DNA from: Bradyrhizobium nivariense
GTDB lineage: Bacteria; Pseudomonadota; Alphaproteobacteria; Rhizobiales; Xanthobacteraceae
Length of the DNA: 64,000 nt
Assembly: GCF_029846715.1 (NCBI RefSeq)
Contig: NZ_JARVWW010000002.1
Span: 310,001 to 374,000 of the forward strand
Direction of reading: 5' to 3'
The notes beneath the pieces are model-generated. The model did not search any database. It had not been told where the DNA came from and saw only the letters and a program-made list of their open reading frames with translations. Positions 1 through 64,000 of this stretch are shown one piece after another (the first letter of the stretch is position 1; each line of letters starts with the position of its first letter). Position numbers and translations under genes: made by a program.

Positions 1-258
1 GGCGTGAAGTGCGGACCCGACGGCGTGCGCTGCGATGTCAACGGCAACGTCTGGGCCTCCAGCAATGCCGGCCGCGCCGTCGGCTATAACGGTGTGACGG
101 TGTGGTCGCCGGGCGGCAAGCTGCTCGGCCGCATCCGCCTGCCCGAGGTGTGCGGCAACATCTGCTTCGGCGGCCCCAAGCGCAATCGCCTGTTCATGGC
201 GGCGAGCCAGTCGCTCTATGCGGTGTATACGGCCACGCAGGGCGCTGGACCTGGTTGA
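1..258 (+). CDS. SMP-30/gluconolactonase family protein, C-terminal part
   Basis: This is the 3' end of a gene that begins upstream of the window; the frame is open from base 1. The 85 visible residues match the last blades of an SMP-30/gluconolactonase/LRE beta-propeller: CGPDGVRCDVNGNVWAS carries the G-x-R-x-D-x-x-G-N-x-W repeat signature, and the end has a CGNICFGG...RLFMAASQSLY blade. Family members are metal-dependent lactonases that hydrolyse sugar or other lactones. The substrate cannot be judged from this fragment, and the metal ligands of the N-terminal half are outside the window. Confidence 0.8.
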   Translation, partial: GVKCGPDGVRCDVNGNVWASSNAGRAVGYNGVTVWSPGGKLLGRIRLPEVCGNICFGGPKRNRLFMAASQSLYAVYTATQGAGPG

Positions 259-271
259 GCGGCGAGAGCGC

Positions 272-302
272 AAGGGCGTCGGCGTGATCCGCTGACGCCC
301 TT
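272..302 (+). terminator. stem-loop after the SMP-30 gene
   Basis: Perfect 9-bp arms AAGGGCGTC (272-280) and GACGCCCTT (294-302) lie 14 bases after the stop codon. There is no T-run on the + strand, so it may act as a 3' stabilising hairpin rather than an intrinsic terminator. Confidence 0.35.
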
Positions 303-330
303 CGAAACCAATCCGATCGCGTCGATTGCG

Positions 331-1158
331 TTAAGCAACGTCGGTGGAGAGTGAGACGCTTTTCCACGCATCGAACTCGGCCTGCAACGATTTCATTTTT
401 TCGTCGACCAGCCGAACGGCGTCGCTGCCGAGCAGCAGATGCGCCGGTGGATCTGCCGACAGGGCTGCTTTCAGCATCGCGAGCGCGGCCTTCTTGGGAT
501 CGCCGATCTGCCAGCCACTCAGTTCCATGCGCCGCTTGCGGATCGGATCGATGATCGCGTCGTAATCCCCGATCGATCGTTCTGCTCGTACCATCGATCG
601 TCCGGCCCAGTCGGTGCGGAAACCGCCCGGCTCAACCGCGGTGACTTTGATACCGAGCTCCCTGACCTCCTTGCCCAGGGATTCGGAGATCCCTTCCAGC
701 GCGAACTTGCTGCCGTGGTAGTAGCTCAAGCCCGGCAGCGTGATGGTCCCGCCCATCGACGTGACGTTGAGAATATGTCCGGCGCGTCGCCGGCGCATGG
801 ACGGCAGCACGGCCTGGATCATCGCCACGGCGCCGAACACGTTGACCTCGAACTGGCGTCGTAGATCGTCGATGGACGATTCTTCCAAAATGCCTTCGTG
901 GCCGTAGCCGGCATTGTTCACCAGGATTTCGATCGCGCCGATCTTGCTTTCGATGTCGGCAACGGCAGGCGCGATGGCCTTGGTATCGGTCACGTCAAGG
1001 ACCATCGCATGCGCGCTTCGACCGAGCGCTTCGAAATTTTGCCTGTCGGCGTCGTTGCGCACGGTGCCGGCGACGGCATGGCCGTCGCTCAATGCAGCCT
1101 CCGCCAACGCGCGGCCGAAGCCGGATGAAACGCCAGTGATGAGGAATGTTTTTGCCAT
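331..1158 (-). CDS. SDR family oxidoreductase
   Basis: A 275-residue classical short-chain dehydrogenase/reductase. It has the TGVSSGFG cofactor loop at the N terminus, an NNAGYGHEG motif in mid-domain and the catalytic S...YYHGSK (YxxxK) motif. An in-frame ATG exists further upstream, but it would run through the intergenic region and into the divergent LysR gene. I chose the ATG at 1158, where MAKTFLITG begins the Rossmann fold and GGAAGAGA lies just upstream as ribosome binding site. NAD(P)-dependent oxidation or reduction of a small alcohol or ketone is expected; the substrate is unknown. The head-to-head LysR gene 101 bp away is the likely regulator. Confidence 0.88.
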   Translation of the reverse strand: MAKTFLITGVSSGFGRALAEAALSDGHAVAGTVRNDADRQNFEALGRSAHAMVLDVTDTKAIAPAVADIESKIGAIEILVNNAGYGHEGILEESSIDDLRRQFEVNVFGAVAMIQAVLPSMRRRRAGHILNVTSMGGTITLPGLSYYHGSKFALEGISESLGKEVRELGIKVTAVEPGGFRTDWAGRSMVRAERSIGDYDAIIDPIRKRRMELSGWQIGDPKKAALAMLKAALSADPPAHLLLGSDAVRLVDEKMKSLQAEFDAWKSVSLSTDVA

Positions 1159-1205
1159 GTGAGATCTCTTCCCAGTCTCGAGTGTGGTCTCCATATAGGC
1201 CGGTT

Positions 1206-1221
1206 GATTAGTGCAATAATC
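1206..1221. promoter_or_regulatory. candidate LysR operator in the SDR/LysR divergent region
   Basis: The 101-bp divergent spacer contains an AT-rich inverted repeat, GATTA-N6-TAATC (1206-1210 and 1217-1221), within otherwise GC-rich DNA. Its size and placement fit a LysR-type T-N11-A site between the SDR gene and its likely regulator. This is inferred from position and symmetry only. Confidence 0.4.
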
Positions 1222-1259
1222 GGCATAAACTGGCATGACCTGATGCAGGATATCGTACA

Positions 1260-2201
1260 ATGCTTCACACCGGTCTTTTCGAGCTGAACGCCGTTGCCGC
1301 GATTTCCGCGCATCGCAGCTTTCGCGCCGCCGCAACCGAGCTCGGCATTTCGCCTTCGGCATTGAGCCATGCGATTGCCGGGCTGGAAAAACGCCTCGGC
1401 GTGCGTCTGATCAACCGCACCACCCGCAGCGTGTCGTTATCAGAAGCAGGCGAGCGCTTTCTCGCGCGCGTCAGCCCCGCGTTGCGTGAAATTGCCGGCG
1501 CGATGGAAGATGTGAACGAGTTTCGCGATACGCCGACGGGAACCCTTCGCATCAATCTGAAAGAGCGTGCCGCGCACCAGATCCTCCGCCCCGTCGTTGC
1601 GAAATTCCTGCGGCGCTATCCTGACATGAACGTCGAACTGACCTTGGAGGGCCGCACCATCGATATCGTCGCGGAGGGCTTCGATGCGGGAATTCGGCTG
1701 GCCGAAGCCGTGCCGCAGGACATGGTCTCCGTCGCTTGCGGTACGGCATCGCGTTTCATCGTCGTCGGCGCACCCAGCTATTTCGCACGCGTTTCGTTGC
1801 CAAAGTCGCCGTCGGATCTGCTCAGCCTTGAGTGCATTCGCAGGCGCATGCCGGGCGGAACGCTGTATCGCTGGGAGTTCGAAAAGCGTGGAGAGGAGAT
1901 GGCGCTGGATGTGCCGGGCCGGCTCACGCTCGACAATGACAGTCTGATGGTGGAAGCCGCGCTTGAAGGACTGGGACTGGCGTTCGTCAGCGATTTCTGG
2001 GTTGCGAAACATCTCACCGATGGCACCTTGCAAGCCGTGCTCGAAGACTGGACGCCGCCATTCCCTGGCTTGCGCCTCTATTATCCAGGTCACCGGCATA
2101 TGGCGGCGGGGCTTCGCGCCTTCGTCGATATGTTGCGGGAGGAGAGCAAGCTGGCCGCTAGGGCCGCGCGCGTCGCTGCCCACGATTTGCGCAAGCGCTA
2201 G
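1260..2201 (+). CDS. LysR family transcriptional regulator
   Basis: 313 residues with the usual LysR layout: an N-terminal winged helix-turn-helix (about residues 4-62, with SFRAAATELGISPSALSHAI and LEKRLGVRLINRTTRSV), a linker helix, then a periplasmic-binding-protein-like effector domain from about residue 90. It is divergent from the SDR gene, and such regulators usually control the divergent neighbour and themselves. The effector is unknown. It closely resembles the LysR subgroup that sits beside SDR and aldo-keto reductase genes in proteobacteria. Confidence 0.9.
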   Translation: MLHTGLFELNAVAAISAHRSFRAAATELGISPSALSHAIAGLEKRLGVRLINRTTRSVSLSEAGERFLARVSPALREIAGAMEDVNEFRDTPTGTLRINLKERAAHQILRPVVAKFLRRYPDMNVELTLEGRTIDIVAEGFDAGIRLAEAVPQDMVSVACGTASRFIVVGAPSYFARVSLPKSPSDLLSLECIRRRMPGGTLYRWEFEKRGEEMALDVPGRLTLDNDSLMVEAALEGLGLAFVSDFWVAKHLTDGTLQAVLEDWTPPFPGLRLYYPGHRHMAAGLRAFVDMLREESKLAARAARVAAHDLRKR

Positions 2202-2384
2202 ACCTTGGCTCCCCTCTCGCAATCCTGAGTGCCGTTTCGCAGGTCCGGGCTGAGGCACCGCGAGCCTCATCGAGACACGGCGCCGTCGTGCCTCGCCGGC
2301 GCCGAATTGTTTTGGTCGCCTTGTCGACGCTTGAACCGGGGGTAACACAGGTGACTTCCGGGCAGAGCGCGTGATAATTGAACC

Positions 2385-3563
2385 ATGGCCGGTAAAATTC
2401 GCGTCGTTGTTCTCTATGGCGGCAGGTCCGGCGAGCATGATGTCTCGCTGAAATCGGCGGCCTCCGTGCTCCATCATCTCGACCGCACGCGCTTCGAGGT
2501 GATCCCGGTCTCCATCGACAAGACGGGCCGGTGGCAATGGAACGATCTTCATGCGCTCGACCAGGCGCATGCGGCGTCTTTGCCGATCCTGCCCGATGCG
2601 CCGGAGATGCGCCTCGCCAGAGGACCTGATGGACGCGGCGCCCTCATGCCGATCACGCAAGGAGCGGCCGCCCCGATCGAGATCGACGTCGTCTTTCCGG
2701 TCATGCATGGACCGCTTTGCGAGGACGGCACCGTGCAGGGCCTCCTGGAATTAGCTGAGGTCGCCTATGTGGGATCGGGCGTTCTCGCCTCCGCCATCAG
2801 CATGGACAAGGATGTCGCCAAGCGGCTCGCTGAGTTCGCCGGCATTCCGGTCGCGCCCTATCATGTGCTCACCCGCAAGGCCTTCATTCAGGACCGCACC
2901 TCGTCGCTCGCCAAGGCGGTCGAAGGTTTGAGCCTCCCGGTCTTCGTCAAGCCATGCAACATGGGCTCCAGTGTCGGCATTCACAAGGTCAAGACTTGGG
3001 ATGCGCTCGGCACGGCGCTCGACGACGCATTTCGCTATGACGTCAAGGTGCTGGTCGAACAGGGCATCGATGCGCGCGAAATCGAGGTCGCGGTGCTCGA
3101 GGGCGAGACGCTGTTTTCAAGCGTCGCCAGCGAGCTGAATCCCAATGCCCATCACGAGTTCTATTCGTATGAGGCTAAATATCTCGATCCCGATGGCGCC
3201 CGGGTTGACCTTCCGGCCAGGTTAGACGCAGCGCAGATGGAGCGCGTGCGGTCACTCGCCACAGAAGTGTTCGCGGCGCTCGAATGCACCGGCTTCGCGC
3301 GCGTCGACTTTTTTCTCGACCGGCAAACCGGAAAATTCTGCTTCAACGAGATCAACACCCTGCCCGGCTTCACGTCGATCAGCATGTATCCGAAGATGAT
3401 GGAAGCCTCGGGCGTACCATATGGTGAGCTGCTGACGCGCCTCGTCGATCTGGCGCTGGATCGGCACCGGCAGCGGCAATCCCTGGAACGGGGCTACGCG
3501 AGCCAGTCTTGCTGCGTCACGAGGATCAATGCGAGCGGCGCGGGCGACGGCCGAACGTCGTGA
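2385..3563 (+). CDS. ddl: D-alanine--D-alanine ligase
   Basis: 392 residues. This ATP-grasp ligase joins two D-alanines for the peptidoglycan precursor in the cytoplasm. Diagnostic parts are LYGGRSGEHDVS at the N terminus, KPCNMGSSVGIHK (ATP/glycine-rich loop) near the middle, and RVDFFLD...FNEINTLPGFT with the metal-binding Glu/Asn and the omega region SMYPKMM. The length is close to DdlA (about 364), with an extra tail of about 30 residues (after LVDLALDRH) that looks unstructured. It stands apart from any mur/fts cluster, so it may be a second, DdlA-type copy. A strong terminator follows at 3597-3633. Confidence 0.93.
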   Translation: MAGKIRVVVLYGGRSGEHDVSLKSAASVLHHLDRTRFEVIPVSIDKTGRWQWNDLHALDQAHAASLPILPDAPEMRLARGPDGRGALMPITQGAAAPIEIDVVFPVMHGPLCEDGTVQGLLELAEVAYVGSGVLASAISMDKDVAKRLAEFAGIPVAPYHVLTRKAFIQDRTSSLAKAVEGLSLPVFVKPCNMGSSVGIHKVKTWDALGTALDDAFRYDVKVLVEQGIDAREIEVAVLEGETLFSSVASELNPNAHHEFYSYEAKYLDPDGARVDLPARLDAAQMERVRSLATEVFAALECTGFARVDFFLDRQTGKFCFNEINTLPGFTSISMYPKMMEASGVPYGELLTRLVDLALDRHRQRQSLERGYASQSCCVTRINASGAGDGRTS

Positions 3564-3596
3564 AACTGTCGCAGCAATCGGTTCGCGCTGACATCA

Positions 3597-3633
3597 AGCC
3601 CATCGCTCCGCACGGAGCGGTGGGCTTTTCTTT
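3597..3633 (+). terminator. Rho-independent terminator of ddl
   Basis: A 14-bp stem (AGCCCATCGCTCCG, 3597-3610, pairing with CGGAGCGGTGGGCT, 3613-3626, with one T-G wobble) is followed directly by a T-rich run TTTTCTTT. It lies 33 bases after the ddl stop and is the clearest intrinsic terminator in the window. Confidence 0.85.
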
Positions 3634-3766
3634 GCCTTTCGCAGATGCGTTGTGTCGTGGCCAGCGCGCGTATCGACCTTGGGCGATGTTGACTTTCTAC
3701 CGTCCGCTCTGAATACTTCGCAAAAAATAGAGCCAGTCACAAAGACGGTTTTTGAGGGAGGATAGG

Positions 3767-5077
3767 ATGCCGACTTCACGCAGGCAGCTGCTGAAGAGCT
3801 CGGCGGCTGCCGCCGCCGCACTCAGCCTCGATTGGACACGGGCCCAGGCGCAAGCCGAGAATTTACGCATCGGCCTGATCTACGACCTCACCGGTCCGTT
3901 CGCCGCCGGCGGCTCGGTCGCCTCCTCGGTCGGCGCACAGATCGCCATCGACCTCGTCAACGAAAAGGGCGGCATCGGCGGCAAGACCAAGATCGTGCCG
4001 GTCGCGGCGGACTCGCAGAGCAAGGCGGACGTGGCGATCAACGAGGCCGAGCGGCTGATCAGCCAGGAAAAAATCGACATCATCAACGGCGTCTATTCCA
4101 GCGCGCATGCGGTGCCGATGGCGGCGAAGGTCGAGCAGCAGAAGAAGATCCTCTGGATCACGACCGCGGTCTCGACTGCCGTGTTCAAGGACAAGAACCT
4201 GCAGTATGTGTTTCGCGCGCAGATCCATTCCGATCAGTACGGCCAGGCCTTCGCGGGCTTCGTCGCCGAGCACGCCCAAGGCAAGCTCGGCATGGACCCG
4301 AAGGACGTCAAGGTTGCGCTGATCCACGAGGACGGCCCTTATGGCGTCGGCGTCGCCGCGGCCGACGAGGCCTATGCCAAGCAGGCGGGCATCCAGGTGG
4401 TGATGCGCGAAGGCTATTCAGCTTCCGCGCCCGACCTCTCGGTGCTTGTGACCAAGCTCAAGCGCGCCAAGGTCGATGTGATCTCGCATGCCGGCTACAA
4501 CCCCGACATCACCCTGTTCCTGCGTCAGGCCCGCGAGAGCGGCCTGCGCTTCAAGATGCTGTTCGGCGCGGGCGCCGGCTACAGCCAGCTCGACAAGCTG
4601 CGCGCGACCTTCGGCCCCGACATCGACAATTTCTGCAACATCGATCCGGTGCCGGCGCAACTGCTCGATGCCGCCAAGCTTGCACCGGGCATCGGCGATC
4701 TGACCAAGACCATGGTCTCGCGCTACCAGGCCAAGACCGGCGCCACCGACGTGCCGCCGCACTGCTCGATGGGTTTCAACCAGACCTGGGTGCTGCTCAA
4801 CAACGTGCTGCCGGTCGCCAAGGACAAGTACGGCAGCTTCGAGCCCGAGGCCATTCGCAAGGCTGCGCTCGACGTCGACATTCCCGCCGGCGGCACCATC
4901 CAGGGCTATGGCGTGAAATTCTTCCCGCCGGGTACGCCGCTCTCCGGCCAGAACGAGCGCTCGACGCCGGTCGTGATGCAGAACGCCGGCGAGCATATCT
5001 CGGTGGTGTGGCCGACGAACATTCGCACGCAAGATCCGGTGTTTCCGCTGCCGAAGGGGTCGACTTACGGGACGTAG
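3767..5077 (+). CDS. ABC transporter substrate-binding protein, branched-chain amino acid type (orphan)
   Basis: 436 residues. The start is the ATG at 3767, preceded by GGGAGG; a TTG five codons earlier is less likely. The N terminus has a twin-arginine leader (TSRRQLLKSS, then an Ala-rich core ending TRAQAQA), so export by Tat in folded form is expected. The mature part is a type I periplasmic binding protein (LRIGLIYDLTGPFAAGGS; SYNPDIT-like segment GYNPDITLFLRQARE). It is a clear paralogue of the liv-operon binding protein at 44677-45999, down to the C-terminal LPKGSTYGT. No permease or ATPase gene is adjacent, so it must share a transporter encoded elsewhere. Confidence 0.9.
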   Translation: MPTSRRQLLKSSAAAAAALSLDWTRAQAQAENLRIGLIYDLTGPFAAGGSVASSVGAQIAIDLVNEKGGIGGKTKIVPVAADSQSKADVAINEAERLISQEKIDIINGVYSSAHAVPMAAKVEQQKKILWITTAVSTAVFKDKNLQYVFRAQIHSDQYGQAFAGFVAEHAQGKLGMDPKDVKVALIHEDGPYGVGVAAADEAYAKQAGIQVVMREGYSASAPDLSVLVTKLKRAKVDVISHAGYNPDITLFLRQARESGLRFKMLFGAGAGYSQLDKLRATFGPDIDNFCNIDPVPAQLLDAAKLAPGIGDLTKTMVSRYQAKTGATDVPPHCSMGFNQTWVLLNNVLPVAKDKYGSFEPEAIRKAALDVDIPAGGTIQGYGVKFFPPGTPLSGQNERSTPVVMQNAGEHISVVWPTNIRTQDPVFPLPKGSTYGT

Positions 5078-5100
5078 GATTCAAGCCGCGCAGACGGTCC

Positions 5101-5262
5101 GCCCCTCTCCCCTTGTGGGCCTTGTGGGAGAGGGTGGCTCGCCGCGAAGCGGTGAGACGGGTGAGGGGTTGTCTCAGCGCTTGAATCTCTCGCATTTGGG
5201 TTCGCTGACGCAACCCCTCATCCGGCGCTTCGCGCCACCTTCTCCCACAAGGGGAGAAGGAA
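5101..5262. repeat. large intergenic inverted repeat (CTCTCCCC-TTGTGGG type)
   Basis: Two arms of roughly 50-70 bases, 5101-5175 and 5208-5262, are imperfect reverse complements (CCTCTCCCCTTGTGGG...GAGGGGTTG against CAACCCCTC...CCCACAAGGGGAGAAGG) around a 32-base loop. It lies between the convergent genes at 5077 and 5301. Related CTCTCCCGC palindromes occur at 33708-33733 and 63447-63570. The RNA would form a long hairpin in either direction and may act as a bidirectional terminator. Confidence 0.7.
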
Positions 5263-5300
5263 AATAAGCGCGCGGACCAATCATTCGCTACGACGACTCT

Positions 5301-6470
5301 CTACAATACCACCCGCCGTCCCTCCTCCGCCGCCCAATACCCCGCGTAGTTCACCTTGATCGTCTCGTACGCCAGCGCCAGATCCGACAGCGGCAGCCTT
5401 CCGCTCGCGGCGCATTCCATAAAATCCTGGATCTCCTGGAGGTAGCCGCGCGTCCACTCCTCCTCGAGGCAGACATATTGCCAGCCGGTTTTGCGATCGA
5501 CCTTTTCGGTGATGTAGACAGAGGCGAGCTTCTCCTCGGAGGTCTGGTAGCTCATCAGATGCGTGTTCGGCGTGATGTTGGCGAACAGCGAGCCGCCTGA
5601 CGTGTAGGTCTCGATCAGATTGCGCACGCCGCCCATGATCATGTCGCCGGAGAACACGGTGGCCTTGGTGCCGTCCGAGAAGGTGGCGGTCAGCATGCCC
5701 CAATCCTCGACGTCGACCGGATTGGCCTTGATGTAGATGCGCTCCTCCGGCTTCAGGACAGCCGTGACGTTGCCGACATCGCCGGTGACGCTGGCGACGC
5801 GGATGGTTTCGCCGCGCGCCTTCGCCTCGACCTGCTTGAGATACAGCACGGCGGAGAGCGGATGGCACCCCATCCGGATCAGCGAACCGCCACCGGTCAT
5901 CGCCCATTGCGCGGCGTGGGCCGCATGCGAGCCGGAATGGCTCTCCTCACCCTTCATGAACAGGATTTTGTCTTTGGTCGCTCTTAGAATCTCTGCGGTC
6001 TTGGTCACCGCGGGTGCGTAGATCCAGTCCTCGGCATACATGAAGAGCTTTCCGGTGCGCTCGATCGCGGCCCGCGTGGCGTCCATCTCCTCCAAGACGC
6101 GCTCATACATCAGCGCCTTCGACACATGCTTGCCGATCGGCTGCCGGTCGCCCTCACGGCCGAAATAGCCGGCGAACGGCTTTTCGCAGATCACGTGCTT
6201 GCCGGCCTGCATGGCGGCGACGATCATCCCGGCATGAAGATTGGGCGGCGTGCAGATGTCGATGACATCGAGTTCGCGGTCTGCGATCAGCTCGGCAAAG
6301 CTGCGATAGACCCGCGGGATCTGGTGACGGTGCGCAAATTCGACGACATGGTCGCCGCGCGCAGCGACCGCCGCGACCTCGACATCCACGCCGTAGACCC
6401 GCCGGAACGCATACATGTGCAGCTCCGACACGAAGCCGCAGCCTACGAGTCCCACCCTGATCTTTGCCAT
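5301..6470 (-). CDS. Gfo/Idh/MocA family oxidoreductase
   Basis: 389 residues. The N-terminal NAD(P)-binding Rossmann domain starts IRVGLVGCGFVSELH, with the DVIDICTPPNLHAGM segment and the EKPFAG motif (about residue 97) that carries the conserved Lys. A C-terminal alpha/beta substrate domain follows (GGGSLIRMGCHPLSAVLYL). The family oxidises or reduces sugars, inositols and related polyols. The substrate is unknown. The gene is convergent with the orphan binding protein and is followed upstream by rlpA-like DNA on the same strand, with no obvious operon partner. Confidence 0.88.
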   Translation of the reverse strand: MAKIRVGLVGCGFVSELHMYAFRRVYGVDVEVAAVAARGDHVVEFAHRHQIPRVYRSFAELIADRELDVIDICTPPNLHAGMIVAAMQAGKHVICEKPFAGYFGREGDRQPIGKHVSKALMYERVLEEMDATRAAIERTGKLFMYAEDWIYAPAVTKTAEILRATKDKILFMKGEESHSGSHAAHAAQWAMTGGGSLIRMGCHPLSAVLYLKQVEAKARGETIRVASVTGDVGNVTAVLKPEERIYIKANPVDVEDWGMLTATFSDGTKATVFSGDMIMGGVRNLIETYTSGGSLFANITPNTHLMSYQTSEEKLASVYITEKVDRKTGWQYVCLEEEWTRGYLQEIQDFMECAASGRLPLSDLALAYETIKVNYAGYWAAEEGRRVVL

Positions 6471-6519
6471 AGCGCCCCCTCACCCATGCTTTGGGCGGCA
6501 CTATAGCGCGCCGGCAGGC

Positions 6520-6834
6520 CTATTCCACCGAGACCCGCACCACACCGGCACTCATCATGCCGAGGGCTTTGGCGGCCGGCACCGAGAGATCGACGATCCG
6601 GCCGCGGATGAAGGGGCCGCGATCGTTGACGCGGCACTGGATCGAGCGGCTCCCGTAGGACACCCTCAGCACGCTACCGAAGGGGCGCGTCCGGTGCGCG
6701 CAGGTCAAGTCGCCGCCTTTTCCCGCCTTTCCGTATCCGTAGTAAGAAGCAAGTCCGCTTTCGGCGTGTGCAACTGAAAAGGCGGAAAGCGAAAAAGTAG
6801 CAAGGCAAGAAAATAGCGTCGTCTGTCCTCGCAC
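6520..6834 (-). CDS. small RlpA-like septal ring protein
   Basis: 104 residues starting at GTG 6834, preceded by GGAGCGG. An N-terminal signal peptide (hydrophobic LFSCLATFSLSAFSVAHA) precedes one double-psi beta-barrel domain with the RlpA signature GLASYYG...RPFGSVLRV...CRVNDRGPFIRGRIVDLS. RlpA proteins are lytic transglycosylases acting on stem-peptide-free glycans. This copy has no lipobox and no SPOR domain, so it is a minimal soluble periplasmic version. A second RlpA-type gene lies at 26915-27433. Confidence 0.85.
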   Translation of the reverse strand: MRGQTTLFSCLATFSLSAFSVAHAESGLASYYGYGKAGKGGDLTCAHRTRPFGSVLRVSYGSRSIQCRVNDRGPFIRGRIVDLSVPAAKALGMMSAGVVRVSVE

Positions 6835-6937
6835 GGCACCGCTCCGGGTTGGCCCCGCCCGGCGCTACAAACGTTCCGTTGTTCCCTGGGGTTCCAAGCC
6901 ACTGCCGGGTCGCGCCCAGCAGTGCCATCACACATTG

Positions 6938-7783
6938 TTACTGTTTGTGAAAGACCAGTGTCCGGACCTCGATGCTTTCGCGCGGCGCCGCATCCGCAGG
7001 CGTGGTCGGATCGACAAAAGCGGTGTGCGGCCCGAAGCGGGTGCGGCCGTCGGTTGCGGAATCATAGCACTTGAGCAGCAGCGCCTCGTCCGGCGTCATC
7101 TCGGGGAAATAGAACCAGCGGTGGTTCGGATTGTATCTCACCGAATAGGTCTCGCCGCGACGGTTGGGATAGATCAGATCGGAGGCGACGAGGTCGTCAG
7201 GCGCGACCGTCCTGCCGTCGGCCATCGCCAGCGGTGAATCGCGCAAGGGACCGCGGATCGGCCGCCACAGGTTGATCACCTGGACGCGGCCTTTCAGCAA
7301 CTCCTCGGCTTCATCGGGCAGATGCTCGCGCACACGGTTGGCGCCGGAGACGGCGGTCTGGTCGACGTGGACGCGTGTTGCCGGTTGACGCGGGCCACCG
7401 TCGCGAATGTCCGCGGCGCCCTCGACGCGCCTGCGCACGGTATGGTCGAAGATGACGACGCGGTCGGCCTTCAGCGTTGCGCGCAGGAAGGCCTCGACGG
7501 CGGGATAGTAGACCGCCCTCACCTCTTCGTCGTTGTTGAAGTCCTTCACCAGGGTCGGATGCCGCACCAGCGCAAAGCCTTCGCGGTCGAGCGAGAAATT
7601 TTGCGCGATCAGGCGCGCATCGAAGATCGGGACCTGATGCGGCTCCGGCAGCGACGTGCTCTTGGGCTCGCCCGGCGGCGGATCGAAGGCGTAAGTGCGC
7701 GGCTTGCCGGAAACCGGCGCGAGGTAGTTGAGTTCGGCAGTGACGAAAGGAAGCGATTCGATTTTTGTTTCTTGCAGGCCCAT
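6938..7783 (-). CDS. CmcJ/NvfI-like oxidoreductase/methyltransferase family protein
   Basis: 281 residues from the ATG at 7783, which has GGGAG upstream; the longer open frame to 7915 runs through low-coding DNA. I recognise the family from FNNDEEVRAVYYPAVEAFLR, VIFDHTVRRR, RVHVDQTAVSG (candidate H-x-D metal ligand pair), VINLWRPIRGP, and the C-terminal CYDS...FGPHTAFVDP...PRESIEVRTLVFH. These motifs are shared by CmcJ (cephamycin 7-alpha-methoxylation partner) and fungal Fe(II)/2-oxoglutarate-like enzymes such as NvfI. The HxD and distal His suggest a non-haem iron oxygenase. The substrate is unknown. Confidence 0.75.
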   Translation of the reverse strand: MGLQETKIESLPFVTAELNYLAPVSGKPRTYAFDPPPGEPKSTSLPEPHQVPIFDARLIAQNFSLDREGFALVRHPTLVKDFNNDEEVRAVYYPAVEAFLRATLKADRVVIFDHTVRRRVEGAADIRDGGPRQPATRVHVDQTAVSGANRVREHLPDEAEELLKGRVQVINLWRPIRGPLRDSPLAMADGRTVAPDDLVASDLIYPNRRGETYSVRYNPNHRWFYFPEMTPDEALLLKCYDSATDGRTRFGPHTAFVDPTTPADAAPRESIEVRTLVFHKQ

Positions 7784-7969
7784 GGCCGGTCTCCCGATGT
7801 GATCGTCCGGATGATTTCTGAGGGGATCCAGCGTGGCGCAAGGGAGGTGGTGCAAATAGCAATGGGGGTGTTGTCGAGAGCGAGGAATGCAGAAGGAACG
7901 TTTCGAAGAAGGCAATCAGATTAGGAGGTGCTCTCTTCGCTTCACGGACACTTGAGCGCCATGTGAGAT

Positions 7970-8105
7970 TTCGTGCCCCGGACGCAGCGCAGCGCTTCTT
8001 CAGCGGTGCGCTGCCGAACCGGAGCCCATATCGCCGGGCATTGTGTGCAACATGGGTCCCGGCTCTGCGGAGCAGCGTTGCACGCTGCGCCGCGCCCGGG
8101 ACACA
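7970..8105. repeat. dispersed GC-rich inverted repeat (TGCCCCGGACGCAGCG type)
   Basis: This fills most of the 327-base gap between 7784 and 8110. It has two facing arms: one starting GTGCCCCGGACGCAGCGCAG near 7972 and one ending CGCCGCGCCCGGGACAC near 8103. Both contain the ACCGGAGCCCAT / ATGGGTCCCGG core on either side of a loop around 8030-8050. No coding frame in it looks real. I associate this sequence type with Bradyrhizobium intergenic regions, but the copy number is not checked. Confidence 0.6.
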
Positions 8106-8110
8106 GGAGG

Positions 8111-9049
8111 CTACAACCCCGCCCTCGCGATCGCATCTGCAAACGAGCGATCGACGATTTCGGCCGCATCCAGCTTCTGCTTGATCAGGCCCCAGCGAAA
8201 ATAGAGGTCGATCGTGCTCTGCTCGTCCGCGACCACGCCGTCGTCGATCGGCGCAATCCGGATCTTTGCGCGCGAGAACCAATTCTGCGGCACGGCGGCC
8301 GGGATGTTCATCAGCTTGCCCCAGGTCGCGGCATAGCCCTCCACATTGTTCAGCGACCATGCCCGCGCCGCGGTGAGACGCCGGATGAAGTCGGTCAGCT
8401 CTGCGCGCTTGTCGCGGATGGCGTCGGGCCGCGCCACCTGAAAGCTCAAACCCGGCGTCAGGCCTTCCGAGGTAATGACGCGGCGCGATTTGAACAGCAC
8501 CTCCTCCTGGCTGACATAGGGCTCCCAGGTCGACCACGCGTCGACGGAGCCTTGCGTGTAGGCGACCTTGGCATCGGAAGGCGCGAGAAACGCGATCTGC
8601 ACGTCGCTCGCACTCCAGCCGTTCTTCTCGAGCGCGGCCAGGATCAGTTGATGGCCGATCGAGCCGCGGCCGGTTGCGATCTTCTTGCCACGCAGATCGG
8701 CAAAGCTCTTGATCGGCGAGGCCTCGGGCACAAGGATGGCCAGGCCCTCGCGCGTCTGCCGGATCGCGGCAATCGCTTTCACCGGCGCCCCGGAGGCGGC
8801 AGCGAAGGTGAAGGGCGCGTCGCCCACGAGCCCGGTCTCGATCGCTCCGGCGCTCAGCGCTTCCAGCAGCGGAGCCGCTGCCGGAAACTCCTTCCACTCG
8901 ATCTTGTACGGAACGTCCTTGAGCACGCCCGCCGCTTCCATCACGGCCTGCGAATTGCCTTTCTGGTCGCCGACGCGCAAGGTGGCTTGCGCCGCCGCCA
9001 GCTCGAACGAGCCGAACAGCAGCGCGCCAGCCAGCATGAGGCGGATCAT
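8111..9049 (-). CDS. aliphatic sulfonate-type ABC substrate-binding protein (SsuA-like)
   Basis: 312 residues. The Sec signal peptide MIRLMLAGALLFGSFELAAAQA is followed by a type II binding-protein fold of the SsuA/NMT1 class (LRVGDQKGNSQAVMEAAG, FPAAAPLLEALSAGAIETG, GKKIATGRGSIGHQLILAAL, DAWSTWEPYVSQEE). It starts by a 4-base ATGA overlap with the end of the upstream monooxygenase gene, so it is the last gene of the sulfur operon that begins at 14235. It is a paralogue of the divergent binding protein at 14700-15692, which shares the DLPYKIEWSEFPAAAP-type core. Confidence 0.88.
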   Translation of the reverse strand: MIRLMLAGALLFGSFELAAAQATLRVGDQKGNSQAVMEAAGVLKDVPYKIEWKEFPAAAPLLEALSAGAIETGLVGDAPFTFAAASGAPVKAIAAIRQTREGLAILVPEASPIKSFADLRGKKIATGRGSIGHQLILAALEKNGWSASDVQIAFLAPSDAKVAYTQGSVDAWSTWEPYVSQEEVLFKSRRVITSEGLTPGLSFQVARPDAIRDKRAELTDFIRRLTAARAWSLNNVEGYAATWGKLMNIPAAVPQNWFSRAKIRIAPIDDGVVADEQSTIDLYFRWGLIKQKLDAAEIVDRSFADAIARAGL

Positions 9050-10146
9050 TCCGCCGCCTCGCCGTGAACGGCCTGACGGTTGGCGACCAACTCGCGCGTC
9101 AGCGGGATCAGCTCGCGCCCATACTCGATGGCGTCGATCAGCGGATCGAAACCGCGGATCAGGAAATGGGTGATACCGAGATCGTAATAGTCGCCAAAGA
9201 CTTCCGCGACCTGCTCGGGGGTGCCGACCAGTGCGGTGGTGTTGCTGTTGGCACCGGTGAGCTTTGCGATCTCGGTCCAGAGCCGCTTGTCGATGCGGCT
9301 GCCCTGGTCGGCGAGCGAGAGCAGGCGCCGCGCGCCGGCCGTGGCATGGCCGTCGGCGGGTTTGCGATAGCCGGTCTTGTCCTGGAGCGCGGTGGCGCGC
9401 GCCAAAATCTCTTCCGCCTTTTCCCAGGCCTGCTTCTCGGTCGGGGCAATGATCGGCCGCACCGAGAGGCTGAAGCGCGGCGTCGGACGGCCCTGCCTGA
9501 CGGCCGCATTGTGAACGCGCGAGGTGACGTCGCGCACCTGCGCGTAGGATTCCCCCCACAGCGCAAACGTGTCGGCGTGCTTGCCGGCGACGTCGATCGC
9601 CGCATCCGAGGCGCCGCCGAAATAGACGCGGATGCCCTCCGGGCGATATGGCTTCACCTGCGAGAAGGCGTTCTCGACCTGATAGTGCTTGCCCTTGTAG
9701 GTGAAGGGCTTGTCGCTGGTCCATTCCAGCTTGAGGACGTCGAGGAACTCGGAGGTGCGCGCGTAGCGCTCGTCCTTGTCGTCGAGCGTATTGCCGTCCT
9801 GCCGCAGCTCGGTGGCGTTGCCGCCGGTGATGACATGGAGCGCGACGCGGCCGCGGGAGAACTGGTCGAGCGCCGCGAACTGCCGCGCCAGCAGGGTCGG
9901 AGCGGTGAAGCCGGGGCGCTGCGCGATCAGCACGTTGAGGCGGTCGGTGACGCCGAGGACGTGCTGGGCGACCTGGAGCGCGTCCGGCGTGGTCGAATGA
10001 AACGCCAGCAGCGCGCGATCGAAGCCGGCATTCTCATGCGCCTTCGCCACCGTCTCGATGTGGGTCGGGTTGAGGATCGGTCCCTCGCGGACCACGGTTT
10101 CGGATGAATTGTTGTTGCTGATGAAGCCGATGAACTCGATCGACAT
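9046..10146 (-). CDS. LLM-class flavin-dependent monooxygenase, SsuD-like
   Basis: 366 residues from the ATG at 10146. A bacterial-luciferase-like TIM barrel that uses FMNH2 and O2, expected to cleave a C-S bond and release sulfite. It resembles alkanesulfonate monooxygenase in the segments AQRPGFTAPTLLARQFAALDQ, GRVALHVITGG, VYFGGASDAAIDVAGKHADTFALWGE and GTPEQVAEVFGDYYDLGITHFLIRGFDPL. No flavin reductase gene is present in the window, so FMNH2 must come from elsewhere. It is linked by overlap to the following binding-protein gene and is 28 bases after the acyl-CoA-dehydrogenase-like gene. Confidence 0.9.
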   Translation of the reverse strand: MSIEFIGFISNNNSSETVVREGPILNPTHIETVAKAHENAGFDRALLAFHSTTPDALQVAQHVLGVTDRLNVLIAQRPGFTAPTLLARQFAALDQFSRGRVALHVITGGNATELRQDGNTLDDKDERYARTSEFLDVLKLEWTSDKPFTYKGKHYQVENAFSQVKPYRPEGIRVYFGGASDAAIDVAGKHADTFALWGESYAQVRDVTSRVHNAAVRQGRPTPRFSLSVRPIIAPTEKQAWEKAEEILARATALQDKTGYRKPADGHATAGARRLLSLADQGSRIDKRLWTEIAKLTGANSNTTALVGTPEQVAEVFGDYYDLGITHFLIRGFDPLIDAIEYGRELIPLTRELVANRQAVHGEAAE

Positions 10147-10174
10147 GATCGTCTCCCTGTTTCTTTTCTGAAAG

Positions 10175-11347
10175 CTAGAGTCCCAATGCGGCACGGCCGA
10201 GGCCGGTGCGCGTGGAATCGTCCTGCGGCGTGTGCACGCGGCCGCACAGGACGTCGCGATAGTGCCGCTCCAGCGGATTGGCGCGGGAGAGGCCGTGATT
10301 GCCGGTGAGCGACAGCGCGTCCTCGACCGCGGCAATGGCATTGTTGGTCACGGTCAGCTTGATGACGTTGGACTCGGCCGCGGAAAGCTCGATGCCGTCA
10401 TCGAAATCACCGGCGAAGGATGCGATCAGCCGCGCATTGACCGCGAGCCGTGCCTCGATCGCGCCAAGGATCTCCTGCGCGCGCGGCAAGGTCGCAAGCG
10501 GCGCACCCAGGCTGGCCGGCACGCGCTGCTTCAGGAACGCGACCAGCCAGTCACGCGCCGCGCGCGCGACGCCGTCATAGATCGCGGCGACGAAGACGGT
10601 ATGGACGGTCGCCTGTGTGACATCAGGTGGGCGCCAGTCCGCCGGCTTGCGCACATCGATCTCGGCATCGAGAGGAATCACGACATCGTCGAAGATGACG
10701 TCGTGGCTGCCGCTGGCCCGCAGCCCGTGATGATCCCAGGTCTCGACGATGCGCGTCCCCGGCGGGCCCGCCGGCACCAAAAACTGTCCGACGCGCGGCT
10801 CGGCTTCGTCCGTCCGCGCCCAGACCAGATACCATTTCAGGATCGGCGATCCCGTCGAATAGATCTTGTGCCCCGAGAGCCGCCAGCCGGTCTCGGTCCG
10901 ACGTGCAATGGTCGCGGGCAGGCCGCCGCGCGCAGGCGAGCCCAGTTCGGGCTCGACGCGGAGCGCGTTGACGAGCGCAACGCCTTCGACACTCTCGCGC
11001 GCAAGCTTGCGCGACAGCCGCGCCGGCCAGGTCGGGCTCCGTGCCATCACCAGGTGGTTGATGTAGTGCATCGACAGCACCAGCGCGGTCGACGGATCGG
11101 CCTTGCCGATGATGCCGAGGACGCGTGCGGCGTATCGAGCGCCCGCTCCGGCCCCGCCATGGGCCGCAGGCACCGTCAGCGACAGCAGACCTGCCTCGGA
11201 CAGTTCGCGAAAATTCTCGAAGGGAAAGCTGCCGGTGCGGTCGTGCTCGGCCGCGCGCGCGGCGAAGTCCTCGGCCAGCGCCTCGGCACGTGCGATGTAA
11301 TCGGGCTCGCTATGGGCCATGCGCCCCTTGGCGATCGAAGTCACCAT
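10175..11347 (-). CDS. acyl-CoA dehydrogenase-like flavin monooxygenase (SfnB/DszC type)
   Basis: 390 residues with the acyl-CoA dehydrogenase fold: N-terminal helical domain (FRELSEAGLLSLTVPAAHGGAGA), middle beta domain (SGHKIYSTGSPI, FDDVVIPLDAEI), and C-terminal helices (LTGNHGLSRANPLERHYRDVLCGRVHTPQDD). The context beside an SsuD-like enzyme and a sulfonate ABC system points to the SfnB/DszC group, which acts on dimethylsulfone or related sulfur compounds rather than acyl-CoA. The 11347 ATG overlaps the preceding gene by 7 bases. An ATG at 11320 with AAGGGG upstream is an equally good start. Confidence 0.85.
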   Translation of the reverse strand: MVTSIAKGRMAHSEPDYIARAEALAEDFAARAAEHDRTGSFPFENFRELSEAGLLSLTVPAAHGGAGAGARYAARVLGIIGKADPSTALVLSMHYINHLVMARSPTWPARLSRKLARESVEGVALVNALRVEPELGSPARGGLPATIARRTETGWRLSGHKIYSTGSPILKWYLVWARTDEAEPRVGQFLVPAGPPGTRIVETWDHHGLRASGSHDVIFDDVVIPLDAEIDVRKPADWRPPDVTQATVHTVFVAAIYDGVARAARDWLVAFLKQRVPASLGAPLATLPRAQEILGAIEARLAVNARLIASFAGDFDDGIELSAAESNVIKLTVTNNAIAAVEDALSLTGNHGLSRANPLERHYRDVLCGRVHTPQDDSTRTGLGRAALGL

Positions 11348-12141
11348 GTGGCGTCCAGTCCCAGCAGGCCAAGAATCTGGCGGCGCAGATCCGCGAGATA
11401 CGGATCGCCGCGGTGGCGCGGATAGGGCCGATCGACACGGATGTCGGCCTTCACCCGTGCCGGGCGGTCGCTGAACACGATGACGCGATTGGCGAGCACC
11501 AGCGCCTCCTCGGCGTCATGCGTCACCAGCAGCGTGGTAAAACCCTTGCGCTGCCACAGCGAGACCAGCTCGCCCTGCATGGTGATGCGGGTCAGCGAGT
11601 CGAGTTTTCCGAGCGGCTCGTCGAGGATGAGGATTTTTGGATCATTGACCAGCGCGCGGGCCAGTGCGACGCGCTGCGCCATGCCGCCTGAAAGCTGGTG
11701 CGGATAGGCATTGCGGAAGGACGCAAGGCCGACAAGATCGAGCGCGGCATCGACGCGGTGCCGCTGGCTCTTCAAAATGCCCTGCGCCTCCAGCCCGAGC
11801 GCGACGTTGTCCCAGACCGTACGCCAGGGAAACAGGGTCGGATCCTGGAACACGACAACGCGCGAAGGATGCGGCCGGGTGATGCGGGCCTCGTCCTCGC
11901 GCAGCGTTCCCGACCTGGGCTTGTCGAGGCCTGCGACCAGGCGCAGCAGCGTGGACTTGCCGCAGCCGGAGGGACCGAGCAGCGCAACGAACTCGCCCGG
12001 CTCGACGGAGATGCTGACCTCGCTGAGCACCGGCAGCTCGGCACCATCGATGTCGAAGGCGTGGCTGACCTGCTCGATGTCGAGCGCGGCGCCGGCGGCC
12101 GGGTGAGCGTCGATTTCAGCCAGTGCAGTTGCGGCTACCAT
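11341..12141 (-). CDS. ABC transporter ATP-binding protein, nitrate/sulfonate/taurine type
   Basis: 266 residues, cytoplasmic ATPase of the importer. Walker A is GPSGCGKST, the signature is LSGGMAQR, Walker B is ILILDEP and the switch region LVTHDAEEA. It also carries the VFQDPTLFPWRTVWDNVALGL segment typical of SsuB/TauB. The ATG at 12141 overlaps the permease stop by 7 bases, showing translational coupling. The open frame extends upstream to 12630, but that part is the shadow of the permease gene. Confidence 0.93.
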   Translation of the reverse strand: MVAATALAEIDAHPAAGAALDIEQVSHAFDIDGAELPVLSEVSISVEPGEFVALLGPSGCGKSTLLRLVAGLDKPRSGTLREDEARITRPHPSRVVVFQDPTLFPWRTVWDNVALGLEAQGILKSQRHRVDAALDLVGLASFRNAYPHQLSGGMAQRVALARALVNDPKILILDEPLGKLDSLTRITMQGELVSLWQRKGFTTLLVTHDAEEALVLANRVIVFSDRPARVKADIRVDRPYPRHRGDPYLADLRRQILGLLGLDATW

Positions 12142-13157
12142 TTCACAGTCCCCTTCTGCCAGACCAGCAGGCGGTCGCGGATCGCGAACAGCAGCGTGAT
12201 CGCGCCAGAGCAGAGCAGCGACATCACGATCAGCGCCGCGTACATGTTGGCGTAGGCGGCCCAGCCCTGCGCCCATTGCAGATACCAGCCGAGCCCGGCC
12301 TTGACGCCGATCATCTCGGCGACGACCAGCACGGCGAAGGACGAGCCGAGCCCCATGAACAGGCCGACGAAGACATGCGGCAATGCCGCGGGGATCGCCA
12401 CCTTCAACACCAGGAAGGACGGCTTTGCCCCGAGCGTCCGCGCGACGTCGTAATAGGCGTTGCCCACACTCGCGACCCCCGACCAGGTCAGCACGGTGAC
12501 CGGGAAGCCGGTTGCCAGCGCGATCAGAAAGGTCGAGGCGCTCCAGCTCGACGGGAACGTGAAGAAGGCGATCGGCAGCCAGGCGGTCGCCGGCAGCGGG
12601 CCGATGAAGCGCAGCACCGGATGCACCCAATAGCCGACCGCGCGCGACCAGCCGATCGAGACGCCGGTCAGGAAGCCGACCGTGGCCCCGATCAGATAGC
12701 CACCGAGCTGGAGCTTGACCGACGCGAACACGCTATCGAGCAGCTTCGGCAAATCGTCGGTATAAACCTCGATGATCGATTGCGGCGGCGGAAAGAACGG
12801 CAGTGGCAGCCATGCGAATTTGGCAGTAGCGAGTTCCCACAAGGTCAGGAACGCACCAAGCGCCACAAGCCATGGCGCACGCTGGCGCAAGCCGCGACCG
12901 GCCGAGCCGAGATAGTCGGCGCCGACCGTTCCGAACAAGGCCACCGCCGCAACGATGAAGGCAGCGATGCCGAGTGAATGGGTTCGTGACCAGTCCCCGA
13001 CATCCTCCCACCACAGGCAGGACAGACCGAAGGCGATCCACGCGGCGCTAGCGAGAACGCCAACGCCGGATTCGCGGATCCAGCTCGCAAGCCACGGCGC
13101 GCGCGAGAGCCGCGGCGCGCCGGAGGCGAGGCCGTCAGACAGCGAATACGTCGACAT
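12135..13157 (-). CDS. ABC transporter permease, sulfonate/nitrate type, with extra N-terminal membrane segments
   Basis: About 340 residues if started at the ATG 13157 (MSTYSLSDGL), which overlaps the binding-protein gene by 23 bases. A slightly later non-ATG start cannot be excluded. The C-terminal two thirds is a BPD_transp_1 permease with the EAA-like loop DVARTLGAKPSFLVLKVAIPAALP. SsuC-type permeases are usually about 260 residues. The extra N-terminal 80-90 residues hold two more hydrophobic segments (GVGVLASAAWIAFGLSCLWW and SLGIAAFIVAAVALFGTVGA), so 8 or so helices are expected. It pairs with the ATPase at 11341-12141. Confidence 0.88.
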   Translation of the reverse strand: MSTYSLSDGLASGAPRLSRAPWLASWIRESGVGVLASAAWIAFGLSCLWWEDVGDWSRTHSLGIAAFIVAAVALFGTVGADYLGSAGRGLRQRAPWLVALGAFLTLWELATAKFAWLPLPFFPPPQSIIEVYTDDLPKLLDSVFASVKLQLGGYLIGATVGFLTGVSIGWSRAVGYWVHPVLRFIGPLPATAWLPIAFFTFPSSWSASTFLIALATGFPVTVLTWSGVASVGNAYYDVARTLGAKPSFLVLKVAIPAALPHVFVGLFMGLGSSFAVLVVAEMIGVKAGLGWYLQWAQGWAAYANMYAALIVMSLLCSGAITLLFAIRDRLLVWQKGTVKW

Positions 13158-14235
13158 AGATGCGCTCCGCGAATTTGGCCGTGTCGGTGCTCTGCTTGAA
13201 GACCTGCACGCTCTTGAGATCGTCGGCATAGGCCTTGAGCTCGCGCTTCAACACCTCCCCGACGGGATGATGATGATGGGTGTGGTAGCGCACCATGCCC
13301 TCGATATCGGCAAGCGTTGCCGTCTTCGGTGCATAGGGCTGGAACGACTTTGCCGCCACCACCGGATTCTGCGAGGTGAACATCGCGGCGTCGAGCAACG
13401 CCTGCGTAATGGCGCGCGCGACCTGCGGCTCCTCGCGCACGAGGCTGCCGCGCAGGCCGACGATGCAGCAGCTCTTGTCGCGGTACTCGCCATCGAGATT
13501 GGATGCGACTTCCTTGTACTGGCTGTCCTTGAGCCAGAGATAGCCGAGCGGATCGGACGACAGGAATGCCTGCACCTCGCCCTTCTCCACGGCGACATTG
13601 AGGAGGTTGCCGGGATAGGCGCGCCAGTCGACATCCTTGTTGGGATCGATGCCGAGTTTTGCCAATTGGATCGAGAAGAAATTCTTGTCGGGGCCGCCGA
13701 GATCGCCGACCGCGACGATCTTGCCCTTGAGGTCGGCCAGCTTGCTCACGTTGGAGTCGGCGCGCGTCAGCACGCGCATGCAGCCGCCATGGGTGCCGGC
13801 GGCAATCTTGACGTCGAAGCCCTGCTCCAGCGGCTTCAGCCAGCGCAGCGCCATGCCGAGACCGGCATCGCTCTTTCCCGTCGCGATCGCCTCTAACAGC
13901 TGGTCGGTCGAGCCGGAATAGTTGACGAGCTCGACGTCGAGATTCTGCTTCTGGAAGAAGCCGTGCTCGATGGCGACCGGCAGCGGCGCAAGGCAGACCG
14001 CGCCGGCATTCCACGACAGCTTCAGCTTGCGCGGCGCGCCGGTGAGCGCCGGCGTGTCGGACGCTGTCCGGCACAGCGGAAACTCCGAGAAGTCGATGCC
14101 GGACGCAATCCCGCGCGGCGCAAAAGCCTGCGCGCCAAGCGCACCGAGCGGCGCGGCGAAGGCCGCCGCGAGGCCCGCCTGGAGCAGGTGGCGCCGGTCG
14201 AGCCTCGATCCGCCGTGCTTGTCGTCGTCGTTCAT
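13135..14235 (-). CDS. Tat-exported ABC substrate-binding protein, nitrate/sulfonate type
   Basis: 366 residues, first gene of the six-gene sulfur operon. The start ATG 14235 has AGGAG about 11 bases upstream. The leader has a twin-arginine motif (LDRRHLLQAGLAAAF). The mature domain is a CmpA/NrtA/SsuA-like type II fold (LSWNAGAVCLAPLPVAIEHG, VELVNYSGSTDQLLEAIATG, GDLGGPDKNFFSIQLAKLG). Odd points are a His cluster HTHHHH at residues 318-323 and two adjacent Cys (about residue 245) in KSCCIVGLRG. These could bind a metal or be neutral loop features. Confidence 0.88.
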   Translation of the reverse strand: MNDDDKHGGSRLDRRHLLQAGLAAAFAAPLGALGAQAFAPRGIASGIDFSEFPLCRTASDTPALTGAPRKLKLSWNAGAVCLAPLPVAIEHGFFQKQNLDVELVNYSGSTDQLLEAIATGKSDAGLGMALRWLKPLEQGFDVKIAAGTHGGCMRVLTRADSNVSKLADLKGKIVAVGDLGGPDKNFFSIQLAKLGIDPNKDVDWRAYPGNLLNVAVEKGEVQAFLSSDPLGYLWLKDSQYKEVASNLDGEYRDKSCCIVGLRGSLVREEPQVARAITQALLDAAMFTSQNPVVAAKSFQPYAPKTATLADIEGMVRYHTHHHHPVGEVLKRELKAYADDLKSVQVFKQSTDTAKFAERIYVDVFAV

Positions 14236-14624
14236 CCGTCCCCACTCCTGCGCTGGCATGGCTCCGCCATCTGCACAACGGATTATGTTGCGCATATTCC
14301 GTGCGGAGCTGCGTTGAGAGAAAATCTTTTCGCCGGCGCTTCCTGCGCCGCGTTGATGCGATGCGCAAATCATGCGGCGCGCTCGCCGCAGCGTCAATGA
14401 AATGGAATTTCGAATGTGGCGCGAAGCGAAGTCATTCTCTCCACCGGCGCCTACGGGGACGATGAAAGGATTTCCGCCAATGCATCGGTTGGCAGAGGGC
14501 GGCGCGACTCCCTCTCCTGCTTCATTCTTGCGCAGCTTCGCCGACGCACACCGCACGTTCTCGAAAGCAGCACGTCGCTAAAACGTCCTTGCCCATCGCG
14601 CGCGCAATACAGTTGGTCATTTCA

Positions 14625-14652
14625 TTGACTGCGCATCGCGTGACCATAGACT
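14625..14652 (+). promoter_or_regulatory. candidate sigma-70-type promoter of the divergent binding protein
   Basis: Within the 464-base divergent spacer 14236-14699, TTGACT (14625-14630) and TAGACT (14647-14652) are separated by 16 bases, 48 bases before the start at 14700. The rest of the spacer shows no gene that I can support. It probably carries the promoters of both transcription units and a sulfur-starvation regulator site, which I could not identify. Confidence 0.35.
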
Positions 14653-14699
14653 TGACCGTTCCGCGGCATCTTTCGCTCACGCGTCGTGAGCAAAGCAAC

Positions 14700-15692
14700 A
14701 TGACAGGCCACATGAGCATCAACTCCCTCGACCATTCCATCACCCGCCGGCTCGCCGCATCGCTGCTCGCAGCCGCCATCACCCTGTCGACGGCCGCGGC
14801 ATCGTTCGCAGCCGACGCCGTCGTGCTGCGCGTCGGCGACCAGAAGGGCGGCAACCGTTCGCTGCTCGAGATCTCAGGCTACGCGAAGGATCTACCTTAC
14901 AAGATCGAGTGGTCGGAATTCCCGGCGGCCGCGCCGATCCTGGAGGCGCTCAACGCCGGTGCACTCGACGTCGGCTATACCGGCGACCTCTCGTTCCTTT
15001 CGGTCTACGCGGCCGGCGCGCCGATCAAGGCGATCGGCGGCACCAGGTCGGATGCCAAGACACAAGCCATTCTCGTGCGCCAGGATTCGCCGATCAAATC
15101 GGCAGCCGATCTCAAGGGCAAGCGCCTTGCCGGCACGCGCGGCGGCTGGGGCCAGTTCCTGATCGACGCCACGCTGGAGAAGGCGCAGATCAAATTGGAA
15201 GACGCGACCTTCGCACCGCTCGGCCCGGTCGACGCCAAGATCGCGCTGGTCGCGGGCTCGATCGACGCCTGGGCGGTGTGGGAGCCCTACGTCTCGTTCG
15301 CGACGCTCAAGGACAAGGCCCGCGTGATCGCCCATGGTGAGGGCCTGACGCCGACCATTACCTTCATCGTCGCCTCCGACAACGCCATCGCCACCAAGCG
15401 CGCGGCGGTGCAGGACCTCGTGCAGCGGCTCAACAAGGCGCGGCTGTGGTCGCTGGATCACCTCGGCGAATATGCCAAGAGCACGGCCGAACTGACCAAG
15501 CTGCCGGAGGACGTGCTGCTCTCGGCCTACACCGCGCAGCGCACCAGCCCGATCGTGATCGACGAGAACGTCGTGAAGGAGGTGCAGGAAGCCTCCGACC
15601 GCTCGACGCGCTATGGCATCCTTCCGAAGAAGCTCGACGTGAACAAAGCCGTCGACCGCAGCTTCACCGCTGCGGCCGCGGGATCGAACTAG
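14700..15692 (+). CDS. aliphatic sulfonate-type ABC substrate-binding protein, divergent copy
   Basis: 330 residues from the ATG at 14700; an ATG at 14712 is an alternative. The signal peptide (ITRRLAASLLAAAITLSTAAASFAADA region) is followed by an SsuA-like type II domain (LRVGDQKGGNRSLLEISGYA, FPAAAPILEALNAGALDVGYTGD, GKRLAGTRGGWGQFLIDATLE, DAWAVWEPYVSFATLKDK). It is a paralogue of the protein encoded at 8111-9049 and is transcribed away from the operon that holds the permease and ATPase. It is the third binding protein that could feed that single transporter. Confidence 0.88.
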   Translation: MTGHMSINSLDHSITRRLAASLLAAAITLSTAAASFAADAVVLRVGDQKGGNRSLLEISGYAKDLPYKIEWSEFPAAAPILEALNAGALDVGYTGDLSFLSVYAAGAPIKAIGGTRSDAKTQAILVRQDSPIKSAADLKGKRLAGTRGGWGQFLIDATLEKAQIKLEDATFAPLGPVDAKIALVAGSIDAWAVWEPYVSFATLKDKARVIAHGEGLTPTITFIVASDNAIATKRAAVQDLVQRLNKARLWSLDHLGEYAKSTAELTKLPEDVLLSAYTAQRTSPIVIDENVVKEVQEASDRSTRYGILPKKLDVNKAVDRSFTAAAAGSN

Positions 15693-15752
15693 AGCGTTTT
15701 CAAGCGAAGTGGATATCGGTTCGCGTGAAGAAAACACGTCAAAAGAAATCTA

Positions 15753-15788
15753 GAGCTTCGGTTCTGATGCCAATCAGAACCGAAGCTC
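15753..15788 (+). terminator. perfect 16-bp hairpin after the divergent binding protein
   Basis: GAGCTTCGGTTCTGAT (15753-15768), loop GCCA, then its exact complement ATCAGAACCGAAGCTC (15773-15788). It is preceded by an AT-richer stretch from 15693 (GAGCGTTTTCAAGCGAAGTG...), a sequence type common in Rhizobiales intergenic DNA. There is no T-run. It ends two bases before the GGAGG of the small gene at 15803, so it could also shape translation of that gene. Confidence 0.6.
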
Positions 15789-15802
15789 CAGGAGGCGGCG
15801 GG

Positions 15803-15901
15803 ATGCGCGGGCTCCGTCTCAAGGCCGGCCCGCTGCATCTCGCCGCGATCGTGCTCGCGCATTTTGCCTGCATGAGCCTGATCGTGTGGCTCTCGCTCTA
15901 G
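15803..15901 (+). CDS. 32-residue putative membrane peptide
   Basis: A very short gene with an ideal ribosome binding site (AGGAGG at 15790-15795, 7 bases before the ATG). The peptide has a basic N terminus (MRGLRLKAGP) followed by one hydrophobic segment of about 20 residues (LHLAAIVLAHFACMSLIVWL), as expected for a single-pass inner-membrane microprotein. It is the only gene between the 16-bp hairpin and the convergent Gly/Tyr-rich gene. The function is unknown. The main support is the Shine-Dalgarno sequence and the composition. Confidence 0.5.
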   Translation: MRGLRLKAGPLHLAAIVLAHFACMSLIVWLSL

Positions 15902-15911
15902 CCGCGCAAGA

Positions 15912-16367
15912 TCACCAATAGCCGCGGTAGTAAGGCCGGTAATACGCCCGGGGCCGGTAGTAGCCATAGCTGTAGCCATAATAGGGACGGGGACGGTAGT
16001 AGGACCGATACCCATAACCGTAACCCGGGCCATAGGCGTAACCCGGGCCATAGCCGCCATAGTAAGCAGGCGCATAGCCGTAAGCCGGCCCCGGATATCC
16101 GTAGCCGCCGTAATACGGGCCGCCGCCGTAATAACCATAAGGCGCGCTGCTGGCGATGGCGCTGCCGATGATCGCGCCGGCAGCAAGGCCACCGATACCC
16201 CATCCAAAACCTCGGCCGCGCCAGTACACCTGCGTGACATCATCGCTGGCCGCGGCCTTCATGGTCGCGACATTGGTCGGCATTGGGCCCGCTGCGGCCT
16301 GCTCGATTTGGCCGGCCATGACCGCACCGGCCAGCGAACAGGCAATTGCCGTTTTCCAGATCCTCAT
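15912..16367 (-). CDS. Gly/Tyr-rich secreted protein
   Basis: 151 residues from the ATG at 16367 (MRIWKTAIACSLAGAVMAG signal peptide). After a short spacer and the segment DDVTQVYWRGRGFGWGIGG comes one hydrophobic Gly/Ala stretch (LAAGAIIGSAIASSAPYG) and then about 80 residues of low-complexity Y/G/P/R repeats of the GYGPGYAYGPGYGYGY kind. It is probably exported and inserted in or attached to the outer envelope. Proteins of this composition are common in Bradyrhizobium, with no assigned role. The repeats make homology searches unreliable. Confidence 0.8.
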   Translation of the reverse strand: MRIWKTAIACSLAGAVMAGQIEQAAAGPMPTNVATMKAAASDDVTQVYWRGRGFGWGIGGLAAGAIIGSAIASSAPYGYYGGGPYYGGYGYPGPAYGYAPAYYGGYGPGYAYGPGYGYGYRSYYRPRPYYGYSYGYYRPRAYYRPYYRGYW

Positions 16368-16727
16368 CGTCTTACTCCCTGTCTGACGTTTCGCTTGGAA
16401 ATGGATCGCAGCGCCATGATCGGTCATCCTTGCGCCAAGTCAAAGCCTCGAATTCGGCCTCGAGTTCAGCTTCGAATTTGCGTGCACCGCACAAGACGCA
16501 TGTCTCCATTCTGATCAACCGGTACCGGATGGGGTTCGACGACCCCGCCGCGTATGACACCGGTACGACGGCGCCTGAGGCCCGATCGCCGCGGCAAAGC
16601 ATTAAGCTTCCCGTGCGTTCGCAACCAACAACCGCCTTCCCGATTGACTATTCGTGCCATTATTATCGGTTCCAATGTGCGCGGCCGGGAGGCTTCTCGC
16701 GAAGCGCCAGAGTTGTGGGAGGATGAC
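16368..16727. other. 360-base divergent intergenic region upstream of glgC
   Basis: This separates the Gly/Tyr-rich gene from glgC. It contains short inverted repeats (for example ACCGGTAC near 16518 and ACACCGGTACGAC near 16558) and an AT-rich segment around 16640-16675 that could hold the glg promoter. I found no convincing gene and no clear -35/-10 pair. Confidence 0.4.
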
Positions 16728-17990
16728 ATGAGTGCCGCGAGACCCGAGCCGCTTGCCCGCCAGGCGCTGGCGTTCGTCCTGGCCGGCGGACGCGGCAGCC
16801 GGCTCCTGGAGCTGACCGACCGGCGCGCCAAGCCCGCAGTCTATTTCGGCGGAAAATCCCGCATCATCGATTTCGCGCTGTCGAACGCGGTGAACTCGGG
16901 CATCCGCCGCATCGCGGTTGCCACCCAGTACAAGGCGCACAGCCTGATCCGGCACCTTCAGATGGGCTGGAACTTCTTCCGTCCCGAGCGCAACGAGAGC
17001 TTCGACATCCTTCCGGCAAGCCAGCGCGTCTCCGAGAGCATGTGGTATGTCGGCACGGCCGATGCGGTCTACCAGAACATCGACATCATCGAATCCCACG
17101 CCTGCCGCTTCATCGTGGTTCTCGCCGGCGACCATATCTACAAAATGGATTACGAGGTGATGCTGCGCCAGCACGTCGACAGCGGCGCCGACGTCACCGT
17201 CGGCTGCCTCGAAATGCCGCGCGCGGAATCCTCGGGCTTCGGCATCATGCATATCGACGAGAACGGCTGGATCAAGTCGTTCCTGGAGAAACCGGCCGAT
17301 CCGCCGCCGATGCCGGGCAAGCCGGACGTCTCGCTCGCCAGCATGGGCATCTACGTGTTCGACGCGAAACTCCTGTTCGAGGAGCTCAAGCGCGACGCCG
17401 AGGACCCTAACTCCAACCACGATTTCGGCAAGGACATCATCCCCTACCTCGTCAAGAACGGTCGTGCCATGGCGCACCAGTACTCGACCTCCTGCGTCCG
17501 CTCCGGCAGCGACCCCCGCGCCTATTGGCGCGATGTCGGCACGGTCGACGCCTATTGGGCCGCCAATATCGACCTTACCGACGTGGTACCCGAACTCGAT
17601 TTGTTCGACAGCGCCTGGCCGATCTGGTCCTATTCGGAGATCACACCGCCGGCAAAATTCGTCCACGACGAGGAGAGCCGGCGCGGCCAGGCCGTGAGCT
17701 CGCTGGTCTCGGGCGGCTGCATCATTTCCGGCGCCTCGCTGCGGCGCTCACTGCTGTTCACCGGCGTGCGCGTCAACTCCTACGCCAATGTCGAGAACGC
17801 CGTGATCATGCCCTATGTCAATGTCGGCCGCGGCGCGCGCTTGAAGAACGTCGTGATCGACCGCGGTGTCGAGATTCCGGAAGGACTCGTCGTCGGCGAG
17901 GATCACGAGTTGGACGCAAAGCGCTTCCGCACCACCGAGCAGGGCATTTCGCTCATCACCCAGCCGATGCTCGACAGGCTCAATACATGA
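16728..17990 (+). CDS. glgC: glucose-1-phosphate adenylyltransferase
   Basis: 420 residues from the ATG at 16728, with GGGAGG 7 bases upstream. It makes ADP-glucose from glucose-1-phosphate and ATP, the committed step of glycogen synthesis. Seen are the nucleotide-binding [21 protein letters not shown] motif (split here as [10 protein letters not shown] and KPAVYFGG), the catalytic region [13 protein letters not shown], the glucose-phosphate site FLEKPADPP, and the C-terminal left-handed beta-helix ([20 protein letters not shown]). The stop overlaps the glgA start by 4 bases. Confidence 0.96.
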
Positions 17991-19447
17991 CGCCTGTTCG
18001 CGTCCTCGCGGTCGCCTCCGAAGTCTATCCCGTCATCAAGACCGGCGGCCTCGCGGATGTCGCGGGCGCGCTGCCGATCGCGCTGAAGGCACATGGCGTC
18101 GAGATGCGCACGCTGATGCCGGGCTATCCCGACGTGATGCGGATACTCGGGGGAGCCGACGAAATCCGGCGCTGGCCGGATTATTTTGGCGGACCCGGAC
18201 GCCTGCTCGCCGGCTCGCATGACGGCCTCGATCTGTTCGTGCTCGACGTGCCGCATCTCTACGCACGGCCTGGCAACCCCTACGTGACGGCCGAAGGCAT
18301 CGACTGGCCGGACAATGGCGTGCGCTTCGCGGCGCTGTCGCGCATCGCCGCCGATATCGGCCACGGCCTCGTTCCGGCCTTCGTTCCCGACGTGGTGCAC
18401 GCCCATGACTGGCAGGCGGGGCTCGCGCCGGCCTATCTGCACTATGACAACCGACATCGGCCGGCCACCGTGATGACCATCCACAACATGGCCTATCAGG
18501 GCAAGTTCGCTCCTGAGCTGATCGGTTCGATTGGCCTGCCCTGGCACGCCTACGGCGTCAACGACCTCGAATATTTCGGCGGCATCAGTTTCTTGAAGGC
18601 GGGCCTGCAATTCGCTGATCGCGTCACCACGGTCTCGCCGACCTATGCGCAGGAGATCCAGAGCGACGAGGGCGGCATGGGGTTCGGCGGCCTGCTTCGC
18701 GCCCGCGCGAACGTGCTGAGCGGCATCCTCAACGGCATCGATATATCCGTCTGGAATCCTCAGACCGATCCGCACATCGCCTACCGCTTCGGCGCGGAGG
18801 ACCTTACGTTTCGGGCCGCGAACAAGGCGGTGCTTCAGCAACAGTTCAATCTCGATTCAACGGACGAGGCGCCATTGCTCGGCGTCATCAGCCGCCTGTC
18901 CTGGCAGAAGGGGCTCGATCTCCTGCTCGAGGCCATTCCCACAATTTTGCGCGAAGGCATGCAGCTCGCGCTGCTCGGCAGCGGCGACCGCGATCTCCAG
19001 GAGCGCTATCAGGCCGCCGCACGCGCGAACCCGGGCCGGATCGGGGTCGTGATCGGCTATGACGAGATCATGGCGCATCTGATCCAGGCCGGCTCGGACG
19101 GGCTCATCGTGCCGTCACGGTTCGAGCCGTGCGGCCTGACCCAGCTCTGCGCGCTGCGCTACGGCGCCGTGCCCATCGTCTCGCGCGTCGGCGGCCTCGA
19201 GGATACCATCGTCGATATCGGCGAGGCCGACGTGTCCGGCCGCGATGCCACCGGATTCAAGTTCGGCCCCGTCACCGCGGAAGCTCTCGCCGGCACGCTG
19301 CGCAAGGCCAACACCGCCTTTCATGACAAGCTGACCTGGCGGCGGCTGCAACTGAGCGGCCTTGCGACCGACGTGTCCTGGCGTAACCGCGCGGGCGACT
19401 ATGCCGCGCTCTATCGCGATCTCTTGACGTCGCGCCGCACGGCATGA
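17987..19447 (+). CDS. glgA: glycogen synthase (ADP-glucose)
   Basis: 486 residues, GT5 glucosyltransferase that adds glucose from ADP-glucose to the growing alpha-1,4-glucan. Motifs are the N-terminal [13 protein letters not shown] (ADP-glucose Lys loop), [40 protein letters not shown] and the C-terminal [20 protein letters not shown] with the catalytic E-x7-E. The ATG overlaps the glgC stop as ATGA, so the two are translationally coupled in the usual glgCA order. No glgB, glgX or glgP is visible in the window. Confidence 0.96.
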
Positions 19448-19476
19448 CACCGACGAATCCATGCTATAGAGCCGGC

Positions 19477-19737
19477 ATGGACCCGTTCTTGATCAAGCTG
19501 CTCGGCTTTGCCGCTGCCACCTGCACCACCGTCGCCTACGCGCCACAGTTCATCAAGGTGTGGAAGACCCGCTCGGCCCGCGATATCTCGCTCGGCATGT
19601 TCCTGGTCATGGTGCTGGGCCTGGCGCTCTGGCTCGTCTACGGCCTGCTCTCCGGCGACGCCCCGCTGGTCGCCGCCAACGCCGTCACCATGGTGCTCGC
19701 CGGCGGCATCTTGTTCATGAAGCTGAAGTACGGGTGA
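19477..19737 (+). CDS. SemiSWEET family sugar transporter
   Basis: 86 residues from the ATG at 19477. An ATG at 19444 overlapping the glgA stop would add 11 residues. It is one PQ-loop triple-helix bundle: helix 1 with YAPQFIKVWKT (the PQ motif), helix 2 ISLGMFLVMVLGLALWLVYG, helix 3 PLVAANAVTMVLAGGILFM. SemiSWEETs work as dimers that equilibrate sugars across the inner membrane. The B. japonicum member (BjSemiSWEET1) is known to move sucrose. Placement 29 bases after glgA suggests co-expression with glycogen storage. Confidence 0.88.
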   Translation: MDPFLIKLLGFAAATCTTVAYAPQFIKVWKTRSARDISLGMFLVMVLGLALWLVYGLLSGDAPLVAANAVTMVLAGGILFMKLKYG

Positions 19738-19773
19738 GATTCCACATCTTGCTTTGAGAACGGTTCCTGCGGC

Positions 19774-19820
19774 CATCCTTCGAGACGCCCGCTTAGGCGG
19801 GCTCCTCAGGACGAGGATGG
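19774..19820. repeat. dispersed palindrome, CATCCTTCGAGACGCCCGC family, copy 1
   Basis: It reads CATCCTTCGAGACGCCCGCT, then AGGCGGGCTCCTCAGGACGAGGATG, forming a hairpin (GCCCGC/GCGGGC core, with outer CATCCT/AGGATG arms). Nearly the same sequence occurs at 35697-35740, and in reverse orientation at 19862-19906. It lies downstream of the SemiSWEET gene and could end transcription. Confidence 0.7.
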
Positions 19821-19861
19821 AATGCGTGGCAGCAGTTTCAACGGGCACGGATGCCGATTAG

Positions 19862-19906
19862 CCTCATCCTGAGGAGACCGCGGAGCGGTCGTCTCGAAGG
19901 ACGAGG
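19862..19906. repeat. dispersed palindrome, same family, inverted copy 2
   Basis: CCTCATCCTGAGGAGACCGC followed by GGAGCGGTCGTCTCGAAGGACGAGG. This is the family of 19774-19820 in the opposite orientation, 42 bases further on, so the two copies can also pair with each other. The whole gap 19738-19972 consists of these two copies and short spacers. Confidence 0.7.
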
Positions 19907-19972
19907 CGGGCGCTAAGGCCTTGCCAAAAAGCCATATGCGATCGCCGTGCCGAACGCGAGAGAGGGAGAAGA

Positions 19973-20770
19973 TCACCCGCCAAACACATAGGACGCCATC
20001 GCGACATTCGCGACCTCGTCGACGAAGACGCGCTTGCCGACGTCGCTGCCGGCGGCACCGGCGGCCACCATCAGCGGCAGCAGATGATCTTCGCGCGGAT
20101 GGGCCAGGCGCGCACTCGGTGCGTTCTCCCAGTCAACCAGCATCGCGTTGCGGCGCGCCGCATCCTTGTGGCTGATCGCCTCATTCAGATAGGCCTCGAA
20201 ATCATACGAGACCGGCTTCGACTCCGCCCGGCCGAACCCGCGCATGTTGTGATAGGTCAGCCCGCTGCCGACGATCAGAATGCCTTCATCGCGCAGCGAA
20301 GTGATCGCCTGCCCGACCTTGATGTGTTCGGCCGCATCATAGCTCGATCTCAGCGACAGCAGCACGATCGGCATGTCGGCGTTCGGATACATCAGGCCAA
20401 GCGGCACGAAGGTGCCGTGATCGAAACCCTGGTTGGGATCCTCCCGGCAATCGAGGCCGGCCCGCGTGAGCAGCGCCTTCACTTCCCCGGCGAGCTCGGG
20501 CTGGCCCGGCGCCGGATATTTAAGGTGATAGGTGTGTTCGGGGAAGCCGTAATAGTCGTACACCATCGGCGGATGCGCTGAGGTGGACACGGTGAAGGCG
20601 TCGGCCTCCCAATGTCCGGTGATGACGAGCACCGCCTTCGGGCTTGCCGGCAATAGCTGCGGCAGCCCGCCGAACGCCTCGGCGGTCTTCGCATATTGCA
20701 CCCGCCGGTCCTCCATGAACGGCCAGGGACCGCCGCCATGCGACAGGAAGAAGGTCGGAAATCGCACCAT
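19973..20770 (-). CDS. DODA/LigB-type extradiol ring-cleavage dioxygenase family protein
   Basis: 265 residues, close to the 260-270 of the bacterial YgiD/DODA group. Metal-binding His candidates are in FLSHGGGPWPF (about residue 11), ITGHWEADAF (about residue 52) and FDHGTFVPLGLMYP (about residue 116), with a further conserved SGLTYHNMRGF. The family contains class III extradiol dioxygenases, including DOPA 4,5-dioxygenase. The physiological substrate in this organism is unknown. It is transcribed alone. Confidence 0.87.
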   Translation of the reverse strand: MVRFPTFFLSHGGGPWPFMEDRRVQYAKTAEAFGGLPQLLPASPKAVLVITGHWEADAFTVSTSAHPPMVYDYYGFPEHTYHLKYPAPGQPELAGEVKALLTRAGLDCREDPNQGFDHGTFVPLGLMYPNADMPIVLLSLRSSYDAAEHIKVGQAITSLRDEGILIVGSGLTYHNMRGFGRAESKPVSYDFEAYLNEAISHKDAARRNAMLVDWENAPSARLAHPREDHLLPLMVAAGAAGSDVGKRVFVDEVANVAMASYVFGG

Positions 20771-20928
20771 GGGCGAAAGCTCGTTTCGTTGGCAACATGC
20801 GCGTGCGAGCTGCCCGCGCGATCGGTCGCGAGCATAGGCAAACCCGTATGGTTAGCAAGACGTTAACGATTTGCCGCCCAAAGTCACGGGCGTGGCCGAA
20901 GGTGTCGGCCAGAAGCCGGGGACGTAAG

Positions 20929-21108
20929 ATGAAGAAGTTTGCGCTGGGGGACGTCGTCAACAGTGACAAGGGCCGCCGCGGCGTCGTTCGCGCCGCCTAC
21001 AGATCGAAGGAAGGCCAGCAGTTCTACGCCATCGAGAAGGATGGCGCGATGGATTATCTGGAGGAAGACCGGCTGAGCCCGGCACCGCGCGTCGAGCTCG
21101 CGGCTTAA
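20929..21108 (+). CDS. small conserved hypothetical protein
   Basis: 59 residues, MKKFALGDVVNSDKGRRGVV at the start, with GGGGA upstream of the ATG at 20929. The pattern FxxGDxVxxxxGRRGVVRAAYRSKEGQQFYAIE looks like a small SH3-like or KOW-type beta barrel, as in short regulatory or RNA/DNA-associated proteins. That is a guess from the pattern only. It lies between divergent and convergent neighbours, so it forms its own transcript. Confidence 0.65.
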   Translation: MKKFALGDVVNSDKGRRGVVRAAYRSKEGQQFYAIEKDGAMDYLEEDRLSPAPRVELAA

Positions 21109-21129
21109 GTCCAACTCATCCTGCCCTAG

Positions 21130-22590
21130 CTAGCGCGCCAGCCGGTCGAGACGCTCCGACCAGGGGTCGTCTCCGCTCGCGATGCGATCGTTCGTGATCA
21201 GCAGCAGGCGATCGCTGCCTGCGGCCGCATCCCAATGCGGCAGGTCCGCACCGTTGGGATCGCCGCTCTTGGCGAAGTTGATCCAGTAGGCCCGCATGCG
21301 GTTTGCGACCTCGCGATCACGTCGGGAGAAGATGCCCGCACCGGGCACGCCTTCCACACCGAAGATGAACTGCAATTCCCGCCCGTGACCGCCCTCGGGA
21401 TTCGCGCGCCGTGCCTCCGGCACATAGGCGAAGCGATAGCGGAAGGTCGGCGCGCCGCTTGCGGCATGCAGGCGCGCCAGCAGTCTCACCGGCTCCGAGA
21501 AGACCTTGTCGGTGTAGAACCTTGCCGCGCGGTCCGAAGCTCTGGCGAGGTCGGGATAGAGCTCGCGCAGCTCATCGCCCGTGGTGCCTGACGATGCCAG
21601 CTCCTCCCTGATATCGAGCTCGCTGTCGAAACCTGTCTCGTCGTCGTTCGAGCCGATGATCAGGGGAATGCGGCTCTCACGTCCGGCGGCGAAGCCTGCG
21701 GCGACCTCCTCGCTCACCAGACTTCCATCGATCATCGGCGCGAAGCTGCGCCGTGATTTTTCCAGCAGATGTTTTTCGGCGGCAAGCAGATCTCGCGGCC
21801 CGGCGGCGCGCAAATCAGCCTGTCGCCCAAGCGCCGCCACGAATTGCCGGCCCACAATCTCGGCTTCTTGCGCCGAGCGCAGGCGCGCGCGGCCAGGGAC
21901 CGATTGCAGAATGGCTTTCTGAAAGAGCGCGCGCGATTGCGCAGACAGCATCAGGAGCGCGATCGAGGTCGCGCCTGCGCCGCTGCCAAACAAGGTGACG
22001 TTGTTCGGATCGCCGCCGAAGGCCGCGATGTTGTCGTGCACCCAATGCAAGGCGGCGATCTGGTCCATCAGGCCGTAATTGCCGGAGCCGCCTTCCGACA
22101 GCGCGGGATCAGTGAGCCAGCCGAGCGCGCCGAGGCGAAAATTCACGGTCACCACGATGAGGTCGGCCTGCGTCAGCCTGGCGCCGTCGAACAGCGGATC
22201 GTTCGCGGTGCCACGGACGAAAGCGCCGTCGTGGACGAACACGATCACCGGCAGCGGGCCGTCGACCCCGAAGGGACGGAACACGTTCAGCGTGAGGCAA
22301 TCCTCGTTCGCGCCCGGCAGCGATGGCTGAAGGCACGGCGCGCCGTACTCGTAGGCAGTGCGCATCTCCGAACTCTCGGGCGTAGCCTGCGGCGGGCGCC
22401 AGCGCAGCGCGCCGATCGGCGTCGCCGCATAGGCCAGCCCCTTGAACGACGCCACCTCGCCTTCGACGGCGCCAAGCATCTGTCCTTCGCGCGTCAACGC
22501 GAACGGAAACTGGCCGACCGGCTGGGCCACGGCCGAACCGCCGCAACACAGGACGACAGACGTCGCAAAAAGCGCGAACAGGGACCGCAT
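21130..22590 (-). CDS. type B carboxylesterase-fold protein lacking the catalytic serine
   Basis: 486 residues with a signal peptide (MRSLFALFATSVVLCCGGSAVAQ) and a full carboxylesterase/lipase type B fold: EDCLTLNVF, NYGLMDQIAALHWVHDNI, FGGDPNNVTLFG. The acid (E318 in SNDDETGF) and the His (H402 in GGHGRELQFIF) are in place. However, the nucleophile elbow, normally G-E-S-A-G, is G202-S-G-A-G206, so glycine sits where the serine should be, and the oxyanion HGG reads H120-D-G. It is probably inactive as an ordinary esterase or uses S203. A non-catalytic binding role, as in neuroligin-like pseudo-esterases, is possible. Confidence 0.88.
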   Translation of the reverse strand: MRSLFALFATSVVLCCGGSAVAQPVGQFPFALTREGQMLGAVEGEVASFKGLAYAATPIGALRWRPPQATPESSEMRTAYEYGAPCLQPSLPGANEDCLTLNVFRPFGVDGPLPVIVFVHDGAFVRGTANDPLFDGARLTQADLIVVTVNFRLGALGWLTDPALSEGGSGNYGLMDQIAALHWVHDNIAAFGGDPNNVTLFGSGAGATSIALLMLSAQSRALFQKAILQSVPGRARLRSAQEAEIVGRQFVAALGRQADLRAAGPRDLLAAEKHLLEKSRRSFAPMIDGSLVSEEVAAGFAAGRESRIPLIIGSNDDETGFDSELDIREELASSGTTGDELRELYPDLARASDRAARFYTDKVFSEPVRLLARLHAASGAPTFRYRFAYVPEARRANPEGGHGRELQFIFGVEGVPGAGIFSRRDREVANRMRAYWINFAKSGDPNGADLPHWDAAAGSDRLLLITNDRIASGDDPWSERLDRLAR

Positions 22591-22670
22591 CTTCGGAGCA
22601 TCTCGATGCGCGGAAGGGTGCAGGCAGGTTATGTCCGTGGCCCACTGCGAGGCAAGCGTCGCGGCCGCGC

Positions 22671-22880
22671 CTAGCTCCCCTTGGCGATAAGCTCCGCCAG
22701 TGCGTGCCGTGCGATGATGCCGAGCTCACCGAGCGTGGAGTGGCCGGATTGCGCCGCCTCGATCAGGCGCTTGGCGATGAACCTGCGGCTGTCGTGATCG
22801 CCGCCATGCGGCAGTTGGCGGCACGTCTCCTCCAGGACGACGTCCATGTTCGCTTTGGTTCGCTCGCTCAACTCTGTCAT
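22671..22880 (-). CDS. small conserved hypothetical protein
   Basis: 69 residues from the ATG at 22880 (MTELSERTKANMDVVLEETC); an in-frame ATG at 22919 is possible. It is predicted to be mainly helical and soluble, with HGGDHDSRRFIAKRLIEAAQ in the middle and LGIIARHALAELI near the end. It is of a kind of small protein I associate with Bradyrhizobium, but no function is known. It precedes the esterase-fold gene on the opposite side of a short gap and is divergent from the monooxygenase gene at 23108. Confidence 0.65.
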   Translation of the reverse strand: MTELSERTKANMDVVLEETCRQLPHGGDHDSRRFIAKRLIEAAQSGHSTLGELGIIARHALAELIAKGS

Positions 22881-23107
22881 GACGCCCGGTCGGTACGCGT
22901 GGCTTGTAGCCGCAAGCATACACAGACGGATCGGGCATGATTAGCCCGGGCAATCACGGCCATTGTGCATCGCGATGCGTGCATTGAAGCAACGTTCGCG
23001 CCGCCACGATCACGCCGCAAACGACCACCGAAGATTGCACTTGCTCTGATGACAAGCCGAGCCTGCAGCGCTACCCTGCCGGCAAAACAAAACACGGGAG
23101 GAATGCC

Positions 23108-25798
23108 ATGCCGGACGCAATGGTTGCCGCACGTGAATCCAATGCGGCGAATGGAACAGCCCAACAGGTCGACGTCGCCGTGGTCGGCGCCGGATTTGCC
23201 GGTCTCTATCTCCTCCATCGCCTGCGCAAGGCCGGCTTCACGGCCGTCGCTCTCGACGAGGCCGGCGACGTCGGCGGCACCTGGTACTGGAACCGATATC
23301 CCGGCGCGCGCTGCGATATCCAGACCATCGATTACAGCTACACCTTCGATCCGGACCTCGATACGGCCTGGACCTGGTCGGAGAAATACGCGACCCAGCC
23401 CGAGATCCTGCGCTATCTCGGCTTCGTCGCCGACCGCTACGATCTCAGGCGCGACATCCGCTTCAAGACCAAGGTCACGGAAGCGAAATGGGACGAGGCG
23501 ACCGAATGCTGGCAGCTCACCGCCGACAATGGCGCACCGGTCTCCTGCCGCCATTACATCATGGCCACCGGCTGCCTCTCGGCGCCAAAACCGCCGGAAA
23601 TCGACGGCGTCAAGGATTTTGCCGGCGAGGTCTATTTCACCGGACGCTGGCCGCATGACGGCGTCGATCTCGCCGGCAAGCGCGTCGCGGTGATCGGTAC
23701 GGGATCGTCGGCCATTCAATCGATCCCGCTGATCGCCGAGCAGGCCGCGCACCTGACCGTGTTCCAGCGCACGCCGAATTTCGCGCTGCCTGCGCACAAC
23801 GGTCCCGCACCGTCCGATCGCGCGAGTCTCCTGCAAGGCGACCGCGCGGCCTATCGCGAGCAGGCGCGCCAGTCGATGGCCGGCGTGCCCTATCCGCAGC
23901 AGACCGCAGTGAGCTGGCAGCTCAGCGACGCCGAGCGGCGTGCGCGCTTCGAGGAAGCTTGGGGCAAGGGCGACCTCGTCTACATCCTCACACAGCTCTG
24001 GGCCGACCAGGCCGTCGATGTCGACGGCAACAAGCTGATCTGCGACCTCATCCGCGAAAAGATTTCTGCGGCCGTGAAGGATCCGGAGACGGCGGCAGCG
24101 CTGATGCCGCACGATCATCCTTTCGGCGCCAAGCGCCCCTGCCTCGATACCAACTACTATGCGACCTACAACCGGCCGAACGTCACGTTGGTCAATCTGC
24201 GCCAGGAGCCGATCAAGGCGATCGCCGCAAGCGGCATCACGACGGCCAAGCGCAGCGTCGACGTCGATGTCATCGTGTTCGCGACCGGCTTCGACGCCAT
24301 GACCGGCGCGATCCGCGCCGTGCATCCGATCACCGGACGTGGCGGCAAGTCGCTCACCGATGTCTGGGCACACGGGCCGCAGACCTATCTCGGGCTCACC
24401 GTCGCAGGCTTCCCGAACTTCTTCATGATCACCGGCCCCGGCAGCCCGTCCGTGCTGTCGAACATGGCGGTGTCGATCGAGCAGCATGTCGACTGGGTCG
24501 TAGACCGGCTCAAAGCATTGCGCGACGCCGGCTTCACCACGATCGAGCCGACCGAGACGGCGCAGGCCGCCTGGGGCCGGCACATGGCCGACTGCTCGAT
24601 GGTGACGCTGCACCGGCTCGCCAACACCTGGTACACGGGCGCCAACGTGCCCGGCAAGGTGCAGGGCCTGATGCCCTATACCGGCGGCGTCGGCCCCTAT
24701 CGCAGCATCTGCGACGAGGTTGTCAGCCGCGGCATGCTCGGCTTCAAGCTCACCGGCCCCAATGTCGCCGCGCAATGCAATGACGGCGAGGTGGTGCGCC
24801 TGCAGCCGGATGTGCGGCTGGTGCTGAACCTGCTGGCTACGCTCAACCTGCCGCCGATCGAGTCGATGGGCGCAATCGGGGCACGCGCCTTCGTCAACGA
24901 GTTCAACAAGGGCCGCCCGGCGGGGCGGCCGATCGGCGACGTCATCGACGGCAACCTGCCCGGCGCCGACGGCCCGCTGCCTTACCGCGTGTACCGCCCG
25001 GCAACGCCGGGGCCGCATCCGGTCGTGGTCTATTTCCACGGCGGCGGCTGGGTGCTCGGCGACGAGCAGTCGGACGATCCGTTCTGCCGCGACATGGTGC
25101 GGCGGACCGGCATGATGCTCGTCAGCGTCGGCTATCGTCATGCGCCCGAGCATCGTTTCCCGGCCGCAGCCGAAGACGGCTATACAGCGACGCGCTGGAT
25201 CGCCGAGCACGCCGCCGAGCTCGGCGGCAAGCCGGGCCCGGTGCTGGTCGCAGGCTGGAGCGCCGGCGGCAACATCGCCGCCGTCACCTGTCAGCTTGCA
25301 CGCGATCGCGGCGGCCCGGAGATCGCCGGCCAGCTCCTGATCTGCCCGGTCACCGACTGCACCTTCGACCGCCCCTCCTACAACGACAATGCGACCGGCT
25401 ATTTCCTGACCCGCTCGCTGATGTACTGGTTCTGGGACCTCTATTGCTCGCCGGCCGACCGCACCGATCCGCGCATCTCGCCGCTCCGCGGCAAGGTCTC
25501 AGGGTTGCCGCCGGCCTTCGTCGTCACCTGCGAATTCGATCCCCTGCGCGACGAAGGCATCGCCTATGCCGAGGCGATGGCGGCCGCCGGGGTCCCGGTC
25601 GAGCAGCTGACAGCGCGCGGTCATTTCCACTCGTCCTTCGCCATGGTGGACGTGGTGATCACCGGGGTCTCCGGCCGGGTGCAGATGGCCGAGGCCTTGC
25701 GGCGCTTCGCCGGGCTTCCACCCGAGGTTGGTCGCGGCGATGAGACCAGCGACCGTCACACCAGCCCGGGGCACAGGATCGCGGCGGCAGCGAGCTGA
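23108..25798 (+). CDS. Baeyer-Villiger-type flavin monooxygenase fused to an alpha/beta-hydrolase (esterase)
   Basis: 896 residues in one uninterrupted frame. Residues about 15-545 are a class B flavin monooxygenase: FAD site [10 protein letters not shown], first Baeyer-Villiger motif [20 protein letters not shown] site [12 protein letters not shown]. The second fingerprint at 171-182 reads [12 protein letters not shown], with Phe177 where the conserved His is expected. Residues about 590-880 are an HSL-type esterase: oxyanion HGGGW 644-648, nucleophile S718 in GWSAGGN, D811 in EFDPLRDEG, and H839 or H841. The first domain would turn a ketone into an ester and the second could hydrolyse it in the same chain. 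It has no operon partner. Confidence 0.9.
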
Positions 25799-25912
25799 CG
25801 ACGAATAATTGGCCGGGAACTATTTCCCGTTCATCGCGTTAGATGCAGCGATGGGTGTAGGCCCCGGCACGCACGCTCGTGTGCTGGGGTTGTTTTTGCG
25901 TGAGGCGGGACG

Positions 25913-26185
25913 ATGGGGGACGTGGCTAGGGATTCAAAGGTCGATTTTGGCATGCTTGCGGCGCTGCATAAATGGCCGTCGCTTGCGAACCAGCGGCGAC
26001 CCGACAGAGATTCCTATCAGGTCAGCGAGGGTACGCTCGACGCCTGCATCTCGGCGTTCATGGAGAAGCCGGCGGCGACCAGGCATCTCTATGAGATCCG
26101 CACGACGGCGCAGCCGCCGCTGGTCACGGACATCCTCTCGCCCGAGCACGTCATAGAGCTATCGCGCTTGAGAGAATTTCTCTGA
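25913..26185 (+). CDS. conserved hypothetical protein
   Basis: 90 residues. GAGGCGGGA precedes the ATG at 25913. It contains MLAALHKWPSLANQRRPDRD, then SEGTLDACISAFMEKPAATRHLYEI and a C-terminal LSPEHVIELSRLREFL. It is a soluble protein with no signal peptide and no recognisable domain. The protein-like composition and codon use support it as a real gene. The next gene at 26265 is of the same small hypothetical type and may be co-transcribed. Confidence 0.65.
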   Translation: MGDVARDSKVDFGMLAALHKWPSLANQRRPDRDSYQVSEGTLDACISAFMEKPAATRHLYEIRTTAQPPLVTDILSPEHVIELSRLREFL

Positions 26186-26264
26186 TCCTCACAGAAGCAT
26201 CAAGTCGGCGCAGGAACCTTCTTCCGGCTTTTTCCGTTAACGGTGATCGGAAGCGAAGGCGTGA

Positions 26265-26579
26265 GTGCCTCACATGCTTGAAGCCGGCGTGCCATCCCCG
26301 GTCGTGCCCTATGGCGCAGACCAGACCCTGTTCGTGGTGATCGACCGCCTCGACAAGGCGACCGAAATCCGCATCGAGCGAAGCGATCTAGACGCCACCA
26401 TCGGCGAGCTCGTCGCCGGGTGCTTCAACGATCCCATCCAGGTCATCTCGTTCAACACGCTCGAGCACTGGATGAAAGACATCTCGACCGACGTCGCCGG
26501 TGAGATTCGGGCACGCTGCGACATCGATGGCGTGACGCTGCCCGACTATCTCAGCGACTTCGTCGAGAGCCACAGCTGA
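26265..26579 (+). CDS. conserved hypothetical protein
   Basis: 104 residues if GTG 26265 is used, or 101 from the ATG at 26274. It begins around MLEAGVPSPVVPYGADQTLF and is acidic, with VVIDRLDKATEIRIERSDLD, FNTLEHWMKDISTDVAGEI and CDIDGVTLPDYLSDFVESH. It is soluble, with no signal peptide. It resembles small uncharacterised proteins common in Bradyrhizobium. The role is unknown. Confidence 0.7.
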   Translation: MPHMLEAGVPSPVVPYGADQTLFVVIDRLDKATEIRIERSDLDATIGELVAGCFNDPIQVISFNTLEHWMKDISTDVAGEIRARCDIDGVTLPDYLSDFVESHS

Positions 26580-26642
26580 GCGCGCATTGCTTCAATTGCG
26601 CAGACAAGGAAGCGAGGCGAATGCGTTCATGGATGACGAGAA

Positions 26643-26798
26643 TCAGGCGCGCCGGTACTTGCCGGCGATGACCTCGATCTCGCGGCGGCGTTCGCCTGCG
26701 AAGGTCAGGAGCTTTTCAATCGTCAATGTATCCGTGATCCGTTTGGCGAGCCGTTCGGCGCGTGCGGCCTGATCTTCGAGATACTGGATCGTGTTCAA
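26643..26798 (-). CDS. 51-residue conserved helical protein, TTG start
   Basis: This frame starts with TTG at 26798 (no ATG or GTG is available upstream in frame), with a G-rich stretch 5-10 bases before it. The peptide NTIQYLEDQAARAERLAKRI continues to TLTIEKLLTFAGERRREIEV and ends KYRRA. It is highly charged and predicted as one or two amphipathic helices. The clean amphipathic pattern and Bradyrhizobium-like codon use argue for a real gene. It lies just after the rlpA terminator on the same strand. Confidence 0.6.
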   Translation of the reverse strand: MNTIQYLEDQAARAERLAKRITDTLTIEKLLTFAGERRREIEVIAGKYRRA

Positions 26799-26810
26799 AC
26801 GCCGCCCCCC

Positions 26811-26830
26811 AAAAACTCCGATTTGGAGTC
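26811..26830 (-). terminator. weak Rho-independent terminator after the RlpA-like gene
   Basis: Read on the minus strand: ACTCC, loop AAATC, GGAGT, then TTTTT. It lies about 85 bases past the stop of the 26915-27433 gene and just before the small TTG gene. The stem is only 5 bp, so termination may be partial. Confidence 0.45.
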
Positions 26831-26914
26831 CCGAATTGTTTGGGTATCCATCCTGCGCCAGAGGCGGCTAACAGCCGGTTAAGCACAGCGTCTCGGATCG
26901 ATGACAACCGCGCT

Positions 26915-27433
26915 TTATTGCATCACGTCGAGCCGGACATTGGTGACACCCTTGTCGACCATGCCGAGCGCCTCGGCCGCGGAGGGAGAGATGTCGACCA
27001 CGCGTCCGCGAACATAAGGCCCGCGATCGTTGACCCTGACGGTCACGAAGCGACCCGAGGAGACATCGGTGACGCGCAGCTTTGTGCCGAACGGCAGGCT
27101 CGGATGGGCCGCGGTCAATTCGTTCTTGTCGAACCTCTCGCCGCTCGCGGTCTCCGTATCCGAATAGAAGCTGGCAACGCCGTGCAAGACGCTTTGCTTT
27201 CCGTTGCCGTCGGGGACACGCGCCCGGCGGATCGGACGCGGATGCAGGGCCGCCACCCTGTGCGGGCGCTCGACGATGGCCTGCCTGCTGGTACCGGCCA
27301 GATCGGCCTTCTGACGGCCGACCGGCGATTGCGCACACGCCGCAAGCGACGCCGCACCGATGATGGCGAGCAGCAACCGGCATAAGCTTGCCAGCGAAAT
27401 CCGGGCATTTTCGGCACGTGCAAAGCGAGACAT
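26915..27433 (-). CDS. RlpA-like septal ring lipoprotein
   Basis: 172 residues from the ATG at 27433. The leader ends in a lipobox LAAC (SLASLCRLLLAIIGAASLAAC), so it should be a lipid-anchored envelope protein. A basic linker is followed by the double-psi beta-barrel: GVASFYSDTETASGERFDKN, AAHPSLPFGTKLRVTD, VRVNDRGPYVRGRVVDIS. The conserved His and Asp of lytic RlpA proteins are present. There is no SPOR domain, unlike E. coli RlpA. It is the second RlpA-type protein in the window, after 6520-6834. Confidence 0.88.
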   Translation of the reverse strand: MSRFARAENARISLASLCRLLLAIIGAASLAACAQSPVGRQKADLAGTSRQAIVERPHRVAALHPRPIRRARVPDGNGKQSVLHGVASFYSDTETASGERFDKNELTAAHPSLPFGTKLRVTDVSSGRFVTVRVNDRGPYVRGRVVDISPSAAEALGMVDKGVTNVRLDVMQ

Positions 27434-27583
27434 GATGCGCCCTCCGAACGTCCCGGAGTTTCGGTGGGCAATGAGGGCAGAACCTTGTCGGAACAAAAGC
27501 GGGCCTGAGGCCGCAGCCGTTTCGCGCCAGCTGTGATGATTCCACCACAGTGGCTTGTCCTGAATCGAGACAGACTCGTGGGA

Positions 27584-27748
27584 TCAGCCTGATACGGCGC
27601 GCCAGACGATCGGGCCCGTCTCCGGCTGAACCTCGCCAGGCTTGGTATCACCCTTCAGGAGCCGCGCGAGCTCGCGCCGATAGAGCCACTGCCAGCCTGT
27701 TTTAAGGCTGGCGAGAAAGTCGAGCTCCCGTTGTGTCAGTGTGCACAT
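27584..27748 (-). CDS. 54-residue hypothetical protein
   Basis: MCTLTQRELDFLASLKTGWQ at the start and PGEVQPETGPIVWRAVSG at the end. The ATG at 27748 is 33 bases after the DUF1501 stop on the same strand, so it may be the third gene of that operon. WQWLYRRELARLLKGD looks like a helical segment. No clear Shine-Dalgarno is seen (TTCGGG before the ATG). The function is unknown. The internal GCCAGCC/GGCTGGC hairpin is part of the coding sequence. Confidence 0.5.
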   Translation of the reverse strand: MCTLTQRELDFLASLKTGWQWLYRRELARLLKGDTKPGEVQPETGPIVWRAVSG

Positions 27749-27780
27749 CCCGAACCTGATCCGGTTGCAAAGCCGCGCCG

Positions 27781-29031
27781 TCAGCCGACGAGGCCCCCCA
27801 TCGGTCTGACATCGGCGCTGCCGGGGAAGATCGCATCGGCCAGCACCTTCTCCTCGACGCGCAGGTGATCCCTCAGCAGCCCCTTCAACACCGCGCGCAA
27901 ATCCGTGGTCGGCTTGAGATCACGATCCTCGAAGAGTTGCGCCGGCTTCAGGCCGGGCCAGTCCGCGATCACGCGGCCGCCGGCGAGCGCGCCGCCGATA
28001 AGGAAGGCGACCGTGCCGGTGCCGTGATCCGTGCCCTGCGTACCGTTGATGCGCGCGGTTCGCCCGAACTCGGTGACAACGGCGACCACCGTCTCTCGCC
28101 AGGCCTCGCCCATGTTGCTCTCGATCGCGGCGAATGCGCCATCGAGCGCACCGAGCAGATTGTAGAGCTGGCCCGAGGCCGCGCCTTCGGCGATGTGCGT
28201 ATCCCAGCCGACGAAGCCCATGGCGCCGACGCGCGGGCCGTCGGGCTTTGCGAGATAGCGCGCGGCGGTGCCGGCCGCTTCCGCGAAGTAGGCGCGCACA
28301 CGCGCGATGCCGGGCGGCATCAATGTCGGATCGTCGGACATCGGATCGCCCGCGCCCGGTGCGCCGCCGAGCGAAGCGAGCTTCATGCGGGCCTGGAGCA
28401 CGGTCGCAAGCTTCGGATCGGTGTGCTGGTAGAGATCGAGCAGGCGGTTCTGCGTGTCCTCGCTCGCCGGCAACAATTTCTGCGGCACCCATGTCATGAC
28501 AGGTGCGGAACCGCGCACCACCAGCGGCGTGACCGAGCCGATGCCGAGCGCGCGGCTGCCGCGCGGATCGACACGCCCGCCCGATTCCAGCGCGAGCAGC
28601 GCGCGGTTAAGCCATCCCGAGCCGGTCATGCCGGGCTTGACGAGCCCGCTTTCCAGCACGTCCTGGCCGTCGAAATGCGAACGCTCGCGATAGGGCGTCG
28701 CGGTGGCGTGGACGATCGCAGCCTTGCCGCTCTTGTAGAGCCGATGCAGGTTCGGCATCGCCGGATTGAGCGCGAAGAAGGCATCGAGCGGCAGCGCCGG
28801 CGGCTTGCCATCCAGCACCAGCGCGCGATCGCCGCGCAAGGAAACCCAGTCGGGATCACCGACCGGCGCGACCACACCGAGACCATCGAGCGCACCGCGC
28901 AGCACGATGACCAGCAGGCGCGGATCGCGCCCTTCGGCACGCGCGATCCTGGGCATCTGGCTCCATGCGAACAGCGCACCGGAACCAACGAGAAGCTCGC
29001 GCCGCGTGGGCAGGTGATTGACGAAGCCCAT
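27781..29031 (-). CDS. DUF1501 domain-containing secreted protein
   Basis: 416 residues from the ATG at 29031, which has a perfect AGGAGGTGA 3-11 bases upstream, inside the end of the preceding gene. The leader LPTRRELLVGSGALFAWSQM is Tat-like (TRREL). The body is a DUF1501 (sulfatase/alkaline-phosphatase-like) fold: LLVIVLRGALDGLGVVAP, HFDGQDVLESG, MGFVGWDTHIAEG and VVAVVTEFGRTARINGTQGTDHGTG with conserved metal-ligand-like Asp/His. DUF1501 genes typically sit directly after DUF1800 genes, as here. The function of the pair is unproven. Confidence 0.88.
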   Translation of the reverse strand: MGFVNHLPTRRELLVGSGALFAWSQMPRIARAEGRDPRLLVIVLRGALDGLGVVAPVGDPDWVSLRGDRALVLDGKPPALPLDAFFALNPAMPNLHRLYKSGKAAIVHATATPYRERSHFDGQDVLESGLVKPGMTGSGWLNRALLALESGGRVDPRGSRALGIGSVTPLVVRGSAPVMTWVPQKLLPASEDTQNRLLDLYQHTDPKLATVLQARMKLASLGGAPGAGDPMSDDPTLMPPGIARVRAYFAEAAGTAARYLAKPDGPRVGAMGFVGWDTHIAEGAASGQLYNLLGALDGAFAAIESNMGEAWRETVVAVVTEFGRTARINGTQGTDHGTGTVAFLIGGALAGGRVIADWPGLKPAQLFEDRDLKPTTDLRAVLKGLLRDHLRVEEKVLADAIFPGSADVRPMGGLVG

Positions 29032-29033
29032 AT

Positions 29034-30491
29034 TCACCTCCTCTGAAAGTCCGCCGACATGAACAGCAGCGCCAGCGCCTGCTGCCGGCTCTCGGCACGC
29101 CCGACCGCCTGCTTCACCTCGGGTGCGATCTCGGACGCAAAGACATCCTCGATGATGATTTGCGGATCGGCCATGCCGGTGATGCGCTCGGCAAAATTGT
29201 TGGCGATGTCGAGCCGCCGGCCGACGCCGTCGATCCAGCTCGCCTCGTCGTCCGGATAGCCTTTGGGCGCGGACGGACGCCACAGCGCCTCGCCGAGCAG
29301 CTCCAGGCCACCGGTGAAGCGGACGGGATCGACGGTCGTGATCCCAGTCGCGCGCACCATGCCAACGCCCCATTCGCTGGGACGCTTGAGTTTTGACGGC
29401 GGCCCGCGCCACGCCTCGTCCGACGACACCATCGCGATCGCGACCTGCTTGAGATCGCCCTCGGTGTCGCGAAAACTCTTCGCCATCTGCTCGATCAGCA
29501 CCGGCGGCGGCTCGTCAGCCACGAAGTGTCGCGCAAGCTTGGTCGCGACATGGGTCGCTGTCGCCGGATGCGCGGCGAGATCGCGCAGCACCGCGCGGCC
29601 CTGCTCGGCATCCTCCTGCTCGTAGCGCTTGCCGAGCACGCTCTGCCCGCCGGGCTCGTGCAGCCGCGGATTGAAGGTGAATTCGCCGCCACGCTGGGGA
29701 TCGAAGCCCGGCGGCACTAGCGTCCAGCCGGTCATGACATTGGCGAAGCTGATCACGTCGTCCTGGGCGTAGCCGGTGCGCACGCCGAGCGTATGCAGCT
29801 CCATGATCTCGCGCGCGATGTTCTCGTTGAGGCCGCGGCTGCGATTGATGCCTGCGATCGAATTCGCGCCCATCGATTCGAGATTGTCGAGATAGAACAG
29901 CATCGCCGGATGGCCTTCGACGGCCTGCAGGAGATCGACGAAGCGGCCGAGCGCGTTGGCGCGAACGGCTTCGCGCTCATAGGCGCCGGACATGCTCTGG
30001 ATCTTGTTGGCCGAGATGCAGAAATGGTTGGACCAGAACCACACCAGCCGCTCGGCGAAGCCGATGTCGGCGACGAGCGCGGCTTCCGTGCGCAGCTTGG
30101 CTTCCTGCAAATACATCGGCCGCCCGGGATCAGGAACGGCTTCGGCCGCCTGCTTGGCCGCCATCTCGGCGGCGTCCTTGTCCTGGCCCTGACCTTGCGG
30201 CTGCGTCTGGTCTTCCGACATCGCCGGCGCAGCCGCCATCTGCTGCTTCTTGGCCTGCTGCTGCGCCTGCTTGGCCCGCGCCGCGCGTCGCGCATTGGCG
30301 TCGGCAACAGTGCGGTAAGCCTTTGCGCTCGCGGGAAGGACGGCGGCGGCGGTCAGCGTGAGCGGCCGGTCGAGCTCGGCGATCAGCGCGCCGCGCGGGT
30401 CGGTGCCGACGGCGGCGATCGATCCCGGCCGCGGCCCCATGCCGAAGCGATGAAGCGAAAGCACAGAATCGGCCTTTGCAGAATTGCCCAT
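29034..30491 (-). CDS. DUF1800 domain-containing protein
   Basis: 485 residues. It begins directly with the DUF1800 start LSLHRFGMGPRPGSIAAVG. Family features are ERLVWFWSNHFCIS, NENIAREIMELHTLGVRTGY, DVISFANVMTGWTL, FNPRLHEPGGQSVLGKRY and RRLDIANNFAERITG. Residues about 65-110 are an Ala/Gln/Lys-rich, probably disordered or coiled insert (KQAQQQAKKQQ and QPQGQGQDKD). DUF1800 and DUF1501 form a conserved two-gene unit of unknown function. Upstream, at 30528-30558, are two tandem boxes resembling the one before the blaI-like gene. Confidence 0.9.
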   Translation of the reverse strand: MGNSAKADSVLSLHRFGMGPRPGSIAAVGTDPRGALIAELDRPLTLTAAAVLPASAKAYRTVADANARRAARAKQAQQQAKKQQMAAAPAMSEDQTQPQGQGQDKDAAEMAAKQAAEAVPDPGRPMYLQEAKLRTEAALVADIGFAERLVWFWSNHFCISANKIQSMSGAYEREAVRANALGRFVDLLQAVEGHPAMLFYLDNLESMGANSIAGINRSRGLNENIAREIMELHTLGVRTGYAQDDVISFANVMTGWTLVPPGFDPQRGGEFTFNPRLHEPGGQSVLGKRYEQEDAEQGRAVLRDLAAHPATATHVATKLARHFVADEPPPVLIEQMAKSFRDTEGDLKQVAIAMVSSDEAWRGPPSKLKRPSEWGVGMVRATGITTVDPVRFTGGLELLGEALWRPSAPKGYPDDEASWIDGVGRRLDIANNFAERITGMADPQIIIEDVFASEIAPEVKQAVGRAESRQQALALLFMSADFQRR

Positions 30492-30527
30492 GGCGAATGC
30501 CTACTTCTCTCGAAGCCTGCCAGCGAG

Positions 30528-30558
30528 GCTACGAACCGTAATGCTACATATCGTAACA
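30528..30558. promoter_or_regulatory. tandem BlaI-type operator candidates before the DUF1800 operon
   Basis: GCTACGAACCGTAATG (30528-30543) and GCTACATATCGTAACA (30543-30558) share the pattern GCTAC-N4-CGTAA and repeat at exactly 15 bases. A similar GCTACAGATCGTCGCA lies at 33596 before the blaI-like gene. The TAC-N5-GTA symmetry resembles BlaI/MecI half-sites (TGTAG/CTACA). They sit about 37-67 bases before the DUF1800 start. Confidence 0.5.
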
Positions 30559-30652
30559 CTTCGAGTATGACCCTGCAAGCGGAGATTGAGGCGTCGCGTC
30601 CGGATGTCGCGAGCCGCCCATCCGACGCGACGGATGGGCAGCCGCAACGATC

Positions 30653-33172
30653 CTAGAAGTTGGGCCCGAGCGCGATCTTGGTGATCGTGCCGTTCCTGAC
30701 ACCGATCCGCCATTCCGCCGAGCCGTTGGCGAACTGGGCGATGTAGATGTCGCTATCGAGCACGGTGACGCCGCGGAACGAGACCGCACGTAGCGCGCCA
30801 AGCTTCGCCAGGATCGCCTGGTCGAACGGAAGCTGCTGGCGCGTGACGTCGGCGACCTCCGACGTCATGTGCTCGTAGTCGGGCTGTCCCTTGCCGACGC
30901 CCGAGATATAGCGGCGTAGCATCTCCTCGCCATTGGCGATCGGAACGGCGCGGCGCGCGGCGCGCCCCGGCTTTGCGCCGAGGCTCAAAGCCTCGACATT
31001 GTGGAAGCGCGTCTGCCGGCCCGGCACCAGGACCTCGAGGCATCGCCCCGACTTGTCGGCGATCACCCAGGGATTGTTCACGGTGGTCGTGGCAGCCCAG
31101 CTCATGTTGGGCCTGACTACGCTCTGGGACTTGCGATTGCCGTCGGCATCGAGATTGAAGACCCGGATGTCGTCGCCCATCTCGTTGTAGACCATGATCC
31201 GGATCGGCGAGGTGCCGGCGCGGCCGCGCACATTCGCCTCCTCGGCGCAGGAGACGATGCCGCCGAGCTCGTCATTGCCGTCGGCCCGGAAGATGACATC
31301 GCCGGCCTTGCCGTCGGGCTCGAGCAGCAGGCGGAATTCCGCCGTGCCGTTCTCGAACTTGGCGCCATAGATGTCGTAGCCGCCGGGCCCGACGCCGCGG
31401 AAGAACAGCGACTCCACCGGGCCGAGCGCAACGAACGTCGCGTGCGTCTCATCGAGCTGACGGTGGATCTTGGCGGCCAGCGGCGCACTCATCCGGTCGT
31501 AGTTCGGCGTGCCGCTGCGCAGGTCCTCGATCCCGCGCAGGATCATTTCCTTGCCGCCCGCGACCGGAACCTGCTCGCGGAAACGATCCGGGACTTCCGC
31601 GACACGACGCGCGAAGTCGGCTTCGATCGCCTGCGCCAGCGCCGCATCGATCCGCGGCGCGAGACGGGCGCCGAAGACTGCGTTCTGGACCAGCACGCGC
31701 GAGACCTTGGCTTGGTCGTCGCGCAGGAAAATCAGGAGATTGTCGCCATGGATCGAGAAGACGTCGGCACCCTCAGTGAGGAGCGCCGCCCGGCCCTGCA
31801 CGGTTTCCTGCACCTGGAGCCGATCTCCGTCGCGGCGCACGGTGAGCACGCGGTTCGGCGCGACCCTGTACCAGCCGACATATTGATCGAGTGATCCGGA
31901 ATCGGTGGCCGCCGTCGGCATCTCGGCGATGCGAACCGCGCGGATGTCGCGGCCGTTCATGCGCAGCATCAGCTCGGCCGAGCGACGCTCCGCATCGAGC
32001 GGGAACGTGATCTCGCCGGACGAGGCGGGGTAGGACGCGCTGCCGTCACTGCCCACCGTCAGGCGCAATTTGCGCTGCCCGGTGAGCTGGCCGTAAAGCT
32101 CGTCACCTTCGCGGAAGATCGCGAAGACCGAGGCCGGGCCCATGGCGTAGAAATTGACGAAGGGACGGTAGTGCCGGGCCGGCACCTCGCCGAGATCAGC
32201 GACGGCGGACGCAGGGGCCGGCGTGCGATAGGCGATCATGCCGGCGGACACGATCACGACCGGAACGATCGCGGCCGCGATCCACAGCCGCTTGCGCCAA
32301 CCGACCGCGACGGGCATCGCGGCGGCCGCGATGATGCGTTCGACGCGCGCGCGCACGGTCGAGGCCCGCGCCATCGCGAGCTCGACCGGTCGCGGCTTCA
32401 CGCTGCTTGCAAAATCGAGCAGGATTTCCGCGTAGGACAGCCGGTCGTCGATGACTTCGATCGCCTGCGCGTCGCTGATGATCTCGGCGAGTTCGGCAAG
32501 ATGCGCAAGCTGCCACCACGAGAACGGGCTGAACCAGAACACCGCGCGGTTGAGCGCCGCGAGCAGCAAAACGTAGAAATCGCGATTGGCGACATGGGCG
32601 CCTTCATGCGCGAGCACCGCGAGGCGCTTCTTCGCGTCCCAGCCGGCGAATTGCGGCGGCACCAGAATGGTCGAGCCGAACGTGACGGGGCCGCCGATGT
32701 CGCGGCTGACGCGCACGTCGGCGTCGATCATCTGCGGGCCCTTCATCGGCTTGGCCGCGCGCGCCAGGCGCCAGGTCAGGCCGAGGCCGATCGCAAGCCG
32801 CAGCAGCAAGAGACCGGCGACGCCGGCATAGACCACCGTGGCCACCAGCCACCAGTCGATCGAGACGATGCTTTTCACTGGCGGAGCGACGATTGCGCCG
32901 GGCGCGATCGGCAGCGCAGGCTGCGACGTCTCCAGCATCGAGATATCGGCCGGCCACAATTCATCCGATACCGGCACCGACAAGGGCAGCCGGTCGATGG
33001 TGAGCGTCGGCCAATGCATCACGAATGGCATCGCGAGCGAGGCCAAGAGCACGACGACCCACGCCGTCATGTGAACGTGTGGATTGCGCACGCGAAACAG
33101 GTTGAGACCGAACCAGACGACGCCTCCCAGCACAAAGGAGCGCAGCGCCGCCTCAGCCAGAGTTGCGATCAT
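30653..33172 (-). CDS. M56 family (BlaR1-like) membrane metallopeptidase with duplicated C-terminal domain
   Basis: 839 residues. Membrane helices lie near residues 5-25, 38-55 and 107-130, followed by a cytoplasmic zinc protease domain with H189-E-x-x-H193 (LAHEGAHVANRD) and the downstream ELAEIISDAQAIE glutamate. A further helix follows at about 295-315. The large exported C-terminal part contains a module that occurs twice (ending ...GGKEMILRGIEDLRSGTPNY... and ...ANGEEMLRRYISGVGKGQPDY...), separated by a Cys-containing beta segment. In BlaR1 the protease cleaves the BlaI repressor after a signal. Here the sensor is not a penicillin-binding domain. The start overlaps the blaI-like stop by 4 bases. 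Confidence 0.88.
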   Translation of the reverse strand: MIATLAEAALRSFVLGGVVWFGLNLFRVRNPHVHMTAWVVVLLASLAMPFVMHWPTLTIDRLPLSVPVSDELWPADISMLETSQPALPIAPGAIVAPPVKSIVSIDWWLVATVVYAGVAGLLLLRLAIGLGLTWRLARAAKPMKGPQMIDADVRVSRDIGGPVTFGSTILVPPQFAGWDAKKRLAVLAHEGAHVANRDFYVLLLAALNRAVFWFSPFSWWQLAHLAELAEIISDAQAIEVIDDRLSYAEILLDFASSVKPRPVELAMARASTVRARVERIIAAAAMPVAVGWRKRLWIAAAIVPVVIVSAGMIAYRTPAPASAVADLGEVPARHYRPFVNFYAMGPASVFAIFREGDELYGQLTGQRKLRLTVGSDGSASYPASSGEITFPLDAERRSAELMLRMNGRDIRAVRIAEMPTAATDSGSLDQYVGWYRVAPNRVLTVRRDGDRLQVQETVQGRAALLTEGADVFSIHGDNLLIFLRDDQAKVSRVLVQNAVFGARLAPRIDAALAQAIEADFARRVAEVPDRFREQVPVAGGKEMILRGIEDLRSGTPNYDRMSAPLAAKIHRQLDETHATFVALGPVESLFFRGVGPGGYDIYGAKFENGTAEFRLLLEPDGKAGDVIFRADGNDELGGIVSCAEEANVRGRAGTSPIRIMVYNEMGDDIRVFNLDADGNRKSQSVVRPNMSWAATTTVNNPWVIADKSGRCLEVLVPGRQTRFHNVEALSLGAKPGRAARRAVPIANGEEMLRRYISGVGKGQPDYEHMTSEVADVTRQQLPFDQAILAKLGALRAVSFRGVTVLDSDIYIAQFANGSAEWRIGVRNGTITKIALGPNF

Positions 33173-33561
33173 TCTTTCTTCACTCCCCTCGCCTTCTTCG
33201 CCTTGGCCACCTGGTCGGCCAGCGTGCGCAATTGCTGCTGGTCGAGCATCGCATTGTCCACCATGCCGACGAGGACCTCCTCGATCGAGCCGTTGCAGAA
33301 CCAGTCGACGATGCGCTGCACCGCCTTGGCCGCAACCCGCGAGCGCTCTTCCACGGCGTGGTAGACGTAGGTGCGCCCGTCCACGGTGTGGTTAGCATAG
33401 CCTTTTTCTTCGAGCCGGCGCAGCACCGTGCGCACGGTGGATTCCTTCAGACGCCGCGACAGCCGCTCCCGCACGACCTCTGCCGTGACGGGACCATGGG
33501 CCCAAACCAATTGCATGACCTCGTGCTCGAGGTCGCCCAGTTCGGGCAAACGATCGTCCAT
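33169..33561 (-). CDS. BlaI/MecI/CopY family transcriptional repressor
   Basis: 130 residues from the ATG at 33561 (MDDRLPELGDLEHEVMQLVW). It is a winged helix-turn-helix: GPVTAEVVRERLSRRLKEST, VRTVLRRLEEKGYANHTVDG, YVYHAVEERSRVAAKAVQRI, then a C-terminal dimerisation helix. It is transcribed with and coupled to the M56 gene, the normal arrangement of BlaI-BlaR1 pairs, so the metallopeptidase probably inactivates it. An operator-like box lies 35-50 bases upstream. Confidence 0.92.
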   Translation of the reverse strand: MDDRLPELGDLEHEVMQLVWAHGPVTAEVVRERLSRRLKESTVRTVLRRLEEKGYANHTVDGRTYVYHAVEERSRVAAKAVQRIVDWFCNGSIEEVLVGMVDNAMLDQQQLRTLADQVAKAKKARGVKKE

Positions 33562-33595
33562 GGTGGCTACCTGACGGCTTGAGTTTTCTTGTAAC

Positions 33596-33611
33596 GCTAC
33601 AGATCGTCGCA
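33596..33611. promoter_or_regulatory. BlaI-type operator candidate before the blaI-like gene
   Basis: GCTACAGATCGTCGCA matches the box at 30543-30558 at 13 of 16 positions and stands in the same orientation and at a similar distance to its gene. A TGTA-N4-TACA inverted pair (33590-33601) overlaps it. It probably mediates autorepression. Confidence 0.5.
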
Positions 33612-33707
33612 TATACGGCCGCGCCGCGCAACGGCGTTTCCACCTGAAATGGTATCGCCGCGCTGACCTAACGGGGGCGCGTTGCGACGCGCGAGGGCGG
33701 TGCGCTC

Positions 33708-33733
33708 CCTCTCCCGCTTGCAAGCGGGAGAGG
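33708..33733. repeat. perfect 26-base CTCTCCCGC palindrome
   Basis: CCTCTCCCGCTTG followed immediately by its exact complement CAAGCGGGAGAGG. It lies between the convergent or tandem ends at 33561 and 33780. It is the same family as parts of 5101-5262 and 63447-63570. The remaining bases 33612-33779 hold no gene I can see. Confidence 0.75.
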
Positions 33734-33779
33734 TGACCGAGCCAGCCGCCAGATCGAGTCAACCAAAAGTCATCAGGCT

Positions 33780-35432
33780 TTAGTACTTCGGCTCGTACAT
33801 CTGGGACTGGACCAGGCCTTTCACGTCGTTGGGCGCAGGCCCGTCCGCGAGCCCGCGCTGATAGGCGACGTCGGCGACGGCGGCGGCGATGAGGACCGAG
33901 ACCTCGCGGATGCGCGGCAGCGCCGGGTAGAGGCTGCCCTGCGCAAGATCGTCCTTGCCGACGCAATCGGCGAGCGTATGGGCGGCCGCCATGAACATCT
34001 CGTCGGTGACGAGGCGCGAGCGGCTGGCGATGACGCCGAGGCCGACGCCGGGGAAGATGTAGGAGTTGTTGCCCTGGCGCGGCACGAAGGTGCGGCCGTT
34101 GAGCCTGACCGGATCATACGGGCTGCCGCAGGCGAACAACGCGCGGCCCTCGGTGTAGCGGTAGGCATCCTCCGCCGAACATTCGGCCTTCGAGGTCGGG
34201 TTGGAGAGCGCGAACACGATCGGCTGCTCATTGAGCTCGGCCATCGCCTTGAGCACCTCGGGCGTGAAGGCGCCGCCGACCGCGGCGACCCCGATGATCG
34301 CCGTCGGCTTCAGCGTCCTGATCGCGGTGAGGAAGTCGGCGATCGGCGCCTGGTCGGTATGGGCATAACGGAGCTTGTGACCGGACAGGCCATCCCGGCC
34401 GCTCACGACGAGGCCACGGGAATCCACCAGCCAGTTGCGGCGGAGCGCTTCCGCCTCGGAAGCACCCGCCGCCATCATGGCGGAGACCACGAGGTCGGCG
34501 ATGCCGGTCGCGGCCTCGCCTGCGCCAAGGAACAGGATGCGCTGGTCCTTCAGCTTGCCGCCGTTGACGCGCAAGGCCGAGAACAGGCCGGCGAGCGCGA
34601 CGGCAGCCGTACCCTGGATGTCGTCGTTGAAGACGCAGGTCTCGTCCCGATATTTGTGCAGCAGCTTGAACGCCGAATGATTGGCGAAATCCTCGAACTG
34701 GATCAGCACGCCCGGGAACGTTTTTCGCGCGGCCACCATGAACTCGTCGACGAAGCTGTCATAGGCCTCGCCCGTGAGCCGGCGTTCGCGCAGGCCGAGA
34801 TAATAGGGGTCGTTGAGCAGCTCTTCATTGTTGGTGCCGACGTCGAGCACGACAGGCAGGCAATGCTCGGGATGCACGCCGGCGCAGGCTGAATACAGCG
34901 AGAGCTTGCCGACCGGAATGCCCATGCCGTTGGCGCCGAGATCGCCGAGGCCGAGGATGCGCTCGCCGTCGGTCACGACGATGAGTTTTGCGGGGTTGGG
35001 CCAGTTCTTCAGAACGTCGGCGATCTGACCGCGATCGCGCGAGGAGATGAACATGCCGCGTGGCCGCTGGTAGATCAGGCCAAACTTCTGGCAGGCGAGC
35101 CCCACCGTCGGCGTGTAGATAATCGGCTGGATCTCATCGATATTGTCGACGATGACGCGGAAGAACAGCGCCTCGTTGCGGTCATGCAGGGCATTCAGCG
35201 CGACGAATTTTTCAAGATCGGTCGGCAGCGTGCGTAGATTGGTGAGCACACGCTCGACCTGGGTCTCCATCGTCAGCACGCAGGGCGGCAGCAGGCCGCG
35301 CAGGCCGAGCGCATCGCGCTCCGCTTCCGTGAAGGCGGTACCCTTGTTGAGCAGGGGATCGCGCAGCAGCGCCATGCCGTGAGCGGGATCGGATGATGTC
35401 GAATGGGCGCTGACCCGAGCAGGTCTATTCAC
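33780..35432 (-). CDS. maeA: NAD-type malic enzyme
   Basis: 550 residues from GTG 35432, with CTGGGGGAA upstream. It oxidatively decarboxylates malate to pyruvate. Its length and motifs follow the long E. coli MaeA/eukaryotic type: IIYTPTVGLACQKFG, YQRPRGMFIS, VVTDGERILGLGDLGANGMGI, FEDFANHSAF, CVFNDDIQGTAAV (metal and malate site), LFLGAGEAATGIADL (Rossmann), IVFALSNPTSKAECSAEDAY. It has no phosphotransacetylase-like tail, unlike rhizobial Dme/Tme. It appears monocistronic. Malic enzymes matter for dicarboxylate use in nitrogen-fixing bacteroids, but which copy this represents is unknown. Confidence 0.9.
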   Translation of the reverse strand: MNRPARVSAHSTSSDPAHGMALLRDPLLNKGTAFTEAERDALGLRGLLPPCVLTMETQVERVLTNLRTLPTDLEKFVALNALHDRNEALFFRVIVDNIDEIQPIIYTPTVGLACQKFGLIYQRPRGMFISSRDRGQIADVLKNWPNPAKLIVVTDGERILGLGDLGANGMGIPVGKLSLYSACAGVHPEHCLPVVLDVGTNNEELLNDPYYLGLRERRLTGEAYDSFVDEFMVAARKTFPGVLIQFEDFANHSAFKLLHKYRDETCVFNDDIQGTAAVALAGLFSALRVNGGKLKDQRILFLGAGEAATGIADLVVSAMMAAGASEAEALRRNWLVDSRGLVVSGRDGLSGHKLRYAHTDQAPIADFLTAIRTLKPTAIIGVAAVGGAFTPEVLKAMAELNEQPIVFALSNPTSKAECSAEDAYRYTEGRALFACGSPYDPVRLNGRTFVPRQGNNSYIFPGVGLGVIASRSRLVTDEMFMAAAHTLADCVGKDDLAQGSLYPALPRIREVSVLIAAAVADVAYQRGLADGPAPNDVKGLVQSQMYEPKY

Positions 35433-35696
35433 GAATTCCCCCAGGGAGTTTCTTATTGAACGGCGAACATTGTCGGCCAGTGCTCACCTGAGATCAAGGA
35501 CGTAGAAACTGCGGCAAGGATTGTGATCCCGCACCGCAGCGAGATTTTCGTGACAGACCGGCCGTTGTGCGCGCGAAAAGGTTAACGCCGCAAAGCTGGT
35601 CGTTCTCCTCATGGTGAGGAGCGCGTCTTCGCGCGTCTCCGGACGATGCTTTGCATCGCCGGGCGAACCATGCAAGCCATGCTCTCGCCCGCGGCG

Positions 35697-35740
35697 CATC
35701 CTTCGAGACGCCCGCTCCGCGGGCTCCTCAGGATGAGGGA
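35697..35740. repeat. dispersed palindrome, CATCCTTCGAGACGCCCGC family, copy 3
   Basis: CATCCTTCGAGACGCCCGCT followed by CCGCGGGCTCCTCAGGATGAGGG. Nearly identical to 19774-19820. Bases 35600-35695 hold another hairpin-rich sequence (CTCCTCATGGTGAGGAGCGC, CGCGTCTTCGCGCG) of a related repeat type. The 326-base gap 35433-35758 otherwise contains only the promoter region of the malic enzyme gene. Confidence 0.7.
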
Positions 35741-35758
35741 GCGGTATGGGCGACAGCG

Positions 35759-36757
35759 TTATTCCGCCTTGATATCGGCCGCCTTCACAATGGGCCACCA
35801 TTTCTCGGTCTCGGCCTTCTGGAAAGCTCCGAGCGCCGCGGGCGTTTGCTGATCGGGCGGAGGAATCTCCTGCCCCAATTCGCCAAAACGCTGCTTGACG
35901 GAGGGATCGACAAGCACGGTGACGATGGCCGCGTTGAGCTTCGTGACGATCTCCCTCGGCGTGCTCTTCGGCGCCCAGATGCCGTGCCAGTAGGAAATGT
36001 AGAGACCGGGCAGCCCCGCCTCGTCGACAGTCGGGATATCGGGCGCGGAGGCGAGCCGCGTCGGCGATGTCACCGCGAACGCCTTGATCGCACCGTTCTT
36101 GTATTGCGGTAGCGAGTTCGAGGCCTGGTCGAACATGATGTCGATCTGACCGGCCACGAGGTCGATCATGGCGGGCCCCGCGCCGCGATAGGGCACGAAC
36201 TGGAAGTCGGTACCGGTCCTCTCCTTGAAGAAGACACCGGCGACGTGGGCACCCGTTCCGGCGCCGGCTGTGCCGGCGGTGGCCTTGCCGGGATTGGCCT
36301 TCAGCCAGGCGATCATCTCTTTCAGGCTGTTGGCCTCGAGCGACTTCCGGCCGACGATCAGCTGCGTGCCCATCGCGATCGTCGCGACCGGCTCGAAATC
36401 GGCGATCACGTCATAGGGCAGCTTGAAGATCGCGCCGTTGAGCACATGGGTGCCCCAATGGCCGATCGTGATCGTGGTGCCGTCGGGCGTTGCGCGCGCG
36501 ACGCGGGCGCCGGCGATGCTGCCGGAGGCGCCCGCCACGTTCTCAACCACGATTGTCGTGTGCAATTCGGCGGCGATGCGTTCGGACAGGATGCGCGCCA
36601 GCGTGTCGGTCGGACCGCCCGCAGCGAACGGCACCACGAGGGTGATGGGGCGCGATGGGAATGGCTGGGCGCTGACTGGAGCGGTCCATGCTGCACCTCC
36701 GATCAAGGCGCACACGACCATCACATGGCCGCGCGATCCGGCCCACAGCCCCCGCAT
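35759..36757 (-). CDS. tripartite tricarboxylate transporter substrate-binding protein (TctC/Bug family), orphan
   Basis: 332 residues from the ATG at 36757, with GGAGAG upstream. The signal peptide (HVMVVCALIGGAAWTAPVSAQ) is followed by the Bug-family core: FPSRPITLVVPFAAGGPTDT, VVENVAGASGSIAGARVA, GGAGTGAH-like AGTGAHVAGVFF, FVPYRGAGPAMIDLVAGQID, PDIPTVDEAGLPG. It binds a carboxylate in the periplasm for a TctAB-type transporter. No tctA or tctB gene is adjacent. This is normal for the many orphan Bug proteins in beta- and alphaproteobacteria, so the ligand cannot be inferred. Confidence 0.9.
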   Translation of the reverse strand: MRGLWAGSRGHVMVVCALIGGAAWTAPVSAQPFPSRPITLVVPFAAGGPTDTLARILSERIAAELHTTIVVENVAGASGSIAGARVARATPDGTTITIGHWGTHVLNGAIFKLPYDVIADFEPVATIAMGTQLIVGRKSLEANSLKEMIAWLKANPGKATAGTAGAGTGAHVAGVFFKERTGTDFQFVPYRGAGPAMIDLVAGQIDIMFDQASNSLPQYKNGAIKAFAVTSPTRLASAPDIPTVDEAGLPGLYISYWHGIWAPKSTPREIVTKLNAAIVTVLVDPSVKQRFGELGQEIPPPDQQTPAALGAFQKAETEKWWPIVKAADIKAE

Positions 36758-36858
36758 CAGTCTCTCCACCCTTTTTGCCGCCCGCATGTTGTCAACGGGC
36801 TGGAGCCGGAGTGAACGCTGCCGGACGAGCAGAGGCAAGTCGGAATTTAGCGGAGCGA

Positions 36859-39189
36859 CTATCCTGCCGCCCGCCTTGGCGCCAAATTGGCGGCAGCATC
36901 GGCCGGCGGCGCGACGTGCATCAAGATGGTCTGGGTCGCCGATGCGACCTCGATGCCGTTCTGCTGGAAACGCTGCTTCATGCGGCGGTTGAATTCGCGC
37001 TGCACCGGCCAGCGGCCGGCCTCGGTGCAGCGGATCTGGCCGACGATCGACACCATGGCGCCGTCGACCTTGTCGATGCCCCAGAGCTCGAGATCGCCGC
37101 GGATCAACGCGCGGAATTCCACCTCGCGGCGCATCTCGTCGACGATGTCCTTGAGGATCTGACCGGCCCGGTCGGTGTCTTCCTTGTAGGCCACGTTGAC
37201 GCTGACGGACGCATTGCCGGCGCCACGGCTGGCATTGGTGATGGTCGTGACCGCGCTGAACGGCACGATGTGCACGGCACCGTCGCCGGCACGGAGCCTG
37301 ATAGTGCGGATCGAGACGTTCTCGACCACGCCTGATAGCCCGGACACGCTGACGGTGTCGCCGACCTGGACGGTGTTCTCCAGCAGCAGGAACAGGCCGG
37401 TGATGAGGTCCTGCACCAGTTTTTGCGAACCGAAACCGATGGCGATGCCGACGATGCCGGCGCCCGCCAGCAGCGGCGCGACATTGACGCCGATCTCGCT
37501 CAGCGTCGTGAGGCCGACGACGGTAGCGATCAGGCAGAGCAAGGCCGTCCGCAGCATCGGCTGGAAGGTCCGCAGCCGCGCGGCGCGGGCGTAGTGCCCG
37601 TCCCGCGACAGCGAATTGATCTGGCGGTCCAGCAGCGCGTTGCTGGCTTCCCAGATCGCCGCTGCGATGAAAACGGCGACGCCGATCGTCACCACCGCCG
37701 AGATCAGCCGGCTGCCGATCTGGCCGCCATAGAACCAGACGATGGCGTCGACGCCCCAGACTTCGAGCACGGCCACCAAGCCGATGAAGGCAATCACGCC
37801 CGAGACGATCTTGCGCAGCAGCGGCAGATAGCGGTTGGCGCGGATCTCGAGGCCCGGAAAGCGCTGGAGGATCTCCGGCTTGATGCGGAAGCCGCGGTCG
37901 ATCAGGCTCAGCGTCAGCATGATGGCAACGCGCGTGATCAGCACCACCGCGACGGTGCCGACGAAATATTGCAGCAGCAGCGAATAGCCGTTGCGGATGT
38001 TCAGCGCCCACACGGCCCACAGCGCAAGGTCGAGCGCGATAGCAAGATAGTGCCAGCCGCCCGCGATGCGGTTGCGTAGTCGCGCCGCGATCCCCTGCCG
38101 GTCGGCCGGCGCACGGATGGCTTCGGCGACCTGGCGGCGGCATTGCAGGATGATGACGACGATGAAGAGATGCACGACCAGCATCACCATGCGCAACAGC
38201 GCGGCATAGCCGGCGCGATGCAGGCCGAGCAGCAGCGCCACATTGGCAAAGGCGATGCCGGAGACGCCGACACCGACGATACGGCGCGCCCAGATCTCGA
38301 TATAGGCGGCGGTTTCGGCCCTGACCGGAAACAAGCCGAACGGTCCCGCCAGCGCGCGGACTACGCAGATGAGCCCGCGCGAGAAGGCGTAAGCGTTGAC
38401 GACCGCAAGGATCACGAGGCGGACGGTGGTGGGCTCGCCGATCTCCGTCCCGAGCAGCGCGGTAGCGACGCCCACAAAGACCAACACGGGTAGCAGCTCG
38501 AGCAGGAAGCGTCCCAGCACGAAGGGCAGCCGCAGCATGACCTGCCAGGCCCGCGCCAGGCTGTGGCGGCGCCTGTGCAGTTCGGGCGCCGGGGTGACAT
38601 CGGCTACCGATGACGGCGGATCGGCAATCGGCAACACCTGCACCGGCAGACGCGCGGTTTGCGGCACGCGTCCTTCCAGGAACGCGACGGGGCGCCGGAT
38701 CAGACGGAAGATCACCCATTCGGCGCAGAAGGCGCAGCCGAACACCAGCGCGAGCTTCCAGGCGATCTCGATCAGGAGGTTGTAGGCCGCGGGATCGTTC
38801 GCGGTCCGCACGATCCAGTAGTAGAACGCCGGGAAGTGCGTGAGCGTCCGCGCCACGCCGGCGATCTCGCTCGAGATCTCGGCGATCTCCTCCGACACCG
38901 TGAGCAGGAGCTGCGCACCGAGGCCGTCGGCCGCGAGCGGGATCGGCGATTTCTGCTCGGGCGCAGGTTGCTGCTGGCCGGACGCATTGGCGATCGCGCG
39001 CAGCGTGTCGATCATCTGCGCGCGCTTCTTGTCGTCCTGGAGCGTCTCCAGCGCGCGCTTGGCCTCCTCGGGCGACAACGCGGCAGCGCTATGTGCCGCC
39101 GGCGCAGGCGGCTCGGCGCGGGCGCTGGAGAGAGAAGAGATCGCGATAAAGAGCGCGGCGAGAAGCGCGGAGGCAAGCTTATGCGACAC
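36859..39189 (-). CDS. large mechanosensitive ion channel of the MscS family
   Basis: About 776 residues from GTG 39189 (signal peptide HKLASALLAALFIAISSLSSARA, AGGGAA-type site upstream); an ATG at 39252 would add 21 residues. A periplasmic, partly helical N-terminal region (ALSPEEAKRALETLQDDKKR) is followed by about ten membrane segments. The MscS core at about 590-760 contains the pore helix region APLLAGAGIVGIAIGFGSQKLVQD and the beta domain NTVQVGDTVSVSGLSGVVENVSIRTIRLR. It is a MscK/YbdG-like multi-helix channel that opens under membrane tension during osmotic down-shock. Confidence 0.9.
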   Translation of the reverse strand: MSHKLASALLAALFIAISSLSSARAEPPAPAAHSAAALSPEEAKRALETLQDDKKRAQMIDTLRAIANASGQQQPAPEQKSPIPLAADGLGAQLLLTVSEEIAEISSEIAGVARTLTHFPAFYYWIVRTANDPAAYNLLIEIAWKLALVFGCAFCAEWVIFRLIRRPVAFLEGRVPQTARLPVQVLPIADPPSSVADVTPAPELHRRRHSLARAWQVMLRLPFVLGRFLLELLPVLVFVGVATALLGTEIGEPTTVRLVILAVVNAYAFSRGLICVVRALAGPFGLFPVRAETAAYIEIWARRIVGVGVSGIAFANVALLLGLHRAGYAALLRMVMLVVHLFIVVIILQCRRQVAEAIRAPADRQGIAARLRNRIAGGWHYLAIALDLALWAVWALNIRNGYSLLLQYFVGTVAVVLITRVAIMLTLSLIDRGFRIKPEILQRFPGLEIRANRYLPLLRKIVSGVIAFIGLVAVLEVWGVDAIVWFYGGQIGSRLISAVVTIGVAVFIAAAIWEASNALLDRQINSLSRDGHYARAARLRTFQPMLRTALLCLIATVVGLTTLSEIGVNVAPLLAGAGIVGIAIGFGSQKLVQDLITGLFLLLENTVQVGDTVSVSGLSGVVENVSIRTIRLRAGDGAVHIVPFSAVTTITNASRGAGNASVSVNVAYKEDTDRAGQILKDIVDEMRREVEFRALIRGDLELWGIDKVDGAMVSIVGQIRCTEAGRWPVQREFNRRMKQRFQQNGIEVASATQTILMHVAPPADAAANLAPRRAAG

Positions 39190-39410
39190 GAGGGATTCCC
39201 TGGGAAAAATGAATGCGACGGCGGCGTCGGGACCGTCACCGCCGAAGCACATGCATCATGTCGGATCGACGCTATTCGCCCGGGCGCTGTGTCGGAAGTT
39301 GGCCAATGAGGCGACATTGTCTTGGCATTTGCCGCGGTGCAGGAAGCGGGAACCGCGGTCTCAAGGCGGCAGGTGCAGCGACTGGAATGCAGGCACGCGC
39401 AAAATCTCTC

Positions 39411-39442
39411 CCGTCATTCCGGGAGTCGGCCCGGAATGACGG
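39411..39442. repeat. 13-bp inverted repeat CCGTCATTCCGGG
   Basis: CCGTCATTCCGGG (39411-39423), loop AGTCGG, CCCGGAATGACGG (39430-39442), a perfect match. A typical short intergenic palindrome of Rhizobiales. The rest of 39190-39942 has no gene I can support. Confidence 0.7.
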
Positions 39443-39942
39443 CGATGAGGAGGAGAGAAGCAGGATGTCAAAACGCCTGTCGCGGCGGCCTCGTCACGGC
39501 CATGCGCGTGATCGATGTAATGCACAATCGATGTGGCGATGTGGTGGACAATACAGCGCCGGGCAGGTAGGGGCTATGCCACACTGATGCAGCCCACTAG
39601 ACCTTGACCCGGCGTGCCGTTCGCGGTTTCTGCCGCTATGCGATAGTCCGAACGAGCTCCATCGCACTTAACGCGGCTGGCTCTGCGGAGGTGGTGTCAT
39701 AGACCTCCCCTTGCTCTTGATGTGGACGTTGTGTGTCGCATGTTTGCGACCGTTGCTATGCTCCTCCCGTGACACAAAACTGTCAAGCGGGATCAATCGC
39801 CCGGGTATCACATTTGAGGACGCGTTCCATCCCGCCGCGACGGATTGGCCGCAGCGGACCACGGAATAAATTCCCTCCGACAGCGTTTGCGTTGGAGAGT
39901 CCGTCCGCCTTGCCGCATTTCACGCTTTCCAGAAAGCCAGAA

Positions 39943-40231
39943 ATGAAAGCATCACTTTGCATCGTAATCGTAGTTGTCGCGGTCTCCTGACCGGATCGGT
40001 CTTCGCGCAAACCTCCGCCCGAAAGGTCGACGGCACTCAAAGACATCGAGGCGACATCGCCTATATGGACGATTTATCCGCAGAGGTGCAGAAGGCCGCG
40101 ACGCCTGCAAACGCTTCGACACCGCGATGAAGGACGTGAAGCTGCCGAAATGCGAGAAGTGGGCGAACGACGAGACCGCCCTTCCCGCCAATGTGGAGCG
40201 CTTCTGCCACTGGTGGGGCCGCGGGTACTGA
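39943..40231 (+). pseudogene. frameshifted gene for a small secreted Cys-containing protein
   Basis: The ATG at 39943 begins a clean signal-peptide core (MKASLCIVIVVVAVS), which stops at TGA 39988. A one-base shift continues it as LTGSVFAQTSARKVDG, with the expected cleavage after VFAQ. A second shift near 40080-40095 leads to the frame DACKRFDTAMKDVKLPKCEK and ends HWWGRGY at TGA 40231. Three in-register pieces of one small (about 95-residue) periplasmic protein are therefore out of frame. It is either a decayed gene or one or two sequencing errors. I do not recognise the family. Confidence 0.5.
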
Positions 40232-40343
40232 GGAGTGGGAGATGATGACATCATGCCCCTGTTTTGCCCGACGGGTCAAACGGTTTCGTTAAATCCGCAA
40301 GGGCTGGCGCTGGTCGTCAAGTTATTGATTTCGCTATCCTCGG

Positions 40344-41300
40344 CTACTGTGCATGGGGTTGTTTTCCCGTTTTTTGTGCTCGCTTGTTGCCCGCCTTCTC
40401 CTCTTTCTCCAACGCCTTGCGCACCTCGTCGAATTCGCCCCGCGAGGCCTTGTCGGCGTGGGGGAAACGCAAATCGAGCTTTTCGAGCGCCGCGACGATG
40501 GCCGACCCGATCACGACGCGCGCGAACCATTTGTGGTCGGCCGGCACGACATACCAGGGCGCATGAGGCGTTGCGGTGTGCCGGACGATGTCCTGATAGA
40601 CCGCCTGATAGCGCGGCCACAGTGCGCGCTCCGTGATGTCGTCCATGGAGAACTTCCACTGCTTGGACGGATCCTCCAGCCGGTCGAGGAAGCGCTCGCG
40701 CTGCTCGTCCTTGGACAGATTGAGGAAGAATTTCAGCACCACGGTGCCGTTGCGCGAGAGGTAGCGCTCGAAGGCGGAGATGTCCTCGAACCGCTCCTTC
40801 CAGATGTTCTTGGTGACGAGCTTTGGCGGCAGCTTCTCCTTGGCGAGGATCTCCGGATGCACGCGCGTCACCAGGCATTCCTCGTAATGGGAGCGGTTGA
40901 AGATGCCGATGTGGCCGCGTTCCGGCAGCGCGATCACATGGCGCCACAGGAAATCGTGGTCGAGCTCCTTGCTGCTCGGCGCCTTGAAGGCACTGACTTC
41001 GCACCCTTGCGGATTGATACCCTCGAAGATCGCCTTGATCGCAGAATCCTTGCCGCCGGCGTCCATCGCCTGGAACACGATCAGCACCGACCAGCGGTCC
41101 TGGGCGTAGAGCTTCTCCTGAAACGCGATCAGCCGCTTCTTGTTGGCGTCGAGAATCTCTTGCGCCTTCTCCTTGTCGAGGTCGCCCTTCTCGTTGGTCT
41201 TGTGGTCCTTGAGATGAAACTTGCCCGAACCATCGTAGCGGAATGGCGTGATGTAGCGGTCAAGTTCCTGGGCGAGCGATTTGGACGGCTTCTTGCTCAT
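40344..41300 (-). CDS. ppk2: polyphosphate kinase 2 family protein
   Basis: 318 residues. The P-loop kinase fold has Walker A in VFQAMDAGGKDSAIKAIFEG, the conserved FLWRHVIALPERGHIGIFNRSHYEE (Walker B and lid Arg region) and KFFLNLSKDEQRERFLDRLEDPSKQWKFS. PPK2 enzymes use polyphosphate to phosphorylate NDPs or NMPs, or make polyphosphate. Length and sequence fit the short single-domain class. The C terminus is a Lys-rich tail (KALEKEEKAGNKRAQKTGK). The ATG at 41300 overlaps the end of livM by 41 bases, with AAGGTG upstream, so it is probably the last gene of the liv operon. Confidence 0.9.
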   Translation of the reverse strand: MSKKPSKSLAQELDRYITPFRYDGSGKFHLKDHKTNEKGDLDKEKAQEILDANKKRLIAFQEKLYAQDRWSVLIVFQAMDAGGKDSAIKAIFEGINPQGCEVSAFKAPSSKELDHDFLWRHVIALPERGHIGIFNRSHYEECLVTRVHPEILAKEKLPPKLVTKNIWKERFEDISAFERYLSRNGTVVLKFFLNLSKDEQRERFLDRLEDPSKQWKFSMDDITERALWPRYQAVYQDIVRHTATPHAPWYVVPADHKWFARVVIGSAIVAALEKLDLRFPHADKASRGEFDEVRKALEKEEKAGNKRAQKTGKQPHAQ

Positions 41301-42279
41301 GAGCGCGGGGCACCTTGCGTTGCGGCTTCAATCGGTCGAGCAAGCTACCAAGGATGCCCTTGGGAAGGAATATGATGAACAGCACGAGCAACACGCCGTA
41401 GACGAGATTGTCCCAGCCGACCGCCTTGGTACCAAAGCCGATGCGCAAGGTCTCGGCCAGCAGAATCGTGATGACAGCGCCGAAGGTCGGGCCGAGCGAG
41501 ACGAACAGGCCGCCGACGATGGCTGCGAACACCATCTGGAGCGACACCGCGATGCCGCTGACGGTGTCGGGCGTGATGAACATCTGGTACTGGCAATAGA
41601 TCGCGCCGGCCAGTGCCGTCATCAGCGCGCTGAGCAGCGTGATCTTCAGCTTCTCCGCGGTAACGTCGACGCCGGCCGCGGCCGCGGCGTCCTCGTCCTC
41701 CGAGATCGCCTCCAGCGCATAGCGGGCCATGCTGCGGTCGACCCAGTGCCAGACCGCGATGCCGAACAGCCAGACCCCGAGCGCGATCAGATACCAGGTG
41801 ATCTTGTCGTCGAATTGCAGCGCCAGGAGCTTGTTGCCCGAGGCCCGGTTCGGCGTGTAGCCGAGCGAGCCGCCGGTATAGTCGCGCGTCGCCGTGATGA
41901 CCTGGAGCACGATGCCGGAGAGCGCGAGCGTCACCAGCACGAAATAGTGCCCGGTGATGCGGAAACGAAAACAGGGATAGCCGACGATCAGCGCCAGCGC
42001 GCCGGCCGCAACCATACTGACGGGAATGCCGATCCAGGGCGACCATCCCAGGTGATTCCAGAGCAGGGCGGTGACATAGGCCCCGATCCCCATGAAGCCG
42101 CCATGGCCAAGCGAGACGAGGCCAAACCGCCCCATCATCGACCAGGACGTATAGGCGAACGACCAGATCAGGATCAGCACCAGGATGTGCAGATGATAGG
42201 GATCGCGATAGACGAAGGGCAGCGCGACCAGCGCCGCAAGTCCGATCCCCCACGCTGCAAGCCGTCCCGGTCCCATCAT
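41260..42279 (-). CDS. branched-chain amino acid-type ABC permease LivM
   Basis: 339 residues from the ATG at 42279, which overlaps the livH stop as ATGA. About nine membrane helices. Family features are SMMGRFGLVSLGHGGFMGIG (the GHGGFFGIGAY-like LivM motif), AISEDEDAAAAAGVDVTAEKLKI (the EAA coupling loop) and FAAIVGGLFVSLGPTFGAV. The highly charged C-terminal tail (LKPQRKVPRAHEQEAVQ) runs into the overlapping ppk2 gene. With LivH, LivG, LivF and the binding protein it forms a five-component importer. Confidence 0.9.
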   Translation of the reverse strand: MMGPGRLAAWGIGLAALVALPFVYRDPYHLHILVLILIWSFAYTSWSMMGRFGLVSLGHGGFMGIGAYVTALLWNHLGWSPWIGIPVSMVAAGALALIVGYPCFRFRITGHYFVLVTLALSGIVLQVITATRDYTGGSLGYTPNRASGNKLLALQFDDKITWYLIALGVWLFGIAVWHWVDRSMARYALEAISEDEDAAAAAGVDVTAEKLKITLLSALMTALAGAIYCQYQMFITPDTVSGIAVSLQMVFAAIVGGLFVSLGPTFGAVITILLAETLRIGFGTKAVGWDNLVYGVLLVLFIIFLPKGILGSLLDRLKPQRKVPRAHEQEAVQIARPGT

Positions 42280-43157
42280 CGGCGCCTCGCAAGCAGGCCC
42301 GCGGGCCGGATGAACATCATGACGATGAAGAAGCCGAAGGCGAGCACATAGCCCCATTCGAGATCGGAGAATAGGCCGCCGAGCGAGATGATCTCGGCGA
42401 AGACGAAGGCGGCGATGAAGCCGCCGATGAAATTGCCGAGGCCGCCGAGCACGCAGATCAGGAAGGTGATCGGCCCGAACGAAAGGCCGACGAAGGGATG
42501 CACGTCATATTGCAGCACCAGCAGGCAGGCGGCAAGCCCGGCCAGCCCGCCGCCGATCGCGGACGTAATGAGATAGATGCGCTTGGTATCAACGCCCATC
42601 AGCGCCATGATCTGCCGGTCCTGGGAGATGGCGCGGATCGCGGTGCCGGTGAAGGTCCGCGTCATGAACAGATAGACCGCGACCATGCCGACCAGCGCCG
42701 CCAGGAAGGATAGAAGTCGTGCGTAGCTGAAATGCATGTCGCCGAAGGCGAGCACCGGCAGGCGGATGCCGAGGTTGCGGAAGTCGATGCCGAAGGCGAC
42801 GGTGGCAAAGCTCTGGAGTACGAACAGCACCCCGCCGGTCGCAAGCAACTGGTTGATCGGCGGCGCTGTGAGCAGCGGCGCAATCACGAGATAATGCAGC
42901 GCCGCGCCAAGCACCGCGACCAGCAGGATGGTGAGCGGCGCGGCGAGGAAATAGCTGATGCCGTAATACTGCACCATGAAATACATGGCGTACATGCCGA
43001 TCATCACCAACTCGGCGTAGCAGATCCAGGTCACGTCGATGACACCGAAGATCAGGTTGAGCCCGAGCGCGAGCAGCGCCAGCACGCCGCCGAGCAGGAT
43101 GCCGTTGATCACGGCCTCCAGCAGGTAGATGTCGAAAATGTCCAAAAATGCTTGCAT
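42276..43157 (-). CDS. branched-chain amino acid-type ABC permease LivH
   Basis: 293 residues, about eight helices. The N terminus has LEAVINGILLGGVLALLALGLNLIFGV, typical of LivH. The coupling segment AIRAISQDRQIMALMGVDTKRI is in the middle, and FIGGFIAAFVFAEIISL near the end. The gene is 13 bases after livF and is coupled to livM by a 4-base overlap. Confidence 0.92.
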   Translation of the reverse strand: MQAFLDIFDIYLLEAVINGILLGGVLALLALGLNLIFGVIDVTWICYAELVMIGMYAMYFMVQYYGISYFLAAPLTILLVAVLGAALHYLVIAPLLTAPPINQLLATGGVLFVLQSFATVAFGIDFRNLGIRLPVLAFGDMHFSYARLLSFLAALVGMVAVYLFMTRTFTGTAIRAISQDRQIMALMGVDTKRIYLITSAIGGGLAGLAACLLVLQYDVHPFVGLSFGPITFLICVLGGLGNFIGGFIAAFVFAEIISLGGLFSDLEWGYVLAFGFFIVMMFIRPAGLLARRR

Positions 43158-43170
43158 GCCTGCATGAACC

Positions 43171-43874
<704 letters not shown>

Positions 43875-43878
<4 letters not shown>

Positions 43879-44645
43879 TGCCCTCCCGCGCGGCGGCGCG
43901 CTGCGGCGGCCGCGGCTTGCGTGGTCTCGGCATCGGTGCCGAGATAGACCTCGATGACGCGCGGATCGCCGGCAACGGCACTCGGCAAACCTTCCGAGAT
44001 CTTCTCGCCGTGATCGAGCACCATGACGCGATCGACGACGCGCATCAGCACGCCCATGATGTGCTCGACCCAGATGATGGTGATGCCGAGCTCGTCGCGG
44101 ATGTTGCGCAGCATGTCGGCCGCCTGCCCCATCTCGGCCTCGTCGAGACCGCCGAGGCTCTCATCGGCCAGCAGAAGTTTTGGCGCGGTGGCGAGTGCTT
44201 TCGCCAGTTCGAGCTTTTTCAGGCCGGCTGCGCCCAGGCCATCGACGCTGGCATGACGATCAGTCGGCAGGCCGACCATCGCGAGCGATCGCTCGGCCGC
44301 CTCCTCGGCCCTGGCGCGGCTGTGGCGGCCCTGGCCGTAGAAGCCGGCGAGCGCGACGTTTTCGAAGATCGTGAGGCGGCGAAACGGCCGCGGGATCTGG
44401 AAGGTGCGGCCGATACCGCTGTTGATGATCCGGTGCGGTGCGAGGCCCGCGATCTCGGAGCCGCCGAACAGGATCGAACCGGACGTCGGCGCCAGCGTGC
44501 CGGAGAGCATGTTGAAGATGGTGCTCTTGCCCGAGCCGTTGGGGCCGATCAGGCCGAGGATCTCGCCCTGATCGACTTTGAACGACACATTGTTGACGGC
44601 GGTGAAACCACCAAACCGTTTCACCAGCCCGCTGACTTCCAGCAC
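43875..44645 (-). CDS. branched-chain amino acid-type ABC ATPase LivG
   Basis: 256 residues from GTG 44645, which has AAGGAGAG upstream. The longer open frame to 44768 overlaps the binding-protein gene and has no protein-like sequence. Walker A GPNGSGKST, the LivG-type extended region IGRTFQIPRPFRRLTIFENV, and ELAKALATAPKLLLADESLGGLD with Walker B. The signature is degenerate (LGAAGLKKLELAKAL), as is normal for some LivG subgroups. Confidence 0.92.
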
Positions 44646-44676
44646 CGTCCCGCTCTCCTTGCTCCGCGTAGTTGCG

Positions 44677-45999
44677 CTACTGGTTGCTGTAGGTGGTGCC
44701 CTTCGGCAGCGGCAGCACGGCCTCGCGCTGCGCCTGGCTCTTGGGCCACACCACGGAGGATTTGTCATCGATGTACTGGATCACGACCGGGAACGAGCGC
44801 TCGTTCTGGCCCGCCATCGGCGTACCCTCGCCGTAGAACTTGACGCCGAAGCCGAGCATGGTACCGCCCTCGGGGATGTCAGTGTCGAGCGCGGCCTTGC
44901 GCAGCGCATCCGGATCGACCCCGCCATATTTCTTGATCGCGCGCGGCAGTACGTCATTCATGAACACATAAGTGTTGGACGCACCGATGCCGACATGGGC
45001 CGAGCGGATAGCGACGCCGGGCCGGATCTTGTCGAACTCCTCGCCGACCATCTTGATCACCGGCGGGAGCTTGGGGTCCATGGTCTTCTGGTTGGCAAGC
45101 CAGATCGAGATCGGGTCGGTGTTGAAGATGTAGGTGGCATCGGCCCCCATGCCTTCCTTCAGCTTCTCATAGACGCCGTAGCCCGCACCGTGCCCCATCA
45201 GCGCGCCGAACTTCAGGCCCTGCTCGCGCGCCTGACGCAGCAACAGCGTGATATCAGGGTTGTAGCCGGTGTGGAAAATGACGTCGGGCTTGGCGCGCTT
45301 CAACTTGGTCACCAGCGCGGAGAGGTCAGGCGCGGTGGCCGAATAGCCCTCCTTCATCACGACGTTGAAGCCCGCCTTCTTCGCGCCGGCCTCGTTGCCC
45401 TTGGACACATCGACGCCATAGGCGCCGTCCTCGTGAATGATGGCGACGCGCAGATCCTTCGGCTCCTTGTCGAACTTCGCCTTGGCGTTCTGCGCGATGA
45501 AATCCATCGTCATCATGCCGAACTGGTCGCCGCTCGCCTGCGGGCGAAACACGTATCTGTAGCCCTTCTCGTTGAACACGGCCGACGAGATGCAGGTCGT
45601 CATCCACATGAACTTCTTGAGCTGCTCGACGCGGGCCGCGACCGGCACGCATTGCGCCGAGGAGAAGAAGCCGAGCACCATGTCCACCTTCTCCTGTTCG
45701 AGCAGGCGGACGGATTCGTTGATGGCGATGTCGGGCTTGCTCTGCGCGTCGGCGTAGACCGCCTCGATCTTGTAGCCCTCGACGCCGGTCTTGGCGAAAT
45801 GATCGAGGACGATCTTTGCACCGATATAGCCGAGCTCAGAACCGCCGCCGGCGAGAGGCCCGGTCAGGTCGAAAACGACGCCGATCTTGATCTTCTTCTC
45901 TTTGCCTTGATCTTGGGCTTGGGCGGAGACCGCCAAGCCCGTCGCGGCAATCGCGACCAACAGCCCACGTACCAAACGGGCAGCCATGCGCACGCGCAT
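44677..45999 (-). CDS. branched-chain amino acid-type ABC substrate-binding protein
   Basis: 440 residues, first gene of the liv operon. The ATG at 45999 has GGGAGG upstream. A Sec signal peptide (RMAARLVRGLLVAIAATGLAVSAQAQ) precedes a type I binding fold: KKIKIGVVFDLTGPLAGGGSEL, DVIFHTGYNPDITLLLRQAREQ, MAGQNERSFPVVIQYIDD. It is a close paralogue of the Tat-exported orphan at 3767-5077. The ligand may be an amino acid, amide or aromatic acid; the LivK family is too broad to decide. A T-rich/A-rich promoter region lies at 46000-46094. Confidence 0.92.
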   Translation of the reverse strand: MRVRMAARLVRGLLVAIAATGLAVSAQAQDQGKEKKIKIGVVFDLTGPLAGGGSELGYIGAKIVLDHFAKTGVEGYKIEAVYADAQSKPDIAINESVRLLEQEKVDMVLGFFSSAQCVPVAARVEQLKKFMWMTTCISSAVFNEKGYRYVFRPQASGDQFGMMTMDFIAQNAKAKFDKEPKDLRVAIIHEDGAYGVDVSKGNEAGAKKAGFNVVMKEGYSATAPDLSALVTKLKRAKPDVIFHTGYNPDITLLLRQAREQGLKFGALMGHGAGYGVYEKLKEGMGADATYIFNTDPISIWLANQKTMDPKLPPVIKMVGEEFDKIRPGVAIRSAHVGIGASNTYVFMNDVLPRAIKKYGGVDPDALRKAALDTDIPEGGTMLGFGVKFYGEGTPMAGQNERSFPVVIQYIDDKSSVVWPKSQAQREAVLPLPKGTTYSNQ

Positions 46000-46094
46000 C
46001 AAAACCTCCCTGGACGATTGTGCATTGCATTCTTTTTGCTTTTGCTTTTTTGTCCATCACATGGGCTGAGCGCAGCGATGTCAAGCCTCGCGCA

Positions 46095-46799
46095 TCAGCG
46101 CGACGCGAACTGCTGCTCGACGAAGGCCGTGACAAATCGCGGCATGGACGGCGTGAGATCACTCATCCCACGCACGAGATGAATGGCCGACAGTTCAGGC
46201 TCGACCTCGCGCGCCAGATTGGCTTCGATCCGCGCACGCGCCACGTGACCCGGCAGGTCCAGGTTGATGACCTGCATCATTGCAACCGTGGGGCCGGTGA
46301 CGACACAGTGCCAGTCCGGTTCGGCCCGGTAGTCGGCCGCGGTCAGCCCGGTCTCTTCCTCGAGTTCGCGGACAACGCTGCCGGAAATGTCGAGCGTGTC
46401 GCCCCTGACGTCGTCGAGATCGGGCGTGCCCGACGGGAAATAGATGCGCCCCGCATTGGCGGTGTGCTGCGCCATCTCACCCATGATGAAGGCGCCGTCG
46501 GAGGCGCGCAGCGCGCCCATGCCAAAACCATTGAACACGGCCTTGTCGGGAAAGCCCCAGTCGCGCCAGGCGAGGAAGCTCGCGAAATCGGTCTCGAAAT
46601 AGGTCGCGGCGAGATGGCCGTCGGTAAACACGGCATCGCGCCCGAGCAGGACGCGGCCGTTCCAGATTTTTGGCCGCTCACGCTGCTTCTCGGCGAAATG
46701 CGCCGCGATCTCGGCGCCGCGCTCCTCCGCGAACGGCCAGGCGATCGGCCGCACGGCAAGATCAAGCGTCGTGACGCGATGGATGATTGGTGACGTCAT
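46095..46799 (-). CDS. Nudix hydrolase family protein
   Basis: 234 residues, soluble. The Nudix-box-like segment GDTLDISGSVVRELEEETGL carries the REL-EE-x-GL core, with the expected Gly-to-Arg spacing slightly altered. The N-terminal half (IWNGRVLLGRDAVFTDGHL) is an extra domain found in a Nudix subgroup of Rhizobiales. Family enzymes cleave nucleoside diphosphates linked to another group. The substrate is unknown. The gene follows the binding-protein gene at 46829 by 29 bases on the same strand, so they may be co-transcribed. Confidence 0.8.
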   Translation of the reverse strand: MTSPIIHRVTTLDLAVRPIAWPFAEERGAEIAAHFAEKQRERPKIWNGRVLLGRDAVFTDGHLAATYFETDFASFLAWRDWGFPDKAVFNGFGMGALRASDGAFIMGEMAQHTANAGRIYFPSGTPDLDDVRGDTLDISGSVVRELEEETGLTAADYRAEPDWHCVVTGPTVAMMQVINLDLPGHVARARIEANLAREVEPELSAIHLVRGMSDLTPSMPRFVTAFVEQQFASR

Positions 46800-46828
46800 G
46801 ACGCCTGATGACCACGCCTTCGCGTCAG

Positions 46829-47854
46829 TTATTTGGCGCTCCCCGTGGTCTTCTTGGCCTGCTCGACGTATTTGTTGGTAAAGGTCTTGGCGACGTCGAT
46901 CTTGGCGTTGGCCACCTCGGGCGAGCCAACGCTGAACACCGCGAGCACGGCGTCAGCGCCCTTCGGGTCCATCTTGCCGGTTTCGGAGAACATCGGGATC
47001 GTGTTCTTCAGCGCCGCGAGATAGAGGTCCTTGTTCTTGCCGACCGTCTCCTCCGGCATCTTCGCCATGATCTCCTCGGGCGAGTGCGAGTGGATCCAGG
47101 CGAGCGTGCCCAGGATCGCGTTGGTGAGCGCCTGCGTCTCCTTCTCGTGGCCGGCAATCCAGGCTGCCGTCGAGTACAGCGCGCCGCCCGGATATTCCCC
47201 GCCGAACGTCTCGAGCGTATCCTTCTGCGTGCGGGTGTCCGAGAGGATGCGCAGATCCTTGTGGCTGCCCTGGAGCACGGTCACGGACGGATCGAGCATC
47301 ACGGCCGCGTCGATCTGGCCCTGCTCCATCGCGGCGACCGCAGTGGCGCCGAGGCCGACGCCGATCACGGCGGTGCCTGCGGGATCGAGCCCGTTCTTCT
47401 TGAGCATGTATTTGAGGAAGAAGTCCGTGGAGGAGCCGGGCGCGCTGACGCCGATCTTCTTGCCGGCGAGGTCCTTGATCGACTTGATCTCGTTCGTGTG
47501 CGAGGGCGAAACCACCAGCACGAGACCGGGATAGCGGTCATAGACGACGAAGGCCTGGAGCTCCTGCTTCTTGGCCGCGAGGTTGACGCAATGGTCGAAA
47601 TAGCCGGAGACCACATCGGCGCTGCCGCCGAGCACGGCCTTGAGCGCGTCCGAGCCGCCCTTGAGGTCCACGAGCTCGACGTTGAGGCCGGCCTTCTCGT
47701 ATTCGCCGAGCTGTTTGGCCAGCACCGTCGGCAGGTAGCACAGGCAGGCGCCGCCGCCGATCGCGATGGTGACCTTGCTTTGCGCCGCGGCAAGACCGGT
47801 GGTGAGCGTCAGCGCGAGCAACGCGCCGGCGAGCCTGGCAATCGTGTTCTTCAT
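46829..47854 (-). CDS. ABC substrate-binding protein, NMT1/SsuA-like
   Basis: 341 residues from the ATG at 47854 (MKNTIARLAGALLALTLTTG signal peptide, cleavage after LAAA). Type II binding fold: VTIAIGGGACLCYLPTVLAK, VELVDLKGGSDALKAVLGGS, SSTDFFLKYMLKKNG, GATAVAAMEQGQIDAAVMLDP. The GACLCY double Cys is unusual at this site. It belongs to the nitrate/sulfonate/taurine and thiamine-precursor superfamily. No permease is adjacent on this side. The nearest candidate partners are the ATPase and permease at 51948-53551. Confidence 0.88.
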   Translation of the reverse strand: MKNTIARLAGALLALTLTTGLAAAQSKVTIAIGGGACLCYLPTVLAKQLGEYEKAGLNVELVDLKGGSDALKAVLGGSADVVSGYFDHCVNLAAKKQELQAFVVYDRYPGLVLVVSPSHTNEIKSIKDLAGKKIGVSAPGSSTDFFLKYMLKKNGLDPAGTAVIGVGLGATAVAAMEQGQIDAAVMLDPSVTVLQGSHKDLRILSDTRTQKDTLETFGGEYPGGALYSTAAWIAGHEKETQALTNAILGTLAWIHSHSPEEIMAKMPEETVGKNKDLYLAALKNTIPMFSETGKMDPKGADAVLAVFSVGSPEVANAKIDVAKTFTNKYVEQAKKTTGSAK

Positions 47855-47992
47855 TGGTTTCCTCCGTTCGGCTGGCCGCACCATAGAGCAGCGGGCCCGG
47901 GTTGAGAAGCATGGCCTAAGGCACTGGCCATCGGCCTTTCGGCGCAATAGCATGGACGCACAACAACAAACTTGTGACGGGGAGGATCATCC

Positions 47993-48442
47993 ATGAATCG
48001 CCTTGCAATCGGGCTGTCGATCGCCACCGCTTTTGCCGCCGGGTGCGGCGCAACCCACCTGATGCGGCCGGCGCTGGCCGCCGAGAATATCGCTCCGCAG
48101 ATCATCCACACCGCCGAGATGGAGAGCGATGCGCTCGGGAACGCCAACAATGTCGGTTACCGTTCCAAGATGTTCGCGAGCGCCGATGGCGCCACCATCT
48201 CGATCCAGGTCGGCAATGTGCCCAAGCACATGCATCCCAACACCAACGAGATCCAGTACATTTTAGAGGGCACCGGCACGATCTGGTTCGGCGACAAGGA
48301 AGTGACGGTGAAGCCGGGCGACCTCGTCATCATCCCGAAGGGGACGCCGCATGGCGGCACCAAACCGATCAGCGGACAGGTCAAGGCGATTGCGATCAAG
48401 ACGCCGCCGCAGGCGCCGGATGATACCAAGCTCTTGGATTGA
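47993..48442 (+). CDS. secreted cupin domain protein
   Basis: 149 residues with an N-terminal signal or anchor (LAIGLSIATAFAAGCGATHL). The single beta-barrel has the cupin motifs: PKHMHPNTNEIQYILEGTG (H-x-H and E ligands) and PGDLVIIPKGTPHGG (final His). A metal-binding periplasmic cupin of unknown activity. The GGGGAGG ribosome site is at about 47980-47986. It is divergent from the binding-protein gene at 46829. Confidence 0.88.
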   Translation: MNRLAIGLSIATAFAAGCGATHLMRPALAAENIAPQIIHTAEMESDALGNANNVGYRSKMFASADGATISIQVGNVPKHMHPNTNEIQYILEGTGTIWFGDKEVTVKPGDLVIIPKGTPHGGTKPISGQVKAIAIKTPPQAPDDTKLLD

Positions 48443-48501
48443 GCTTTCGCACTGCCCGGAGGCTCGCGCCGATGCGCGGGCCTGCATGCTGAATGTCCGG
48501 G

Positions 48502-49275
48502 CTAGATCGGGCGCGCCTGCTTCCGGATCTCGTTCGCGATCGGCTTGAGGGTATCCCCCGGAAGCTGGCCGACGAGCGTGTAACCCATGCCACCATCCGC
48601 CCACACGAAGCCCGCGACACCGCCGGTCGATTGCGGCATCATCGGCGTATCCAGATTGCGGTTGCTCATCGGCCGCGTCAGCACAACGAGGCGGTCGCCG
48701 CGATCATCATCGTACATGAACATCGCAGCCGGACCATGCGACGTCGCAACCAGGCGACCGCCCATCAGCCGATAACCCGAGACGGAGAGATCCGGCACCT
48801 TCACCGGCTGCTTCAGCCGGTCGGAGACCCATTGCGTGAGCTCGGAACTGTTGGACGCTCTTATCTCGACCGGCCGCACGCGGTCCGGTGCGTAGACGTT
48901 ATAGGAGTAGGCGGCCTCCTGCGCCAACGACGACAGTCCGTTCGATCCCTCCTGTAGAAGACTGTGCATGGTCCAGCCGCCGAGACCGCCGAGGCCGAGG
49001 AGCAGCAGTGCCGCAATCGCCCCCCACGCCCGCCGAGGACGCCGCCTCCGGCCCTCGATGACGTGCGACAGGTTCAACTCGGCGGGCAATGGCTCGTCGG
49101 CGATTGACGCCAGCGCGCCGCGCAGCTGCTCACGCTGGGTGGCGAAGGCCGCGACACGTCCGGCGACATCCGGATGATCGTCCAGATAGGATGCGACCTC
49201 CGCGCGACGCTCGGGCTCGAGCGCCTGGTCCACAAAGGCGTGGAGATCGTCCTCCGTGATCGGCCGCTGGTTCAT
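48502..49275 (-). CDS. anti-sigma factor, membrane-anchored
   Basis: 257 residues. The N-terminal cytoplasmic part (EDDLHAFVDQALEPERRAEV, with AFATQREQLRGAL) resembles the zinc-less anti-sigma domain of the ChrR/RskA-like class. One transmembrane segment follows at about 85-105 (RRPRRAWGAIAALLLLGLGG). The exported part ends with a globular region (SELTQWVSDRLKQPVKVPDL, MFMYDDDRGDRLVVL). It is coupled to the sigma gene by a 4-base overlap and should hold that sigma factor inactive until an envelope signal releases it. Confidence 0.88.
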   Translation of the reverse strand: MNQRPITEDDLHAFVDQALEPERRAEVASYLDDHPDVAGRVAAFATQREQLRGALASIADEPLPAELNLSHVIEGRRRRPRRAWGAIAALLLLGLGGLGGWTMHSLLQEGSNGLSSLAQEAAYSYNVYAPDRVRPVEIRASNSSELTQWVSDRLKQPVKVPDLSVSGYRLMGGRLVATSHGPAAMFMYDDDRGDRLVVLTRPMSNRNLDTPMMPQSTGGVAGFVWADGGMGYTLVGQLPGDTLKPIANEIRKQARPI

Positions 49276-49790
49276 TTCGAGCTCCGCAATGCCACAACAT
49301 TTCCCGGCGCAACGCCATCCATCTCCTGCTGCAGCCTGTCTCGCGCGCGTGACAGGCGCGACATGACCGTACCGATGGGGACGTTGAGAACCTCCGCGGC
49401 GTCCGCGTAAGAGAGATCCTCGACCGCAACCAGCAACAACACGGCCCGCTGCTCCTCCGGGAGTTTCGCAAGCTTGCGCAGGACATCCTGATAGATCAAC
49501 CGTTGCTCCTGCGCTGCCGCACTCACAAGCTCCTGCTCGCCTGCTTCGTCAATCGGCATATGCCTGCCCCGCGCGGTCGCCCGGCGGAATTGCGTGAACG
49601 CCAGATTGGGGAGGATGGTGAACAGCCAGGCGCGCACGCTGCCGTCGCGCCGCTGATGCCAGCGACTGACGGCACGCTCCAGGCAATCCTGAACCAGATC
49701 GTCAGCCGCCGCGCGATCGCGCATGAGCGCGCGCGCATAGCGGCGGAGCGCGGGGATCAGCGGCTCGACCTGAACCAGCATGTCCTTCAT
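49272..49790 (-). CDS. ECF sigma factor
   Basis: 172 residues from the ATG at 49790. Region 2: LIPALRRYARALMRDRAAAD, LVQDCLERAVSRWHQ. Region 4: LRKLAKLPEEQRAVLLLVAV, YADAAEVLNVPIGTVMSRLS. No regions 1 or 3, as for all ECF factors. The end overlaps the anti-sigma gene. It belongs to the operon that begins with the DUF305 gene, so a candidate promoter at 51880-51906 may be its own target. Confidence 0.93.
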   Translation of the reverse strand: MKDMLVQVEPLIPALRRYARALMRDRAAADDLVQDCLERAVSRWHQRRDGSVRAWLFTILPNLAFTQFRRATARGRHMPIDEAGEQELVSAAAQEQRLIYQDVLRKLAKLPEEQRAVLLLVAVEDLSYADAAEVLNVPIGTVMSRLSRARDRLQQEMDGVAPGNVVALRSSK

Positions 49791-49830
49791 GAAGCGTTCC
49801 GCCTGCTCTCCGTTGCTGTTCGGCTGGTCG

Positions 49831-51300
49831 TCATCGCGCCTCGATCTGGACCGCCTCGCCCGGCATGGCCGCATCGCCGGACGCTATCACCAGATAGCGC
49901 TTTGCTGCCGCGGCAGACTGATCGACGATCTGCCGGATCGGACCGGCCGCGTTGACGATAGCGGATCCGGCCGGATTGGTCATGAACGCCGCCAGCGGCT
50001 GCAACGGGCCACTTCCATCTCCACGCTCCGCCAGGGCAAGCACATATTTCTGCCTGGGCTGAAGTCCCGTCACCGAAGCCTGCAAGATCTGGATCAAGCC
50101 CTGATCGAACAGCGACACGCTGGTCGGCGCCTTGCCATCCTTTGCAGCATCCTTCGATCCGAGCGTGAGATGAGCGACCTGGCCGGCAACGCCGAGGGCC
50201 TGCAAGTTCTGGCGGTCATCAGGGTTGGGCGCAGCATTTGGAACATAAGCGATCGCCTGCGGCGCCTGGCCGATCGCAACGTTCCCGATCACTTTATTGG
50301 TCGCGGTGTCGATCGCCGCAAGCGCGTCCGCGTTCTCCAGTCCTACATAGATGCGAGTGCCGTCGCCCGACGGCCAGACGCCGTGCGGCAGATTGCCGAC
50401 CGGAATCGTGGCGACCTGCGAGAAGTCGTCGGTGCGAAACACCTTCACTTCGTTCAGGCCGCCGATGGTGACATAGGCGAATGTGCCCCTGGCGGTGTGC
50501 GCGAAGTTGACGTGATTGGTGATCGGACCGGTCTCGATCGTCTTGATCGCGTTGAACGGCGGCCTGGCGTTGAACACCTGGGTCCGGCCGACATCCTTCA
50601 GCGTGAACCACACTTGGTCTCCATCCGGCGTCGCCGCGATGTTCGGACAGAACGGGCTCTCCTGTTTCACCGTGGCGATGATCTTGTGCTCGGCTACCGA
50701 GACAACGTCGGTCTCGGGATTGAAGGACGAGCAGATGTAGCCGTACTTGCCGTCGGGTGAGAAAATCTGCATGCCCGGTCCGTTCGGCGTCGTGATGCGG
50801 GTTTTCTCCTCGAAGCTGGTCGGGTCGATGACAGAGATGTAGTTTTCGCCGCGGACGGTGACCCAGACTTCCTTGCCGTCAGGCGTGAAGAACGCCTCGT
50901 GCGGCGATCGCCCGATATAAGTCGTGTGCTTGACCGCGTTGGTCGCGGTGTCGATGAAAGTCACCGAATTCGAGCCGATCGACACCACGGCCAGGGTCTT
51001 GTGATCGGGCGAGAAGCCCATGCCATGCACGAGCACCTGCCCCTTGTAGAGGGGGCTGAAATTGCCGGGCTGTGGCTCGCCGAGCCGGATGACACCGAGC
51101 AGCTTGTTGTCCACGGGATCGGTGACCGAGACCGTATTCGAGAACTGTTCTGCGGCGTAGACGCGGTCGTGATGGCTGATCGGAATGTCAGGGGCGGACA
51201 GCGCGCCCGGCGCCTGCCCCGCCCATGCGACGGAGCCGGTGGCGAGCATGGTGGCTGTCAGGAAGATGCTCTTCATCATATTGTTTCGTGACGTGGTCAT
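49831..51300 (-). CDS. YncE/YVTN-type secreted beta-propeller protein
   Basis: 489 residues from the ATG at 51300, with AGGAG upstream; an ATG at 51279 is possible. The signal peptide is TATMLATGSVAWAGQ. Six or seven propeller blades follow, each with an F/I-S-P-D-G-K... or V-A-x-I-D-T-A-T-N-K-V-I-G signature (for example GFSPDHKTLAVVS, IDTATNAVKHTTYIGRSPHE, AAIDTATNKVIGNVAIG). A C-terminal domain of about 100 residues is different in sequence. YVTN propellers are periplasmic binding or scaffold proteins. Co-operon with DUF305 and an ECF/anti-sigma pair suggests envelope metal stress. Confidence 0.87.
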   Translation of the reverse strand: MTTSRNNMMKSIFLTATMLATGSVAWAGQAPGALSAPDIPISHHDRVYAAEQFSNTVSVTDPVDNKLLGVIRLGEPQPGNFSPLYKGQVLVHGMGFSPDHKTLAVVSIGSNSVTFIDTATNAVKHTTYIGRSPHEAFFTPDGKEVWVTVRGENYISVIDPTSFEEKTRITTPNGPGMQIFSPDGKYGYICSSFNPETDVVSVAEHKIIATVKQESPFCPNIAATPDGDQVWFTLKDVGRTQVFNARPPFNAIKTIETGPITNHVNFAHTARGTFAYVTIGGLNEVKVFRTDDFSQVATIPVGNLPHGVWPSGDGTRIYVGLENADALAAIDTATNKVIGNVAIGQAPQAIAYVPNAAPNPDDRQNLQALGVAGQVAHLTLGSKDAAKDGKAPTSVSLFDQGLIQILQASVTGLQPRQKYVLALAERGDGSGPLQPLAAFMTNPAGSAIVNAAGPIRQIVDQSAAAAKRYLVIASGDAAMPGEAVQIEAR

Positions 51301-51309
51301 CTGCGGCTC

Positions 51310-51846
51310 CTACTTCTTCATTCCGGTGGACATATCCATCTGCATGCCCGGATGATGATGGGTGCTGGCAACTGGAACGGATGGCGGCTGCGTCGGGGCA
51401 GGCGTGGTGTCCGTGGCCGGCTCGCCGATCGCGAGCTTCATGGCCGCGATCTCCTGCATCTGGTCGACGATGATTTCCTGGGCGATGCGCCGAAGCTGCT
51501 CGTTCTTGCCATAGCGCAACTCGATCACCGCCATGTCGATCGCGCCCTGATGATGCGGGCCCATCATCGCGACGAAGTCGCGGTCGATATCGCCAGTCGG
51601 CTTTGCCGCCATGTCGTTCATCATCTTGGTCATGGCGGCTTCGTTTTCTTCCAGGAATGCATGCTCCTCCGTGCTCAGCGCAGCCAGCGGGCTCGCCGGA
51701 TGAGACTCGTGCGCGAAAACGAGTGGAGGGAGTGCGAATGCGATCAGAATGCGCGCGGCAAAGAACGCCGTGCCGAGGCCGGGCCTGGGCCATCGGCATC
51801 GGCTTGCGAGCGCCGTAACGGCGCGGCGAAACTGTAACGGGTGCAT
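51310..51846 (-). CDS. DUF305 domain protein with His/Met-rich tail
   Basis: 178 residues from the ATG at 51846, with GGGAG upstream. An N-terminal hydrophobic stretch (FAARILIAFALPPLVFAHES) acts as signal peptide. The DUF305 core contains DRDFVAMMGPHHQGAIDMAV and EIIVDQMQEIAAMKLAIGEP. The C terminus ends THHHPGMQMDMSTGMKK, a His/Met cluster typical of copper-binding proteins. DUF305 proteins are periplasmic and often linked to copper handling. It is the first gene of the operon that ends with the ECF sigma/anti-sigma pair. Confidence 0.9.
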   Translation of the reverse strand: MHPLQFRRAVTALASRCRWPRPGLGTAFFAARILIAFALPPLVFAHESHPASPLAALSTEEHAFLEENEAAMTKMMNDMAAKPTGDIDRDFVAMMGPHHQGAIDMAVIELRYGKNEQLRRIAQEIIVDQMQEIAAMKLAIGEPATDTTPAPTQPPSVPVASTHHHPGMQMDMSTGMKK

Positions 51847-51879
51847 CCTGAACTCCCATGCAGGTGGCTGCATGGGGGT

Positions 51880-51906
51880 ATGACGCGTGGGCGCGCGTTC
51901 TATTCC
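51880..51906 (-). promoter_or_regulatory. candidate ECF-sigma promoter of the DUF305 operon
   Basis: On the minus strand: GGAAT (51906-51902), a 16-base spacer, then CGTCAT (51885-51880), ending 33 bases before the DUF305 start. The GGAA / CGTC elements with 16-base spacing match the general ECF promoter form. It would make the operon autoregulated through its own sigma factor. Confidence 0.45.
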
Positions 51907-51947
51907 GGCTGGCCAATCACGTAAATGTCAGCGGGCAACGAGGTGGC

Positions 51948-52733
51948 TTAGCCGCGCCCGTCCACCGTCGGCCGCCAAACCAGCAACCTGCGCTCCACCA
52001 GCGTCACCCCAAAATCGATCAGGATGACGAAGGCCGACAGCACGAACATGCCGGCGAACACGCCGGCGACGTCGAATATGCCTTCAGCCTGCTGGATCAG
52101 ATAGCCGAGGCCCGCCGCCGATCCAAGATATTCGCCGACGACCGCACCGACCACGGCAAAGCCCACCGAAGTGTGCAGCGAGGAGAACATCCACGACAGC
52201 GCCGAGGGCCAATAGACGTGCTGCATCAGCTGCCGCTCGCTCATGCCGAGCATGCGGCCGTTGTCGAGCACGGTACGGCTGACCTCCTTGACGCCCTGAT
52301 AGACGTTGAAGAACACGATGAAGAACACCAACGTCACGCCGAGCGCGACCTTGGACCAGATGCCGAGGCCCAGCCACAACGCGAAGATCGGCGCCAGCAC
52401 CACGCGCGGCAGTGCGTTGACCATCTTGACGTAAGGATCGAACACCGCGGCGACCAGCGGCTGGCGCGCGAACCAGAAGCCGATCAGCACGCCGCCGAGC
52501 GATCCGATCACGAAGGCCAGGATCGATTCCGTCAGCGTGATGCCGAGATGCTTCCAGATCACGCCGCTCCAGAACCATTTGACGATCTGCTCGAACACAT
52601 CGACCGGATTGGAGAAGAAGAACGGTGGCAGTAAGATTTTTCCGAAGATGGGAACGGTCGACAGCAATTGCCACAGCACGAGGGAGACGATCGCGACCAG
52701 GACTTGCAGCGCAAGCAGCGTGACGCGCGACAT
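51948..52733 (-). CDS. ABC transporter permease, nitrate/sulfonate/taurine type
   Basis: 261 residues with about six helices. The N terminus is VTLLALQVLVAIVSLVLWQL. The EAA-type loop is VDKV-like GVKEVSRTVLDNGRMLGMSE, followed by LMQHVYWPSALSWMFSSL. The length is that of SsuC/TauC. Its ATG overlaps the ATPase stop at base 52733. Its ATPase partner precedes it. A substrate-binding protein is missing from this operon. The SBP at 46829-47854 is the nearest candidate. Confidence 0.9.
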   Translation of the reverse strand: MSRVTLLALQVLVAIVSLVLWQLLSTVPIFGKILLPPFFFSNPVDVFEQIVKWFWSGVIWKHLGITLTESILAFVIGSLGGVLIGFWFARQPLVAAVFDPYVKMVNALPRVVLAPIFALWLGLGIWSKVALGVTLVFFIVFFNVYQGVKEVSRTVLDNGRMLGMSERQLMQHVYWPSALSWMFSSLHTSVGFAVVGAVVGEYLGSAAGLGYLIQQAEGIFDVAGVFAGMFVLSAFVILIDFGVTLVERRLLVWRPTVDGRG

Positions 52734-53551
52734 CAGACCGCCTCCGCCGCTTGGGTGGACTGCGCATAGCCCTTCATGACCTCGTCCTTGAGCACGCTCC
52801 AGATCTCGCGATGAAGCGCATGGAACTCCTTGTCCAGCCGCACTTCAAAAATGTCGCGCGGGCGCGGCAAGCTCACGCGCCAGTCGCCGATGATGCGGGA
52901 GGACGGCCCCGCCGACATGATCACGACGCGGTCGGCGAGCGCGATCGCCTCTTCCAGATCATGGGTCACGAACAGCACGGCCTTGCGGTCGGCGTTCCAG
53001 AGGTCGAGCAGCAGATTGCCCATCACCTGCCGGGTCTGCGCATCCAGCGGCCCGAACGGCTCGTCCATCAGCAGGATCTTTGGATCGCGGATCAGCACCT
53101 GCGCCAGCGCCACGCGCTTGCGCTGGCCGCCCGAGAGCATGTGCGGATAGCGGTTGGCGAAGGCGCCCAAGCCGACCGAGGTCAGCCATTTTTGCGCCCG
53201 CGGCAGCGCCTCGCTGCGCGGCGTGCCCCTGACTTCGAGCCCGATCGCGACGTTGTCCAGCGCGGTCTTCCATGGGAACAGCGCATCGGCCTGGAACAGA
53301 TAGCCGGCATCCCGGTTCAGCCCGGCGAGCGGCTGGTTGAATATCTTGACACTCCCGGCAGCCGGCTTCAGCAGCCCGGCCGCGACGTTGAGCAGCGTCG
53401 ATTTTCCGCAGCCGGTCGGGCCGACGATGGCGACGAACTCGCCCTGTGCGACCGTCAGATGCGCCTTCTCCACCGCTGTATAGACCCGCCCGTCCCCCAG
53501 CCGGAACGCAACCTTGGCATCTTCCAGCGCCACAGCCATGGGCGTTGTCAT
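52733..53551 (-). CDS. ABC transporter ATP-binding protein, nitrate/sulfonate/taurine type
   Basis: 272 residues from the ATG at 53551; the longer frame to 53605 has no ribosome site. Walker A GPTGCGKST, the GYLFQADALFPWKTALDNVA segment, signature LSGGQRKR, Walker B ILLMDEP, switch FVTHDLEEA. It forms a two-gene unit with the permease 51948-52733. It is divergent from the betaine-type ABC gene at 53700. Confidence 0.93.
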   Translation of the reverse strand: MTTPMAVALEDAKVAFRLGDGRVYTAVEKAHLTVAQGEFVAIVGPTGCGKSTLLNVAAGLLKPAAGSVKIFNQPLAGLNRDAGYLFQADALFPWKTALDNVAIGLEVRGTPRSEALPRAQKWLTSVGLGAFANRYPHMLSGGQRKRVALAQVLIRDPKILLMDEPFGPLDAQTRQVMGNLLLDLWNADRKAVLFVTHDLEEAIALADRVVIMSAGPSSRIIGDWRVSLPRPRDIFEVRLDKEFHALHREIWSVLKDEVMKGYAQSTQAAEAV

Positions 53552-53699
53552 GTGTTCCCTCCGAACTTGGCCCGATGCCTTACCCGCTCGCGCGGCCAAG
53601 TTCAATCAAGCCGCCAAGCGTGGTACGCATGGCCTCGTCATCCCCTCCCACCCCGGGGCGGGTCAGCGCAGTGAGCCCCGCCCGATGCCATCCAGGCCG

Positions 53700-54467
53700 A
53701 TGATTGGCTACGCCCGCGTCACCAAGAGCTTCGGCCTGCTCAAGGCCGTGGACGATTTGTCACTCGACATCGCCGAGGGCGAATTTCTGGCCGTCGTCGG
53801 CGGCTCGGGCTCCGGAAAGACGACGCTGCTGCGGCTCGCCAACCGCCTGATCGAGGCGGATGGGGGCACGATCACGGTCGAGGGCGACGATGTGCAATCC
53901 GTCGATCCGGTCGCGCTGCGGCGCCGCATCGGCTACGTCTTCCAGAGCGGTGGGCTGTTTCCGCATCTGAGCGTCGCCGACAATATCGGGATCACGCCGA
54001 AGCTGTTGGGCGTGCCGGCGGCGGACATCGCTGCGCGGGTCGACGAGCTGCTGGAGCTCGTACAGCTCGACCGTGCCTCGCATCGCGACCGGCTGCCGGA
54101 TGCGCTCTCGGGCGGCCAGCGCCAGCGTGTCGGCGTGGCGCGGGCGATTGCGGCAGGGCCCCGCATCGTGCTGATGGACGAGCCATTCGGCGCGCTCGAT
54201 CCCCTCACCCGCGATGCGCTCGGCGACGATTTTCGCGAGCTGCACCGCAGGCTCGGCCTGACCACCGTGATGATCACCCACGACATGACGGAAGCGATTT
54301 TGCTGGCCGACCGGATCGCGGTGATGCGCAGCGGAAAGCTGCTCGCACAGGGCACACCGGCGGAGCTCTCGAAAAGCAGCGACGCCTACGTGCTGGAGTT
54401 GCTGCGCACGCCGCGGCGCCAGGTCGAACGATTGAACGCGCTGCTGCCACAGAGCGGGGCAGCATGA
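53700..54467 (+). CDS. ABC transporter ATP-binding protein, osmoprotectant type
   Basis: 255 residues from the ATG at 53700; an ATG at 53685 is in frame. Walker A GGSGSGKTT, Q-loop and RIGYVFQSGGLFPHLSVADNIG, signature LSGGQRQR, Walker B IVLMDEP, MITHDMTEA. The sequence resembles OpuCA/OsmV, the ATPase of glycine-betaine/choline importers, but it lacks the C-terminal CBS domains of those proteins. It is coupled to the next gene by a 4-base overlap. Confidence 0.9.
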   Translation: MIGYARVTKSFGLLKAVDDLSLDIAEGEFLAVVGGSGSGKTTLLRLANRLIEADGGTITVEGDDVQSVDPVALRRRIGYVFQSGGLFPHLSVADNIGITPKLLGVPAADIAARVDELLELVQLDRASHRDRLPDALSGGQRQRVGVARAIAAGPRIVLMDEPFGALDPLTRDALGDDFRELHRRLGLTTVMITHDMTEAILLADRIAVMRSGKLLAQGTPAELSKSSDAYVLELLRTPRRQVERLNALLPQSGAA

Positions 54468-56020
54468 GCCATTTCACCGATCCGCGCTGGGGCGAGGCGT
54501 TGGCGCATCTGCCCGACTATCTCGGCAACCACGTTCGGGTGAGTCTCGCCGCGCTCGCGCTCGGCCTGATCGTCAGCCTGCCGCTGGCGATCCTGACGCG
54601 CAACCGCCCGGCACCACGCGCCATCCTGCTCGCGCTCGCCAGCATCGTGCAGACCGTGCCGGGGCTGGCACTGCTCGCGCTGTTCTATCCGCTGCTGCTG
54701 CTCGCGGCCTCCGTGACGCTGGCCTGGTTCGGCGTCTCCTTCTCCGCTTTCGGCTTCCTGCCGGCGATGCTGGCGCTGGCGCTCTATTCGATGCTGCCGG
54801 TGCTGCGCAATGGCATCACCGGCCTCAACGGTATCGATCCCGCGCTGATCGAGGCTGCGAAAGGCGTCGGCATGACCGCACGGCAGTCGCTGGTGACGGT
54901 CGAACTGCCGCTAGCCCTGCCGGTGATGATGGCGGGAATCCGCACCGCCGCAGTATGGGTGATCGGCACTGCGACGCTGTCGACCCCGATCGGGCAGACC
55001 AGCCTCGGCAACTATATCTTTGCCGGGCTCCAGACCCAGAACTGGGTGTTCGTGCTGTTCGGCTGCTTTGCTTCGGCCCTGCTGGCGCTCGCCGTCGATC
55101 AACTGCTCGGCCAGATCGAGAGCGGCCTGCGCCGCCGCAGCCGCTTGGGTACGGCGCTTGGCGCGGCCGGGATCGCGGCGCTGGTCGCCGCAACGCTGGT
55201 GCCGACGATGGGGCGCTCGTCGCAGAGCTATGTCGTCGGTGCCAAGACGTTCGCCGAACAATATGTGCTGTCGGCATTGATGAGGGACCGCCTCCAGGCG
55301 GCCGGTGTTTCCGCCACCGCTCGATCCGGCCTCGGCTCGAGCGTGATCTTCGAGGCGTTGAAAGCCGGCGATATCGATCTCTATGTCGATTATTCCGGCA
55401 CGCTCTGGGCCAATCAGCTTCACCGCACGGACATCAAGCCGCGCGCGGAACTGTTGGCGGAGCTGAAAGCAACGCTCGCGAAGGAGAACATCACGCTGCT
55501 TGGTGAGCTCGGTTTCGAGAATGCCTACGCGCTGGTGATCCCGAAGAAGCGCGCGGAGGCGCTTGGCATCCGCACCATCGCCGACCTCGCCGCGCATGCT
55601 TCGTCCCTGTCGATCGCCGGCGACTATGAGTTCTTCTCGCGGCCCGAATGGGCGGCGCTGCAAAAGGCCTATGGCCTCTCGTTCCGCACCCAGCGCCAGA
55701 TGCAGCCGGACTTCATGTATGCGGCCGTCGCCAGTGGCGAGGTCGATGTCATCGCGGGCTACACCAGCGACGGGCTGATCGCGAAATACGACCTCCTGAC
55801 GCTGGACGATCCTAGGCATGCGATCCCACCCTACGATGCGATCCTGCTGCTGGCGCCGAAGCGCGCAGGGGACGAGCGGCTCAAGACGGCTCTAGATCCG
55901 CTGCTCGGCAAGATCGACATCTCCACCATGAGAGAGGCCAACCTGCGCGCCGCCGGCAACGATGCGAACTCATCGCCGGATGCGGTGGGGAAGTGGTTGT
56001 GGGAGAAGGTGGGCAAGTGA
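54464..56020 (+). CDS. fused permease and substrate-binding protein of a glycine-betaine-type ABC importer
   Basis: 518 residues. Residues about 1-225 are a permease with six helices (HVRVSLAALALGLIVSLPLAIL; EAA loop AAKGVGMTARQSLVTVELPLA). Residues about 245-518 are an OpuAC-type binding domain (YVVGAKTFAEQYVLSALMRD, GSSVIFEALKAGDIDLYVDY, MQPDFMYAAVASGEVDVIAG). The fusion puts the receptor on the outer face beside the channel. Such OpuABC-like fusions are known in other bacteria. With the ATPase upstream this is a complete two-gene importer, probably for betaine, choline or a related osmolyte. Confidence 0.9.
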   Translation: MSHFTDPRWGEALAHLPDYLGNHVRVSLAALALGLIVSLPLAILTRNRPAPRAILLALASIVQTVPGLALLALFYPLLLLAASVTLAWFGVSFSAFGFLPAMLALALYSMLPVLRNGITGLNGIDPALIEAAKGVGMTARQSLVTVELPLALPVMMAGIRTAAVWVIGTATLSTPIGQTSLGNYIFAGLQTQNWVFVLFGCFASALLALAVDQLLGQIESGLRRRSRLGTALGAAGIAALVAATLVPTMGRSSQSYVVGAKTFAEQYVLSALMRDRLQAAGVSATARSGLGSSVIFEALKAGDIDLYVDYSGTLWANQLHRTDIKPRAELLAELKATLAKENITLLGELGFENAYALVIPKKRAEALGIRTIADLAAHASSLSIAGDYEFFSRPEWAALQKAYGLSFRTQRQMQPDFMYAAVASGEVDVIAGYTSDGLIAKYDLLTLDDPRHAIPPYDAILLLAPKRAGDERLKTALDPLLGKIDISTMREANLRAAGNDANSSPDAVGKWLWEKVGK

Positions 56021-56042
56021 TCGGTGCGCCGCGCGTCACTAA

Positions 56043-56141
56043 AGCATGATCCGGAAAAGTGCGAAGCGGTTTTCCGAAAGATCATGCTCAAACAACAACC
56101 TAAAGCGCGATGATGATTCATCCACATCTCATCGCGCTTTA
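56043..56141. repeat. paired intergenic palindromes (AGCATGATC and TAAAGCGCGATGA types)
   Basis: First element: AGCATGATC (56043-56051)...GATCATGCT (56080-56088), with GGAAAA/TTTTCC inside. Second: TAAAGCGCGATGA (56101-56113) and its exact complement TCATCGCGCTTTA (56129-56141). Both are sequence types I associate with many Rhizobiales intergenic regions. They lie between two convergent genes and likely fold as hairpins that end transcription. Confidence 0.75.
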
Positions 56142-56144
56142 GCG

Positions 56145-57857
56145 CTAGAGCCCCCTGATCATCCCCGCATTGATCAGCAACCGGTTCAGCCGGCGCGCTT
56201 CGGCCCCGTCCTTGCAACCGTAGAAGATGCCCTTGCAGCGGAGCATGATCGCCTTCTGCTCGGCGAAGGACGGATCGAGCGGAATGCCGGCGGCTTCCTG
56301 GATGACCAGCGGCAGATACGGGCCGTCGACCGTGTCCATCACGGCCTCGCTCTTCACCGGCTCGAAATTGACGGCGTCGATCGCGTAATAGGTCGCGTAG
56401 AGACGCGGATCGTAGGCGTCGAGCTTCTTGCCGAGAGCGCCCTCGTCTAACCCAGGCTCGAGGATACCAGGCGCGAATTCCGGCTGGTGATCACCGTAGC
56501 GCACGATCAGGAAGGGCTCGCCGGGAAAACTTTTCTTCAGGCCCGCGAGGAAAGCCTTGTACTGCTCGGCGCTCATCGCCTGCCGGCGCAGATATTCGTC
56601 GATGGACGGCACATTGCCCGGTGCGCGCCAGTTCGGCAGCAGATCCGGGCGGAAGCGCGTCTCCCAGGGGAAATGATTGGCGCCGAGATAGATGAAGGTG
56701 AACAGCGGCTTGTTCGGCGTCCGCTCACCCATCAACCGGAGCGCCTTGTCGTAGAAGAAGCTATCCGGCTCGACATCCTTGGCGCCGAGATCCTTGGAGT
56801 CGAGGAAGCGTTCGACGCCGGTCGTTATCTGGAAGCTGCGCGCGGCCATGAAGCCGCCATTGGCTGGATAGAGCGACATCGTATCGTAGCCGCAGCGGCG
56901 CAGCGCCAGCGGCAGGCCGCGCTCGACACGGCCTGTTGCGATGCGCGTCACGAAATAGGCGAAGCGGCCGAACGAGCGCGAGGAAAGGCCCGCCAGCACG
57001 TTGTATTCGGTGAACCAGCTCGGCCCGCCATTGCTCTCGGCCAGAAACGTGCGCTGCCTGCCGTCCCAGGATTTGAAGTGGCTGCCATAGCCTTGCGGCA
57101 CCTTGATGCCCTGCGCGGCGCGGATGTCGAAGCTCGACTCATCATGGACCATGATGATGTTCGGCCGGCGGCCCGCGGGGTGGCAGGCATCGACCAGCGG
57201 CATGTTGAGCCGTTCGTTGGTCGCCGCGGCCGACTCCATGAAGCCGTATTGCGCGAAGTCGGAGACCGCGCTGACGCCGGAGCGGAAGAATTTCGAGAGA
57301 TATCCGTCGTCGTAATAGCCGCGCCAGGCCTCGTCCGGATGATAGAGCGAATAGCCGACCAGTGCGGCAAGGCAGGCGAGCATCGAGGCGAGCGCCGGTA
57401 GCCTACGGATGCGAAACGGATCGAGCCACCACAGCGCATACATCAGCGGCAGCGTGACGAGGCCGGCCCCGATCACCGACCAGCGCAAATTCGGGAAGAT
57501 CGTGAACAGGAACGCCACCGTGTCGCGGTCGATCATCATCAGGTCGATGAAGTTGACCGTCATCTGGACGACGTCGTGCTTCAGCCGCGACAGCAGCACC
57601 AGCACCACGACCAAGGTCAACGATAACGCACCCGACAGTGCCGGCCGCCGCAACAGCGTGATCCAGAAGAAGTTGAGGATGCCCCAGGCCAGCACGAAGG
57701 AGAGCCGCGCGCCGAAATCCGTCTCGGTCTCGTACATCAGTACGAGCGCTGCGAGATGGGGCGCTGCAACCGCGAGCAGCCGCCAGACGCCGAGCGCGGC
57801 GACGCTCGCCAGCACGGCGGTGGCGGCAGAAGGACCTGGATTGGGCGCGGACGCCAT
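56145..57857 (-). CDS. membrane-anchored sulfatase/phosphoglycerol-transferase-like protein
   Basis: 570 residues from the ATG at 57857; the longer open frame upstream has no clear ribosome site. Four or five N-terminal helices (about 15-180) precede an exported sulfatase-fold domain (about 230-540): PNIIMVHDESSFDIRAA (catalytic nucleophile region), GPSWFTEYNVLAGLSSRSFG, FTFIYLGANHFPWE and VRYGDHQPEFAPG (metal-binding Asp/His). The layout is that of LTA-synthase or OpgB-like phosphoglycerol transferases that modify envelope glycans. Substrate and donor unknown. Confidence 0.85.
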   Translation of the reverse strand: MASAPNPGPSAATAVLASVAALGVWRLLAVAAPHLAALVLMYETETDFGARLSFVLAWGILNFFWITLLRRPALSGALSLTLVVVLVLLSRLKHDVVQMTVNFIDLMMIDRDTVAFLFTIFPNLRWSVIGAGLVTLPLMYALWWLDPFRIRRLPALASMLACLAALVGYSLYHPDEAWRGYYDDGYLSKFFRSGVSAVSDFAQYGFMESAAATNERLNMPLVDACHPAGRRPNIIMVHDESSFDIRAAQGIKVPQGYGSHFKSWDGRQRTFLAESNGGPSWFTEYNVLAGLSSRSFGRFAYFVTRIATGRVERGLPLALRRCGYDTMSLYPANGGFMAARSFQITTGVERFLDSKDLGAKDVEPDSFFYDKALRLMGERTPNKPLFTFIYLGANHFPWETRFRPDLLPNWRAPGNVPSIDEYLRRQAMSAEQYKAFLAGLKKSFPGEPFLIVRYGDHQPEFAPGILEPGLDEGALGKKLDAYDPRLYATYYAIDAVNFEPVKSEAVMDTVDGPYLPLVIQEAAGIPLDPSFAEQKAIMLRCKGIFYGCKDGAEARRLNRLLINAGMIRGL

Positions 57858-58051
57858 CGACGACACGCAACTGCTGGTCCGGCACGGTGATGCCGAGCCG
57901 GCTGACCGGGCCTGCGGCGTTCGGCGCAGCCGGAAGGCCTGCGCCGTGTCATAAAACTGTAATTGAACGGTCACGCACAAGCAACGCGTGTCGCGGTCCA
58001 ACCTTCGCTTAATGTTAGTGATGAGCGAATGGGTCGCATGGGCCAGCCACG

Positions 58052-58705
58052 CTAGGCTTTGGCGATGCCCGCGATGAACAGGTCGATGACCCCCTCCGCC
58101 ATCCGCTCGATCTCGCCCTCCTCCACGCCCCAGCGTGGAAAGTGGCCATCGAGATTCATCCGGGCGAAACCGTAGACCAGGGCGCGGCCGGCGATCTGGA
58201 TGCGCTTGAGGTCGGCCGACCGCAGCAGGCCCTGCCTTGCCGCCTCAATCAGTATTCCCTCGGTCAGCGCGATCAATTCGGCATTATCGCGCGTCAGCTC
58301 CGCCGAGCTGCCATGGGCGAAATAGCGCCCGGTGGAGATGATCTCGAAATGCGCGGGATTGCGCATCGCCCAGCGCAGGTAAGCGAGGCCGAAGGCGCGG
58401 AAGCGGCCAAACGGGTCGGCGGCCGGTGCCCGTTCCAGCGCCACCTCGATCTCGGCACGAAAGCGCCGCTGCGCCTCCTCGGCCACCGCTGACATGAGCG
58501 CGTCGCGGTTGGGGAAGTGCCGGAACGGTGCCCCCGGCGAAACCGCAGCCCGGCGTGCGGCCTCGCGCACCGAAATTTCGGCCCCCTCCGCCGCCAATTG
58601 CAGGGCAGCATCGATCAACACGCGGCGGAGGTCGCCATGGTGATAGGGCCGGGCTTCAGAGGTGTTGCGGCGAGCGCGCGGCTTGGCCGGTTGTCGGGCG
58701 GGCAT
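58052..58705 (-). CDS. TetR family transcriptional regulator
   Basis: 217 residues from the ATG at 58705; in-frame ATGs exist at 58720 and 58762. A basic N terminus is followed by the TetR DNA-binding region: HHGDLRRVLIDAALQLAAEG, ISVREAARRAAVSPGAPFRH, FPNRDALMSAVAEEA. The C-terminal ligand and dimer domain is WHG-like (AHFEIISTGRYF, GILIEAARQGLLR). Two palindromes at 58734-58752 and 58776-58794, between this gene and the divergent membrane protein, are the probable operators. Confidence 0.92.
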   Translation of the reverse strand: MPARQPAKPRARRNTSEARPYHHGDLRRVLIDAALQLAAEGAEISVREAARRAAVSPGAPFRHFPNRDALMSAVAEEAQRRFRAEIEVALERAPAADPFGRFRAFGLAYLRWAMRNPAHFEIISTGRYFAHGSSAELTRDNAELIALTEGILIEAARQGLLRSADLKRIQIAGRALVYGFARMNLDGHFPRWGVEEGEIERMAEGVIDLFIAGIAKA

Positions 58706-58733
58706 ACAGCTTCCTAGCATCACCCGAACGTGA

Positions 58734-58752
58734 ATGTAAGCAGTGATTACAC
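58734..58752. promoter_or_regulatory. TetR operator candidate 1
   Basis: ATGTAAGC-AGT-GATTACAC, an imperfect palindrome (6 of 8 arm positions) of the same design as the perfect one 42 bases further on. It lies 29 bases before the TetR start and probably mediates autoregulation. Confidence 0.6.
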
Positions 58753-58775
58753 CATTGACCACGCAGCCAAGCGAA

Positions 58776-58794
58776 ATGTAATCGATGATTACAT
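58776..58794. promoter_or_regulatory. TetR operator candidate 2
   Basis: ATGTAATC-GAT-GATTACAT, a perfect 8-bp inverted repeat with a 3-base centre. The size fits TetR operators. It sits just before the ribosome site GGAGG of the gene at 58811. Confidence 0.7.
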
Positions 58795-58810
58795 AATGGA
58801 GGAAATTGCC

Positions 58811-59431
58811 ATGTCACAACGCCAAAGCTGGTTTGAAGGCTGGCGTCTGCTTGCCGCCCTCTCCTTGAGCCTGATCGTCCTGAGCCTGTGGATCGCCTCA
58901 ATGCGGCAGTTCGAGGTCGAGGGCGTAAGGATGGTGATACGCTTCACGGCGCGAAGCTCGCTGCTACTGCTCTGCCTTGCCTTCGGTGCCGCGGCACTGG
59001 CGCGACTGTGGCCAAATGCCTGGACGCGCTGGCAGTGCCGCAATCGACGCTATCTCGGCTTGAGCTTCGCCGCCTCCCACGCCATTCACGCGGTTGCGAT
59101 CGTCGCGTTCGCCAGGATGGATCCGACCGGCTTTGCCGAGGCCACCTCGGCAGCCTCCTACATCTTCGGCGGAATCGGCTATGCCTTCATCATCGCCATG
59201 AGCGCGACCTCGTCCGATCGCACCGCCGCGCTGCTCGGACCGCACGCCTGGCGCGCGCTGCACTTGACAGGCGGATACTATCTCTGGTTCCAGTTCATGG
59301 TGTCGTTCGGCAAGCGCGTGCCGGCGATGCCGCTCTATGCCGCGTTCCTCATCCCGCTGATCGCCGTGATGACGCTGCGCTTGGTCGCGATGGCCGCTCG
59401 TCCACGCGGACGGACGGCCGCGGCGAGCTGA
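58811..59431 (+). CDS. ferric-reductase-like transmembrane protein
   Basis: 206 residues from the ATG at 58811, with GGAGG upstream. Five or six helices. The haem-ligand-like His residues are in SFAASHAIHAVAIV (H-x-x-x-H) and HAWRALHLTGGYYLWFQFM, the pattern of cytochrome b-type ferric reductase-like domains such as MsrQ/YedZ. It has no NAD or flavin domain, so a partner reductase would be needed. It is divergent from and probably repressed by the TetR protein. Confidence 0.8.
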   Translation: MSQRQSWFEGWRLLAALSLSLIVLSLWIASMRQFEVEGVRMVIRFTARSSLLLLCLAFGAAALARLWPNAWTRWQCRNRRYLGLSFAASHAIHAVAIVAFARMDPTGFAEATSAASYIFGGIGYAFIIAMSATSSDRTAALLGPHAWRALHLTGGYYLWFQFMVSFGKRVPAMPLYAAFLIPLIAVMTLRLVAMAARPRGRTAAAS

Positions 59432-59438
59432 ACGTGGG

Positions 59439-60290
59439 TCAGCCCTGTGGCAGCAGCCCGAGACGCTTGGCGATGATGCGGTCGACCACGCGCTTGGGCA
59501 GCGTGGCCGTCATCAAATGTCGCATCCGGTCCGGCGTGATCTGGTAGCGAACCCTTGGCCTCTCAGCCGTGAGCGCCTCGAAAACAACCTCGGCGATCCG
59601 CTCGGCCGGCAGCCCAGTCTCGCCGAGCTTCATCATGAACGCCATGACCTTGTTCAGCGCCGGCAGATAAGGCGAGTTCTGGTAGACGGAGAGATCGATC
59701 TGCTCGGCCTTGCTCCAGATCGGCGTCTTCACCGCGCCGGGGGCGACGATGATGACGTCGATGCCGAACAGCATCAGCTCGCGGCGCAAGCTTTCCGATA
59801 GCCCCTCGATGGCGTGCTTGGAGGTGCAGTAGGGCGCCGACAACGGATTGCCGTTCTTACCCGCGACCGAGCTGATCATCACGATCCGTCCCTTCGGCCC
59901 CTTCAGCGACTGGTCGGCGCCGAGCAGCGGCCCGAAAGCCTGCGTTGCGATCACGGGGCCGATGACGTTGATGTCCATCTGGCGACGGAAATCATCGGCC
60001 GACAATTCGAGCACCGGGCCGGCGACGGCGATGCCCGCATTGTTGACCAGACCGGCCAGCGTCTCGCCGCCCAGCGCCTCGCGCACCTCTCGTGCGGCGG
60101 CCAGCACGGCAGCCTCGTCAGTGACATCGAACAGCAGCGGTGTGAAATTGGCGCCGAACTCACCCTTGAGCCGATCGGCATCGGCCTGCTTGCGGACACT
60201 GCCGAACACGCGGTAGCCGCGCCCGATCAGGAATTTCGCAATGGCCCAGCCGATGCCGGTGGACGTGCCGGTGACGACGACGGATCGCAT
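59439..60290 (-). CDS. SDR family oxidoreductase
   Basis: 283 residues: TGTSTGIGWAIAKFLIGRGY cofactor loop, LVNNAGIAVAGP, MISSVAGKNGNP (catalytic Ser) and PYCTSKHAIE (catalytic YxxxK). A classical retinol-dehydrogenase-like SDR with a longer C-terminal part. The gene is convergent with 58811-59431, with 7 bases between the stops. The substrate is unknown. Confidence 0.9.
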   Translation of the reverse strand: MRSVVVTGTSTGIGWAIAKFLIGRGYRVFGSVRKQADADRLKGEFGANFTPLLFDVTDEAAVLAAAREVREALGGETLAGLVNNAGIAVAGPVLELSADDFRRQMDINVIGPVIATQAFGPLLGADQSLKGPKGRIVMISSVAGKNGNPLSAPYCTSKHAIEGLSESLRRELMLFGIDVIIVAPGAVKTPIWSKAEQIDLSVYQNSPYLPALNKVMAFMMKLGETGLPAERIAEVVFEALTAERPRVRYQITPDRMRHLMTATLPKRVVDRIIAKRLGLLPQG

Positions 60291-60629
60291 GGTCTCTCCC
60301 CCCTTGAGTTCCCGCGATCATGTAGGAGAAAGGTGCCGGGGCGCAATGCCGTCCAACGCTCAAGGAGACGTCGCAGGTGTCAGTTCTTAAGATGAAGCGA
60401 GGCGCGATCGTCGCGACGTGAGATTGAGTGCACCATGACAATACGGATGAAGAGCCGAATCCTCGAGCCTGAAGACGCTGGGCTTTTGGGGATCGCGAGC
60501 GTCTGAAAAATTCTGAAAAACAACGCGAGACCAAGAATGTGGTTTAAGCGTCAGTCCTTCGTACTCAGGGAGTACTTTAGCTCGCGAAGAATTTGAATGA
60601 AGCAGCAATGCTTCGCGCGAGACGAAAAG
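60291..60629. other. intergenic region rich in GCGAG/CTCGC motifs
   Basis: 339 bases between the SDR start and the ilvC terminator. It contains many copies of GCGAG and its complement and short palindromes (GTACTCAGGGAGTACTT). I see no gene; it probably contains the SDR promoter near 60300-60400. Confidence 0.4.
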
Positions 60630-60658
60630 AGCGAGACCGCTGGTTGCGATCTCGCTCG
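60630..60658 (-). terminator. Rho-independent terminator of ilvC
   Basis: On the minus strand: GAGCGAGA (60658-60651), loop of 13 bases, TCTCGCTC (60637-60630), followed by TTTT. It lies about 110 bases after the ilvC stop. A second hairpin (60728-60748, GCGGCGTA/TACGCCGC) and a third (60691-60717, GCGAGCGAA/TTCGCTCGC) precede it and may stabilise the 3' end. Confidence 0.7.
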
Positions 60659-60765
60659 AATATAGTCGCGAAGGTTTAAGAAGTGGTTTGGCGAGCGAAG
60701 CTTGTGTTTTCGCTCGCGTGTCCTGACGCGGCGTAAGCGATACGCCGCATCCGGATGACCGCGAC

Positions 60766-61833
<1,068 letters not shown>

Positions 61834-61932
61834 TCAGTCAGGTCTCGGACGGTGAAATTTGCGGATTTCGGGGGCTGTCTAGAGCATTTTCGGCCCCCTG
61901 GGAAACCCGTTTCTGCATGGAAAACTGCGGCA

Positions 61933-62541
61933 TCATGCATCCATGAAGACGGGGAAGAGGGACGCCAGCAGCAGGATCGCCATCAGGATATTAAAGGCGC
62001 GGACCAGTCGCACGGAGGTCAGGACCGGCCGCAGTGCGGTGCCGAAGAAGGCCCAGACCACCGTCGAGACCGTGCCCACGAGCAGGCTGATCAAGGTCTG
62101 GATCGCGATGTTGAGCGGGAATTGGGCGATGGCCGCATAGGCGGTGATGGTGCCGATCACGATCACCCAGCCCTTTGCGTTGATCCATTGGAACATGGCG
62201 GCGCCCAGGAAGGTCATCGGGCCGCGGCCATCCCCCTCGCCGGGCTTGGCCGGGCCCGAGAAAGCGATCACGGCGGCCAGGTAGAGCAAGTAGGCGGCGC
62301 CGGCATATTTCAAAATGGTCTGCAGGATCGGATAGGCCAGGAACACGGTGCCGAGCCCGAGGCCGACTGCTGCAACCATGAAGGCGAAGCCGATGACGAC
62401 GCCGGCGATGTGGGGGATGGTGCGCCGGAAGCCATAGGTCAGCCCCGAGGACATCAGCATGATGTTGTTCGGCCCAGGCGTGAAATACATCACGGCCATG
62501 AAGGCGAGGAAGGCATACAGCAGCGACTGGGACATGCTCAC
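61933..62541 (-). CDS. LysE family transporter
   Basis: 202 residues, six helices. N-terminal FLAFMAVMYFTPGPNNIMLM is the LysE/RhtB motif (TPGPN). The remaining helices include HIAGVVIGFAFMVAAVGLG and AMFQWINAKGWVIVIGTITA. The family exports amino acids or related small molecules. The gene is 2 bases downstream of the EamA gene and shares its direction. Confidence 0.9.
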   Translation of the reverse strand: MSMSQSLLYAFLAFMAVMYFTPGPNNIMLMSSGLTYGFRRTIPHIAGVVIGFAFMVAAVGLGLGTVFLAYPILQTILKYAGAAYLLYLAAVIAFSGPAKPGEGDGRGPMTFLGAAMFQWINAKGWVIVIGTITAYAAIAQFPLNIAIQTLISLLVGTVSTVVWAFFGTALRPVLTSVRLVRAFNILMAILLLASLFPVFMDA

Positions 62542-62542
62542 C

Positions 62543-63433
62543 TCACGCGGCCTTCGGCTGCGGTGCTTTGGGTAACGCCTCGGGGCGCTTCGCCAGGACC
62601 ATCACAGCGATGCCGCCGACCACGGTAAGCATGCCGGCCAGCCGCAGCGGGCCAAACTTCTCGCCGAACACGATGCTGGAAGCGGCCGAGCCGACGAACG
62701 GCACCAGCAGCGCGTACGGCACCACCTGCGCGGCGGGATAGTCGCGCAAGAGCCGACCCCACAGCCAATAGGCAATGCTGGTGGAGATGGCGCCGATTAC
62801 CAGCAGGCAAATGAGGCCGGTGAGCGACATGTGGATCAGCGACTGCCAGGTCGGCGTCGGTCCGTTGACGACCAGCGCGAGCGCGAACAGCGGCACCGCG
62901 GTGGCGAGGCACAACCAGGCGAACAGATCGAACATCGGCACGCCGCGGGCGCCGCGCAGCAAGATATTGCCGATTGCAAAGCTGACCGGCGCGATCATCA
63001 GCACGGCGAAGGCACCGACGCTGAAATCATAGCCGACCGTGCCGCAGATCATCAAAAGGCCGATTGCTGCGATGACGATGCCCAGCGTCTGCGCCGGCGT
63101 CGGCCGCTCGCCGAATGCGATCGCGGCAAAGCCGATCGTGAACAGCGCCTGGCTCTGCACCACGACGCTGGTCAGCCCCACAGGTACGCCATGGGCGATG
63201 CCGTAGGCCTGGCTGAGGAACTGGCCGAGAAAGAGCGTGAAGCTGATCGCGATCAGGAGCGACCAGGCAACTTTCGGCTTGCGAATGAACAGGCACGGGA
63301 CCGCGGCAATGGTGAAGCGCATCGCCGTCATCAGCTCCGGCGAAAATTCGTCGAGCGCGATCCGGCTCGCCACGAAGGCAAGCCCCCAGATGATCGCCAC
63401 CAGGATGGCGATGAGGATGTCGGCCGGCTTCAT
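62543..63433 (-). CDS. DMT superfamily (EamA) transporter
   Basis: 296 residues with two EamA repeats, ten helices: IAILVAIIWGLAFVASRIAL at the start and YALLVPFVGSAASSIVFGEK near the end of the second repeat. These inner-membrane carriers usually export amino acids or metabolites. With the LysE gene only 2 bases away, the two form an exporter operon. Confidence 0.9.
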   Translation of the reverse strand: MKPADILIAILVAIIWGLAFVASRIALDEFSPELMTAMRFTIAAVPCLFIRKPKVAWSLLIAISFTLFLGQFLSQAYGIAHGVPVGLTSVVVQSQALFTIGFAAIAFGERPTPAQTLGIVIAAIGLLMICGTVGYDFSVGAFAVLMIAPVSFAIGNILLRGARGVPMFDLFAWLCLATAVPLFALALVVNGPTPTWQSLIHMSLTGLICLLVIGAISTSIAYWLWGRLLRDYPAAQVVPYALLVPFVGSAASSIVFGEKFGPLRLAGMLTVVGGIAVMVLAKRPEALPKAPQPKAA

Positions 63434-63446
63434 CCCAAACTCCTAA

Positions 63447-63570
63447 CCTCTCCCGCTTGCGGGAGAGGTCGCGCCGAAGGTGCGGGTGAGGGTTCTCTCC
63501 TCTTGGGGGTTCTCGATTGCGGAGACACCCTCTCCCCAGCCCTCCTCCGCAAGCGGGGAAGGGAGCGCAG
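63447..63570. repeat. CTCTCCCGC intergenic palindrome, composite
   Basis: CCTCTCCCGCTTGCGGGAGAGG (63447-63468) is a perfect hairpin. It is followed by a second, related segment CACCCTCTCCCCAGCCCTCC...GGAAGGG at about 63528-63570. It is the same family as 5101-5262 and 33708-33733 and lies between the EamA start and the methyltransferase stop. Confidence 0.7.
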
Positions 63571-63622
63571 CTACATCGTAGTTGCAGTTTACTCTCACGG
63601 CTTTAGCCTTGCTCGCCGGCCT

Positions 63623-64000
63623 TTACGTGGAAGGATTGGGTTTCTGCAGCAGATAAGTGCCGTGCATCGGGGCGTGGTAATCGGCCGAGACCAGCGTGAA
63701 GCCGACCTCGGTCAGCATCCGCTCCATGACCCAGCCAAAAGTGGAATACTCGTCGCGCATGTGGGTGACGACGCTTTCACGCGAGACATCGTGGTTCTTG
63801 ATCTCAAAGTCGGCCCATTGCTCGACGTCGCGCTCGACGGCATCGGGCATCGAGGCGTAGACGATGTCGCGCAAATAGAAGGTGGCACCGGGCTTGAGCG
63901 CGCGATAGATCCGCGACATCGCCACCGCCTTCCAGAAATCCGGCAGATGGTGCAGCGTGAACTCGCTGACGATCAGGTCATAGGACTCCGGCCGGTAGAC
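63623..64000 (-). CDS. class I SAM-dependent methyltransferase, C-terminal part
   Basis: 126 residues are visible; the gene runs past the window end. The frame stays open to 64000 with SYDLIVSEFTLHHLPDFWKA (motif after the SAM site) and RIYRALKPGATFYLRD (post-motif III). The C terminus has GYVLVSADYH-like GFTLVSADYHAPMHGTYLLQ. The SAM-binding glycine loop is outside the window. Substrate unknown. Confidence 0.85.
   Translation of the reverse strand, partial: VYRPESYDLIVSEFTLHHLPDFWKAVAMSRIYRALKPGATFYLRDIVYASMPDAVERDVEQWADFEIKNHDVSRESVVTHMRDEYSTFGWVMERMLTEVGFTLVSADYHAPMHGTYLLQKPNPST

Follow-up and report, generated by a model that had tools for sequence, protein, structure and literature searches.

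BlaI/M56 pairs are readily taken for regulators of beta-lactam resistance, and the pair encoded in a stretch of Bradyrhizobium nivariense DNA (NZ_JARVWW010000002.1, positions 310,001-374,000; this whole 64-kb stretch is called the window) raises the question of what its repressor controls and what its membrane partner responds to. A preliminary description of this DNA had proposed that the repressor governs both its own operon and an adjacent DUF1800-DUF1501 operon, with the M56 protein relieving repression. All genes of the locus (malic enzyme, blaI, M56, DUF1800, DUF1501, a 54-aa ORF and an RlpA-like gene) lie on the minus strand, and those at issue are, in window coordinates:

33169..33561, minus strand: gene for a BlaI-type repressor of 130 aa (PF03965, 102.4 bits against a gathering score of 22.6)
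30653..33172, minus strand: gene for an M56 protease/sensor of 839 aa, overlapping the end of blaI (PF05569 and DUF3471)
29034..30491, minus strand: DUF1800 gene, 485 aa (PF08811, 376.4 bits, above the gathering score)
27781..29037, minus strand: DUF1501 gene, overlapping the end of DUF1800 (PF07394, 100.1 bits, above the gathering score)
27584..27748, minus strand: 54-aa ORF 3' of DUF1501, conserved as an ORF in relatives

The two operons are indeed neighbours, DUF1800 beginning 162 bp beyond the end of M56. That DUF1800 and DUF1501 pair in an operon and that DUF1501 carries a Tat motif is already on record (PMC5122149, in the part of that paper available to us), and the N-terminal region of the DUF1501 protein encoded here, which starts at GTG 29037 or ATG 29031, also carries an RR motif of the Tat type. 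No evident signal peptide was found in the DUF1800 protein, judged by eye and hydropathy only; the earlier wording of both proteins as secreted fits DUF1501. The 54-aa ORF had no Pfam match when searched with the copy of a relative (locus L044), and its pairwise differences at codon positions 1/2/3 (28070/24513/39712) are most numerous at position 3.

The proposal of common control had been built on GCTAC-N4-CGT boxes, tandem before DUF1800 and single before blaI. The window holds exactly three of them (30528, 30543 and 33596), and direct comparison of those at 33596 and 30543 gives the 13 identical positions of 16 that had been claimed. Since 0.87 such boxes are expected by chance in the 64-kb window and at least three occurred in 4 of 100 shuffles, the count alone is weak and not decisive; placement and conservation carry the weight. 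Comparison of relatives resolved the operator unit as a 15-bp near-palindrome, GYTAC-N5-GTARC, and because of this symmetry the shared orientation of the boxes, which had been counted in favour of the proposal, says little by itself, whereas their similar distance to the ATG stands (34 bp from the box end for blaI, 36 bp for DUF1800). The operators and the predicted promoter elements are:

33596..33610, minus strand: operator dyad of the blaI promoter, GCGACGATCTGTAGC, with left half GCGAC (10/10 in 70 of 70 orthologous regions)
33591..33595, minus strand: half-site GTTAC abutting the blaI dyad in the same register (RYTAC in 65 of 70 orthologous regions)
30543..30557, minus strand: dyad 1 of the DUF1800 promoter, GTTACGATATGTAGC (direct reading and conservation)
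30528..30542, minus strand: dyad 2 of the DUF1800 promoter, ATTACGGTTCGTAGC, abutting dyad 1 (direct reading and conservation)
33626..33631, minus strand: predicted -35 of blaI, TTGCGC, 17 bp before GACGAT (direct reading and a conserved TTG)
33603..33608, minus strand: predicted -10 of blaI, GACGAT, within the dyad (direct reading)
30573..30578, minus strand: predicted -35 of DUF1800, TTGCAG, N17 to TACGAT (direct reading and a conserved CTTG)
30550..30555, minus strand: predicted -10 of DUF1800, TACGAT, within dyad 1 (direct reading)

The GTTAC half-site before blaI had been overlooked in the preliminary description. At both promoters, which were assigned from the consensus only, the first dyad starts 21 bp after the start of the -35-like TTG and covers the -10-like hexamer, a position at which a repressor would block polymerase if the promoters are as predicted.

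We examined the operators across the genus, in 195 genomes that include the window's own and are related by descent, so that counts among them are not independent trials. An M56 ortholog is present in 70 genomes (51-100% identity; three further genomes match only the first 325 M56 residues, at 41-44%) and a DUF1800 ortholog in 54 (71-100%), all of which also have the M56 ortholog. Two apparent separations of DUF1800 from M56, which could have served as tests in trans, were discarded: in G070 the 43 bases at the end of the M56 contig recur 5' of DUF1800 on the other contig, and in G088 a run of N lies directly 3' of M56. Matching the 120 bp upstream of each of the 54 DUF1800 orthologs to a tandem consensus of 20 positions gave 20/20 for 47, 19/20 for six and 13/20 for one (G102), against 9-13/20 for 169 control regions upstream of malic enzyme, rlpA, M56 and DUF1501 at the same loci. 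blaI orthologs (at least 80% identity, or the 92% partial match of G102) occur in 73 genomes, with four more carrying homologs of 66-68%; upstream regions were scored in 70, without G165, G098 and G114, and all 70 have the full dyad at 10/10 (controls 6-8), which separate inspection also found in G165. The spacers of the dyads vary among relatives. With 53 of 54 DUF1800 operators at 19-20/20 and every scored blaI dyad intact, the search for loss of the boxes in relatives did not refute the proposal. The exception, G102, has a frameshifted blaI and ATTAC minus one base in both operators, the 1-bp deletion leaving the two dyads of its DUF1800 operator at 14-bp spacing; these changes may reflect joint decay or sequencing error and were left out as evidence. 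In a second set of 52 loci with an M56 end, which shares some genomes with the 54-ortholog set and hence is not an independent count, the 36 with DUF1800 score 20 (34) or 19 (2), and 14 of the 16 without it score 18-20, the other two being split assemblies. Tandem dyads also occur in other genera, at loci L120 (DUF1800 70%) and L121 (DUF1800 55%). Plasmids searched for the operator region gave no match.

The operator is rare. The pattern ACN5GTARCRYTAC has three sites in the 9-Mb genome of the window, namely the blaI promoter, the DUF1800 promoter and a gene for a 62-aa exported protein; the reversed pattern matches 32 times, but reversed-pattern controls run too high, since other triplets are read in the reverse, and we put weight instead on the control upstream regions and on blaI-negative genomes. 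Exact GYTACN5GTARC occurs five times in this genome, one of the sites being the second DUF1800-proximal box, another that of the small gene, and the remaining three having no recognisable promoter context. This check of rarity in the genome likewise left the proposal standing.

The dyads might nonetheless be the site of another regulator of blaI-M56 and DUF1800, with BlaI acting elsewhere. Across the 195 genomes, GYTACN5GTARCRYTAC matches 71, comprising 69 of the 73 with blaI (not G034, G098, G140 and G174) and 2 of the 122 others, and the tandem pattern matches 67, of which 66 have blaI and 1 does not. Matches in two or three blaI-negative genomes are what another regulator would predict, but the dyad stays with blaI where M56 has been lost (G034, G165), a dyad of this kind also lies 5' of blaI in seven more remote blaI/M56 pairs (blaI 65-70%), and TAC/GTA half-sites are of the BlaI/CopY family type (PMC7253601, in the part available), all of which makes another regulator a very unlikely owner of these sites. 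Thirteen unlinked pattern matches, three of them in blaI-negative genomes (G009, G168, G184), were dropped as targets as they had no convincing gene (the sites in G095, G142, G184, G014, G157:C130, G106, G180, G079, G009 and G168, and G179:4619027, G170:6887319 and G170:7649909).

The same operator stands before unlinked genes, and on sequence grounds the regulon extends beyond the two operons first proposed. The third site of the window's genome lies on another contig (C63), 5' of the gene for the 62-aa exported protein, with recA 2.6 kb away. This QLHDGC-type small gene was found in 13 genomes, all blaI-positive, with dyads by pattern in 12 and degenerate in G022, and no dyads were seen at three related small genes that lack QLHDGC, one of which belongs to a blaI-negative genome. 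An S9 peptidase ortholog (at least 70%) occurs in 12 genomes, again all blaI-positive; it lies directly 3' of DUF1501 in G122 and G203 and at other places in the remaining ten, where dyad 1 begins 35-82 bp upstream of the ATG, the second box is full or partial and the score is 14-17/17. For eleven S9 paralogs (41-43% identity; one is from a blaI-positive genome) the 250 bp scanned, about 100 bp of which are coding sequence, score 10-12. Near-invariant operators, their co-occurrence with blaI and the same operator at unlinked genes speak for the proposed common control, and BlaI-like control of the blaI-M56 and DUF1800-DUF1501 promoters is, by these comparisons, strongly supported.

DUF1800 and DUF1501 could still be passengers of a tandem operator that serves the blaI-M56 region or the 54-aa ORF. 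Sixteen genomes have M56 and lack the DUF1800 ortholog, and in these the operator scores 18-20 in 14, 15 in G085 and 11, which is background, in G174, whose M56 has two internal stops; the 54-aa ORF comes next behind the operator in 13 of the 16, and in G170 the sequence there reads like a DUF1800 remnant. The operator is therefore not kept for DUF1800 and DUF1501 alone. Against a mere passenger role, the tandem stays 16-56 bp 5' of DUF1800 in 5 of 5 loci (L051, L080, L084, L090, L105) in which 1.5-2.3 kb follow M56, and it also precedes the unlinked S9 and small genes; we regard the passenger role as highly improbable.

The best reading is a proteolytic switch of the BlaI/BlaR1 type with an exchanged sensor. 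The BlaI-like protein would bind 15-bp dyads, in abutting arrays of 1.5-3 units over -10 regions, and thereby repress its own blaI-M56 promoter, the DUF1800-DUF1501 promoter and, as third target in its own genome, the gene for the 62-aa exported protein; in relatives the regulon would add the S9 peptidase and, in one genome, an unlinked serine hydrolase of the beta-lactamase fold. A signal would meet the extracytoplasmic part of M56, whose cytoplasmic zinc protease would cleave BlaI as BlaR1 does, and the target genes would be expressed. We hold this scheme of dyad repression relieved by signal-dependent cleavage to be very probable as a whole; the roles of BlaI as binder and repressor and of proteolysis in relief are assigned by analogy with known biology (PMC9834060, in the part available), and relief by M56 is suggested by its kept protease motifs.

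Both proteins fit such a switch by family. The BlaI-type protein has phmmer matches to BlaI/MecI structures; it scores 73.6 bits against NCBIfam CopY_TcrY, below the cut-off of 121.95, and its translation has one Cys only and no CXC. The M56 protein matches PF05569 with 54.5 bits (gathering score 31) and has the motifs H189EGAH, D198 and E230IISD, invariant in 28 aligned sequences including that of the window, with the H189-E230 spacing of 41 found for H201/E242 in S. aureus BlaR1. The locus resembles S. aureus BlaI-BlaR1, the switch behind penicillin resistance, and MecI-MecR1 in pairing an M56 membrane protease with a repressor from the same Pfam family, in the HEXXH/D/EXXXD spacing and in having an operator at its own promoter, but its operator is TAC-N5-GTA rather than of the TACA/TGTA type and its other targets differ. 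According to the part of PMC8457756 available, Clostridium thermocellum BlaI_0696 and BlaI_1845 regulate themselves and small regulons, with two ordered dyads per promoter, and have BlaR1-like partners, and the half-sites of BlaI_0696 are five nucleotides apart, as in the Bradyrhizobium dyad; their half-sites are GTCTAT/GACTAT, however, they are discussed as a beta-lactam response, and their targets are others. The CopY/TcrY copper repressors, as described in the accessible part of PMC7253601, belong to the same superfamily and have KAC...GT half-sites, often in two operators, but their consensus is RNYKACANNYGTMRNY, with four bases between KAC and GT, and CopY has a C-terminal CXC and responds to metal, not to a protease. 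Small BlaI regulons with ordered double dyads being already known (PMC8457756, same part), the kind of system is not new; its sensor, targets and operator details are. The regulon was not found described among the matches listed in the literature searched, in which DUF3471 was not found and DUF1800 and DUF1501 appeared in few papers, both together in fewer. The locus offers a BlaI/M56 system whose operators follow a clear grammar, whose regulon is small and in which no beta-lactam sensor can be recognised; DUF1800 and DUF1501, widespread families of unknown function, gain a regulatory context for finding the inducing signal, and the tandem operator could be used as a reporter to look for it.

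As to this signal, a true BlaR1-like response, sensing beta-lactams and guarding the envelope, is what the presence of a BlaI/M56 pair would suggest, and PF00144 proteins of the beta-lactamase fold lie at or under the system in G118, G112, G078, G031 and G179. These proteins are assigned to that fold by sequence family and occur in few genomes only, however, and the M56 protein scores 32.6 bits against blaR1_generic (cut-off 400), has no transpeptidase family in its ectodomain by Pfam and no SxxK after residue 290. Because neither SxxK nor a transpeptidase domain was found in the ectodomain, beta-lactam acylation is unlikely to be the signal, and we consider a beta-lactam response improbable.

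In place of the penicillin-binding domain of S. aureus BlaR1/MecR1, none being detected here, the presumed exchanged sensor has a DUF3471 double barrel (DUF3471 by Pfam), a doubled repeat and a pVHL-beta-like fold. The full-length model was poor (mean pLDDT 56.2), with 1ei5 heading its Foldseek list; the ectodomain model reached a mean pLDDT of 77.7 and a pTM of 0.50. Foldseek matches to sliding clamps and DDB1 were set aside for low TM-scores. In the ectodomain model, M56 residues ~335-510 match residues 343-520 of the Ochrobactrum anthropi D-aminopeptidase 1ei5 (Z 11.8, rmsd 5.7, 158 aligned, 15% identity), whose catalytic beta-lactamase-fold domain M56 lacks, and residues ~646-733 match the pVHL beta domain (Z 10-11, rmsd 1.8-2.8, 82-86 aligned), a resemblance of fold only; this piece searched alone has no Pfam match. 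The pVHL-beta-like part lies between two repeats that share 39% identity over 84 residues. Three nanobody matches of the ectodomain (E 0.22-0.6) in a sequence-profile search of solved structures were taken as chance. These modelled resemblances point to no ligand. It is conceivable, though doubtful, that the penicillin sensor was swapped for accessory barrels of a D-peptide serine hydrolase and a pVHL-beta-like fold, and that a cell-wall or plant peptide would switch on a movable regulon, made up of hydrolases with DUF1800 and DUF1501 proteins; if so, the S9 gene, which two genomes have in the operon and ten at other places under an operator of its own, would be a case of a regulon being rewired.

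The PF00144 genes are variously placed. In G179 an unlinked operator lies 5' of the gene for a DUF3471-containing PF00144 serine hydrolase of the beta-lactamase fold, in G118 the operator is followed by a PF00144 gene instead of DUF1800, and between M56 and DUF1800 such a gene lies on the same strand in G112 and G078 and on the opposite strand in G031. G202 has an ORF between M56 and DUF1800 that starts like that of G112.

Seven more distant blaI/M56 pairs (loci L122-L128; blaI at 65-70%) carry the candidate operator dyad 5' of blaI, and at L122 the M56 gene is followed by one for a 254-aa DUF3471 protein. At L095 (genome G102), blaI carries a frameshift, and a single base is missing from each of the two operators, at the identical place; this may reflect joint decay, co-change or sequencing error.

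Two side features fall in the window:
about 30974-31237, minus strand: M56 residues about 646-733, pVHL beta domain-like fold in the ectodomain model
27584-27748, minus strand: conserved 54-aa ORF, 3' of DUF1501

As modelled, the M56 piece resembles the pVHL beta domain in fold; by sequence, Pfam gives it no match. The 54-aa ORF has no Pfam match either, and in 13 genomes devoid of DUF1800/DUF1501 it comes after the operator.

Dyads elsewhere include:
C63 (own genome) 151413-151457, L140: three-dyad array 5' of the 62-aa exported protein gene
L152 (genome G170) 2820 and 3279, plus strand: boxes

The L140 dyads are consecutive, the imperfect one being the middle. At L152, dyads are grouped within 0.5 kb, 5' of a small-gene homolog, with box 2820 having no assigned gene. 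The unlinked sites L148 (G157), L155 (G180) and L158 (G106) are alike in box layout and in having an upstream element of CTCGACTTG type; their downstream genes differ.
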